64,000 nt of DNA from Sclerotinia nivalis (Eukaryota > Ascomycota > Leotiomycetes > Helotiales > Sclerotiniaceae): the NCBI GenBank assembly GCA_029531795.1, contig JAPEIS010000008.1, positions 2,046,001 to 2,110,000 on the forward strand, read 5' to 3'. A program made the translations under genes and the position numbers. The notes below the pieces were generated by a model. That model saw nothing but the letters and a program-made list of their open reading frames with translations, was not told the DNA's origin and searched no databases. Shown here in pieces: positions 1 through 64,000 of this stretch (its first letter is position 1; each line of letters starts with the position of its first letter).

Positions 1-1
1 C

Positions 2-1003
2 GATGAGGACGACGAGAACTATGAAGAAACTTTTGATACGAAAATTAAGCGTGAGATATCTCACTGGCAATTTGCCCCGGGCCAAGATTTGGAGCCCGCT
101 TATTTGGCTACTCCAAATACCTCCAAGTTTTTCATGGTTCGTCAGCTTCGAAGCAACCCGAACAAGATTGACGTGAGAGAATATCCTCATATCGCTGGTT
201 TTGACTGGAATGATAAAGAGGCCGTCAAGGCTTTAAATAGAGGAAGAAATCAGATCATCCTTCGAACTAATGGTCCAAAGGCACCAGCTAGATTGGCTTG
301 GTCGCAAATTGAAAGGGATCTCTTGCGCCACCAAGTAATCAAGGGTCTCAAACATGGCGTGAGTACTCTTACTCTAGCCCAAGCTTATCCTGTGTTGACT
401 TACTCCAGATCTCCGCTGACTCTTTAATTACAGTACACGAAAAATGATATGCCATGGGACCAAGTTGCTCATAACATCAATGTAGATTTGGAAAAAGTCA
501 CTCAAAGACAAGGCTCCGCCCTTGCCAGACCAAGCAAATGGAATTCCAAGACAAAACAACAAGACTACCACACAAAGAGACACCTCAAAATGCAAAAAGA
601 CCGTACTGGTTCCGAACGCAATGCAACTGGCTGCATGAATCAGTCTAACAAGTTTGGCGACATTGATGCCCTGCTTCGAAACAGCGTAGAACAACCCAGC
701 AGACGTAAGACTTTAGACGAGATGCTTAAGATTATTCATGATGCCGATCATCTTCATCCACTTCCCAACGTTCGCCCCGCTCCTTCTGTTGCACAAGATG
801 CTAAAATGCAAATGGAGGATGGAGGAGGATCTTCGGGCGACGAACCTTCTTCCACGCAAAGTGATAGAATGCAGACAGATGGTGCCGATGAATATTCAAA
901 CGATGAGCCGCTCATGAAGCGTAGAAAATCGGATCGTGTTGCTAACAAGTCATTGGGCAATGAACCTCCCATGACGCGCAGAAAGTCAAAAAATGTCCAA
1001 TAA
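2..1003 (+). CDS. Core-domain family protein 1 (5' truncated by window edge)
   Basis: Partial gene that is open from the first bases of the window; its true start lies upstream. Exons are 2-358 and 434-1003 (phase-0 75-bp intron, GTGAGT...TTACAG). The visible protein begins acidic, then carries the core shared with four other genes here: a W-x8-D-L-x2-A lead, T-S-K-F-F-M-V-R, then the motif GFDWNDKEAVKALNRGR. This continues into a segment with Myb/SANT spacing (W-x3-E-x3-L before the intron, W-D-x-V-A after it), then a basic and acidic low-complexity tail ending in Arg/Lys/Ser-rich clusters that look like nuclear localisation signals. Function unknown; a nuclear, DNA- or chromatin-associated role is inference. 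Its closest relative here is the gene at 5433-7785. Confidence 0.75.
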
Positions 1004-2678
1004 GTCCAGGCATTCATTACGACACGGTACAAGACCTTCTCACTTCATCGTCACTTTTTTTCATGTTGGTGCATTTGCCGTTTTGTCGGGTTTTCACCCC
1101 AAACCATGTGTAATATTGGCACTCTGAATGTTTCCATCAGTCCCCACCAAGAGCACCCGTAGCGAAGACCTAGGTCTTCTATTTCTTTGGTCCAAATAAT
1201 TTTTTGTCGTTTCAGAAGGATTTTTATGTCGTTTGACCGTAGAAGCTTAATTTTAATACGATGAAAGGGTGGTTTAATGACAGCAAGGTGGAGATATGTA
1301 CAGAGACAGATGGTTGAGCGGTAGTCCAGAGGGATTGGATTCTTCATTGTTGTTGGATTGCATGTTTTCGTTTTCGTTTTATATCGCTTGCACATGTATG
1401 TTGGGGAGTTCGGGTGGTCGAGTCGTCATGATCACCGCGAGGGATCAATGCTGCGGTTTGCGTAGATAATGATGTGGTTGAGTTAGTTAGTTGGTTCTTA
1501 TGAAAGTTCATTCAATGGGCATCCCATTCCGAATCTCAGCCGAAACGTGACGTATTGCCACTTCTCTACCTAGCGATCGGAGTTTCAGCTATCCTGATGT
1601 TGAGGAAATCCATTGATAGGGCCGATCCTTTGATTCCAAACTAAGGATCTCAAATTCTCTTGAGTTTTGTTTCGATGGTAACAAGTGAAATAAATTGTGT
1701 TAGATCACATGATCTTCCCGCAACAGCTACAAGACAATTTGTCCAGCCAATCAAAATCACATTTCGGCAAAGATCGACAAATCATGGCGATCCCGGGGCA
1801 TTGATCACCTGACGAACCGTGAAGGGGGGGTATATAACCGAAAGGTCTAAAAGATCTAGACGCCGAGTAATTTTAAAAATTTCTTCTAAGGAGCCGGTGC
1901 TCCAACCAAAATGGATTAAGGAAAAGCCACACTCAGCCGCAACAAGTAAACATTCACGGGTCTATCCACTTTTCCTGATTGTATCTTTTTTGGAGCTATT
2001 GAGACTTGAGACGGATGTGGAAATTATGAAGGTTTTGATATGATAACAGACTATATCGGTGCTTTCAATGAGCTTCTGCATCCGAAGCTAGAAAAAGAAT
2101 AAGCGTTTGAACGCGGGATTCAAGTACCTACTAGCCTTGATTAGGCGCTGTCGGATTAGGTCCACCATATTCTTCTCCATGTGCATCAAGGGTCTTCTGA
2201 CAGGCAGGGAAAGAAGGAGAAATAAATTGAAGCAAAAACATAGGGAATTGCCCTGCAGACAGAGTGTCTTCGCAAGTATCATCGCCATCAAAGCAGCAGA
2301 TATGAGTAAAATCTACCATGCCACGCACAAATGATTTTGTGTGATGTGTGCGGAGTACACTGCTTTGCCTCGTGGCAGAAGATGCATGTCAGCACGGCTC
2401 TCCCCACAAACAATTTACCATGCTCTTCCTCAGGAACGTGCACAAAATGCAAGTAGGTAGTATCGGACTATCTATACTTGGCGCAAATGTTATTTGCTTT
2501 CTTCGTGTGAGAATTAGAGCTGAGCTAAGTTCTCCATTGTTATTTATACAAAGATGTAGAACATTTCCCCCGTAGACTTTTTCATCTCCATCTCTCTTTT
2601 TTAAGCGCTCACTCTTTTCAAACGCTCACTACTTTCTAATTCTCAACATTCATTCAAAAAATTTCTTAATTCTTCAAC
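1004..2678. other. Intergenic, no gene seen
   Basis: Only short ORFs with no recognisable composition. It does contain a CCAAT box (1747-1751) 80 bp before a TATATAA box (1831-1837) preceded by a G-run, which looks like a core promoter. No convincing gene starts just downstream of it. Confidence 0.5.
1747..1837 (+). promoter_or_regulatory. CCAAT/TATA pair without an obvious gene
   Basis: A CCAAT pentamer lies 80 bp upstream of TATATAA on the plus strand. Only ORFs of about 75 codons follow within 800 bp. It could drive a small or non-coding transcript, or be a distal leader promoter for the secreted-protein gene at 2679. Confidence 0.3.
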
Positions 2679-3617
2679 ATGAGAGTTTTAATCGTTCTTT
2701 CTGCCTTGACAGGCTTAAGTCAGGCTATTGCGGTCGTCCCTCGACAGCCTATCAGTCCATCAGAAGTCACCCTTACATCCACTTCCGTCAGCACAGTCAC
2801 GAACACCATCATCACTGCTTATCCAGTCATCACTACAGCAACAACTTGTAGCGTAGGAACCGCAATCCCGACCGAAGCCGTTTGTTCCGCAGGCGTTGTT
2901 TATTCCTTGACAGGAGGCAATTATTATTCGCAGGCATGCTCCGCATCACTATCTGGCGGCACTGTCATCCGTGCCTACGTAGAGCCTGTTGGAGTGGCGG
3001 CTAGGAGTATATGTGCATCCATCTGCAATGCCCTCAACAATCTCAAAACGGCTGCCAGTTCATGCAACGGAATAGTTTACACAACTATCGGTGCTCTTAA
3101 CCAATGCTTCTTGAAAAATGGACCTGTCACTGCTGTATCAGCTGGAACAAGCGTATTTGCTGTTCAACAATTTACAGATAATCCTTGTGTTGCCACGATC
3201 ACTGCTTCGACAACCGACACTTCATATCAGACAGTCACTTCTACATATGAAATCGTTTATACTTCAACAGTAACTCCATCAGCTGCCGCAACTACCAGTT
3301 CATCTGAAATTTCATCAGCAGCAACCACCAGTTCATCTGAAATCCCATCTGCAGCCGCCACAACTTCAGCTGCAACCACAACCTCTTCAGATATTCCATC
3401 CGCCGCTTCAAGTTCCTCTGTATCTTCTACTTCGACTTTGATTTCGAATTCAACATTGATTTCGAATTCGACTTCGACTTCGGCTTCAACTTCATCTTCG
3501 TCTTCGATTTTGACTTTGACTTCGACCAGTTCCGCAGCGGCTGCTTCGTCGAGCGCTGCCGATGATGACGCAGATGATGAATGTTATATTGATGAAGAGG
3601 AAGGTGATTCTCAATAA
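2679..3617 (+). CDS. Secreted Ser/Thr-rich protein with Cys-rich module
   Basis: Single-exon gene of 312 residues. Residues 1-17 form a signal peptide (basic N-terminus, hydrophobic core, small residues before the cut). Residues about 55-170 hold a module with regularly spaced cysteines resembling PAN/Apple-like modules of fungal extracellular proteins. Residues about 190-290 are a Ser/Thr/Ala tract containing repeats of the type TTSSSEI, expected to be heavily O-mannosylated. The last about 25 residues are strongly acidic (D/E) with one Cys. There is no terminal hydrophobic GPI signal, so the protein is probably secreted or loosely wall-bound. The start is the first ATG after a CT-rich leader. 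Binding partner unknown. Confidence 0.75.
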   Translation: MRVLIVLSALTGLSQAIAVVPRQPISPSEVTLTSTSVSTVTNTIITAYPVITTATTCSVGTAIPTEAVCSAGVVYSLTGGNYYSQACSASLSGGTVIRAYVEPVGVAARSICASICNALNNLKTAASSCNGIVYTTIGALNQCFLKNGPVTAVSAGTSVFAVQQFTDNPCVATITASTTDTSYQTVTSTYEIVYTSTVTPSAAATTSSSEISSAATTSSSEIPSAAATTSAATTTSSDIPSAASSSSVSSTSTLISNSTLISNSTSTSASTSSSSSILTLTSTSSAAAASSSAADDDADDECYIDEEEGDSQ

Positions 3618-5432
3618 ATGTAAATGGGGATTGAAATTTGGGGTTTAGATGGATGGATAGATTAACGGCTGGATGAGAGAATATACAGATGAATGTTCAC
3701 GGAAGGAACGAGGTAGAATTCGAGCAATCAATCAGAAGCATATTATGTTCTTGTATATATTTCACAGATATAAATACTCATTCCACATTTACCGTCCATT
3801 CATATCCAATCAACAAGTTGCCTCTCTCCCGATTCCAAGGGTATTAACCTGATGATAAATACTTAGTACTCTCAATACCCACCCTGTATTCGCAGCGCTA
3901 TGATTAATATGTTTGAGGCGCGTGTACACTGTATAGTTACTACTTATAATCTTCGCGAAGAACTAATCAGTGTATAGCTATCTACTTCCCATGGCCATCT
4001 AATAAAATCACTCATCATTTCCACTATCAAACTCATCATTCTAACCAATCCAAGTTTGCGAATGGAGAAATAAGCCTTAATACTCTGGTAAACTGGGTAA
4101 TACAGATTTCATACGCAGATATCTTGGTACATACCTATGTACCAAGAGATCCAAATTCAAACAATACCCTTTAATACACTATTCTTCCCCTCACAACGGA
4201 ATATAACCTTGACCACGCAAATATATTATCAAGTAAACAAACACCCCCCGTCCCCTCCAATAAATAAAGAAGTATAATACCAACCACCCAATTCTTCCAC
4301 CCAGAAGAATCTGCATCATTTCAGTAAATAAAAAGTAGTTCTTCAATAATTATAAAATCTCTAAATCTCACCGATAGCTCACAGGGAGCCAGATATTTAA
4401 AATACTATTATAATCATAGTATTTCTCTCGGCATGACAAGCTGCGCGTCATTCTGGTGGAGATTTATGGAGTGGGAGGAACTGGGTTTTTATAGCTGGAG
4501 TTATTTTTGAAGGATTTTGTTTTGAATGAGCTCGAGGGAGGAAAGTTTTAACTTTGGTCTGATGTTACACAAATTGCGGGGTAATTAGTGTGTGTAAGCG
4601 GGGAAAAGGGGGAGCTATGTATGGTATTATGTGGTTAGATTTATGGGGGAAAAAATCATCACACGAATACAGATGCAGCGCGGTGTGTTATATCACAGCA
4701 TCAGTATGATCCGAAATTTTTATCTTTTTTTCATTCATTTTCCTATCATTGCCTCAACCACACGCCATCACAAAATCGGCCACAACCCTAAACCACATCT
4801 AACCCAAATCAATCAAAGAAACCCTAAAAAAATCCCCAAACCCAACCCTCATCATCAACATCCTCATAATCATCATCATCATCGCAAATGAACCCCATAA
4901 TCCCTCAGCATCATAAGAATTCTTATCCTGTCCTATCGCATCAAATGAAACATTAAAACAATAAGAGCTGCATGTACGCCACAGAAATTCATGTTCTTCC
5001 GCCATATCCATACCACTATTTATCGTACCGCATCGCCGTGACGTGAAAAGGAAAAGAGAAGGGGAAATGTGTGCTGTGTGTAAACACCGATTACCGATAT
5101 GTTGGGGTATCATCATTTTTCATGAGAAGAGCCTCCTGTAGGCGGAAATAATTGGGGGAGTCGTTTTTGTATTTTGATGGAAGTTTGTGCTGAAATTTTC
5201 CTGAAATTGTGCTGTGGGAACGTAGTACTCGTACTTGTGGAATGTTGAGTGGAGATTTTGTGTGTCGATCCATTTATTGCCTGACAGGGCCGGAAGGACA
5301 TGCGCAAAAAATCGAAGAGGGTTAAATGTACCAGTAGAAATCAGACCAGATAGAGTAGAAAAGAGGAAAACTAGCAGCCCAGATGTCTAGATGCTAGACG
5401 TAGTAGAAGGCTGGTCTGAAGCCGGAAACGAT
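3618..5432. other. Intergenic, no gene seen
   Basis: 1.8 kb AT-rich spacer between the 3' ends of two convergent genes. It holds low-complexity CAT/ATC repeats around 4845-4890 that give a spurious His/Pro-rich ORF. No RNA gene or mobile element recognised. Confidence 0.5.
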
Positions 5433-7785
5433 CTAATTCCTGCCTGACTTGGCGTCAAACTGCTTTGCATTACTCTTACCGAACTTCACACTGAAGGCAG
5501 CTTTCAGAGTAGATGGTCCAGCGGTAGGTAGAGGAGATGGTTCATCATTGTCATCGTCATAGTGCTTCTTGAGCATACAAGGAGGTGGGCTGGCTGAAAA
5601 ACGGCGAGTAAGAGTCCTAGGTTTCTTTGTTGGTCGATTGTCCTCTTCATCTTGCTCGTCATCAATCATTTCTGAGACACTGCGACGAGAACCTCGGATT
5701 ATGCCACGACCGCCTTTTCCGCCAAGTCCTGTTGCTTTGTTAATCAACTTGAGAATATCAGGGTATTTTAGGGCCTGAGTTTCGGTCGCGGAGCCACTAC
5801 GATTGTAGCCTGTACGGCCACTGCGAGTGGTCTTGAGAGCTGTTGTAAATCAATAGTTAGCTATCATACCTCAGATGGGAAGTGAATTCACTATCGCGGT
5901 TCGGACTTCGGAGAGCCGAAGCACGAACCATTTGATATCACAGAAACAACGCCAAAGAAGTTTACTTACTCCTATCCTTTTTGCCATCCTTAGTCTCTCT
6001 TTCGATTCCTGGTGCCAACTTTGAGCCTTTTGGCTGAAAAACTCCCTCGAACCTTTCCTTGAGACGAGCTGCAATCTCATCCCAGTTCATCGTACGTCTA
6101 TCGAAACCAGCTTTAATAGCATCGCGTACCTCCTCTTCAAGACAAATTTTCTCCATCTGTGTCCACGGAATGCGTGTTTCGGCAATATTACCATGAGTTC
6201 GTTTACGGTTTTGAGCCCTAGCCTTGTTAAGCTTTCTGATATGTGCCGGGTCATCCCAATTGAACCCAGAAATCTGCGCATACTGGCGGAGGTCAATCTC
6301 AAGGGGATCATCGACGTTTTGACGGGTCAGATAGAATTTGCTAGGATCGGGGTTTCCGAGTTCTGCATTCTCGATATCGGTTCCTTCAACGAAGCGCCAC
6401 TTGACATTGGCACGTCCTGGTGTGTTCTTCTTTACTTCGGGGAGCTTCTTGAAGTAAGCACCTTCAAGCTCTTCCTCATCATCATTGCTATCGTAGACCT
6501 CAACATCGGAATCTTCTTCACTGCAACATGGTGTGGTGGGTGCCGAATTGTGATCGCGGTAGAAGTCCAACCGACCACTAAAACGGGAGGCATTATTGCT
6601 AGTGTTGTGGACTACCGCAGGTGCTGGATGTCGAAGATCATGATATTCTTTAGCATAATGAGGACCCCATTGTGGTGCGTCATGGCCAGTGCTGTGTGCT
6701 CCTCCTCTCAACCAATTTACGAAGTCGAGCGTAAATTGGACATATCCGGGACCTCGGCTCTCGTTCCTATCAAGATGATTAATGAGCTCGTCAACCTCAG
6801 CTTTATTATGTATTTCGCTATCATTCTTGATCGCATCTTCTCTGGTGAGCATTACCGGAGGACTGGTAAATACTCGTCTCGAGATTCGAAAAAAGTCAGG
6901 TACGGCTTTCACTCGGCGGATACCTTCATCCATAGGTCGCAAGTTCCACTCCCGGGCTACTCGTTCAAAGTATTGGTCATGAGTTAAAGTTGGTTCTCTC
7001 AATAACTCATGAAGAGTATTGAACCAATGTGGCAATTGCTCACGTTCACTTTCATCCGCCAATGTTTCAAGCTCTTTGGTGAGATCTGTAATTCGACGAG
7101 CAACGTCGTGCAAATTTGGGAAGAATCTGAGAGTCTCTGCGAGACCGGGGATAGTATTAAGATCTTGCAGTATAGTGCGAAACTCGATAAGTATAGCAAG
7201 CCGGGAAATCTCAAGTGGTTCTGTCAGATTCTTGACTCCCTCTAGTAGTGCGCCTTGTGGGGCTTTTCGAATTTCAGTACCGCTAGCGTCGACAGCAATT
7301 GGAAGATCATCTCCCCATGGCATTTCCATACCACGGCAGTGAAAGCAGAATCGACCGATGAGGTGTTTATGGTCATAAGCGCAAGCGGTAGTTAGCTTCT
7401 CTTTAGTAGTCGGCTGTACATGATGTGGAGAGCGCGGGTCACTGAATGATGCATCGGTAGGCATTTCGAACTCGTCCCTGGGTTCATGAGGTGGAGGGGT
7501 TGTATAAGAGCTCGTGCGAGGCATAGTAGCGCTATTTAATTTACTGCCATTGTCATTTCTTGGGGCGGAACCAGACTTGCGCTTGAATTGTTGAGCGGAA
7601 GCTGCGGATCTTTTTTCCGTATCCTTAACTTTTGCTTTCTGGTGATTAACCGCAGGCATTTGCTCTTTTTCTTGGGATACTGCGGCAGCGCTGAGGACAG
7701 CCAACCCTGAAAAAAGAGGTGACTTCGGACGGACAGACATGTCCGTTCCTCTGTTTCGTTCCATTTCTTGTCTTTTCTCCTTCAT
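5433..7785 (-). CDS. Core-domain family protein 2 (long form)
   Basis: Exons 5970-7785 and 5433-5839 on the minus strand (130-bp intron, GTAAGT...CAACAG, phase 1) give 740 residues. It is the longest member of the five-gene family. Residues 1-130 are basic and disordered. A short C-x2-C motif (FCFHC) sits near residue 150. Residues about 180-390 are helical with many W/H/R and unrecognised. An acidic stretch near 430 precedes the core (about residues 468-525: G-T-D-I, D-P-S-K-F-Y-L-T-R, GFNWDDPAHIRKLNKAR). Next comes a Myb/SANT-like segment (PWTQMEKICLEEEV, then NWDEIAARL), then a basic tail with Gly/Arg repeats and K-K-P-R. Other in-frame ATGs lie within the first 16 codons, so the start is not certain. 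The arrangement core plus Myb-like segment matches gene 1. Nuclear function is inference only. Confidence 0.8.
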
Positions 7786-9600
7786 GTATACTCGTCTGTG
7801 TTCGGTTTCGGATGTTTCGCTAAATGTTCAACTGAATTAGTATCAATACTTGAGATGTCCAACGAAGTAATTCAGGTGAATGCTTGGTTTTTGGAACAAA
7901 TGTCAGAAACAATCGAGGCCTCTAAGAGACTATCCACTGATGTAAAATAGAGAGTCTTTGAGTTAGAAGTGTGTGTGAAGTGATGTGAAGGATATGCACA
8001 AACGGGGTTATGTGTTGGTACGAGATAGAGTGAAGGTAGAAATGGGTGGAAGGATGAAGTTGTGTGAAGAGAAATTCGTTGTTGAAGGCGGACAGCAAAC
8101 TTATGAAGTGAAGCTATGTAACATAGGAGAGGGATCGATGTGTACAAGCATACGAAGAAACGATAAATTGCCAGTCTGACGGGGGGATAAAAGCAAGAAG
8201 TGCAGTGAACGGCGAGACCCTACATGTACGAGAGAAGAATAATCTTGCTAAGGATAATTCGGGGTATTGCGATTCCTACGCGCAAGCGCGAGATTGAAAA
8301 ATGTTGAAGAAAGGATTATCCTGTGAGAACAGAAATGCTCTTATAAGAGTTGCTCCGAATCACAAGATCCTAAAATAGTGATGGGTGAAGCATGAAGGAT
8401 AAAGGGAAATAATACATTCCGAAGGGCTGGAAAGAAACCATTAACTTACTGAAGGTAAATGTATTTTGGAAACTTCGAGGATATTCCCAAAAGCTATCAA
8501 AAAACGCGTCGACAGCGTTACCGCCAATGAAAGAAGTGATAATCCAATATCAAGAAAGGATCAGAAAGAAAGATTATTTTGAAGAAAAGGAGTCAAGAAA
8601 AGGTTGTGAGGGAATGAAATGTTGAAGTTGAAGTGAAGTGAAGTGATTTTTTTTGAAAGGTTTGTGTTGGAGAAGAAAAGATCCTGAGAAATGAATTTGT
8701 TTTTGATACTTTTGTATCAATGTTGACCTACCTCTCAAAAGATCCTCGCTTCGCTAAAATAAGGCATCAGCTTTTACCCCTAATAGTACGGATGGATGAT
8801 AAAGGGTGAATACAAAGCTGATAAAAGTTTTTTTCTTATGGAAACTGGTAAGTGAATATTTTCGGTTGGTTGAGATGATCAGATATTATCCACCTGGATA
8901 AATTCTACTTTGGTAGGCCCCACTCCTTTGCTTCTACCAACTGCCCTTGTACTTTGAAGGTAACCAGTTAAAAGCAGTAGCAAACTATTCAAATTGTTAT
9001 GTATCGCCAACACCAGTCTTAAATCACAATGAGATAACACCCTCAATATATTAAGGGAATGTAAGTCATCTGATACTGGGATACTGCGTACATAACCTTG
9101 AATTTTGCCGGTAGAGACATAGAGGAGGGGAAATAGGATCGAGCATGGCTATCGTTGGGTAATGGTCCTCGATTCTTAGGTGTATTCATATCTAGTGACA
9201 TTTATCTAGGGTCATAATGCGAGCTGGCATTCATCTTTTATCTCACCATTATGTATTCCACTCATCTTTTTTGGCGAACATCCCCTATATGAGAGCACAA
9301 TAGGACGTTTCAAAACGATTATCCATCAACAGGCACAGGGAAGAAAGAATACCATTGACTCCATATTTAAAAGCAAAGCAAAGAAAACAGAGTACAAAAA
9401 GACTTGATTTCTATTTAATAACTCGGTCCTCAAAATGGACAGATACTGTGATACCAGACTAGCCGAGAAGATCATGCAACCCCATTATCATCAATCTTTA
9501 TGCCAATATCATACATTTTCTCCTCCATTACTACCATCATGATTGAATACCCTTTATACCAGCTTCCGCCGGTCAGACAGCCGCAACATGCTCTAAATTT
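7786..9600. other. Intergenic, no gene seen
   Basis: 1.8 kb AT-rich spacer upstream of the long family member. It has purine-rich (GA) tracts around 8000-8700 that read as low-complexity antisense ORFs. No conserved product was seen. Confidence 0.5.
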
Positions 9601-10425
9601 CTAAAACTCAAGGATTCGTCTATTTGGTCGTAGATCGTCATCGTCCTCTTCCTCACCCGGTGGCCAGGATTCAGCAGTGGTGTCGAATGGTGAGCCTCTG
9701 CCATCAACGGTGACTCTGTAGGTAATTACAATCAGCAATCCAAAACTCCCAATGCTTAGCGTGTGCAAATCTTACCGAGACTTTCCACTAGTCTGTGGAT
9801 TAGACTCCAAAGTATTGATTTCCCACTGTCGACGAGCCTTATTGAGTCTACCAACATGCTCCTTGTTATTCCAGTCAAACTCATCGATGTGCAACTCGAT
9901 TCGCTTCTTTTCAATCTTGGTGGGATCACGGATATCATATCGGCGAACCACGAACTTGGAATTATCGGGCTGACCAACCACTGCAGGAGTCATATCAGTA
10001 TCGCCGGTGATAGCCCAAGCAACATTCGCATCCCTAAATGATGTAGCGCTGAGTCTAGCTTGCTCGAAGCCCGGACTGGTAGGTGGAGACTTAGTCATCA
10101 CTCTAGACCGCTCAGGAGAGTTGGAAGCACGAGGAGTGATTTGAATAGGGCCCGACTTGGCAGTCTTATCTGTAAGGTTGACCCAATCATCTTCCTCATC
10201 TTGGACATCAACTTCAGCCTTCTTGAAATCCCCAAATTTGTAGGCGGTATCGCGACGGTGCTTGGTGTGATCTCTGAAGAAGAGACCTGAGGGGACGATG
10301 GCATCTGCGATGTTGCAGAGGAAGTTTTCACGACGGAGAGCGGATTTTCCTTGGTTCCCTGGTTCACCGAATGGTGGGAGAGGAGCTTTGGTGGGTGGAA
10401 GGTTTTTGTTGTTTCTTTCCGACAT
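9601..10425 (-). CDS. Core-domain family protein 3 (compact form)
   Basis: Exons 9776-10425 and 9601-9715 (60-bp intron, GTAAGA...CTACAG, phase 2) give 254 residues; the frame closes exactly at the stop. The N-terminal half is basic and Pro/Ser-rich. The shared core is near residues 138-205: G-D-T-D-M-T-P-A-V-V-G-Q-P, N-S-K-F-V-V-R-R, D-P-T-K-I, then EFDWNNKEHVGRLNKARRQ. It lacks the Myb-like segment of copies 1 and 2. The short C-terminal exon is acidic (EEEDDDD) and ends soon after. This compact copy defines the minimal unit of the family, which makes the core likely to be a self-standing fold. Function unknown. Confidence 0.75.
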
Positions 10426-12903
10426 GCTGGTCTAAAGTAAGGTTCTGGTGTGGTTAGTGAATGCCATTGGCTGATTGCAATGTTTGAAAAGGTAGTATAT
10501 GGATGAGTAGGATTATTAGGTGATTTTCACATGGACATCGAGGGATGGTAGAATACTGGTGCCAAACTAATGAGCCTTTTCAGTCTGTTGACTACTACTC
10601 TAGCTCGTGGGTAAAGGACTAAAATTAGAAATATAAAAAGAAAAATATTGATGCTTACAGGTTGAGTTCTTGAAATGAAATCTGTCTTGATCTCAAATGT
10701 CTTGATATACAAGATGTTGCGACTTGTTCAAAGATGCAAAGAGTTGTACAAATCTGTTTGTAATATTCTATGATAGTTTGTTCTTGAAAGTCTTTGCAAA
10801 AGTAATCTTTATCAAGTAAATGATTTAGAAGTTGTTAAATATAAGATAGGGATTGTAAGATTGCAAATTGGACTATTTATATACATCCAAATAACTACGG
10901 TTGACAAGTCTAAGGCTGGTACTGGTCGGCAGGTCGATGGTGCATTCGAAGTCCATTATTCACATGTGTTTAGGACATTAATTCAGCGAACATCTTGATG
11001 TAGACAGAAACCGTACTAAGGAGATGAGTCAAGGAATAAATTCAATAGATTTCTTGAGGTGGTTCGAGTTTTAAATATAATTAGGGTTAATAGATCCCGA
11101 GGAGATTATCATAATTAGTTATTGTGCTTGGAATAGCTTCAGATGAGACTAATTATATTCGATACCTGAGAGGATTGATTAGTTTATGGAATATTTTTAG
11201 TGAATACCATACAAAAGTTATGAAAATACATAATTTATCTTGTAGATTGATAAGATTGATAATTTGCTATATATTACATTCAAAATAGGTGGGTCATTTA
11301 GAAACACTATGTACATTTTTGTTATCCAACTCTTAACCAAAAGCATATTAAAGTAAGAATCACATATGGAAATATATATATATGAAAGCATACTTAGTTT
11401 TGATCAACACAGCAGCTGTTGTTGATTCCTTACATTCACCAAATAAGTAGAAGCTATTCCGTTGAAGTCCAAACATTATACAAGAATTTACAAATGAGCC
11501 AGCAGATGAAAACAAGGAAAATCACTTATGAGCAAAACAGGCAAAGCTTTGGTTCCTTGAAGAAATCCTATCCTCAGAAGAGCTAGCTGATAGGTAGGTT
11601 TCTCTTTCTAAACTACCCTTGGATTTAAGCCTGGGATATGGGATCCATTACACTCACAAGTGTTAGTGAGTGAGTGTACTCAAAAAGATGCCTACGCAGG
11701 GCAGGAAAAAGACATCAAATATTACTTTTTCACTGGTACAAAACTTGATTTGTTCACAACGATAGAAATGCAGTTTTAAAGAGACACAGAAGAAAGACAA
11801 TACGATACAGAAAAGACGTTGCAATTGATCCAAGCTATCACCCACTCCACACTGAAATGAAAATCAACATGAGCAATGCATTATGGCCATACAAATAGCA
11901 AAGTGCTTGAAAACTCTTCTATTACCCGACTTCTCAGAACTCTCCAGCATTTTATACTCTCACCCGCGATCTCCTTACTTCAGTAACGGCCAGCATTGAT
12001 CCTTCGCTTCGTGTCCTACTCTGTTTTATTCCTCTTATTCAGATATTCTGCATAGTTTGGAGGTAGTTAGGACGGACATTGAGTTAAGGTTCGAAATCAA
12101 TTATAATGTAAAATTTACTATTTATTGGCATCGACATCGAATGATTCAGGAAGAGGGTGGACATTATAATATACCTAGTTACCGATGACTAAGTTTGAAC
12201 ATTTTCCAGATGTGAGATAGAACGTTTGGAATCTGGAATCTTACTAATTAATGCATGATGGAGCTAAAAATTTCATCAAAGATCCTTATTAGAGGTAGGT
12301 ATTTGGAGAGGAAATAAACTAGTATCTCCTTCTCCGCTTGAAAAGATCTGTCTTTAAAGAAATGATCAGGATGCTCAACACACTTTACACTTTTTGGAAA
12401 TAATTAGCTTCAAATTATAAGAAAAGATATTGCTAACAAAGCAATTCCATTTTTTACATCCATTTGTAAGCAAGTTTTTAGCGTGGGTGTGATTAAAATA
12501 GACTAAAACTCGCTTCCACTAGGTTCAAGCGACCATTCAAACGCCCTCCTTGAACCGTATTAGGAAAGGTCAGCAAGAGATAACTAGTTTATTGCCTCTC
12601 TAAATACCTTTATTGCGTTGAGCACGATTACAGACCGTAATTCCTGTTTTTCTAGCACTCTACTTACTGTAAGGTACGTAAAAGAGCAGAGAGTGCCAAG
12701 TGGTGCCAAGTTCTTCATTTATCGATAGCCCATATTCACAAACCTTAAACTTAAATGCCGAAGTTTCTCAAAGGCGTAAGTAGCATCATAGAATTGTCCA
12801 AATAAATACACATTCCCATGTGAGGGCGTTTCAATTTTCAATCCGTCCATTCTTGCTATTCAAGTCTCTTCATCAATACGCGGCCTACCCGAAAACCGTG
12901 AAG
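10426..12903. other. Intergenic, no gene seen
   Basis: 2.5 kb very AT-rich stretch, the longest clean gap in the window. ORFs do not exceed about 60 codons and carry no recognisable composition. No RNA gene or repeat unit was identified by eye. Confidence 0.5.
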
Positions 12904-14304
12904 ATGTTGTTCCTTTTAGCTGCCTTAGCCGCCACAGTAGCAGCTCAAGGCCTCAACCAAACCTGTCCAGTACCATTATCACAACAACGCACCAATCTCA
13001 CCACAATTGGACTATGTTCTGCGGATTTGGATGTCATCGGTCCAGAATTACAAGCCGTTCATGAGTATGTGCGTGCTCCTACTGGATTGGCGGTAGATTT
13101 GGACGCCAATCTTTTCTTCACCTATGCACGCAATATGGAACCACAGAACCGGACTCTCACAAAGGCCACAGGGTTTAATAGTGAGGCTCCTTGGCCATCT
13201 GCTGAATGGCAAAACTGTGCTGCTGGTCAAAATGCTTCGGAATGCTTTGTTAATGTTCAAAATGTGGTTTTGGATGCCGAGGGTGTGTTTTGGGTTATTG
13301 ATAGTGGAGTTCCCAATGGAGCGTATGTTGATATTCCTGTTTTTGTTTCTTCTATGAGGAGTCTTATAGTAGGGCTTTCTGATTCAAGAATGTCAGCTGA
13401 CTGATTCAAAGTGCCCACCCAACTCCATACGGAGCTAAGGTCATCTCATTCAACTACACTACTGCAGAGGTAATCCGCACCTACATTTACCCACCTGAGC
13501 TCTACAATGTTGAGCTCTACAATGTCAAGCTCCAATTGAACGACATCAAGATCAACAATACTCTTGGATATGCATTCATCACCGAAGACTCAGCATACGG
13601 ATCCATCTCAACAATCAATTTGGAAACCGGAGCCACCGTCAGACATATCTTCAACAGCAGTTTCACCACCCCCGATCCCAACTTCATCTCCATGTACAAT
13701 GGAGACGTCATCAGAAACTGGTCCGGTACTAAATCTTCGGTTCTCAACTCGGGAACTAACGGCATTGCATTAACCGGAGGCAATATTTACTGGGGTGTCA
13801 AGGCTTCTAATCACTGGTACTATGCTCCTCAGGAAGCATTTATCTCCAACTTGACCGATGCAGAAATCGAAGCTGTGATTCAAAACCCAGGAAACTTTCC
13901 CTCCGAGCAAGCTGGTTTTACTGCAGATGACCGTGGCCGAGTATATATTTGTGCTTCTGCTGTACGTACTCCTTTACTCTACTCTTTATTTCTCAGATCA
14001 CTAACAACAAAAATAACATAATGCAATCCTATACGCCGATACCCAACAATCCGAAGTCACCGATGAGATTAACGGCGTCCCAGCCGGTGGTTCCGGAATG
14101 GTACCAGCTGCAAACTATAACCTCAAGACATTTGTTCGTGGTGGTCAGCTTCAGGCTGCAGACACCATGGCTATCTTGGATGGATGGTTATACTTTACCA
14201 CCAATCAACAAGGACTTGCTCCTGGTAGACAGTACAAGAACATTGATAAGCGAAGAGGTCCTTTCAGAAGCTACCGTGTTTGGATTGGTAGAGGTCCTGC
14301 TTAG
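12904..14304 (+). CDS. Major royal jelly protein/yellow-like secreted protein (broken acceptor)
   Basis: Exons 12904-13322, 13412-13961 and about 14020-14304 together give about 417 residues. A signal peptide (MLFLLAALAATVAAQ) is followed by a beta-propeller of the MRJP/yellow family: LAVDLDANLFFTYARN near residue 60, WVIDSGV near 135, PYGAKVISFNY after intron 1, and a DRGRVYICASA strand before intron 2. Fungal members are extracellular proteins, mostly of unknown ligand. Intron 1 is normal (GTATGT, CTGAC branch, AAAG). Intron 2 has GTACGT and a CTAAC branch site, but no AG at the expected acceptor; the text there reads AACAT directly before the family-like NAILYADTQQ. The nearest upstream AG (CTCAG) puts the last exon in another, also open, frame. 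Either a 2-base loss or base error damaged the site, or the gene is becoming a pseudogene. Confidence 0.7.
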
Positions 14305-14864
14305 AAACATAGAGTGTAGTATTGTGAAAGAGGTAGGTCGAGATACGTACGTCCCGATTGCACGCTGTGAGGGGGAATGGGAATAAGAACTGAATAGATT
14401 ATATTGTAGAGATTTCAAATAATATAACTAATAGAATAAACAATGGATTTGGATTGTATATAATAAGTATACAAAAAGATTAATGAAAAACGATTGATTA
14501 TTCAAAAAGAGAAAGGCAAAGCCCTTTCCTTATATCTAATTACGAAGGATCATGTGATCTATTGACCATGAACTAACTACGTATTTGGCTTCAATAACCC
14601 AACTTTCTCACAGTATATATTCACCAAGTCTAATTATGATGACTACTTGCTCAGTTACAAATAATGAAACAGAATGATTATCATGTTCATGAATTGCCAA
14701 GTTGAAAAGATTGTTCCAATGTGAACGCCACTTCTCCAAAAATGCTATGAAGGCCCTTTTTATCTCAATTACCGAAGTCAAAAATCTCGCCAGTTGAGCA
14801 TTGTTTGCATACACGAATACTGTTGCCTTCTACTATAGCTCCGTCCTATAGCTGCTCAGGCACG
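14305..14864. other. Intergenic between convergent genes
   Basis: 560 bp AT-rich 3' flanks of two convergent genes; nothing else seen. Confidence 0.5.
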
Positions 14865-16000
14865 CTAAAGCAAGAAACCCTCCCCGTAGCCCTCATTGTT
14901 GATAAACCTCTCCAGAGCAGGACTTAGTACATCAGACGCCTCAGTAGAATTTGATCCTTCCGCTTCTGGTGTGGAAGCACCTGATGGAGCAGTCGCTGAT
15001 GGCGAATCAGTTATTGGAGAACCAATAAATGGTGAATCAGTGTTTGGAGAACCGTTATTTGATATTGGATTGAGATTTTGCAAGGTCTCGGAGAGAAACT
15101 CCGTGTCACCATTAGTGTGCCAGGTAGCATTCATTCCTTGCGCAATTTGACGCCGTGAAAAGCCGTGAGGTAGTTGAGGGCGGCGACCTCGATAAACATG
15201 GGGCCCCCTGCTTTGAGTAGTATTGAATTCATTTCCAGATTCGTCGGGATTGTCGGAAGGTGCTTCATCTTCGCTGTTGAAAGCAACATCATCTGACTCC
15301 GGTTCTCCCCTGCTAGCTTCTTCTTCCATATTTCCGCTGTTAGTTTCTCCAACTGATCTTCTGGCTGGTTCTTGGATCGATTCCTGCATTGGTTCATCAA
15401 CTGCTTCGTCAACCGCGTCACCCATGACTTCTCCATTGGCGTTCCCTTCATTGCTTGCTTCTTCGGCTGCCTCTTCAACTGCCTCTCTAGCCTCCCTAGC
15501 TTCAGTCTCCTCGACAAACTCCCTTAACCTTGGAAACCACTCTTTTCTCTCCGCTTTAGTAACAAACCTCCAGCATCTCTCACCCTTCGAAATGTCAAAA
15601 CCGGTTTTCAATGTAACAGCAGCAATTCGAAACAAGTTCAGTTTATCAATATCATCCTGATTAAACCAATCGTGTCTGCGGTGGTTTCGGTACTGATGCA
15701 TAATGATTTGCTTAGATATTCCGGAGTCCGAGTGTTTGAAGTGGAGGTAAATATACTTGTGAGGCTCAGGTTTACCTAAGACGGCGGCACTAATATCTTG
15801 CCTCTGTTTAATTGTCAAAGAGGTGGGATGAGGGATCACATTATAGGAGGCAACGTTAACGACGCTATCAACGTTTTGGAGAGGCTAGTTATCGTAGTTA
15901 GTATGTAAATCATGATTGAAGAGTACTAGGTATGTGTTACATGCTAGCTAATTCGGGTACCAAAGTACAGAGGGCTACTTACAATCATAGATTCATCCAT
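14865..16000 (-). CDS. Core-domain family protein 4 (acidic/Ser-Pro form)
   Basis: Exon 1 is only six codons (15983-16000, MDESMI), followed by a 98-bp intron (GTAAGT...ACTAG, phase 0) and exon 2 at 14865-15884; total 345 residues. The core lies at about residues 30-95: Q-D-I-S-A-A-V-L-G-K-P, H-K-Y-I-Y-L-H-F, then the divergent HDWFNQDDIDKLNLFR. A W-R-F-V-T-K-A-E-R-K-E-W-F helix follows and may be a degenerate Myb-like helix. Next come a Glu/Ala-rich helical stretch (about 120-200), a basic patch (R-G-R-R-P), and a tail with short repeats of the type GSPxTDSP. The L-N-L-F-R ending and the tiny first exon link it to copy 5. Function unknown. Confidence 0.75.
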
Positions 16001-17107
16001 GTTGACTTTGTAGAGATCGATAATTTCTGAGAAGATAGTATGGGGGGCTGTGTCTGATGAAGGCGCTTGAAGCGTTTGACGGTAGATTAGCGTAGCAAAT
16101 AGCAACTGGAGAGCTGGTTGATTGTATTAACTCCCGCAATCCACTGATGAATTTGTCAGTAGGTTAGTTGCGTAGATTGTATGTGAGCGAGGCGAACAAG
16201 CTAAATAATGCAATTTAAAATAAGTACTTGTACATCCAAGAGATATCTACTATTTAAAAGATTGTTGTTGAGAAAGAAGTATAAAGACTATGGTCAGAAT
16301 AACAGGGAAGAGCAACGGACAAACCATACACGCGACTTTGCAAAAAGTCACGCGACTTCGCGAACCAATTATGGCATGAGAAGTCCTTCAATTCACTCAA
16401 ATTCAGTTATGAGTTTTCTAGCAAACATAGAAATCTCCATGAAGTGGAATCTTCTATAATATCAAGCCTCTGCACAACATGACACTGTCAAGTCACCATC
16501 TTCATCAGTATACACCAGGTCAGACGGCCGGCTTGGGTAATTGATTGTATTATGATAAATACTTATCTTCTATCCTGCTAAGAAGTACCTTAAGCTAATA
16601 TGCTTTCGCGATTGTCCTCTAGTCCATTCAACTCCTTATACCCGGAGAAAAATCATCGCCAAATAGACAAAAGCAGAACTGGAAACCCAAACCGTGTCAT
16701 CGAAAAGGAGGAGGTCAGGTTAGCCCCATCTCCATTCTCCGCTTCTAACTGCCTTCATGGTATCATCACTGACATCCTTTGATTTAAGAAAAGCTTCTTC
16801 TGTCGGGGTGCTTATGATTACCTCCAAACAGCCAACTACCCTTAGCTTTGAACTAATCATCTCAGAGTGTCCAATAGTCCGGACTACAAGATTTGATATA
16901 AGTTTTCAATATTTGAAAAGGATTGAACATCTGAATATAATTCATGATTCATAATGATTTCAATATTTCAGCAAAACTCATCAATTCGAAAATTATCAAC
17001 GTTTGAATTCTTTTCATTATCTCGAATGATTAAATATTTTAGTTAGATTCAACAATTGAGAGGTCTCCCATTGTTGGACTGCAGTCCGGGCTATTGGATA
17101 CCGTGAA
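16001..17107. other. Intergenic, upstream of family copy 4
   Basis: 1.1 kb AT-rich spacer. It contains two exact copies of CACGCGACTT (see separate entry) and no convincing coding region. Confidence 0.5.
16329..16365. promoter_or_regulatory. Repeated ACGCGA motifs, MBF-like sites
   Basis: CACGCGACTT occurs at 16329-16338 and again at 16348-16357, followed by CGCGAA, about 330-360 bp upstream of the start of family copy 4. ACGCGA/CGCGAA resembles MCB/SCB elements bound by fungal MBF/SBF G1-S regulators. The exact duplication with 19-bp spacing suggests binding sites, but this is inference. Confidence 0.35.
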
Positions 17108-18770
17108 TCATGTTACCATGTTCAAATATTCTTCAATCGTCATATCAGTGTCGTCGAAAGCTTCTGCCAATTCTAGTGCAGACATGAAGTTTAGGGCATT
17201 TTGAGCAGTCACGCCTCCGCCACCGGCTGCAGTGCTAAAAGTCTGCTGATATTGATTTGAATTCATGGATGAAGTCATTTGAGTAGGAACTCCTCCGCGA
17301 CCAGTGCCGGCAACAGCACTCAGGTTATATTGGCTGGATGCTTGCTGTGTAATATGAGAGAATGTGCTCTGATTGTAGTTTTGTTGGCCTTGTTGTTGGG
17401 GGACTGCAAAGCCTTGGTTCTGCATTTGGTCGTAACCTTGTTCAACCTGTTGATGCATTCCATAACCTTGATTTTGAGGCTAGGAAAGTCCCTGTTGAGC
17501 AGGTTGCTAATGCATTCCGTTTTCTTGGGGTTGGAGCGGGACGTAGCCTTGCGCTAAAAGATATTGAGGTACGTATCCATAATTTTGTGATGGATTATAT
17601 CCTTGCTGAACATATTGTTGCTGAGTCATCCCATATCCTTGAGCCTGTGAAGGGAAATATTTCTGGGTTGGGTTGAACTGAGGCGAAGATCCGTAACTCT
17701 TTTGAAATTGTTGGTGTGGTACCCCGAATCCTTGGCCTTGGAACTGGTTCATTCCCGGTTGCTGATTATGCTGAGAAAATGCAACATGGCTGTCACCTTG
17801 GCTAAGTTGAGGAGCCATATATCCTGGGCCAGGCTCAGGCCAACCAGCATGCGGGTCACGCCATAAACCCTGCATTCCTTGTTCTTGATTTAGTGCAGAT
17901 GGTGGTGGTGGTGCTGATGAAGGTTGATGTTGCATACCAGTAATCCCGTATGCTGGGAGAGGAGGCTGAAATTGTGGTGCAGTAGGTCGGAACTGGAAGA
18001 CTTGTGCAGCCGACTGAACAGGATTCGGAGTCAGAGCCTGACTTCCCCTTTGAGTGGAGATGCCTGGACCCTTCTGCAGTTTGTCATCCGAAGGTCCTTC
18101 GGTAACAGTCGCCTTCCGCTTCTTTGACTTTCGCTCGTCAGTTCCTTCTCCGACCATCAGTTTCATCTGCCGTGGCTTGAGAATGGCACCATCTTCGCCA
18201 AAAGCAGTGACACCACAAGCCTCCGTAATGGCTGCCTGACGGAAGAGATTCAGATTGTTGATCTGCGCCTGATCATCCCAATCAAAACCTCTCAACTTGG
18301 AATATGTACGAACAATAACGTGCTCTGGGTCAAGATAGTCGCAGCTGATAAAGAAGAACTTGCGCATATCGCGGACGCCTTTAACTGCAGGTGTAATATC
18401 TGCATGCTGTGAAGGATTACTGCTGTGTCTGATATCGAAAAAGAACTCTGTAAGGAGATCCGGATTCATATTCTCGATTAGGCAGAAGTCTTTGGATGAG
18501 CCCCGGAAAATCCCAAAGAAAGCTTTGCGGCACCCGTTTTCGAACATGCTAACGTAGCTGACATTATCAACTTGCTCAATATGGATATTCTTATCCCTTG
18601 CGTCTCTTGCCTTGAAGCTGTTCTGGAGGATGCGTAATGCAGCGGGAAATTCTGGATGATCTTGATTGAATGGCTATTTTAGAGTACATTAGCCAAGAAA
18701 CCCCACGGAGGTTGCTTTGCTTAGCTTTGAAGAGCTAGAAATTACTTACGAAAAAGGATTCTGTCGACAT
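17108..18770 (-). CDS. Core-domain family protein 5 (Gln-rich form)
   Basis: Exon 1 has seven codons (18750-18770, MSTESFF), then a 76-bp intron (GTAAGT...AATAG, phase 0), then a long exon from 18673. The core is near residues 95-155: H-A-D-I-T-P-A-V-K-G, R-K-F-F-F-I-S, D-P-E-H-V-I, then LRGFDWDDQAQINNLNLFR. A basic K-S-K-K-R-K follows, and then a long Gln/Pro/Tyr/Gly-rich prion-like tail with repeated Q-G-Y-G/V-P units. The frame meets two in-frame TAG codons (17507-17509 and 17480-17482) and then stays open to 17108 with the same Gln-rich style. Treating 17480-17572 as a 93-bp phase-0 intron (GTACCT...CCTAG) removes both stops and gives 497 residues; without splicing the protein ends at 395. 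The Q-rich tail may drive condensate formation (inference). Confidence 0.75.
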
Positions 18771-19824
18771 CTTGAAGTTGTTATGGTGTTTCCTGTTGAA
18801 GAAATAGGTGTTTGTGTTGAAATTGGAAAGGGTAACAATGATACTAGTTTCAATAAATGTCTTTTGGTTGATCAGAAAAGAGGATGACGTCCAAAGAAGT
18901 TACTACACTGGTTATAGTAGTTTTGATTTGGAGGTTGTAAAATCTAAGAGTTGTCTGTGTCCAAGGAAACTGAAATAGTAGTTCTCAAGTGGTATACAGC
19001 TCTCTATATGACACTAAAATAACCGAGAAACATTGACCAGGCAAATACAGCCAACTAGCATTCAATTCACAAGTCCTGAGCAGGAGTAAATCCAAACTAT
19101 TTAGATTCATCGTTTTGAAGGGCAGTATATATTGGGATTGATTACTATCAGATCCGTCCAAAGCTTCTTTCCAATGCCTGAGACAAAGCCCTCCCTGTAA
19201 TGATATGCTGAAGTACTGAAGGAAAGTCATATAGTATAATACAATCAGTGTACCCAATAGTCCTGATGGCAGTCCAAAAATGAGAGATTTAGAAGGTTGA
19301 AACTCTTTCGGATATTGAATTGTTTTCAGACATTAAAAGTTTACAGTTACTCTACCAATCCAGTTTATTGGATACATTGAATATAATAGAACCGATAAGT
19401 GATAAGTGCCATCTTTATAAAAAGAAATGCACCTATCTAAGTAGAAGTCGTTCTTACTACATTAGGAAAGCAACTGGAGATATTTATTGTGGTATAGTAG
19501 GGGTAAGGGAGATACTATGAGAAGAGATAGATTATATATAAGTATATCCTTTAGATGACCTCGGAAGGCATAAACCTCCTTCTCCTACTAGGTGCATCAA
19601 CCTTTGGAATCAGAGCAACATATCTGATTAATCATAAAAGAACAGGAATTACAACACCTAGTGCCAAGGGTGATTGTGCAACTACTAACAATCCATTTCC
19701 ATACAGAAGCAAATATCAAAATTAAAGAAGCTAGCCAGCAAGCAAAAAGCACGCAAAAGTTACCAAGACAATTCAAATAATATTCTACGTTCATACAAGT
19801 ATCCACACTATAATCACCACTCAT
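18771..19824. other. Intergenic, no gene seen
   Basis: 1.05 kb AT-rich spacer between family copy 5 and the UGGT gene. Short ORFs only. Confidence 0.5.
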
Positions 19825-22800
19825 CTATAACTCATCTTTCTTAGTCTTTGCATCCACCACCTCTTCCAAAGTTCTACTTTTAGTATTTTGAACATCACCA
19901 ACTCCATTTCCACTTCCGCTCCCATTAATCCCCTTCCTCTTTCGATCCACTGCCGCAATCTCATCATCATACACCGTCCACTCCGGAACCTGTCTCCTAG
20001 CCCTATCCAATTTGGGTTCTTTCGTCAACGGATTATTACACAAATCAATCGTTCTCGCTTCTTTGAGACTCTCATCACTACACCAAGTCTCGCACCAGAG
20101 CCATTCTTGTGGCAGGCTATGAATAGGAAGAACCTGTTGCATATGGTTTGGTAAATCTTGATCTAAGTTTGACAAACTATTTGGGTCTGCGGAAAGAGAT
20201 TGATATTGTTGACGAAGACGGTCCCCTGCGGCAATTTGGCGGAATCGGCGGAGATCTACAACGTAGAGGGCACTGATATGGTAGGGTAGGCCACGAAGGA
20301 ATTTCTTCCAGTAACCTTGCTTCCAAAAACGGAAACCCTCCATTTCGGTGCGGCTGTCGCACATAGGAGTGAAGCCGTATGGTGCACCTTGGAGGTCATG
20401 ATTTACGAGTTCAATCATATCTGTACGAACAATTTGATCGGCGTCCACAAAGATGACCTTATCGAGGGATAATGGGAAAAGGACATCCAAAAAGAGGATC
20501 TTGTAACCCCAGATTTCACGTTGCTTTTCTGTTTGTCCTCGGAGCCAATGAGGCCATTTATATGTTACCATCTCATACTTAAAGCCATACTCAGCGGCGA
20601 GATGAGGAATGAAATCTTTGAAAGATGGAGATAGAAATTGTTCAATGAACCAGAATTTGACTGTATGCTTTGTGTTCTTCATGACACTGACCATCATGAT
20701 GTTCAACATACGTTCATAAAGATGACCACTAGCAACAGAGAAGATATTGATCTCGGCCTGTTCTTCCACTGCGGCAGTAGCTTTCGTCTTGCTACCCAAG
20801 ATACCTTGGGCAAAGTTAAGTCCGCGAGATACAAAATCCATTGCCGACTCGACCTTAGCCTCGAGGACATCTTCACCCTCCATACCAGGCTTGCGAGAAA
20901 GACGAGGATATAAAGTAGCTCCCTGAAAGCTCATGAGAACAACCTCAGTGGACTCATCACCAGGTACAGGAGCCCATCCCTTTGAGCCTATGCTGTCTAT
21001 TTTAAAAATTTCAGAGCTCCTTCCGCTCTGCAGATCAATCTTGTAGAATCCAGGATTTGCTTTGAACTGGAAATACCCTAGATTAGACATGATGATGGTA
21101 TCGGCAGAATGTGGGTCTTTCTCAGTTCCTAGAATAAGTTGTGCTCCGCGAGGAGGGCTGCCAGATGGCATCTCGCGTGAGTGACCTTCGATAAGAATAT
21201 GCTCAAGCTCATACAAAGCGTCTACATCAGACTTAATAGAACTGAGTTTGATATTATCCGGATCATGAATTGAGGCTTTGGGGGCAACTAGCCATGCCGG
21301 TGGTATATCCAATTTGACAGTTAACAATGCTTCCTGTGGCACGCCGGTGAATGAGGCGCCAGGGTTAATTAAAGCCCCATCATCATCGAAAGTAGGCTTT
21401 GACTCTAGAACATATCTATAAAATCTCTTGACTGGAAGTTCCTGAAGACGTTCTTTTGGATTCAAAAATATCTTAAGATAGACTCCTTCAAGCTCGGAAA
21501 TGGCCTTCACAATTGGTACCCATTTTTGGCCCTGCTCACTGGCCGGATCAATAGCGACAGTCATGTGTATAGTTGCAGTTGATGAGTCTCCGGCTTCCAT
21601 GGATGTATAAGAAGAGTTCCAAATGTCAAATGCATTTACTCTGGTGGTTGGCGCCTGCTCAAATATACCATCAGGTGTATCTGATACAAATGCCAGCGCC
21701 ACCATTGAAGAAATCTTCGCACCAGCTAAAGGATCGGTAATTTTGTCTGACAAACCGAGAGCTTTCATCGCAGCAAAAACCGGAGTTATACGTTTCGCAC
21801 GTTCATACGAAATCAACTGCTCAAAGTCTTCTTGGTTCAGTTCGGAACCAGAGGGTATTGGTCCAACAAGCCTTCCATTGAGCAAGATGCCATTTTCACC
21901 TGGCAATAAAGCCGCGGATCGGATCAATGGACTGGCGACCTTCCAGTAGGCCTTTGCAGAGTCTTTAGTCGTGTGATCCAATTCGAGTCCGTCCTGGTTC
22001 GCCAAAGTAGGTAAATCCTGCGCGTCTACAAATGGTTCATCCGACCTTTTTTGGATATGTGAAAACAAACGAGTGCTGAAATCAGATGTTTCCTTATCAC
22101 TAGAAGGATTATGTATGATAGTAATCTCGAGAGCCGAAGTAGACTCCCTGAACTTAGCCGCAGATAAAAGGAGATCCATGCCCGAAACGGACGATAAATC
22201 TGATACCAAAACCATGTGAGTCCAATCTTCCTTAGGCGATGCCAAATCTGCTCCAATCTTGGGTAATTTGGATAACACATCACCATGTTGTTTTGAAATA
22301 GTGGTGATATCAATTATTTTGAGATTTTTGTCGCTTTCTGGGACGATAAGGGCGTTTCTTCGTGCTGTTGCTTCAGAGAGGAAGAAGTCTGGAATGTAGG
22401 AATCCTGAGTAAATATTTCGTTGAATACCCCCTGTTGAATAACCTTCAAGTCTACAGTGAGACGTTGAACCATTGCTTGCAACCAATTCTCATCTCTAGG
22501 AAGTGCGACACCATCCACGAATATCGGTGGAAATTCGCCATTTGCGGAGAGTCTTGTGGTCCAGCGGTTGGAAGAGTCGATTCTATCACTGTAATAATCT
22601 GATTTCAATAAATCTTTAAGGGGAATTGCTACTTTCTCAGTTCGAACCTCGCGTCCCTCAATGGCGGCCTCGAAAGCCTTTTCGGTAGGACTGGCAACTC
22701 CATTCAGAACGGAAGCTTCCAGATAAGCAATAGCTCCAGAGAGCCCGTAGACATCTAAAAGATGATACAAGACTCTTGCTTGCTCGGTAGCGGCTGGAGA

Positions 22801-24410
22801 CGTTGTGATTGGAACAAGCCCAATATGGAGGACCAACTTTCGTTTGACGAAATTTGCTAAGGTCTCAGCAACGAGAGCGATATCCTCCAGCATACTAAAA
22901 TCCACTGGTACAACTAGATTGAAAATTTCCTTGCGGACTGAGGGTAGCTGGCCAGGATATGTTCTTTGAAGTAAAGCACCAAGAGCTGCAGGAAATTCTG
23001 CGTAGCGTTTGTCCTTCTCGATATCATTCAACCACATGATAACACTGCCACCCTCGATCTCATCTCTCCAATCAAATCTTTGGACGTCTCCATCACTTTT
23101 TGCTTCGGAGATGTTAGAGTGGGAAAGTAACTGGACAGCTTCAGGTCCTGTTAAACCAAGCTCGCTAACACCATTAATCAATTTTCTTTCCTTCCGCATA
23201 ATATCGAGCATGGTTATAGCATCAATTTGACGCTCAATCATCTGCACACCATTTACCCACCATACGTTGAAGCCCGCGGGGACGAGTTTGCCGCGGTTGT
23301 AATTGTGCTCCGCAAGAAAGTCGGAAGAAACATTATAAGAAGCTATAGCACTAGAATGTTTTGGGAAATCTTGTGAAAGCTTGATGAGTGTATCAAACGG
23401 TTTTTCACTCTGCATAATGAAACTAGATGCCTTCAGGCCAAGAGAAGAGAGCTCTGATGTAGAGAGAGGTTTGAGGTCCGCCACCTCCTCATCTTCAAAC
23501 TTGACTTTGGTCTCGGTTTTGGATTTTGGTGCCTCTTCATCATCATCTTTGCGGTCGTCAATCACAATATAATCAGTTCTTTTGAGAGCGAGTTCTACAC
23601 CGTAGCCCGGAATCATTAGAGGCTTATTCAAGCCAGAATCGATGGCTCGCCTATGACGGAGACGGTAAGATGTTTTACCTTCACGGGCAGTTTTCACCAA
23701 AGTCTTGTGGAATTGGCCAAATGTTGAAGATGTTATATCAGCATATAATATAGAATGAGGTCCGTTAGGATTCCCGAGAACATAATCGAATGGTAGTTCT
23801 TTTGTTTGTCTGTAGGCTAATGATTAGCACCTTGACGCTTTCAATCAACCATTCAAAACTCACGAAGGCCCGTTTACTTTTCCATGGGGCTCATCTAATG
23901 TTGGTGAGCAATATTGGTTCCCATCAAAGAGCACCCACGTTGGACAGGAAGTATCTTTCTCTGTTTTTATTGAGGCTTCTACAGCGGTATGGTAATATTG
24001 AAATTGTGCTTCAATACGAGGTGCGGCAACTCTCATGGATAATGCAAGCTGGTATGATGAAAGCGACTCAGCATCCATATGTCCATCTTCTTTGAGAACT
24101 TGTATAAATTTGTCATATAGGTCTTTATCTGTGGGAGCTTTGGTAAAATAGCCATCTGCAATTCGGTCAAGAAGAGGGAAGTACGAGGAAACATTTTCAG
24201 TTGCTGCTGTCTCTCTATATATGAATCAGTATTGCTTGAAAAGCACTCAGGGAATTGAACATACAGGAGCTCAAGGAGATACGGAGCGGATGGAAAGGAT
24301 GTTTGCAAGCCAACATTGATGGATGGGCTAGCAGTGACACCTATAGAGTGAAGATATGTAGATGTCAGTAGAGCTCCCGAGAGTCCCCATGGGAATTTGA
24401 AGCCTCCCAT
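19825..24410 (-). CDS. UGGT: UDP-glucose:glycoprotein glucosyltransferase
   Basis: Exons 24265-24410, 23864-24214 and 19825-23809 on the minus strand give 1493 residues, the usual family length. This ER-lumen folding sensor re-adds glucose from UDP-glucose to the N-glycans of misfolded glycoproteins, returning them to the calnexin cycle. An N-terminal signal peptide precedes the four thioredoxin-like domains and beta-sandwiches. The C-terminal GT8-type catalytic domain (about residues 1210-1450) begins INIFSVASGHLYERM and contains the metal-binding D-A-D of VIFVDADQIVR, followed by PYGFTPMCDSR and NLDQDLPNH, all strongly conserved. The protein ends in KKDEL, an ER retrieval signal. Introns sit only near the 5' end, at GTATGT and GTGAGT donors, and both restore frame exactly. 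Confidence 0.96.
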
Positions 24411-25071
24411 CTTGAGTGTGGAGTTTCAAACACTTTCGCGGGGAAGGTAAAGAGGTTCTCGACTTTCACAGGGGAGCTTCCATAAGCTATAGTAGAGATA
24501 AGGCTAATGACGGCGGGACAACTCTTTATAGCTCTTGTCCGCCTGGGAATTTAGACAAAATAAACTTTGTAATGTATGATTGAATTTGAGACATGTGTGA
24601 TATAATTATCAGCAATAAAAGTTACATGGAGGTTTTCTCTACTAGCAGAATATAAAGATATCATACACAAGGCTGACCAGAATTAAGGTCTTATCGCATT
24701 CTTTCCAAGGGACAGATTTCCATAATCTAGAGCTCCAACCAAAATTGGTTCAGGGATCCATTCAAGCTTCTGTGGCTGGTGAAGCTTTGGTGTGCATTTG
24801 GGTGGCAGCCTTGTTGATTTTAGTCTGTTGATGCCTTAATTGCGGGAAACAGCAACGTCGCATTTCACACGCTTCGAAATTCAATACCATATCCTCCTGT
24901 ACTTTACCTTAATTTCAAACAAACCACCAAATATCTTCTCTTTTTTACGACTTTCTCTACTACTGTGCGCTGTACCTGAGAAAGTGACACATTAGGAGGA
25001 TATTAATTAATTTGCCCAGTTACTTGATGCGCAACGTATAGGGCTGTTCGTCATTCAGAGCATCGGTCAAC
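24411..25071. other. Shared upstream region of UGGT and coatomer alpha
   Basis: 660 bp between two divergent genes that both serve the early secretory pathway. No clear TATA box; a bidirectional promoter is likely. Confidence 0.45.
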
Positions 25072-28000
25072 ATGGCATCTAATTCCAATTCCTCCCCTAC
25101 AATGCTGACGAAGGTATGTCGCGACTTCATACTCTGAGCTTGAGATATTCGATCAGATGGGCTACAGTACTAATACCCACATAAGTTCGAGTCAAAATCA
25201 TCCAGAGCAAAGGGCATTGCTTTCCATCCTAAACGGTTCGTTCACAAATACAATGCGCAGCAACTATACCTAACTATTTTCATAGGCCATGGATTCTAGT
25301 TTCTTTACATTCTTCGACTATTCAGCTATGGGATTACCGTATGGGAACATTGATTGATAGATTTGAGGAGCATGATGGGCCAGTTCGAGGAATTGACTTC
25401 CACAAAACACAACCCCTCTTTGTCTCTGGTGGAGATGATTACAAGATTAAGGTCTGGTCATTGCAGACTAGGAGATGTCTTTTTACTTTGAATGGTCATT
25501 TGGATTATGTTCGCACAGTTTTCTTTCATCATGAGCTCCCTTGGATCATTTCCAGTTCGGACGATCAAACTATTAGAATATGGAACTGGCAAAATCGCTC
25601 TTTAAGTAAGCTGGGAATGTGTCAACATTATAAACGTATGCAATACTAATCTTCTTTTCAGTTTGCACAATGACTGGTCACAATCATTATACAATGTGCG
25701 CTCAATTCCATCCAAAAGACGATTTGGTAGTGTCTGCATCCCTTGATCAGTCGGTTCGAGTTTGGGATATTTCAGGCTTGCGAAAGAAGCATTCGGCGCC
25801 AACATCCATGACTTTCGAAGATCAGATGTCGAGAGGGAACCAGGCTCAAGCGGATATGTTTGGAAATACCGACGCTGTGGTCAAATTCGTGCTCGAAGGT
25901 CACGACCGAGGTGTCAATTGGGTAGCTTTCCATCCAACGTTACCCCTGATCGTATCTGCGGGTGATGATCGACTCGTGAAATTATGGCGAATGAGCGAGA
26001 CTAAAGCATGGGAGGTCGATACATGTCGGGGACATTTCCAAAATGCGTCAGGATGCTTATTTCACCCTCATCAAGACCTGATCTTGTCGGTTGGTGAAGA
26101 CAAAACCATCCGAGTTTGGGATCTCAACAAGCGTACGTCAGTGCAATCATTCAAGCGGGAGAATGATAGGTTTTGGGTCATTGCAGCTCATCCTGAGATA
26201 AATCTTTTCGCTGCTGGCCATGATAATGGTGTCATGGTATTCAAGCTTGAGCGAGAACGCCCTGCTTCTGCCTTTTACCAGAACAATCTCTTTTATATCA
26301 CCAAGGATAAACATGTCAAATCTTATGATTTCCAGAAGAATATCGAAAGCCCAACACTATTGACTTTGAAGAAACTCGGTAGCCCTTGGGTTCCGCCTAG
26401 ATCACTTTCCTACAATCCAGCTGAACGAGCTGTCTTGGTTACTTCTCCTGCAGATGGTGGTTCATATGAGCTCATCAATCTTCCTCGGGATGGAGCCGGT
26501 TCAATGGATTCAAATGACACGAAGCGAGGTCAAGGTACTTCTGCAGTTTTTGTAGCACGAAACAGATTCGCTGTATTCAATGCTACAACTCAGCAAATTG
26601 ATATCAAAGATCTTTCCAACTCTACCACCAAGACCATCAAGCCTCCAAATGGAACCACCGATATCTACTTTGGTGGAACTGGTAACCTTTTGTTGATCAC
26701 CCCCACTGCTGTTCATTTATATGATATCCAGCAAAAGAAAGCTACTGCTGAACTTGCTGTATCCGGTGTCAAGTATGTCGTTTGGTCTAACGATGGTTTA
26801 TATGCGGCTCTTTTGAGCAAACATAATGTCACGATTGTTACGAAATCTTTAGAACAAGTTAGCTCCCTTCACGAAACCATCCGTATCAAGAGTGCTACCT
26901 GGGATGATGCAGGCGTTCTTCTTTACTCGACTTTGAACCACATCAAATACACCTTATTGAACGGAGATAATGGTATCGTTCGCACGCTTGATCAGACAGT
27001 CTACCTTGTCAGGGTTAAAGCACGTACTATGTATTGCTTGGACCGAAATGCCAAACCAAAGATTTTGAATATCGATCCTACAGAGTATCGTTTCAAGCTT
27101 GCCCTTGTGAAGCGAAACTATGAGGAGATGTTGCAAATCATCAAGAACTCTAGTCTTGTTGGTCAAAGTATTATATCTTATTTGCAGAAGAAGGGTTATC
27201 CTGAAATTGCTTTGCAATTCGTACAAGATCCACAAACTCGATTCGAATTAGCAATAGAGTGTGGTAACTTGGAGGTCGCCGTGGAGATGGCCAAGCAATT
27301 AGACCGACCAAAGCTGTGGTCGAGATTAACAGCAGAAGCCCTTGCTCACGGTAATCATCAGATTGTTGAGATGACATATCAGAAGTTGCGACAATTTGAC
27401 AAATTATCGTTCTTGTATCTTGCCACTGGAGACGAGGCGAAGTTAACAAGGATGGCCAAAATTGCGGAACATCGTGGTGACTTCACTGCCCGCTTCCAGA
27501 ACGCATTGTATCTGGGAGATGTTCAGGACAGGATACAAATGTTCAAAGAAATTGATCTTTGTAAGTTTACATCAAACATACTAATACTCACGCGCAAGAT
27601 ACTAACCCATATCAGATCCACTTGCTTACATGACCGCAAAGTCACATGGACTTACAGAGGAATGCGAGTCCATTCTCGAGGCTTCAGGCCTTACCGAAGA
27701 ACAAATCACTTTACCCTCCCTCGGATCTCCACTTACTCCTCCTAAACCTGTCATCCCTACCTTCAAGGCAAACTGGCCAACAAAGGCAACTTCGCAATCA
27801 TTCTTTGAGAAGGCTTTGCTTGGTCAAGTCGAAGGTCTTTCTCTAGAAGATGAACCTTCTGCTGCAGCAAATGGGTTCGGGTTTGATGAAGCTGGAGACG
27901 ATGAAACTAAGACTGGCGCTCTCATTGAGGCTGACGATGACGAAGATGCTGCGGGATGGGACATGGGTGATGATATTGTTCCAGAGGTTGAGAGTGACTT

Positions 28001-29026
28001 CGTCAATGTTGATAGTGCAGAAGCTGGCGCGGGTAGTAGTGAGGCTGATTTATGGGCTCGCAATTCCCCTATCGCTGCTGACCACGTGGCTGGCGGCTCC
28101 TTCGAAACTGCTATGCAATTACTCAATCGTCAACTTGGCGCTGTAAACTTCGGACCTTTGAAACCTCGATTCTTGGAAATTTACCAAGCATCAAAAACAT
28201 ACCTCCCAGCATCCGCAAGTCTTCCACCTTTGGTCAATTATGTTCGACGAACAGTTGATGAGACAGATCCTCGTAAGGTTCTTCCTATCATTCCACGAGA
28301 TATTGAATCATTAGCAACCATCGACCTACAGAAAGGATATGATGCCATGCGACAAAACAAGCTTGAAGATGGTGCTACAATATTCAAGGGCATCCTTCAT
28401 GCTCTACTTGTCAACGCGGTCTCAACTGCCTCTGAAGTATCAGAGGCAAAGAAACTTATCACGACAGCATCAGAATACAGTATAGCAATGGCCATCGAAA
28501 TTTCGAGGCGGAAGATTGGAACTGCTGATGAAATTTCAAAATCGCCAGAGAAACTGAAGCGCAGTTTGGAATTGTCGGCTTATTTCACTATTCCCAAGTT
28601 GGAGGTTGTTCATAGACAATTGGCTTTAACAAGTGCGATGAAGTTGGCCTATTCCAGCAAGAACTATAACTCCGCATTAAGTTTTGCTAACAGAATGTTG
28701 GCAAACGGCGGAAGTGCTAAGGTTCTTGATAATGTAAGCAATATCCTAGCGCAATCAATTCTGTGTACTAATTAAATATCTAGGCTCGTAAGATTAAGGC
28801 TGCATGTGAGCGCAACCCTAATGATACCCACGAGATTGAATTCGATCAATTTGCCGAATTCGATGTTTGTGCTGCCTCACACGCACCTATTTACTCTGGC
28901 TCTCCATTCGAGGTCTGTGCATTTGATGGTAGCAAATATCAAGCTAAATATAAGGGTACTGTCTGTGCAGTATGTGGAGTTTGCGAGGTTGGTAAGAACG
29001 GGAGTGGGTTGAAACTTGTTGCATAG
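25072..29026 (+). CDS. COP1: Coatomer subunit alpha (COPI)
   Basis: Six exons (25072-25113, 25186-25235, 25286-25605, 25662-27560, 27616-28733, 28784-29026) give 1223 residues, matching family length. Alpha-COP is the largest subunit of the COPI coat that carries cargo from Golgi to ER. It recognises dilysine tails through its N-terminal WD40 propeller. Visible parts: N-terminal [21 protein letters not shown] repeats to about residue 320 ([25 protein letters not shown]), a second propeller and helical solenoid to about 800, an acidic linker ([11 protein letters not shown]), and the C-terminal domain with [12 protein letters not shown] that binds epsilon-COP. All intron phases agree. The donor at exon 2 (GTTCGT) is weaker than the others but the frame and protein are unmistakable. 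Confidence 0.96.
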
Positions 29027-30634
29027 GTGCAATGGGGCATGAATTTAGGGTGGTGTAGGACGATGGAGAAATCTTTTTGGTTGAGGTGAAAAATTCATAT
29101 GGAGTTTGAGGAAAAACTATGACGTCAAATTAGTTGATGAATGTAGAATGTTGTTCTTGGCTCCCTGTTATAAATGAAGAATATGTATTTGCATCTTGTC
29201 TTGGTGTTTAGACGATACTTATTAATGTGAATGAATTTTGATTACCAACTGGCATGAGAGTTTGACCACTGAATGCAACCTTATCCGGAAATGACAGCGG
29301 GAAGAAAGATATTTATACAATCAAATGCTCTGATTTTAATAAGTGGCTATCGGAAACTAAATCGTATCAATTTATATACACGGAACTGCTATACTTTGGC
29401 GATGATAAGTCTTACAATTGTATATATTCTCGCCCACCGTGCCCGTGTAACTCATCCTAAGCAACCAAGCAACTCCATTCCTTACAAATTCCAATACCTA
29501 ATCTCAACACTCCTTTTCTTTTTACATACATCATGTCCAGCTCAACTCAAGAAACCCTTGCGCATTCCCCAAAATACTCATACTCCTGTACATCCCATCC
29601 ATCCTCTCATCTCCTCTCATCTCCTCTCATCTCATCCACCCGCACCTCCTTACCCTCTCCCTGATATACCACATACATACCGACATACATACAAAGCCCT
29701 CAACACGAACCACTCCCCTCCCCCCACCTCCTCTCAAGGATATCCTCCACAAATTACACGAGAAAATTATTAGATTAGTGATTATTCTCTTGATGAAGAT
29801 GAGAGATGAGCTCTCTTTCTCAATGGATTGTTTATTGGCTTTTATTGTTGTGTATAAGCAACCTTATACGCGTATAAATTGAATTGAATTTGGGTTTGGA
29901 TTTACCTTTCAATTTGTTCCTTGTCCAAAACCGCATATGGTATGAGGAGAATGGGTGGTAAAGGAGTCGAATATATTGTAGGGTACCTCGGGAGGATTAG
30001 TCAGTCATTCTTGGGATGGAAAAGAGGAGACAGGATATATATTTATATAGCTATTAGGATGTTAAGATGGGATAAAAGAGAAAGGAACGGCTAGGTACAA
30101 GAATAATAAATAGAATCTAAGAAAGATCCACGCTGAAAAGAAAAAGGAAAGATTTCCTTTCATATACTTGTGTAAATTCGAGATGTTTAGGATACCCATA
30201 TTGAATAGTAGGGGCTGTGATGTTATTTTGTGATTTTGTAGGTAGGTATTTACTATTGAGGGAGAGGATGATTTAGTTCAGGTGGGTAGGTAGTTGAATA
30301 TGATTGATGGGATTTTCTTATGAGGTAAATAGGTAGCATTTTTAGATAGTCGGGCTAGTTTTTTGAAAATTGATATTTATATATATATACGAATGAATAG
30401 TCCTCTTCCTTTATGATTTCAAATAGTTATATATCTGCCAGCACAAACTGAGACTGGTAATATGCCCGCAATATCTATTATCAAGCTTTCATTCAAGCTT
30501 TCATTCAATCCCTCAGCCTGTACCTCGCCTATATCGTATCTGATGTATGATGATGCAGAACTTATGTCAATCCAAGTGTATTAATTTTCCGGCATTATCA
30601 TCGTTAAAAAGTACGCATTCTCTAAGTGACATGC
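29027..30634. other. Intergenic between convergent genes
   Basis: 1.6 kb low-complexity spacer. It contains about four copies of a 10-bp TCTCATCTCC unit (about 29606-29640) and CT- and TA-rich tracts. A 166-codon ORF across it is composed of low-complexity translation and was not accepted as a gene. Confidence 0.5.
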
Positions 30635-32255
30635 TCATAGACCCTCAACTCCCTTCGTAATTTCTTCAATTTCATTCTCCTCATCCTTCACAAATTTATA
30701 AACACCCAATTGTCGTTTATTAAAACACGTACTAACAAAAATCGTATCTCCACTCGTAATAGTAGGCTGTACCCTTTTCGGCGTACCGCTCAGTCGTCTC
30801 TTATTAAAATAAGAACTGACGAACACCAAACCTCCATCTTTTCTACCAGGTTGGACTGCGCTGGCATAACATAATTGAGATTTGTTGTTTGGGTTTGGCC
30901 ATTTAGGGATGTCAATATCGATGGATGCGATGACTTTAATAACCCATGTATTATCCTTTCGCTGTAACTCTAGGATCTTGGCGCCAACTTCCATACATGA
31001 TGCCAAGACCCGGAAGGAAATATCTTTGTTGTTCTCTGTTTGTCTGGGGTAATCGTGAAGGAATTCAAGACGGTATGCTCCGCCTCCAACATCTAGATCT
31101 GCTACAACATCGATTGGTGCCTCCTTGACAAGTTCATAGGGGGATACTGGACCAAAAGACCATCCCATATTGATAACTCGGACTTTGTTATCGTAACTAC
31201 CAGTTAAGAGAACCCATCTTTTGTCTCCGGATGGTAATGGAAGAATAGAAATAACAGCAGCTTCATGCCCCGAGTACGAAGTTTGCAAATTCAAGTCAAA
31301 ATGATTATCTCTATTTCGTGAATTTCCTAAAATGCAAGTCCGGAGTTTCGAATCATCGCCCCCGGAAAATATCCCGTGGAAATTTTCGGAAGATGTGAAA
31401 GGATGGCAAGCCCAATTACAGCAATATGCATATTGAGGTTCCTCGCCTGAATATGGGATTTTCAAAGAATGCAATGATACGGATGGTTCTTCTTTCCGTA
31501 ACCGTAAATCCGAACCGTGTATCTTGCCATATATAGCTCCAGTGATGTTTAGTATTTGAACAACTCCAGTTGAAGCCGTTACGGCTAAAGATAGGGAACC
31601 ATCTTTCGATGTTGAAGGACACCATGCAAAATAGGTGATAAGGACGGAATCATCAAATACTTTCCAAGTATTAATATGTTCGAGATCGGGAGAAGTATTT
31701 TCATTGGTCGTTATTTTGAAGAGGGATATCCTGCCTGTGCTGGAGGAGACTGCGAAGTAATCTTGATCCGTGGGACAAAAATGGAGATCATAGATTGCTC
31801 CGTATGGATATGGACGTGATTGACAAAGGGTCCTAATCATATCAGATGTGACAAGAAGGGTATAAACTCGTGAATAATGCTTACGAAGAACCACCATCAA
31901 GATGGTATAGCATTAAACTTCCATTCCTCTTTTGAAGAGTTGACAGGGGCTCTGATTGATCTTCCGATTCATTTGAGATGATCTTTTTATCCTCAACAAA
32001 AATATGTTCAGGGTGAGAATAATCGATTAAACTCAAGGGAGCTGAAGAAACCATTCCTTCTTTATGTGGAAATGGGTCAGTATTCACAACGACTTCACTC
32101 GAAGACTTGTCGACATGTACCCATGAATCTTCTTCCTCCTTATCCAACTCATAGGTTCCAATGACGAACCATGAAGGATTATTTGGCCAAAATTCTATGC
32201 AACTCGGAGGAAGGTCTAAGAGATCAGAATCAAGAACTTCGATTTTTGAAGCCAT
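30635..32255 (-). CDS. DPH7: Diphthine methyltransferase/methylesterase (DPH7-like WD40 protein)
   Basis: Exons 31885-32255 and 30635-31832 (52-bp intron, GTAAGC...ATTAG, phase 2) give 522 residues. DPH7 (Rrt2, WDR85) demethylates the diphthine methyl ester intermediate so that Dph6 can complete diphthamide on elongation factor 2. The match rests on N-terminal SCIEFWPNNPSWFVIGTYEL, the strand LHFCPTDQDYFAVSSSTGRI, and above all GIFSGGDDSKLR followed by LTGSYDNKVRVI, the family hallmark. The protein is longer than yeast Rrt2 because of an acidic N-terminal insert. The final strands contain two near-copies of a V-F-V-S-x-x-F-N-K-R segment, a possible local duplication. Cytosolic. Paralogy with other WD40 proteins is the main alternative. 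Confidence 0.83.
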
Positions 32256-33373
32256 GTTTAATTGATTGATAGATGACTTGACCTTCTAGCATGCAGAATT
32301 CGTTCTCCTTGAAAAATTCTTTTCTGCACTATAATTAGTGCTTTGACAGGAAGAGATCTTCGTTCGGAAGATATAATTTTTGATGCTGATCTTGCTGAGA
32401 ATGAGGTTGGGATATTTCCCAAGGAAAAGTTGTTGTCATGTGCAAGCCACATTGCACCGCCACTCGCAATAAAGCCACAACTAACAATGAAACCAAAGGG
32501 TATTTATTTCTCTTTCCAGGTTACTTGAACTATGCATGCTTCAAACAAGACATCAACGAGTTATCTCACAAATGAGTTCCGTTATGGGTCTCAGTCTTTC
32601 TCCTTCCTCTCCCGCCCAGACATGAGACAGGACAATAGTGGAGCGGATGAATTGCCCCATAAAAGCTCCCCTCACTTCTCACCTCTACTCCGTTTGCTAC
32701 CATATTAATTTACTGTTCAAAATACTTGAGAAGGTTATCGTCATCCTTCCTTTTCCCTTCTTCACCTATCATATGAACAAAGTCCTATGCACTACTATGC
32801 ACTACTATGCACTAACTATGCATCCCTTGTAAACGGGTGTTTGCTTCCAAACCCCTGTTGAAAGTATATGCAACTCGCCGTTGTCGTTTGTTTGAAAGGC
32901 CTGGAAGCCGAATACTTCTGGTGAAAAGATTTCTAAAAGATTTCTTTTTCAACAACCGTCCTCCATTTCAAAGAGAGTCCATAAAACTCAAAACCGCAAA
33001 CATTAGAACGTTCTCCAAGTTCATTATCCCAACCGACTTATCAAGAAGGACATTCTGATTCTCGTCCATACAAGCAAGATCTGGATGCTCATCAAAAGAA
33101 ACCATTATATGGTCCGTGCATCATCTTCCTTGAAGTGAATCTTCTCAACACTTCCAAAGATAAAACTCTCTTCAATTTCAATTGTTGATAAGATCTTTTT
33201 ATGTACATATCTGTCCTTTATTGCTGTCATCTATTATTTAATCTAGTGGTCATATAATCAACAGCTTGCCTGTAAATATCAACAATTCATCTACGCGGTT
33301 TCTACTTTCCAACTTCAACTTTACTCCACCTATCATCCGACGTTCATGTGAGGAAGTTTGAGTAGGATTAAAT
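32256..33373. other. Upstream region of two divergent genes
   Basis: 1.1 kb. It contains a short direct repeat of CTATGCACTA (about 32785-32820) and no recognisable gene. Confidence 0.5.
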
Positions 33374-34837
33374 ATGGCAAACGGGGAAGAAACCAAAGTA
33401 TCCGAAAATGAGGGCTACTTATCAGATGAATCAGATTTCTATGGTCATACAACCCTCTCTATTACTTCAATTCACTATTAACCCTCAAATCAGGTGATTC
33501 GGCAACCAAACAATCATTCGAAGATCGTGCTTCAGAATTCGATGATACAGCATATTGGAAAAATCATCAACCATCTCTGACCGAAAAGGCAGATGCGAAT
33601 GTTGCCCAAGCCCTTGCAAGTCCACCACCAAAATCGTTTATGTATAATCCGTATGCAGGTCAAGAATGTGCATGGCAACTTGAAGAGAGCGTTGAGGCTT
33701 TTCTGAAACGATTACCACCGAAGACGACTCAGGTTTCTGAATCGATTCCATGGATATACATTACCAATCCCTTCCGTGAGGCACCGAAACGTATTGCAAT
33801 ACATGAAGAAGCTCCTCCTGATAAAGATAGCGAGTGAGTACATTTTGTGTACATGGAATCTGAATGAGCAGTTTTCGTATGCTGATTCTATAAACAGCTG
33901 GGGAAAATGTGCATCCGAAGGGAATCGTTTACTGGAGGAGCTAACAACTCTTCGAAACACAATTGAGAAGGAAAATGCTGGAGAACCCACAATCCCAATC
34001 AATTTGTTGATGAATAAAGAGAAAGAAGTCACTGTGCAGAAAATTTTAGATACAGCGATTGATTGTCAATGTACTACTGGGAAGGTATGTTTTATGTCTC
34101 GCTTATATGTTACTCCTGATAGACTTCTTTGCCCTCTATTCAATGCCCAAGTAACTCTCGAATATTTTCAATACCTATGTGATATTCACATCCGAACAAA
34201 AAAACCCCCTCACTCAGACATTTCATCCCTCTTCCCTCCCTCATCTCATATTCCAAATTCGAAAACTCTAACTCTCGTTTCTCACAAGTGGATGATTTTC
34301 TGCCTTCCCTCCGAAGTAAATGAAATCTGGTCCGCAATCGCCAAATCTACCTCTACCAATTCCCTCGGCATAGGCGCCAAAGTATCTCCCGACGGTAGAT
34401 CCGGTGTCTCTCAGAAATCCCGACTCATATGTGTCTATACCGAGAACTTCTCAGATAGGATGGATGTGTATCGAGTCTTGAAAGCTATTAAAGAATTAGG
34501 GTTGGTGGATAAAACACAGAGGAATGCGATTTATTATAAAGCCGGTATGTTTTCCCTTTGTTTCTTTCGTCTTTCCGCCCCGATGAAAATGGAAGGTAAT
34601 ACATGATTGCGTGAAGATGAAAGCTAAACTAATCATCCTTTCTCATTTGCAATAGATGTATTCACCTACCTACAACTCAACTCCTCCAATCCCTACGACA
34701 TCAAAGCCTCTCTCTACAATTCCCAAGATTTTTTCAAGGATCCTCCTCAACCGAAATCCGTTACAAAACCTAAAGCTCGACCCGTCAAAAATGAAAATGC
34801 GAAAGTTGATTCGTTCTTTCGGAAAGTCAAGAAGTAA
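33374..34837 (+). CDS. DUF1917-type (UPF0696-like) protein
   Basis: Five exons (33374-33443, 33494-33833, 33898-34084, 34289-34544, 34656-34837) give 344 residues and all phases close. The N-terminus is acidic and disordered (ENEGYLSDESDFYGD). The conserved part runs from MYNPYAGQECAWQLEESV through PWIYITNPF, WGKCASEGNRLLEEL, KWMIFCLPSEVNEIWSAIAKS and SRLICVYTENFSDRMDVYRVLKAIKELG, which resembles the eIF4E-like fold family including human C11orf68. The C-terminus is basic and ends FFRKVKK, a PIP-box-like or nuclear signal. Biochemical role unknown in fungi. Intron 3 is long (204 bp) and the intron 1 donor (GTCATA) is weak, so the first exon is the least certain part. Confidence 0.72.
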
Positions 34838-35799
34838 CCTAGTGATTTGGCTATGCATCAGGTTAATCATGAATGAGTTGGTTGGATTTGCTCGGGGTGG
34901 GGAATTTGTGAAGTTGCTTTTCCAGCTTCTGGGTTTCTTTGGGGGGTTTGGATGAAAGGGGCAATTAGGATGTTGTAGCTCTTGCTGGAGAGATTGCAAT
35001 GGTAGATGAAATCAAACATGAGCTGCCGAGAGCTCGAGAATATGGATACTCGAGAAGTATAGGACCTGCTTTGAACACAACTTCGCATGACTGTGTCAGG
35101 AATAGGGTGATGAGTAAAATGCCAGCCAGATGTACTACGTTACAAGTCATTCTACACAGCAAACACCATTTGAGAATAAGGCATCCTCGTCATAATTCTT
35201 CCTTTCTTCCTTTCTGGAATGTGACGAGATAAATAGTGGTCCTCCCCCAGACTCGAGATTAAAAAACTGATGGATATATAATTTATAGATGAGATAACTA
35301 GTCCAGGGTTTTAGGTTTTCATGTGCTAGCAAGATGAAGATATCATGATATTCAGAAAAAGTTTACGTGTATAATCCAACGAAATCCCACACACCCCCCT
35401 CCACCCCCCACCCCAACAAGTTCATTATGCAAACCATATTCAGTCAACTACTACTCCAACTACTAGATGGGTAAAGATAATTGTTTGACTGACTGACTAT
35501 TATTTCTTTTTAAAATTAGCCGTAGAATATGTGAATATATTTAAATTCTTCATCATAATAATAGAATGAAAGTAACTAAAGTAGTTGAAGTAAAGTAAAA
35601 TATTTAAAGCTGCCTACAAATCTCACAATAAGGGTATCATATCATGCATATATCAATCGGATCATCCTGTGACCTTCTCCTTCCATTCTCATTCCCATTT
35701 CCTCTCCCACGTCCTCCTCGTTTCTCGTTCTCGTCCACTTCCAATTACACCCCTCCCTTTCCAATCCATCTCACATCTTATCCCTCTGCCCCCAACCCC
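34838..35799. other. Intergenic between convergent genes
   Basis: 960 bp. A C-rich run (about 35388-35416) and AT-rich tracts; nothing coding was recognised. Confidence 0.5.
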
Positions 35800-36936
35800 C
35801 TAATTCCCAATACTCCAAACCTCCACACCCAAAATATCGAATTTTTCCCCCTCCTCACTCAAAGGTTCATTCCCAAAAGTAGGACAACTACTACTAATCC
35901 CCTTTTCAAACGTATCGTCCAACCAAAGTCCATAATGACCATCACCACCACCTATTGACAAAAAACCCGTTTCGCATAACATCATGTAGTCGTTTATACC
36001 CGAGTAAGGGAATGCTTTGAAGCGAATACGTTCGGGGGTGCTAGTGCCTGATTTGGAAGAGAAGGCGGGGGATTTGGGTGGGGCTTGCGAGGTTGTGGGG
36101 GAGAGGAGAGAGGAGGGGTGAGGGACGCCGATGGTGGTGGAGCGTTGGGAATTTGTTGTGTCGGATGAGGGAGGAGGAGGAAGAGTGGCTAGGAGAGAGG
36201 AGGAAACGAGGGTGGCGCGCCAGAGGAAACATTCTCCTGTGCCGAAGTAGTGGGGGGCGGGATGAGGAGCTTCTGTTAGGTATGCGCCGAATAACTATAT
36301 GGCTTTCACATTAGCTTTAATCTCAATAACAATCACCATTACAAAACAAGAACGAGCAAGAAAGAAACAACTACATACCCCACCCTCCCCATCCCTAACA
36401 ACCAACACAAACCCATTCCTCAACCCCCTCAACTCATCACACTTCTTATATAACGTCCCCAAACTAACCCCATCCTGTTCCAAACTATAAACCAAATTCC
36501 ATTCCTCACAAAGCTGTAATCTAGGTGGAACCAACAATCTAATTTCCTCCGCGAGCGCCCTACTCAACAATTGCGCCGATGGATCTGTATTTTCTCTCCA
36601 ACCGCGTAAAGTCACCGGATACAGAGGCGGCGGTTGAAAAGGCGAAGCTGTACGATGAGGAGGGGTATAGACGCCTTGAATACCATTTTGCATCGAGGTG
36701 GGAGAGAAATTCGAGGAACGGGTTTTGGTTTGCTGGTTATTATTGCTGTTGTGATTTCCATTTCCATTACCATTTCCAGCATGATTTGAAGGTTCAGTTG
36801 AGAAGCGTCTCAGTAATCCCGTAACTGCATGAGAAACCGTAGTTGGCACAGCCCAAGTAGCGGAACTTGAGAGGGCGGGTGTGGAATGACCGGAGGAAGA
36901 ATTGGGCGTTTCGTCGTGATAGCGATTACTTGACAT
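35800..36936 (-). CDS. OXR1: TLDc-domain oxidation resistance protein
   Basis: Exons 36379-36936 and 35800-36294 (84-bp intron, GTATGT...TATAG, phase 0) give 350 residues. OXR1-type TLDc proteins protect against oxidative stress and in yeast act on V-ATPase assembly. The N-terminal 120 residues are disordered and Asn/Ser-rich (a GNGNGN run). The TLDc domain starts at about residue 130 with LSRALAEEIRLLVPPRLQLCEEWNLVY (positions 36420-36560), continues SLGTLYKKC and FGAYLTEAPHP after the intron, and ends with GLWLDDTFEKG, CPTFGNEPLS and FDILGVEVWSIG, the canonical C-terminus. An insert rich in Pro/Ser and Thr interrupts the domain near residue 230. The ATG chosen is the first in frame; upstream the frame offers only TTG. 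Confidence 0.92.
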
Positions 36937-37695
36937 TGTGAATGCGATAGAGCTATTTAGTATCTGTGAATGCAATGTTTGTGAACGCAGCGCTTCCGAA
37001 TGTCTGTTTAATTAGTTTTCCCGCATTAATGTTTCCGCAACTAGGTATATGCTATGTTGTGAATGCGTGTGTTACTAGGAAATTCGTTGCTTTGTACCGA
37101 GAATAGCTGTTGATCTTATATGAGATGGGAATGTATATGATGGGAGGGATGTTGGGATAGGAATTGAATTGTAGGGCGGGACCTATGGAGCTTTAAGGTT
37201 TTGTAATCGAGTAATTGATTGGAGTGAATTCACTTGTTCGTGGCCTGATGAAATGGAAAATGTACCGAGTTATTGCTTCACCTTAGAGTTGAAGGAGGAC
37301 GCCACTAGGTTTTTGATTGGTTGAATTGGGTAAGATACGGCTAAGGCTGACAGCCGTTGTGTAAGATAAATTTCAGATGATATTTCTGTCTCTTATTATT
37401 TATTATTCTCCATCCGAATTGCTTGTATTATTATGTTTAGCCCAAGTTCCCCGGATTATATATCTAATCTAAGTCAAAGACGCAACAAGTTACAACATAC
37501 ATAGGCATTTTTGTACGTCATCAAGTTGATAGATCGGACGATATCATGTATAACAACCCCGGGGTTTTATATACATTGCATCTACTAGGTACCTACTAGG
37601 TAGTATTCAATATGTTGTATCACCAGTGCATAATAAATCTCCTACGGACAATGCACGTAGACCCCAAAGAAGCATGTGTCAAGAATTTCAATTTC
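36937..37695. other. Intergenic, OXR1 upstream region
   Basis: 760 bp AT-rich spacer with no gene or RNA recognised. Confidence 0.5.
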
Positions 37696-38746
37696 CTAAG
37701 TATGATCCAAAAACCTCTTAATCCCTTCAATAACACCTTCCGGACTTGGCTTATCAGCACAAACATCCGGTTCATAATCGAAGGTATTTTTGAGATAATC
37801 TCTAGTAGTAGGTCCAATTGTAGCGATGAAAGTTTTTCTCTGTCCATCCTCTCGTTCATCCGATTTCTTTACTTTTCCAGTTTGAGAATCCAACATCCCT
37901 AGAGAACGTAACATAGCTTCACAACCCGTCGGCGAAAAAACAACTACCCATCTAACATCCCTATCCTTGGTCTCCTTCAACAAATTCGTGAAATTCTCCT
38001 CGAAAGATTCCATCACTCCAGTACCATAAACAACCAATTCATCGACTTGAATTCTCTTCTCGTTTGATAAAGTTGGATCCATTAATGTTTTAGGAATGAT
38101 ATCTCTTCTCTGTTCTCCGACCATGAACAGCAGAGATGGTTTTATTGTGCGATCTTTATACCAATTTCCATAATGTTCTAACATATAATGTGCCAACGCT
38201 TCTCCATTTCCTGTTTCGGCTCCAAAAATATTTAATGGCGGGTTTTGAGGTATCGATCGTAGAGCTCGAGATGTAGCTGGTCCAACAGTGTATATCGGTA
38301 TATCTTGCAGATAAGGCCATTCATCACCCACTATAAAATCATCAGTCAATCATCAATACCTCTTAGGCAATTGCAAACATACCATCTTTCCCCCCTCTCC
38401 CCTCCTCCACCAACTTAGTAAACAATTCCACAGCCCTCTGACTCGTAAAAATCAACCCCCCATATCTCTTTCCCTCATCTTTCTCAATCTCCCTCTCCTT
38501 AAGTAACCTCTTGACCACCTCCGCCCCCTCTTCCATAAACCTATGTTCCAGGACCGGTACAAAAATCGGTTCAAAACCCCTCTCACTCTTCATTTCCCCT
38601 TGTCCATACTTCAACGCATTAAAACTCACCTCCTCAAACCTCTCCTCGTACCCATCATTCGGCACACTTTTCGTCTTTAACAGAAAAACCGGTATTCTTG
38701 TCATCATTCCTATTCTTTCCTTATTTTCTTTCTTCTCCTTATTCAT
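37696..38746 (-). CDS. HEM4: Uroporphyrinogen-III synthase
   Basis: Exons 38383-38746 and 37696-38330 (52-bp intron, GTATGT...TATAG, phase 1) give 332 residues. The enzyme cyclises hydroxymethylbilane with inversion of ring D to make uroporphyrinogen III for heme and siroheme, in the cytosol. Sequence is divergent, as is usual for the family, but the two-domain pattern is clear: PVFLLKTKS start, GGLIFTSQRAVELF, PIYTVGPATSRAL, ETGNGEALAHYML, VDELVVYGTG, VVVFSPTGCEAML and FIATIGPTTRDYL, ending with PSPEGVIEGI. It is head-to-head with ERV1. An alternative start is the double Met at codons 14-15. Confidence 0.93.
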
Positions 38747-39101
38747 CCAATAATATTCTCAAAATCAACATCATAAAATAAAATAAAATAAAATTCGTCA
38801 CACTTAACTCAGGAACCAAGCTCCAACAAACTAGCCATAGAGCTAGTGGGGTAGAACTAAGACCTTACATTCATTCCGTAGAAATGACGATTAGCACATG
38901 CCGAACTCCAAACCCCACCTAAAAATAAGCTTAATTCAAACCCCTGTCGTATCGCGGAAATAACCGATAATTTTCCATCAAATCCATCTGAACTTATTAC
39001 AAACCAAAAGCTTCAAACTATCTCGAATTTTTTGATCTTTTCCCAATCTTCCCATTTCCTCTAATTTTCCTTCCTGTTTTTCACTCACAACAAAAAATAA
39101 A
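38747..39101. promoter_or_regulatory. Bidirectional HEM4/ERV1 promoter region
   Basis: 355 bp between divergent starts. Contains an AAAAT pentamer array (about 38773-38793) and no clear TATA box. Shared regulation is an inference from spacing. Confidence 0.4.
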
Positions 39102-39722
39102 ATGGCAGACGACACGCGGAATGAGTCAAACGGCAATTCTCCTACCACAACCGCTGCCGGTACCTCCGAAGCCCCTCCAAAAAAATATCCAAAAGGTGTT
39201 ATATTAGGAAAGGACGGGAAACCGTAAATTTTCACTCTCCCCTACCTTCTATCCACATACAAAAAACCTCACGATCGCGCATCTAACATAAATCCTCCTA
39301 GCTGCCGCTCCTGCAACTCCTTCGCAACCTTCACCAACTCCTCCAAGTCCCTCTCGTCCAGCATCCCCTCCGCACCCCCCAAAGACTGTCCGCCCTCCAT
39401 CGAAACCCTCGGCCGCGCCTCCTGGACATTCCTGCACACACTTTCCGCATCATACCCCACATCCCCGTCTCCTACCGACCGCTCAAATATAAGCACATTC
39501 ATGAGTCTCTTCTCGCAACTCTATCCGTGTTGGACCTGCGCGTCGGATTTTCAGGAATATATGGCTGTGAATAAGGTGAGGACGGAGAGTCGGGAGGAGT
39601 TTGGGAGGTGGATGTGTGAGGCGCATAATGAGGTTAATAGGAAGCTTGGGAAGAGGGAGTTTGATTGTGCGAGGTGGGAGGAGAGGTGGAGGACGGGGTG
39701 GAGGGATGGGAGGTGTGGGTAG
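39102..39722 (+). CDS. ERV1: FAD-linked sulfhydryl oxidase ERV1
   Basis: Exons 39102-39223 and 39302-39722 (78-bp intron, phase 2) give 180 residues. ERV1/ALR reoxidises Mia40 in the mitochondrial intermembrane space and passes electrons to cytochrome c. The shuttle cysteine pair CRSC lies just after the intron (about residues 42-45). The Erv domain follows: DCPPSIETLGRASWTFLH, the active-site YPCWTC (C-x2-C), then WMCEAHNEVNRKLGK and FDCARWEERWR with the structural C-x16-C pair and the FAD-binding H-N-x-V-N. The N-terminus is short and Thr/Ser-rich without a classic presequence. All key residues are present. Confidence 0.96.
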
Positions 39723-40289
39723 AGTAGGGTAAGGTTTATTATATGAAAGGGAATGGAATTAGTTGGGGGGCTGTATGATATATGATGTGACGAGATGTAT
39801 GATATGATATGATATAAAAGGCAAAAAGCATAAATCGGCGTTCCGGATCAAAATCAAGAGGTCCTAGTTCATGGATCAAGGAGGTATTCTCGACTCAAAA
39901 TAGTATGTATATGAATACACGAAAACTTCTCTCCTCATACCAAACATTAATTCAAGGAACTATACCGCTGATGTATAACACAAAACGCTGACCTGTGTAT
40001 AAAACTACATATGCATATCCACAAACCCGCTAAGGAAATCCGAACCCCTATCTCCGCGCTTAACTCTAGTACCAAAGAACCGAGTTCCTCCTCCATGTCC
40101 ACTACCACGATACATACTCTCATCCCATCATCTCATCACTCCACTATCTTCATCGAATGAATAGGTGTCCAAGCTTCTTCTTCAACATCCCGTTCATCCC
40201 GTTCAGCAATTTCCAACGCCGTTCTAATGGGTGCCCAAGGTACTTGTTCAACATCCATATCCATCTCCAGCTCTTTCCCAGTAACTTTT
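39723..40289. other. Intergenic between convergent genes
   Basis: 570 bp with a TATGATATGATAT tract near 39790; no gene seen. Confidence 0.5.
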
Positions 40290-41927
40290 TCACTCTTTAC
40301 AGATGAAGTCATCGTTATCAACATCACCATCCTCCTCCTCCTGTTTCATACAAAAATCAAACCCATCACACCCATCATCCCCAAAAAGCATTTCCTTTGC
40401 ATCCGCATCCACATCCCCATCAAAAATCTTTCTCCTCTTTCCGCACGGCACTCCAGTCCCTAAACCCCTATCCAACCCAAAAACACATCTCAATCCATGA
40501 TCAAAAACGTCCGAAGTAGCACAACTACCACGTCGCCGTTTAGTAGAATCTACGTCTTTCACACTAACATCTAAATCCCTCCCGTCCTCGCTACTTTGAT
40601 CATCAGAAGATTTCGTTTCTCCTTGCAAACCCCAGAATTCGTCCAGAAGTTCCTCGTCGATTTCGGAAGGATAGATATCCATATCCACATCCACATCAGA
40701 TGGAGGATCCGAATCCGAAGTCGAATCTCCTTCATCGTCATAATCATCACCATCATCTGACGATGGATTTAAACGACGATATTTTTCATATGGCCGTTCA
40801 TTATCATCTGGATCACTTTCAGGTCCATCATCAGGTCCTGATCCCGAGTCCGATCCCTCATCCGAACTCGAATCTTTTCCTCCATCACCATCTGTATCCG
40901 ATCCCTCATCAAGATCCGGCTCCCCATTAACCGCATGTCTAAGATCCCCTGCATCCTCTGAATTCAGATGACTTTCAATATTATCCAGTAACGAGGTTTG
41001 GTAATCGTTTGGCCCTGCGTTAGGATTTCTCCTCGTATTGTCTTTTACTAGAGCCAATACAGCGAATCGATTTGTAAGTGAAGAGCATTGGGAAGCGCCT
41101 GGATTAGATGCATTTGCGGAGGTTTGGGGAGGATATTCGGAGGTTGGATTGGATGGTCCGGTAGCTGTCATCGTTGTTGAATCTGTAGGCAAGTTGCTAG
41201 GAGATACTGATGCCGAATCGTTCGATTCAGCACTCATACCCATGGTCGGACTCGTCGTCATGCTCTCGTTCGTGCAAATCCTCTGTTCAGTTCCATTCGT
41301 CGCATCTCCAGCCATCTCCACCTCCTCCTCACCAACCCCATCACCAACCCAAGAAACCTCACCCACATCCCCCTCCACCCCCTCCTGAAACCCCTCCTTG
41401 CCCTGCTCCTTCTTTCGCTCCACCTCCTGCGCAAACCCCACCCCCATATCCCGCATCACAATTTCCGTCCCCCCAATTATCGTAATCGTACTCAAAGCAC
41501 GCGCAGAATTCCTCTCCACCCCCTCAAACCAATCAGCCCAATCCAGATATTCATCCAACGAAGCATACCACCAACCCGTATTAATACTCACCGAACAGCA
41601 AGTATACCCCTCAAACACACTCGTCAGAGGAACTCCCGTCCAAAAACGACCTGTCAGTGAAAATGCCTGGATTGTGATTTCGGGGGTGTGGAGTATGGGG
41701 GTTTGGGATGGTGATGGGAATATTGTGGGTGTCGATGACGGGATGGATGTCGATGATGGGAATATTGTGGGGGTCGATGACGGGATCGGTGTAATCGATG
41801 GAATTGTAGGTACCGTACTAAAAGCAGGAACAGCAGTAGTAGTAAGATTTGCTAAATTATGTACTGGTGCTGTTAGAGAAGATATTGCCGTGATTGGGGT
41901 AACCAAACTGATTAAATCGAAATTCAT
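40290..41927 (-). CDS. Hypothetical acidic protein with Thr/Pro-rich N-terminus
   Basis: Single exon of 545 residues; not recognised. Residues 1-80 are Thr/Ser/Pro-rich with a duplicated SSTPTIFPS unit. Residues about 85-160 look folded and carry C-C and aromatic clusters (GRFWTGVPLTSVFEGYTCC, WWYASLDEYLDWADWF). Residues about 170-350 are acidic and Gly-rich. About 350-470 is an Asp/Ser stretch (runs of D-S-D and S-S-D-D) with CK2-like sites, and the C-terminus has the basic patches KRRRGS and GKRRKI, probably nuclear localisation signals. Sequence on the opposite strand gives Ser/His-rich shadows. A 3' intron cannot be excluded. An intrinsically disordered nuclear protein is the best guess. 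Confidence 0.6.
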   Translation of the reverse strand: MNFDLISLVTPITAISSLTAPVHNLANLTTTAVPAFSTVPTIPSITPIPSSTPTIFPSSTSIPSSTPTIFPSPSQTPILHTPEITIQAFSLTGRFWTGVPLTSVFEGYTCCSVSINTGWWYASLDEYLDWADWFEGVERNSARALSTITIIGGTEIVMRDMGVGFAQEVERKKEQGKEGFQEGVEGDVGEVSWVGDGVGEEEVEMAGDATNGTEQRICTNESMTTSPTMGMSAESNDSASVSPSNLPTDSTTMTATGPSNPTSEYPPQTSANASNPGASQCSSLTNRFAVLALVKDNTRRNPNAGPNDYQTSLLDNIESHLNSEDAGDLRHAVNGEPDLDEGSDTDGDGGKDSSSDEGSDSGSGPDDGPESDPDDNERPYEKYRRLNPSSDDGDDYDDEGDSTSDSDPPSDVDVDMDIYPSEIDEELLDEFWGLQGETKSSDDQSSEDGRDLDVSVKDVDSTKRRRGSCATSDVFDHGLRCVFGLDRGLGTGVPCGKRRKIFDGDVDADAKEMLFGDDGCDGFDFCMKQEEEDGDVDNDDFICKE

Positions 41928-42924
41928 TGGAAGTGTCTGAGGTTATCTTGCTAACATCAGTCACGGTTGAGAGGTATTTGTAATGGTATGTGTGGCTTTG
42001 AGTTGATTTTTAGAACCGGAATTGGAATTGGAATTGGAATTGGAATTGGAATTGGAATTGGAATTGGAATTGGAATTGGAATTGGAATTGGAATTGATAT
42101 AAAGGTAGAGGTAGAAACGAAGTATCGATACAAAAAGCTATAAAGCTATAATTGTATTAAAACGGATGTTCTGATACCTTATGTCTGACTGGGTAAAACG
42201 GATGTTATTCTGGAAAGTAAATTGATAATGAGTTGAAGATGGATGAGGTTATTCGTCTCATGATATAGAGTGATATACCACATACCATACCGGCATCGTT
42301 CTTACCAGTTAGGAATCCCACTTGTACCTCCTTCTCCTTCTCTTTCTAGTCTCGACCTCCATTATTCGGAAACCACGATTAAGTCTCGGATCCTAATATT
42401 CAATGGAAAGATTGCAATAGGATTCCATATTGAAACCTAAGTAACCACCAATGATCAACTTGAAAGAGAGATACTAGGTGTGCATCTTCCTTCTCGCTTA
42501 ACCCCAACTTATTTTCTTGGCATTGAAAAGGGTTTGCGATGCTAGGAGTATTTTAATCCATCAATCATTTGCCTATTAGCGTATAAATCTATCACAAATC
42601 TATTTTCTTCCCTCTGCTCTCATCATCTAATATCTAAGCAGTATTGTAAGTATCATGATCTACACAATACATCTGCCGATACCACCCCTATGATATCTAG
42701 CTCAACTTTCGTCCTTCCTTTCTCCCAAAACGCCCAACTCCAAAGCCTCCCCTGTCCTTACAGATCCGGCTCCTTTAGCCCTTAATAATTCGTACGATAT
42801 CATAAGTGTTGTGCCAGTCGTATGTACAATCCCCTGCTCCCGTCCCAAACCCATCCCATCAAAGGTACAGCCGTATCCCAACCCCTAAAGAAAGCAAAAC
42901 TACCTTCCATCACACCAAAAGAAA
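41928..42924. other. Intergenic, with hexamer array
   Basis: 1 kb spacer. It holds the GGAATT array listed separately and CT-rich tracts; no gene seen. Confidence 0.5.
42018..42095. repeat. GGAATT hexanucleotide microsatellite (13 copies)
   Basis: Perfect tandem array of GGAATT, about 78 bp, lying 90 bp upstream of the start codon of the acidic hypothetical gene, so in its promoter or 5' leader. Perfection of every copy suggests recent expansion and length polymorphism. Confidence 0.95.
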
Positions 42925-45126
42925 TCACAACTCATCCTTATTCTTATTCTCACTCTTTCCTCCAATAATTTTTTCCAGCGTCTCCATCACCTCCTCTGCC
43001 TTCTCCTCAATCTTATCCCTCACCCTTCCTCTTCTTTCTTCCTCCCTATTTCCATCATCTCCCGCCACCTTATACTTGTCCTCCTCCTCAATCTTAACAT
43101 TCCTCGCATACTCAGCAATCCTACTAACAACCATCTCTTCAATTTCTTCACCTCTACCCGCCGCCACCCTCAATATCAAATCATTTAAACTTTGTCTTCC
43201 CAAGATATCCACATGATCTCCTGTAGTTGGGCCTCCGCGAGGACTGAATCTATCCGGTTCGTGAGGCATCTCGTAGGTTTTAATTTTTACACCCGCGGGA
43301 TTGTAGCGATGGTATTTCCAGCCACGATTACACATGTAACCTACACTGAGTAAATTGACAGTCCCATCACCTTCGCCGAGAATGACTCCGTGGTCTATGT
43401 TAGCCTGTGTTAAGCCGGTATCTATTGTGATGTTGAGGGATGAAAGGGGGTTATCTGAGTGTCGATAGAAATAGGAGCGCTCGGTTGGTTTACCAATTCC
43501 TGTTAGATATTAGCACTATTGCAAGTGAAGTTCTGGGGAGGAAAAAATATACCATAGAAACAATAGATTTTCAAATTTGGTGCAAGAGGCAATCTTGTTT
43601 CAAGTGGATTAATCCATTTCCTTGGATCCTTCTCATTTGCTTCGACTTCAGCAGTAGTATGAGCTACACCATGTGAATAGCTACCCTCAACCGCCTTATG
43701 ATACCAATCTTCTGTGGTGTTGTACAAATACTCTAAAGATTGCGATACTGTAAGATTTCGATATCCCGTTGAAGTATTTTGGTTTTTAAAATTCAGAAAT
43801 TGCCCATAGCTGACTTCTTGACCCGGGGTGTCATCTGGTGCCCAGGTTGCGTTACCCCAAACGGCGTCACCTCCTATTGGTAACATAGAAGAGATTCCCG
43901 GCATGGCTCGGAAGAGTTCTGCTCGCTCTTCTTTATTGAGAAATTTTTCCAGGCCATAAACTGCAAATGCGTTGAGTTGAGCTGTATCCTTCATTTCTCC
44001 CGATAGTACTGCAGGCAATCCTTTGAGAGCTCCAAGCATACATCCACTAATATTGACCCAAGAATCAATATGCTTATCAACCCAATCATCTCCACCATTT
44101 CCACCACTTGAAGATGCTACCCAATGCATGAAATAAAATAGCACCTGACCACCCATAGAATGTGAAACCAAGACCACCTTCTTGTTGGAAATCTTTTTCG
44201 CCATTTCGATATGCGTCTTCAGTCTCGTAAAGTATTGATCTCTAACTTCCAAGTTTGCATACGACAACCTCCAATCATAAGCCGCCGTATAACTATTCGT
44301 AGGATCATAACCAATGGTGGCCAAATTCTCCAATATTTTACTCCAAATCCAATATCCCGTTATGAAGAAATCGGCGGCATCGAATCCTTGCGCGGCTCTC
44401 AATTTGACCCCTGGTGGATCTAATCCAGTACGTTTGTCTAGCATGATATGTCGTTTCCATTCATCTTTATCCGCAACCAATGCTCTCATCATACTCCAAC
44501 TCCCCCATAATCTTTTGCGAAAAAAAGGTCGTGAAGCATTCGTCGTACCCCAAGACTCTAATCCCGTCGATATGACACCAGGGACCATAATAACCGAATG
44601 ATTCGCATGAATTCCTTGCGCCTTAAGATATAATCCCACAGAAAATGAATCATAATTCACAGCTTCCCGTTCTCCCTTCTATAAACAGAAATTTATTAGC
44701 ATAGATCCCATCAGGCACTCCTCCTTCCCCTTCTCCAACTTCCCGTCCAAAATCCAAGGAGGGGTACAATACAGAAAATCCAGCACCCACAGCCAAATCC
44801 CTCGCATCCTTCACAAAACCTGCCGGTAACACATCCATCAAACTATCCATGGTAATCCCCTCCAACATTTCCGGTAACTCAATTAAATCATTTCTACCGG
44901 CAAAAAACCCCGCCACCACCAATCCAAAAAGTCCTCCTAGAAAAAATATAAAAGTATTACGTCGTTTCCTGGTTTTTCGTTGTTTATGTGTGAGGATTCT
45001 TGATACGGGCGCCAGACGCATTTCTTCTCCTTTGGCGGGGGATGAAGAACGGGTTGAAGGAACGGAGGGGGAGGGGGAGGGGGAGGATGTTGGAGTTCCG
45101 AAGATAAGGCGACGGATGAAAGACAT
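42925..45126 (-). CDS. LRO1: Phospholipid:diacylglycerol acyltransferase (PDAT)
   Basis: Exons about 44719-45126, 43553-44678 and 42925-43499 give about 700 residues. PDAT moves an acyl chain from a phospholipid to diacylglycerol, making triacylglycerol in the ER. Visible: a basic cytosolic N-terminus, one transmembrane anchor (FIFFLGGLFGLVVAGFF, about residues 60-76), the LCAT-type lid region PGVISTGLESWG, nucleophile serine in VSHSMGG (near 44159), catalytic Asp in GEGDGTVN and His in GDHVDILG. The C-terminus ends NKDEL, an ER retrieval signal on the luminal side. The exon 1/2 junction is uncertain: the acceptor TTTATAG is clear, but GTGCCT, GTTGGA and GTATTG are all in-phase donors, changing length by up to 18 residues. 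Exon 2/3 junction (GTATAT...AACAG) is firm. Confidence 0.94.
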
Positions 45127-45592
45127 GGTGAGAGAGGGAATTGAGAATTGATGGGAGAGAAGGTAAGAGTGAGAGAGATCATATAAATGTCATCCCATCA
45201 TTATAAAGAAGGAAAAGGGTAAAGGACGGAAAATGAGGAAAGTAAACTTTTCCCGCATAAATATTTTCGGCTTGATTAATCGATCCGATCCTTCTAACTT
45301 GAACCTTACCAAGCTACGTAATCGCACTGAATCGATTGTTTGGGCCATGATTCGGCAATTGGCGGATTGATCCGGATCTAAGCTTTTTCCGTCTTCCATA
45401 CAAACATTTTAATTGGTGAATGAAAATGATTAACAGGGGTACATGAGGTATTTCTTGCATGTGGAAAAGACACCAAAAATCGAAGGTTGGATTCATCCAC
45501 CAGATAACTCAGATACTCAGATCCTCAGATCCTCAGATACTCAGATACCCAAACAAAAAACTCTCACCACCAACTCCATAATCCCAGCAAAT
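45127..45592. promoter_or_regulatory. Bidirectional PDAT/NAA30 upstream region with octamer repeat
   Basis: 466 bp between divergent starts. It includes a run of AGATACTC/AGATCCTC octamers (about 45502-45549) directly before the NAA30 start. Confidence 0.45.
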
Positions 45593-46259
45593 ATGACTTC
45601 AGAAACCAGCTCCATAATACCTATACCTCCAAGCAATAAAGAATTACCAGCCGAGTTACGATACATACAATATGAGCATTCACTGGAAAAACAATATTTA
45701 CCTTCGATTCGAGCCTTAATATCAAAAGATTTGAGCGAACCTTATAGTATTTACGTGTATCGATATTTTTTATATCAATGGGGGGATTTATGTTTTATGG
45801 TATATTCCCTTTTCATCATCCAAACTGTCTCACACAAATCCTAACATTCCCCAGGCACTCGACCCCTCACTCCCCCTCACCCCCATCACAACCCCTCCTC
45901 TCCACGGCATCCTAATCTCCAAACTCGAAACCCACTCTTCACATTCTCCACCCACTCTCCGCGGATACATAGCCATGCTTGCGGTTTCCTCTTCCTTTCG
46001 CGGTCGCGGGATCGCTACAAAATTGGTTAAATTAGCTATTGATGCAATGGCCGCGCGGGGTGCTGATGAGATAGTACTGGAGACTGAGGAGGGAAATGTG
46101 ACGGCGATGAGATTATATGAACGGTTGGGGTTTGTGAGGAGTAAAAAATTGAGTAGGTATTATTTGAATGGGAGTTGTGCGTATAGGTTGGTGTTGCATT
46201 TGAAGAGGGTGGGGGAGATGAGTGGGATGATTGAGGGAGAGGGGGAGGATGTTATTTAG
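45593..46259 (+). CDS. NAA30: N-alpha-acetyltransferase 30, NatC catalytic subunit
   Basis: Exons 45593-45799 and 45855-46259 (55-bp intron, GTATAT...CCCAG, phase 0) give 203 residues. NatC acetylates N-termini beginning Met-Leu/Ile/Phe/Trp with Naa35 and Naa38 on ribosomes. GNAT hallmarks: [40 protein letters not shown] spanning the intron (45719-45857), then motif A RGYIAMLAVSSSFRGRGIATKLV with the acetyl-CoA loop R-G-R-G-I-A, VLETEEGNVTAMRLYERLGF and YYLNGSCAYRLVL. The first ATG within the coding-like region was chosen; the upstream open frame is repetitive leader. Confidence 0.95.
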
Positions 46260-47640
46260 GGTGGGTTTGAGAGGGATTTTGAAGATCCTGAAGAGATCCT
46301 AGGCGCTGGGAGACAAATATTCTGATGCCTACTACTATCATATGGAGTATATGACTGAGGTGGTGAAATTTGGGGATGAAGATGAGAATGAGGAGTCTAG
46401 ATGAGCAAGAGAAATATTGAGGGTGTACAATAAGATATTGTGGGAGACCCTATAACTGCTCGCAAAAGTCTCCACGCTCAGCAAGTGGACTCGAGCGTGG
46501 AAAAGACCTAGACGGGTAAATAAAATAGACAGTTTAGACAAGGTCTACTTCGAATAGACGATCATGATCAAATGGAACATAGGGGGAAAGGAAATTACTA
46601 TACAGCTATTTTGGGGGCATAGCATCGGCACCAAAAAAACAGAAGATATCTTTACTCACCCCTTCATAAAAGAAATGTTCTTATCTTTCTCATCCCCAAG
46701 AACTAATTCGCCACCCTCGATTCTACAACGCAAAAAATACATGGACATCTTAGGACGATAGTCCTCTGCTTATCTATTCACAACATATCCTGGACAACTA
46801 TCTCACTCATCTCATCCTCACACCGCGAAACCAATAGATCATTTAGATAGACAGATAGAGCTCTAGTACCACATGTCTACTATTTATTTTCTATACCCCC
46901 CATCCCCCTTTAACACAATCTAATCTAATACAACCTACCTACATCGCCACCCACCTCCCCATCTACATCTACATCCACAACCACATGCACAACCACATGC
47001 ACAACCACAACTACAGCCTACATACACTCTCTCCCCCCTTCCCTCCCCCCCTTTAAATAGTCGCTAACTCACCAAGAAAATAGTATTAATACTCTAGTAT
47101 TCAAATTTCACCTATTTTATATGACTGCCCAAGATAATTGCGTGCACTGTGATGAACAATTTTAAATACAAATACACCCGTAACAAATTTACATGTAGCT
47201 AGCTCATTTGCTATCCCAGGTATTTATTACATAAGCCTGGGTCTGGCTGTTTTAAATTTTAGGGGATAGGTATATATCATTTCCTATCTACTAATTCTCG
47301 GTTCTTCTTAATTACCCCCTATTTATTTATTTTCACATGTACACACTTTGTACATAAGTAATGATATTATGAATCAGCACGAATATGAAGATGAAACTCA
47401 TATTTTCAATCTGTACTGAACTGTAACCTGCATTTACACCGAGAAAATCTTCAGATATGTCAAAAATCTGATATTCATCAAGATCGTTAATACATGGACA
47501 CATGAACCGACCATTCAACCAAACACTGGTATCATTCTGAGAACGATCCTACCCAAACGCCATAATCATCATTATCATCAACCTTCCGATACCAGAAATC
47601 CTAATCCTATGTCATGCCTAACAGAAACATTTTACATCAT
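46260..47640. other. Intergenic between convergent genes, with a hairpin
   Basis: 1.4 kb. Contains an 8-bp perfect stem with 13-nt loop (46472-46500), low-complexity CCACATGCACAA units near 46970-47020 and AT-rich tracts. No gene recognised. Confidence 0.5.
46472..46500. other. Perfect 8-bp inverted repeat
   Basis: CCACGCTC and GAGCGTGG flank a 13-nt loop, about 210 bp downstream of the NAA30 stop. It may be a 3' UTR hairpin or chance. Confidence 0.35.
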
Positions 47641-50600
47641 TCAAGCACTAGCCTGCACGACCCTAAACCCTCCTTGAACCAACTTGGTAATTTCTTCATT
47701 CTTATGTTGTAACAAGCTCAAAGCATACGCTACATCATTCCACTGTCTCTCACTTTCGCATCTGGCTAAACGAGCTGCCAATTTATCGGCAAGTTGGCGT
47801 GCATGCTTATCCTATTTATCATGTCAGTATTTCTCTTTGTAAGGGAATTATATAAGAGAAGCAGAAAAAATACCTTTTCAATAAAGCCAGCCAAGAACTT
47901 AATGATTCTCCTAAGAGCATCCTCTTCAAGTTCCTTTTCAGCACTCAACAAACTGAACATATCGACAAAGTGATTATACACAGCATTATCCTTAGTGCTC
48001 AATTCAGTGAAGAACATTCTGCTCAAATCTGCGATACGTTTGTCATCGTCTTCGAGACATTTAGCCATCTCTCCTAATTGACCCTTAACCTTCACCTGAC
48101 CAGCAAGAATAAGGAAAGTGAGAGTCATCAAACAAGTTCTCTTCACACTAGCATCCTTGTCATTCAGTCTTCTGTAAAGGAAATCGGTGTTCTCATCGAT
48201 GAGATGGTTGAAGCAGACGGCCATATCACCAAGGGCGATAACAACATTCGAACGAATAATTGGATCCTTTGATCGCTCCATAATAGTAATGAGAAGAGGA
48301 AGATTCGTTTCGCAGTATTCAGAACTGACGCACATGAGCTTTGCCAAACAAAGGGTAGCAGCTGCTTGAAGATTGCGATCCTTGTATGTTGTGTTATTGG
48401 AACAAATTTCAGCAACAAGTGGACCAAAGTTAGCCAGTAGAGAATTCTGCCCGTATAAAAGCTCACGTTCTCTGATATGTGACATGGCATCAGTAAAGTC
48501 ATCTTCTGTTGTTCCTCCTATCATATCTAGATCATCAGCGGCTTCCTTTGCTGCTTTGTCGGCTGGTGTTTCGGCTGTCTTGTTCTTTTCGGCGTCTGCC
48601 TTACGCCTCTTAAAGTCCATTTCGCACAGCTCTAAATGCACAATCTGCTTGATGGCGACATGGCCCACTATAAATAGAAGTTGTGATAATGCAACGGAGC
48701 CTTTTTGCTTGCTCTCTGGTGGCGCCGGCGTTTCGATCTCTGCTGGTGGGGCCTCTTCTTCCTGTGCTTTTTCTTCAGTGTCAACATCCATCATATCTAC
48801 GTCCATCATGTCTGTATCATTGTCTTCATCCAATTTTGGTTGAGGCGGTGTCGTGGCTCGTCGTTGGAATACATGTTTTGTCTTCCTTCGAAGAATCTCT
48901 GAGCAAAGATTGTCTGGATGTTTTGAAAGAGCGTAGATAGCACTAATCGCTTGTTCAGCGACTCCATACCACTCCTTATTATCAGACTCCACTTCTATTA
49001 TAGCGGCCAACTTTCCGAGAACGGCATGATCATTGCTAAGCTTTGAAGTTTGCACTGTCGCTTGCCTTCCGGTAGGATTTATTCGTCTGAGCGCGAGGCA
49101 GGTGTATTTGGCCAACTGTAAATCTGATCTTCCAAGACTGCCCAAACCGATTCGTAACATAGTCTCCATTTCTCCAACCACAATGTCAGGCTTTGCAGTG
49201 GCAAGCATACCTAAAACAATGATTGAGCCTCGCCTCTGACTTTTTGAGATTTCTCTCTTTTGAACCCCATAGACTTGCCAGAGCTTTGAGATGACAAGAT
49301 CCGAGATATGATTCGCCTTCATCATGGTACTTAATAGTTGTTCCAAAGAAGTCAATTCAGCTGGCGTCGCTCCGAATGTTAAACTGATCATATTGCGTGC
49401 AATATAGTTTGCAGCGTCATTTCCACTGTATGTATCAGGGGCTTCGAAAAATAGACGCTTGTAGCAATCAATAAGATGATTTTGAACACCCTTTCCTTCA
49501 TCACTATTGCCCTTCGTCCAGATAAGACGTAACATTCTTCTAATGCCAAGCTTGTTTTGTTCAATGTTGTAAGCATCGCCAATTTCGAAATAATCCATGG
49601 CCTCAATAACTTCGCTCTTATTCTTCGATCCAAGAAGTTGACAAATGATGGTAGTAGCTCCATGCAAAACTTCGATGAATTTAAGGGCCTCAACATAGTA
49701 TCGTCTGGTCAAAGTTAACTTATTGATGGCCTCTGAAGTAGCAGCTTCTTCTTGTGCTTTCTTAATTGCAGCTATCTTTTCTTCATCGCTCATGGGTGCT
49801 TGAGCCTTCTTGGGAGAATCCGATTCTAGGACTGTAGCATCGTCTAGTAGTTGTGTATCAGCCTCAACTCTGGTAGTATCAGCTAAACCAGCCGCTTCTG
49901 CTGGAGGCTTAAGTGCATTCAGTTCAGCATCGACGGCTTCCAATCGAGAATTCCACTCTTTGAAATTTAACTGTGATCCGTGCATGAGACTAAATGGATG
50001 AGTTTTGATTAAGGTTCCCAAAAGTTTGACTACATTTCGGCGGACATTGCTGCTCTTATCCTCTAAACTTCGTGCTGCTAATTCTGCGGCTCTCTGTCGA
50101 CGCTTTGGAAACTTTTGTTCGAGTTCACAGAGCTTGATGTATACTTGGATCGTTCGACATCTACAGTATGGGTTGATATCCAGGAATCGTTCTTCCAAAA
50201 CGTCGAAAAATGCATTAAGTTGCGATTTATGGTTGTCGCCACGTTCTTCCTGTTTACTCAAGTCCGCAACAAGATTTCCACAAATTTCGATAAGAGCACA
50301 TCGTACTGCGTAGTTCTCGCTATCCAGTTGTTTTGCCAGCATAGTCATTTGCTTGATGACAAGCCTAGGAGCAAGCTCTGAAAGCTTGACAATAAATGAT
50401 GAAACTGACTTTGGTCCTTTGGTATCGTTACTATTAAATTCTTTATTGCTAAGCTCTCGAATGATTTCGTCCGATAATTGAGGATAATCATATTGCTCCG
50501 AGAGAATGTGTAAAAATTCGGCCATAGGCTCGGCCAAGTGTTCGAAATATGTCAAATTCTGCACTATGGAGATTTGTGCAGCTATTTTATTGTCAGTTCA

Positions 50601-51447
50601 ATGCCCCTCTATAGCCGGAAGATAACCTACCATAACCGTGGCCGTGGTGCTTTACAGCGATGCAGAGCACTTTAAAAGCGTGCATCCGGATAGGTGTATT
50701 CTTAACTCTTTGCTCACTTTCTAGTACCATATACACAGGTCTCGTAAAGAGGCTTATAAATGTGTCCCTCTCAGATGTTGTTAGAAATATCTTTGAAAGT
50801 TTTAATTTCAAAACCTTGCACATAGTGTCAAGTGCTGTTTGTAATTGGGCAGACGAGTCCCAATTTTCGTTTTTCGCACTTGCTTTGGCTTTCGAGGCCT
50901 TGCCTCTTCCACGAGCTGCCGGGGCAGATGTCGACTTCTCGGCCGCCTTGGTTTCTACTGCTGCGATTGTCCATTGTAACAGGAATCCGAAGATCTCTAA
51001 TAGTTGTTTATGATGAGCTACTAATTCTTGTTCGTCCGTTTCGAGATCGTTGTGGATGATATCTGCTTCAGCAGAAAGTCCGGAGATTATAAGATCAAAT
51101 ATCTTGCTTAGAGCATGTGTAGGTAGGGCGGAAGAGGATCTAGAAAGTTTGAAGAGTTCAGAATCTGGTTCGGTGGGGTAATTTTGAGTAGATTGAGAAC
51201 AAACTGGTACACACTTTAGCAAAAATTGCAAGGAATCAAATGAAGAACTTCTTGCTATAGCATCTGGATTCTCTGCAACTGAATCTATGATAGGATTTAG
51301 GATGCTGTTGACTAGGGCGTTTGTGAGTGATTCGGGGTCATTTTCGCAATCGACAAGGTTGGAATCTGCCTCTGGTGTCGCAACAGTCGCGGGGTCGCTC
51401 ATATAATGCTTAAGAGCATCATTGATGTCGAAATCTATCGTATCCAT
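47641..51447 (-). CDS. CND1: Condensin complex subunit 1 (CNAP1/Ycs4/Cnd1, HEAT protein)
   Basis: Exons 50631-51447, 47874-50581 and 47641-47811 give 1231 residues, as expected. This is the non-SMC HEAT-repeat subunit of condensin that compacts mitotic chromosomes. Key matches: N-terminal MDTIDFDINDAL, AVKHHGHGY then QISIVQNLTYFEHLAEPMAEFL, CALIEICGNL, ARSLEDKSSNVRRNVVKLL, the acidic linker with repeated MMDVD, YGQNSLLANFGPLV, LCLAKLMCVSSEYCE, IRSNVVIALGDMAVCFNHLID and RRLNDKDASVKRTCLMTLTFLIL. The Ala/Lys-rich stretch near residue 190 (R-G-R-G-K-A-S-K-A-K) is a loop. Both introns (GTAGGT/GTATTT donors) restore frame. The start ATG was preferred over an upstream in-frame TTG. Confidence 0.96.
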
Positions 51448-51799
51448 ATTGTCGGTAATGGCGACCAATCCAGTGTATTGTCGCAGTAAAATACATAAAC
51501 CGAGAATATTAAGTAGTTGTTGTTTGTATTTGTTTGTCCGAGTTGAAGTTTGTGATATCGATAATAATTGCTGGGGTTCGTGTTTATTGACTTTCTACTG
51601 TTTGGAGACTAGCGCCTAGACTCTCCACCGCGATTTGACCGCGTCAATAATAGACCCCGCCAAAAATCGCAGACCGCAAACAATAAATTACTATATTTGG
51701 ATTAAACAAATCCAATTGAGATTTCGACTTTGATTCAGTGATGTATTCATAAGAATTTCATCTACTGACAATCGTATTCAACCTTTCCGATACAACAGA
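51448..51799. promoter_or_regulatory. Bidirectional condensin/Cdc7 promoter
   Basis: 352 bp between divergent starts of two cell-cycle genes. It contains CCGCGTCA (about 51639-51646), one base from the MCB core, and CCCGCCAAAAA (about 51656-51666), whose complement resembles E2F/MBF-type TTTTGGCGG. Shared cell-cycle control is inference. Confidence 0.45.
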
Positions 51800-53294
51800 A
51801 TGGCAACAGCCCGTCAACGCCAGGGAAATGCCAAAAACACTTTCCAGATTCACGACGACGGAATAAAACAGGAAGAGTCAATGGAGGAGGAGGGTACTGA
51901 GAATGAGGAATCTAGAGCCGAGGATGATGATTTGCAAGATGAAAGGTATTCGGATGACTCCGACGGAAGTGATGATGCTGTTGATGCTGCCACTGCAGAG
52001 GATATTGCCAAATTCGAAGCAACTTTCAAGGGTATAAAGGATCGATTTCGGCTGATAAATCGCATTGGAGAAGGTAATCAAAGCACCTTTTATGTCATGA
52101 TACATTCACTAATGTGAACTAGGGACATTTTCTACGGTTTATAAAGCCGAGGATCTCTTATATGAACATTACGATAATGATTGGGATATTGAAGAGAAAG
52201 AGCATTCCACATGGACATCACCACCTGTGAAGAAGAGAACTGGTGGAATTCGAGAAGTTCTGGACGAATACAATCAGCAGCGCCGTAGGCGGAAATATGT
52301 TGCTATAAAGAAGATTTATGTTACCAGCAGTCCGACCCGAATCCTCAACGAGCTCGAACTTCTTAACGATCTTCGAGGCTGCGATTTTGTCTGTCCGCTC
52401 ATTACAGCTTTCAGGCATACCGATCAAGTCGTTGCTGTCTTGCCATATTTCAGACATACGGATTTCAGGGAATATTTTAGGAAGATGAAGGTCTCAGATA
52501 TGCAGGTATACTTCCGGTCACTCTTCACCGCTCTAAAAGCAGTTCATGCCCAGGGCATTCTTCATCGAGACATTAAACCAACGAATTTCCTCTACGAACC
52601 GGAGAGAAAAAGGGGCGTACTTGTGGACTTTGGGTTGGCAGAACGAGAAGAAGAGGATTGTAAATCATGTTTGTGTACAAGAGACTATGACGTACGCAAG
52701 AGGAAGTTGGAGCATAGCGTGGCCATTCAAAATTTGCCATCGGCCGGCTATCCAAAACATGACAGTCGACCATCGAGGCGTGCAAATCGTGCTGGAACCC
52801 GTGGATTTCGAGCTCCTGAAGTGCTTTTTAAGTGTCAAGAGCAAAGAACGAAAATCGACATTTGGTCTGCTGGGGTCATACTTTTGACTATACTTTCGAA
52901 ACGCTTCCCGTTCTTCAATTCAGTGGATGATGTTGAGGCGATGATTGAGATTGCTACCATATTCGGGGTCAAGAGAATGAAAAGTTGCGCGTATCTTCAT
53001 GGAACGATTTTCGAGACAAACATTCCTACCATTGGTCAGGCTGGATTTGCACTCGAGAAAATTATTTTATGGTCGACATGTAGGAATGATGGAGGGCCAG
53101 ATGGGGCGGAGCAGCCATTGACTAAGGAAGAGAAGTTGGCTGTAGAGTTCTTGGAGCGGTGTTTGGAACTCAATCCACACAAGCGAATCACTGCGGAAGA
53201 TGCCTTGAATCACCCATTCCTTTTGGAAGAAACACGACATGACTTCAAGGACGAAGAATATGATGAGGACGAATTAAGTATGATTCAAGCGTAA
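51800..53294 (+). CDS. CDC7: Cdc7-type protein kinase (DDK catalytic subunit)
   Basis: Exons 51800-52073 and 52123-53294 (49-bp intron, GTAATC...ACTAG, phase 1) give 481 residues. DDK phosphorylates Mcm2-7 to fire replication origins. The N-terminal 70 residues are acidic. Kinase motifs: G-loop G-E-G-T-F-S-T-V across the intron, VAIKKI with the catalytic Lys, LHRDIKPTNFL, VDFGLAE, GTRGFRAPEVL and IDIWSAGVILL. The insert between DFG and APE is about 50 residues (C-K-S-C-L-C, then R-S-R-like basic stretch), typical of Cdc7. The C-terminus ends with DEDEL-type acidic residues. Confidence 0.95.
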
Positions 53295-53570
53295 TGAATG
53301 GTGTATTGGCGCTTTTGGCGTTATGTGGCGTATGTAAAGAGCGTGGTAGAAACATTCATTGTGTATATATTAGTATTGTGTGGTTGTGGAGATCTTGCAT
53401 GCCAGCTCCTGAGATACTATTACATAGCACTCATAATGAAATTTAATTCACAGGCAACGAATAAATGGTTTCAATTCCTTTCATTTTCATAAAGAACTCC
53501 CATAGCCGTTGTAGAGCCATTCATGGTATTTGAGAAAAGCCTATAATCCATTCGCTATGAAATTTCCCAT

Positions 53571-54277
53571 TTATGCAACCAATTCAACAACACCACCTGC
53601 CTCAGTAATCTTTCTCTCTGCCTCCTTGCTGAACCATCTTGCGCGCACAACCAATGGAATTTCTGGGATTCTACCCTTGCCGAGAACTTTCGAGTAGCCG
53701 AGTGAGAGGAGATCTAGGACGGGGACGGTGTCTTTCTTGGAGCCGGAGAGATATTCATCACGCTTCTCGGCTGGGACGAGGGACCAAAGCTGAAGAAGGT
53801 AATTAGCAAATCTCTTCTAATGCCAGATTCTATCTCCAAATTCCTCTTGATCTTCAAATGTCCAAAATATTGCCTAGGGACTAAACGTACCTTGTCAAGG
53901 TTGACAACTGGCTTCCAGAAGTGGTTGCCTTGCTTGTGAAAGTATCGCATACCGACCTTTCCGAAGTAACCTGGATGGTACTTATCCATGTTGGTTCGGT
54001 GGTGATGTTGACCACCAGCAAGACCACGACCACCTGGATGCTTGCGGTGCTTTCCTACACGACCTTTACCGGCGGAAACATGACCGCGGCTATACAGAGA
54101 AAAATCTTGTCAGCTTCAATTCTTTCCAATCCTCCGTGCAATACACCATCAACAAAAACTTCGTGGGGAATTGATCTGGGCACGCGCGCTCAATCGGTTT
54201 GTAATTTGATCGATAGAAATTGCGATTTCGAGGAATAAAACGTACTGCTTGCGGGTTTTGCTCAAATGGGTAGGCAT
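53571..54277 (-). CDS. RPL28: 60S ribosomal protein uL15 (L28/L27a)
   Basis: Exons 54246-54277, 53891-54089 and 53571-53789 give exactly 149 residues, the usual length. Component of the large ribosomal subunit near the exit tunnel. Start [10 protein letters not shown], then [21 protein letters not shown] and the histidine run [22 protein letters not shown] and [14 protein letters not shown] leading to a [12 protein letters not shown] end. Intron 1 follows codon 10 (GTACGT...GTATAG, 156 bp), a common layout for ribosomal protein genes; intron 2 is 101 bp. Confidence 0.97.
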
Positions 54278-55147
54278 CTTGTCGTTGAAAGAGTGCCGTG
54301 GTTGTCGATGTCTTTGGTGAGACTTTAGAAGTTCGAAAAATGTTAAGTTAGAATTCAAGCAAGTGTGTGGGCGCTAGTAAGCGAACAAATTATATCATTT
54401 TGTTGCCTCAGGCTACGAACCTCCACCTCCACCTCAGTTTCTTCGCCTCTACATATCTACCTTTTCTTTCATCCTCCAAGTTCGGTCTGTCAAATTTCTA
54501 TTCATGTTCATTAAATTGGATGAAGATAATAATATAAATTGTTCTCCAAAATTTGAATGCTCAATACAGGCTTGATTTTTCTACCATAAATCATGATATG
54601 TCAATCGATAGCTGGTAGCGCCCAAATCTTTTGGGTGTAAAGCATCATGAATCGACCTCCATCTCATGCAGCCTCTTGAAAACAGGTATTGCACCACGGG
54701 AAGTTGAAGCATATTCGCAGTCTATTGTCCTATTCTTGCTGATGTCGAAACACTATGTTGTTGTACAAGTGCAATTAAAGATGCTCATAAATACTTCCTA
54801 TTTGGGGCGAAGTCTCTCCTGAGGCTGATTCATCAACGATGGTATTCTCATGAAGTCAATTGTTTCTTGGAGCTGAGTCACTTCTCTTCATTTCGAGTTC
54901 TAAAATTACTTCTTCAAAACCTGTCAATTAGCCTTTACCAGTCAGAACCTTCAAAATGTTTAATCATTTTTTATACACTACCATTTCAATCTTTATATCT
55001 TAACTCAACATCTTGTTTGTTTGATGATTGCGAAATTCTTTGACGAAGGGTCTCAACATAACGTTTTGAGTCGGGCCACTCAATCTCTGTTTTAATTTTC
55101 AGACACTTGTATACGCAGTAGGATTTATCCTACCATATACCAAACAC
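54278..55147. other. Intergenic, no gene seen
   Basis: 870 bp spacer upstream of RPL28 with small meaningless ORFs. Confidence 0.5.
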
Positions 55148-57261
55148 ATGATGGCAAGCAGTCATGACAACCAGCTCAGAACGGCCCAAGGACACGAGAG
55201 CGCAAGCACATTCTCAAGAAGTAATCATGAATGTATCCGTGGGATATCGCAAAGTTCGATTGACAGCCAAGGCTCATAGCGAACCTCCTCTCTTGATGTT
55301 GAAACGCCTTCTCATCCATCAATTTCCCGCAACATCCATAATTCACGCCACTACGTAAATAGGGAATTGTATGGCAATCTCTCTGCTTTATGATAGTACT
55401 TGCTTTGTGCGGGTATGCTCTTGCCATCGGGCATCACTTTTATTTTGACTCTCTTGATACAACCATAGCTGCGTCGTCATCACGACAGCAATGGCTTATC
55501 AGATTTGGCACTGTGTTTGCCTATGCCATTTCCTCACTATTTGCAGCCGCTATAGAGTAACTTACGATTGGCATTTATTGACATTATTCAAACGAAATTC
55601 ATTCTCGCTTAACGGGCTTGACGATCTCTTTACGTTAAAGTCGATACACTGGTTTCTTCAATGTTGGATTACTTGGTCATGCCATATTGGCCGTGCTCTC
55701 AGCGTTGTTCTCCTGGCAGTAAATCCCCAAAAACCTCGGCACTACTGTCTTTTCTTTGTCAGACTAATGGCTCTAGCAGCTGTTGCACCATCGGCCACTT
55801 ATCTGTGATTTCATGCATTTCTATTGGAACCCAGCTTACACAAGTTCCAACTCTAAACCGGAGCTCGGAATGATTCTACTGTCTAAGGTTTCAAAATTTC
55901 GGTCGGCGGACAGCCGAGCTTTTCACGCTCACAGCGTGTGCAGCAGAAAGTATGGGTGTTCTTCCCCATATTCTACCGGCCAAAAATTCATCATACTACT
56001 TAAATTTAGGGTCCGACCATAAGATGTTCAGAATCAGGGAGGCCCAGAAACAAATTTCAACAATTACTCCTCGTTTCCTTTTAACACAATAACGCCTTAT
56101 ATACTTCAATTCCTAGAATCTGCTTTTGGGAACAGGTCATTGCCTATTGAAATAGATCTTTAAACTATGTTTTCTTCAACTTTCGCCACTTATCAGTGAT
56201 TCAAACTTATTCTTCGATCAATTGAGCCCTTGGACACTACCGTCCTACTTGAATAACTTTTTGAGCTATTCCGGATCAAAGATAGAATTATGGGTGCAGA
56301 TCTCACGTCGCATCTGTACATGCTCGCTAGGCAAGAAGTCTCAGGAAGTAGAGTTCAATGTCGAAAATGACAACCAGGCAGCCGTTAGTCTTCAAGCCAT
56401 AGGATTTGGGCCTGTACTAATGGACGCACTGGAATTGTGCCAATGCCGTTTTTATGGTCTAACTCATCATGGTTTTTACAGGACAATCAACTAGGGAATG
56501 TTACTGGCAAGCTATTTGCCAGACTTCAGTTCATTTCATGTGTCGCAATCTAACTTTGGATCGGGCAAATGAGGATCTTTACCAAAATATCACACTTGAC
56601 ATGCTCAATTTAACTCATTTGACTTGAGTAATTTCCGGACATTTCAAAGTTCCGCGGATTATCTTATAATTAACTTTCAAATTTGCTTCAACACTATCCT
56701 TTCCACTTTACATCGGATGTCAAGTACGCCGATGAGCAACATCAAGATATAGGGTAAACATTTTCCCAATTGCAGACGAAAATGGCAACAGTTACCCAAC
56801 AAGAAACCAAGTTTCGTTGACGCAACCTATAGGAGATTAACAAACATCTACTAATACAATTCTAGTAACCTTATATTGTCCTGCAGCATCGCAGCTCTCA
56901 TAACATTAATGAGTCCATCGGCATTCATGAGCAACGGCGTCGCTCGTAGCACCGCTTTCTCAGCTCTGGACCTCTGGTCGCCACAACGTGCAATCCCTAA
57001 CTGGGGGCTTTGCTAAAAGGTCTTTCGATGGGCTCACTACCTTTTGATAAGGAAATGGCGAAAACGAAATTGAGGTCTGGAGAGCTGTAGAAGGGTGCTG
57101 CGAAGGAAATGGTGGAGATGGAAGGGAGTGTTGATGTCAAACATTTAGGCTTTGAATTTGAGGACGACGTGGCGAGGTTGAGGAGGGCGGGGTTTACATT
57201 TGAAGAGCTGGGATTACGCCGGGGATTAGAGGATGCGTGTTTTATGGCATTGGGCTTTTAG
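55148..57261 (+). pseudogene. Decayed multi-spanning fungal membrane protein
   Basis: Coding-like pieces in several frames with stops. N-terminal part from MMASSHDNQLR, then a membrane-flanking segment (about 55447-55640) reading SSSRQQWLIRFGTVFAYAISS with a TAA and a TGA in a conserved helix, a piece with EPWTLPSYLNNF-like text (about 56225) followed by SKIELWVQISRRI, and a C-terminal tail (about 57029-57261) with LPFDKEMAKTKLRSGEL and GFEFEDDVARL. This order matches a large fungal family of membrane proteins of unknown function whose copies carry several N-terminal helices, an extracellular domain and a conserved acidic C-terminus. Frameshifts and nonsense codons at Gln/Trp positions suggest C:G to T:A decay. 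Not functional. Confidence 0.6.
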
Positions 57262-58250
57262 AGGACTTTATACGGACATGGTATACATATACCTGGAACT
57301 GTTCCGATTCTCCCATGAATATAAAATAGCGAGAATTGAGTTTAAAGGATTGGGCATTAGATAGACTGAAATATGAGCAGAAATTTATTCAGCATTATAC
57401 CAGATCTAGATCTCACAATAAACGCCGGTTTCAACAACATCTCATCTCATTCCATGATCTCTTCTCTTCCCAGAACAATTCCCGCAACTATTTCCACCCC
57501 CTAGCAAAGCACTATCATCCCCTCTTCTACCCGCAATCATTGGCCATAGCTGGTCATTGCAGCAGCTTCTCTTTGCTCTCCATCATATCTTTACTATCTC
57601 ATAGAACTAACATGGAGGCAAATCACCTACCCATCCACTCACCCACTCACCAACCGTAATCCAACCCTCGAAAATGCCATCTTTTACAGAGTAAGGAATC
57701 TCTACTAGAAGATAAATTCATAGACAATAATTAGGTAATATTGCAGCAAAAGTGTACTGCATATCTGAATTAGAGCAGATCTTTCCTCTCAAGCATGCTC
57801 GCGAGTTCTAGATAATAGGTTACGTTACATAGGTATCCAACAGTCCAACTCCATTAAAATAAATTTGATTAAATCTTAATCAGAATCCCTTCGGAAATTA
57901 TCTCGGAATCTTCCTACTCGGGAAGAAGGTTTTTCTTCTACTCGAGTATATACCCTGATGGTAAAGGTTAATCTCATTATTGAAAAATCTTTCTATTCCC
58001 CGCCATGAGCCCCGTCTATGGGGACCTCCCTATAAAACATAATCCCTGATGAACTTGGATTTGTGAATATGTAGCGTCCACCTCATGCACCCCCATCCAG
58101 CGACATCGGCACCCTCTTCATTTTCTCCTCCATACACATCCCATGCATCCATCCCACGCATCGCATCAACCCGGCACCCTGCCGCCTTGGTATTTGATAC
58201 TTTTGCATACTTCAAACTTTAAATTTTAAATACTTAATACATTAATACAT
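57262..58250. other. Gene-free spacer before the transposon
   Basis: 1 kb AT- and CT-rich sequence with no gene recognised. Confidence 0.5.
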
Positions 58251-58252
58251 TA

Positions 58253-58310
58253 ACGTGGTTTATCAGTGTGCGGGTCATATCAATGTATGGGTCACTTTCA
58301 CCTCAATTCA
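58253..58310 (+). repeat. Left terminal inverted repeat of the Fot1/pogo element
   Basis: Starts ACGTGGTTTATCAGTGTGCG and contains two tandem copies of a 17-bp unit (TATCAGTGTGCGGGTCA and TATCAATGTATGGGTCA), possible transposase-binding sites. The two differences from the right end are both G to A on this strand. Confidence 0.9.
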
Positions 58311-60046
58311 CTCTTTCAAACCCATATTATTCAACAACAATTAAATCAATTGATTAAAACTATAAAGATTCTAATAATCTAGGATCTATTACATTATTTT
58401 GACAAGTCCTTGTATTATGCCCAGTCTTTCTATACTTACTACAGCATCGACTAGAAGATACTTCCCCATTAGAATTCCCCCCTTTTTGACACTCATCGTA
58501 TTAAATCTGAATATCAACCTCTTGCTGAAATAATATATCGATAGCCTTTTGTTCAATAAACACTCCTCTTTAACGTAATTGAGTTTTTTTTGCATATCGA
58601 TGCTTACTTAATGCCTCATTTGCTACTCGAAGTATACGAATCTCTATATTTAAAAGTATATTTTCATATACTAATCTCTTTGTACCTTTAGCTAAAGCTA
58701 ATACAATTTCGAATATAGATGTAGGAGAGCTTGATTGATAACAAGCCATTCGAGATCTTACTAAAGTTGATTGTGAAAAAACTTCAGTTGGATTGTAAGG
58801 GGTTTGAGAAGTCTATAAATCTTGATCGAAAGAGGGGGGAGTAGGTATACGAATTCGAATATTTAGTTTCGAAAGTACAGCTTCAGGATCAAATGGTATT
58901 AAACCTGTTCCTCGAAACCCTGATTTCATATTCTGAATCGTAATTGATTCTTGGTATACAGTTTTGAAAGCTATAAAGAATTCAACTTTCGAAATATGAT
59001 TGATATGTGCTTTGATAAACCCATCAATTTGAGTATCATATGAACGTTTCAGGCTGCTAAAATAACCAATATCAAATGGATGAGTTAAATGACTTGAATG
59101 TGGTGGTAATTTTAAACAGATAATATCATTCTTTTTGCAATACAACTGAAAAGGTACTGATTCATGGCTTTCATATCCATCTAGTATCAACATTCGATAT
59201 TTGCCCTTTCTTCGATTCTTAGTATGCTTATCGAAGTGTTTCAATTATTCTAAACCTGTCTCATTGTTTGTCCATCTATTAGATGTAGGTTTAATAACCT
59301 ATTCCGCAGGAAAGTCGGTTTTGGTATACCAATTGGAAAGATAAATCTATTCTTGAACCACTAGAAATAAAGGTATAATTTCACCTTCCCCATTTCTATA
59401 TATTATTGTTGTAGCCTATTCTCGATTGCCTAATTGTACTGATTTACTTCTATTGTATCTCTCAGTACTAATGATAATCATTGCAATATATATAATCCCT
59501 ATCATAAAGCCTATTTTGTCGAAATTATAGAAATCGCTATCGAGAATACCATATTTCGCTTGTATATTCGAAACCAATCGAAACCACTCTTCAATAAGCT
59601 TAGGATCTTCACAAAGAGCTCTTTGAAAATCATAAACACAACTAAAACGCATCTTTAATTCGATTCGACACTTTACGAATCGATACATTCAGAACTTCCC
59701 AATACACTTTGCACCCCTCGATTCAAGAATATGATTCGCTATATCTTCTACATTTCTGAGTTTAGGTGGAAATCCTTTCATATCCATATCGAGTATATAC
59801 TCAGAAATGATATTCTCTTCTAATTCTGAAAGATTATAAGATTTAGGTTGATATTCGAAGCAAGAAGTAAAACCATTAATTCTACACTATAATGTTGTAT
59901 TCGAGATATTATACATCTTCGCAACTTTTCGAATGCTTATTTTTTTGTCTTTTTGAATAGCTTCGATAGCGAGGAGTATACGGGCTTCTTGATTATTCGA
60001 ATTCATTATAGATTGTTGATAAAACGCGTGTTGAAAGAGAAGAGAT

Positions 60047-60104
60047 TGAATTGAGGTGAAAGTGACCCACACACTGATATGACCCGCACACTGATAAACC
60101 ACGT
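60047..60104 (-). repeat. Right terminal inverted repeat of the Fot1/pogo element
   Basis: Reverse complement of the left end with two mismatches in about 58 bp; its two 17-bp internal units are better conserved than the left copy. Confidence 0.9.
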
Positions 60105-60500
60105 TAGTTGATTTATCGAATTAGGAATCAAAAGTTTCGGCGAGTAAATCATAGTTGGTGAAAAAATGAATCTACAAATTTACACATCTATAGTGATGAT
60201 CGTAATATACTCGAGTACTAGGTAAATATAATAGTGCGCTTTCACCCCCGCGTTTTTGGATTATCATTTGTCATCAAATCCGTTGTGCTCGGGTAGAACT
60301 AGGTTAAGTTCATCAATGATCATTTGTGCTATCCTCTGCATATGATTTTCGCAAATGAACTAGATATATATATTTACGTGAGGTATAGGTACACTACGGT
60401 CTTATATTGATAACAATAGAGTAATCAAAAATCCAAATATCCACATCAGACTCTCTATATCTCTCCTTTCGAATTCCTCCTCGGCTCTCCTTTAAATACA

Positions 60501-60614
60501 TATATCACATATATATAATACTGTCCCTGTACCATCCATATATTACATATATATAATACTGTCCCTGTACCATCCATATATTACATATATATAATACTGT
60601 CCCTATACCATCCA
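60501..60614. repeat. 38-bp minisatellite, three copies
   Basis: Three consecutive units beginning TATATYACATATATATAATA and ending CTGTCCCTRTACCATCCA. Copies 1 and 3 differ from copy 2 by single C/T or G/A changes. Confidence 0.9.
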
Positions 60615-60698
60615 TTCATTACAAAGAAACGTTGAAAATCTCTCAATGAATATATATTCTCTACTTAAACTTCAACTTCCCAATTCCTCACCACCCCG

Positions 60699-60740
60699 CC
60701 CTCAACCCCTCAACCCCTCAACCCCTCAACCCCTCAACCC
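60699..60740. repeat. CCCCTCAA octamer array
   Basis: About five copies of CCCCTCAA in tandem, ending in a C-run. One strand is G-rich (TTGAGGGG), so a G-quadruplex is possible. It is not the fungal telomere unit TTAGGG. Confidence 0.8.
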
Positions 60741-61470
60741 CCCACCCTCGGCCCCAACATCCGAATCAGCGCTGCGCCGGGAATAAGCTTCCCTTCCAGT
60801 TCCCGTTCCAGATCTCATCCATTAACCCGTCCATGAATCCATCAAACGGAATATTGCAGATCTTCTAAACTTCTATCTTCTATCTTCTGTCTTCTATCTT
60901 TTATCTCCCGTCTTCCATCTTCCATCCTCCAACCCTTCCAGAACATCTCTTTCCCACCGTCTAAATATCTCAATATATCAACATCTCTTTCTACACTGTT
61001 CCCCTTCAAACCGCTCGATTATCTACACCCATCCATCCAGCCCATCCAGCTCATCCAGCTCGTCCAAAAAAGAGTAAAATCAAAGTTCGAGTCATACCCA
61101 ATACCCCCATCGTCCGAGCTCTAATTCCATACATACATAAATTTTTCTAACCTATACGAACAACTTTTTTTTATTTCCAGATTTCCTCGGAGCAGAGGTT
61201 CCACTTATTTTATCTATCTACATATTTATGACTCCTCAATCGATATCTTTGAAATGAATGAAATCCCGATTGAAAATTACGGGATTTGAATTTCTTGTAT
61301 ATATTTTGTATATTTTGGATATTGTATTCTGTATAAATAAAGAGAATCACATCTCTTTCTCTTCCTCGCTCTCTTCCTCGAACTTGGATTTGGACTTGGA
61401 TTTGGATTTGGATTTGGAAATATAGTATAAAAGCCTTACATACATACGAATCATTGGTGTCCAAATCAAA

Positions 61471-63499
61471 ATGTCGACACCCATTTCCAATTTCCATTCC
61501 CAAACCCAAACTCAAACCTCCAATCCCACTCCCACCCCCACCCCCAAATCCACATCAAACCCCCCCAGTATCTCCATCTCCAACTCCTCAAACCACAAAG
61601 CCATCGAAATCTCTCCAGACCTCTCCGATCCAGATCCAGATCCGGACCTAACAACCGGCGATGAAGAAAAAGAAACAGCAGTTGAAGAAACTTTGGCGCA
61701 CAGAACAAGAACCAATGGAACTCAGGTGACGACCGCGAGTTGGAGGGCGTTAGGGCCGCCTCCGGATGGGGGTTTGCGGGCTTGGATACAAGGTGTGTTT
61801 TTGTGATTTCTTTGGTCATCTGGGGTTTTTTTTGCGGGTATGGAGGGTAAGGGGAGGGATTTGAGGAAGCGAGGGTGATGTGATGAGGGGAGGAGGAAGG
61901 TGGAGAATGGAGAAGAAGTGGTGGTAGTGATGAGAGCATAGGATTCAGTGTGCTTTTGGTGGAAGCACTCAAATATTCCAAGTGTACATTTCAAAGAACT
62001 TGCCACTGCAAGTGCAAGTACAAGTACAGGTACAAATGTGAATATGGATGCAAGAAGAAAAAAGGATAAGAAATGACAAAGAAAGACAAAAATCAAACCA
62101 AAAACACGTATATATTATATAAAATGGATTGGAGCAGATTCCTAAAAGAAATAATTCTGGTTCGTTAATAGAAATCAACAGAATATCACTAACTTCATGA
62201 CATCCAGTGATCCTCAGCCATCTTGTCATCATGAATACATGGTTAGTAACCCCCTCCCCCTACCAATACCCAACATCCAAACACTACTTCCTCAACCAAC
62301 CCTAACAACTATCCAGGGGTTTCATAAACTCCTTCGGCGTCTTCCAAACCTACTACGTAAGCACGCTCCAACGTCCCGCCAGCGACATATCCTGGATCGG
62401 CTCCATGCAAATCTTCCTCCTCTTCTTCGTCGGAACATTCACCGGACGCCTCACCGACGCCGGATATTTCCGCTCCGTATTCCTCATCGGTACGATCATC
62501 GGACTCGTAGGAATCTTCATGACATCCATCTCAACGACCTATTGGCAAGTATTTCTCGCCCAAGGAATCTGCATGGGTCTCGGGAATGGCTGTTTATTTT
62601 GTCCGGCCCTGGCCACCTTAAGTACGTATTTTAGTACGAAGAAGAGTTTGGTGATTGGGATTGCGGCGGCGGGGAGCGCGACCGGTGGTGTCATTTTTCC
62701 TATTATGGTGCAGCAGTTGTTACCCCGGATTGGATATGGATGGACCATGAGATCTTTGGGTCTCATTCAATTGGTGTGTCTTGGGGTTTGTAATATGGGG
62801 ATTAGACAAAGGGTTCCCCCTAGGAAGAGTGGTGCGTTGATTGATTATGCATCTTTTAAAGATGTTCCATACATGTTATTTACAGCTGGGATGTTTTTCG
62901 TAAGTAGCGAGCCGTACTAATATTAATATGATACATACTAATGCATAGCAAAATAGAATTTCTGGGGTTTATATTTTGGCTTTTATTACCTGGGAGCATA
63001 CGCAAGAACCATCATCGGATTACCTCTCGCAGAATCAATAAATATAATCATCATCCTCAACGCCGTAGGAGTAATCGGACGAATCCTCCCAAACCACCTC
63101 GCCGATCGCGTATTCGGCCCACTCAACACCCTAATCCCAATAACCATCATCGACAGCATCCTCTGCTTTTGCTGGATCGCCGTCTCATCTCGAGGGGGTT
63201 TATACGCATGGTCAGTAATGTACGGAATATTTGCGGCGGGAATCCAAGGACTGTTCCCAGCCACATTAAGCAGTCTCACGACGGATTTGCGCAAAGCCGG
63301 CGTGAGGATGGGAATGGTGTTTACGGTGGTGAGTTTTGCCGTGTTGACGGGTCCGCCTATCGGCGGCGTGTTGGTGCAGAGGAAACATGGGGACTACGAG
63401 TATGCGCAGATATTTGCCGCGGTGGATTTACTCATTGGAACGATATTTTTGTTCATGGCAAGGCTGGCTCGTTCCAGGAAGTGGCTGATGAAGATGTGA
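61471..63499 (+). CDS. MFS monocarboxylate-type transporter
   Basis: Exons 61471-61792, 62208-62241, 62317-62899 and 62957-63499 give 493 residues. The Asn/Thr/Pro-rich cytosolic N-terminus is about 100 residues and acidic near 50-75. The MCT/riboflavin-transporter signature begins at PPDGGLRAW, then SHLVIMNTWGFINSFGVFQTYY (built from the 34-bp exon), SDISWIGSMQIFLLFFVG, LTDAGYFRS, GLGNGCLFCPALA, STYFSTKKSLVIGIAAAGSA, GGVIFPIMV, FNFWGLYFGFYYLGAYAR, NAVGVIGRILPNHLADR and GPPIGGVLV, with about 12 membrane spans. Substrate cannot be read from sequence; monocarboxylates, riboflavin or a metabolite are options. Intron 1 (415 bp) is far longer than others here. Confidence 0.92.
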
Positions 63500-64000
63500 A
63501 CACTTGGAGTGTCGAATGCTGGCTGTGTAATAGAGAGTGTGTCGTCATTCGTCATTTGCGCGGCTATACTATACTATACTATACTATAGTCTGCCTACCT
63601 ACCGATATTCGTATCATGCAGTAGGTAGATTAAAATAAATATAAATATAAATATAAATACAAGTACCTAGGTATGTAGTAGGTTCAACAGTCTACGGAAC
63701 ACTCGGATATCCCCGGGAGCTTAATAATTATAATAATACTCTAATACCCCGACTCGTTCAACATACGAACTAAGATTAAACCCTCCTGGGGTGAAGAGGA
63801 ACTAGTTAGTACGAGCCTCATCAATCAATCAATCTCAGCCATCTGAGCCATCTGAGCCACAAGAAATGATGAAGCTTACTCTCGAGTTTCTCATCATCTA
63901 CTGGTATTGATTTTGATTTGATAATTTTCAAACTTTGTGCTTTAATTTTTATTATTCAAAGTTTTTGAACTGGATTTAAAGAGTAAAACTAAGAAAGAAT
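63500..64000. other. MFS 3' flank, simple repeats
   Basis: Contains CTATA pentamer repeats (about 63564-63588), AAATAT repeats (about 63634-63658) and ATCAATC/GCCATCTGA repeats (about 63820-63860). No gene before the window end. Confidence 0.55.

Follow-up and report, generated by a model that had tools for sequence, protein, structure and literature searches.

A clustered gene family of Sclerotinia nivalis with an undescribed core and a probably Myb/SANT-like segment

Five genes in a 64,000-nucleotide stretch of the Sclerotinia nivalis genome (the window; C8:2046001-2110000 of an assembly of 50.3 Mb in 31 contigs) share a segment that a preliminary description of this DNA could not assign to any characterised family. 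This raises the question of what the shared segment is, how far the family extends and what its members might do.

A clustered array built on an undescribed core

The five cores in the window are homologous. This agrees with the preliminary description, which had proposed five dispersed paralogues. Leave-one-out profiles recovered each of the five with E values of 3e-9 to 3e-22; overall, eight of eight members were found in this way (4.2e-9 to 3.8e-20), and g46 was recovered at 5.5e-5 by a profile built without it, while true non-members scored E ≥0.23. The coordinates are given in Table 1. The core is about 72 residues long and is predicted to form a short strand, a β-hairpin and a 19-residue helix that bears the L-N-x2-R motif (mean pLDDT of the model 84, with 91–95 per ten-residue block across residues 11–60). 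It was rightly described as unrecognised: the core matched no Pfam family, members had no Pfam match above cut-off, and the same holds for NCBIfam with the 12 members scanned. Against PDB sequences the best match of the core profile was ribosomal L33 (E 0.38), and none of its seven matches was a Myb protein. The model of the core alone found no convincing fold match among the best 50 of 144 Foldseek matches and 8 VIA rows.

Table 1. Features of the family in the window and on the remainder of C8. Positions are those of the window unless prefixed by C8.
Feature	Position	Strand	Remarks
g1, 3' part	2–1003	+	intron 359–433; model from sequence
Core of g1	80–286	+	leave-one-out profile
Myb/SANT-like segment of g1	287–520	+	W-S-x2-E ... 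W-x2-V-A; alignments; outer limits approximate
g2 = OCU04_007798 (P0001), 784 aa	5433–7785	-	first 44 residues 5' of 7785
Myb/SANT-like segment of g2	6031–6168	-	IPWTQMEK...NWDEIAARL...; limits approximate
Core of g2	6184–6387	-	leave-one-out profile; structure models
N-terminal C-x2-C...MPWG module of g2	6952–7368	-	common to g1 and g2
g3, 254 aa	9601–10425	-	intron 9775–9716
Core of g3	9793–10005	-	leave-one-out profile
g4, 345 aa, acidic	14865–16000	-	donor 15982, acceptor 15885; model from sequence
Core of g4	15585–15806	-	leave-one-out profile; reduced W/E segment after core
g5, Q/P-rich	17108–18770	-	first-exon donor 18749; model from sequence
Core of g5	18200–18409	-	leave-one-out profile
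g23 = OCU04_007770	C8:1931384-1932988		open frame, not whole gene
g13 = OCU04_007771	C8:1938578-1940086		open frame, not whole gene
g14	C8:2029067-2029798		open frame, not whole gene
g46	C8:2031000-2031821		open frame, not whole gene

The family extends beyond the window. A family profile, scanned over a contiguous 182 kb of C8 (positions 1928001-2110000), identified at least nine core-bearing frames within 133 kb (C8:1931384-2064673), that is, within 0.26% of the genome. All nine members scored between 2.3e-22 and 3.9e-64, with the second exon of g1 found besides at 1.5e-5, and the first segment beyond the nine genes had an E value of 2.8. This profile was built with all nine members, so the leave-one-out runs are the independent tests. 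Nine single-sequence searches of the whole 50-Mb genome, one per member, revealed no core outside C8, and their sole match elsewhere, on C14 (E 1.13), did not cover the core. Since g46 was found by its own query alone and was thus invisible to the queries of other members, the count of nine is a minimum, and further members may lie on other contigs.

The gene models differ in detail. The open frame of g1 starts about 0.66 kb upstream of the window at C8:2045339, and g2 is 99% identical to S. nivalis OCU04_007798 across the searched part. Both g4 and g5 were modelled with tiny first exons of six and seven codons, respectively. The Q-rich tail of g5 contains two in-frame TAG codons (17509-17507 and 17482-17480, nine codons apart), so that g5 is either truncated, spliced differently through an unrecognised intron, or wrong at this place because of an assembly error. 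The earlier view that each core is embedded in a different protein was right only in part, as g1 and g2 have an N-terminal C-x2-C...MPWG module in common (E 2e-10), which, with the g1 frame as query, matched nothing else in the genome. The long charged or Q/Ser/Pro-rich arms around the core are probably disordered.

Most of the other frames scanned in the window appear ordinary. Eight of ten had Pfam matches at E≤0.01, all of common types such as UGGT, coatomer alpha, HemD, an LCAT-type acyltransferase, the condensin subunit Cnd1, a protein kinase and an MFS carrier; a WD40 protein scored just under the Pfam cut-off. Between g46 and g1 the array contains a degenerate LINE-like retrotransposon remnant (C8:2034527-2041505) with an RVT_1 match of E 3.7e-19 (L046:5856-6392), the adjacent frames being assessed by eye only. 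A Ser/Thr-rich frame of 312 residues between g1 and g2 (2679–3617) carries what looks by eye like a signal peptide and has no Pfam match at E≤0.01. At 40290–41927 lies an acidic low-complexity open frame of 545 residues that resembles no recognised kind; the other strand has a frame of 180 residues there.

A second segment resembling Myb/SANT domains

Myb-like segments had been suspected in some members, and this suspicion was supported. In five of the nine copies (g1, g2, g13, g23 and g46) a second, probably Myb-like segment follows the core; in g1 it is interrupted by the intron at 359–433. According to the alignment, the segment is reduced to a W/E remnant in g4, and g3, g5 and g14 keep the core with no recognisable Myb-like segment. 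We aligned 13 hand-picked rows (five of g13, four of g2, two of g23, g1 and g46). The glutamate and the second tryptophan are invariant in all 13 and the first tryptophan is present in 11, being replaced by tyrosine in the two g23 rows. The spacing W-x3-E ... W-x2-[IV]-A of Myb/SANT domains (PF13921, PF00249) is common to the segments of g1, g2, g13 and g46, whereas g23 departs from it by this tyrosine and by W-x2-V-T.

A profile of these 13 rows listed six matches in the PDB, five of which were distinct Myb/SANT proteins with solved structures, namely ZZZ3 (2yum), Reb1 (5eyb), DNAJC2 (2m2e), B-Myb (1a5j) and an ADA2-like protein (1x41), with E values of 0.16–2 and none significant alone. Both W-x3-E and W-x2-[IV]-A were in register in the three alignments displayed. 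The reversed profile, used as a control, returned no Myb protein among 29 matches; its best match (RBBP4, E 0.0099) scored better than every Myb match, and 25 of the 29 rows were two repeated protein groups, RBBP4/7-type and zer-1. ZZZ3 was also the top of two matches of the whole-family profile (E 0.23), and a profile of g2 only placed two designed TIM barrels (E 0.00072 and 0.0022) above the Myb protein 1h8a (E 0.46).

Myb_DNA-bind_6 was the most frequent Pfam match; at E≤1 it was found in 13 of the 51 members scanned, and it also matched 15 of 23 g13 orthologues (a set that overlaps the 51; best E 0.0017). DUF7438 and BACK matched seven and six of the 51, respectively, with best E values of about 0.009. 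Where bits were displayed, Myb_DNA-bind_6 scored 14.3 in P0030 and 14.8 in the L013 frame, under the curated cut-off of 22.9, and formal Myb/SANT membership therefore fails. The family differs from established Myb/SANT proteins in scores below every curated cut-off, in copies where no such segment was recognised (g3, g5 and g14) and in the unnamed core that precedes the segment and whose profile matched no Myb/SANT protein. Predicted helices in the g2 segment are a point of likeness, but the model has two clear helices and no third, with low confidence past about residue 130. Among the matches listed for a two-part model of core and segment (best 50 of 80 with Foldseek, 10 rows with VIA) there was neither a convincing match to the core fold nor a Myb chain, an absence that rules nothing out.

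Overall, the sequence evidence suggests that the second segment is probably Myb-like and that the members are probably Myb/SANT-like proteins whose core had not been described before; a Myb/SANT fold of the segment has moderate support.

A true Myb gene lies 13 kb from g13 (C8:1952847-1956584, L048:4847-8584; frame of 1246 residues, Myb_DNA-bind_6 E 2.1e-13). Descent of the family from this gene is unsupported: the family profile did not match it at E≤5, and hhalign gave a probability of 6.7% over 20 columns (E 0.0055).

Distribution and age of the family

Searches with g2, g23 and g13 returned 24, 4 and 24 rows, 44 of these 52 being named. The named matches belong to Sclerotinia, Stromatinia, Botrytis/Botryotinia (we take Botryotinia to be Botrytis), Monilinia and Ciborinia, all of them Sclerotiniaceae according to a taxonomy look-up of one species per genus. 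The 24 rows for g13 come from a deep search with a twelve-row alignment, in which just the 7992 candidates with most words in common were scored; all 24, at E≤1, are apparently g13 orthologues. On the searches with g2, g13 and g23, the family has so far been seen in Sclerotiniaceae only. The public entries are hypothetical, uncharacterised or Myb-like and the rows state no function; 'Myb-like domain-containing protein' is the UniRef name on 13 of 24 rows of the g13-orthologue search. Entries such as OCU04_007798, OCU04_007771, OCU04_007770, sscle_12g088260 and SBOR_1774 appear to be the family genes themselves or likely orthologues. They do not differ in kind from the family described here, and their names are automatic or 'hypothetical'. 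Among the papers listed, judged by titles and abstract openings, we found none on these genes; many MYB factors have been reported in another fungus, Ascochyta rabiei, according to a title (PMC5470089).

The two best-sampled orthologue sets are those of g2, present in all five genera, and of g13, present in four without Ciborinia. Beyond the copy number, the preliminary description had called for an analysis of synteny. Both genes are located on contigs of identical length, taken as the same contig, in 11 of 16 comparable species: S. nivalis, S. trifoliorum, S. sclerotiorum, S. borealis, Stromatinia cepivora, B. fragariae, B. byssoidea, B. aclada, M. laxa, M. vaccinii-corymbosi and M. fructigena. 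They are on different contigs of <100 kb, and hence uninformative, in B. hyacinthi, B. convoluta, B. narcissicola and B. paeoniae. For B. porri, g13 (EAF01_001538) is apart from a shortened g2-like gene, EAF01_008606, and a further g2 exists in a second, fragmented assembly. EAF01_008606 (P0024) lacks part of the core, has a locus tag far from that of the g13 orthologue and is possibly a second, decaying g2 copy. As the rows for B. cinerea stem from several assemblies, this species was excluded from the contig comparison. Locus tags of g2 and g13, compared for nine of the 11 species, are 5–13 apart in seven; the distance is 27 for S. nivalis and 23 for Stromatinia. If the tags are in order, the pair represents an old neighbourhood that has more intervening genes in S. 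nivalis and Stromatinia.

The preliminary description had spoken of a local expansion; a recent one is not supported by our data. Third codon positions of the window copies are only 33% identical, which indicates an old array and leaves a recent tandem burst unsupported. Moreover, in a tree of 23 chosen rows g2 of five genera forms a clade (support 93/96, not starred) to which g1 and g3 do not belong, so the split of g2 from g1 and g3 is probably older than these genera. The same tree groups g4 with g5 (support 96/92); its long branches make the deeper order unsafe.

Possible roles of the array

We consider it rather probable that the members are nuclear and engage DNA or chromatin by means of the Myb/SANT-like segment. 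The segment would contact DNA or histone tails, the core would stabilise it or mediate contact among family members, and the diverged arms would recruit differing partners. Nuclear location, DNA or chromatin binding and a core that acts as an interface are, each for itself, what we infer to be most likely. Basic tails had been put forward in favour of a nuclear location, for which they are modest evidence: six of nine copies contain K[KR]x[KR] motifs, at numbers somewhat above the shuffle means (g1, 1 against 0.80; g2, 2 against 1.27; g5, 1 against 0.12; g13, 2 against 0.77; g23, 5 against 1.99; g14, 1 against 0.36), but a sequence scan found none in g3, g4 and g46, and as proof of nuclear location the tails do not suffice. 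No signal peptide is apparent by eye among the readable N-termini of family members.

The same segment could be a SANT-type module for binding proteins or histones, which would make the members subunits of chromatin complexes rather than sequence-specific DNA binders. We regard this as a tentative alternative. ZZZ3, ADA2-like and DNAJC2 proteins are chromatin- or ribosome-associated and not classical DNA binders, and their presence among the segment-profile matches as well as the acidic nature of g4 (net charge -28) would agree with it; however, the DNA binders Reb1 and B-Myb stand in the same match list, and sequence cannot tell these cases apart. Somewhat less probable is a chance convergence of the W/E spacing in a family with another role, such as that of a cytoplasmic scaffold. 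The lack of an individually significant Myb match, the two-helix model and the unrelated matches of similar or better score point in this direction, whereas a concentration of five different Myb/SANT proteins in six matches, compared with 0/29 and 0/7 for the reversed and core profiles, and the lead of Myb_DNA-bind_6 by count among Pfam families argue against it.

The copies with an absent or reduced segment, g3, g4, g5 and g14, might also be decaying relics of a formerly active Myb-like family. The two in-frame stops of g5 and the long branches in the tree are consistent with decay, but in all four copies the frame around the core is open over 219-388 residues, and g3, g4 and g5 show the codon-position bias that is usual under selection. 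We judge such decay unlikely, although this bias records past selection and is compatible with recent decay. Id proteins and plant microProteins pair with partners and thereby switch them off or re-target them. By analogy, the locus could be a self-contained array in which copies pair through the core. The five copies with a Myb-like segment would bind DNA or chromatin, and those with the core alone (g3, g5, g14 and perhaps g4) would silence or re-target them, with at least part of the array kept adjacent on one contig through the history of the Sclerotiniaceae. We consider this quite improbable.

Sclerotiniaceae include major crop pathogens, and regulators specific to this family are poorly known. 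Given that the public names are 'hypothetical' or 'Myb-like' at best, the genes deserve a domain model even if they turn out to be just another Myb-like family. In conclusion, a clustered array built on a domain that Pfam does not match makes a good candidate for lineage-specific regulation, and since some copies have the Myb-like segment and others lack it, the design can be tested.
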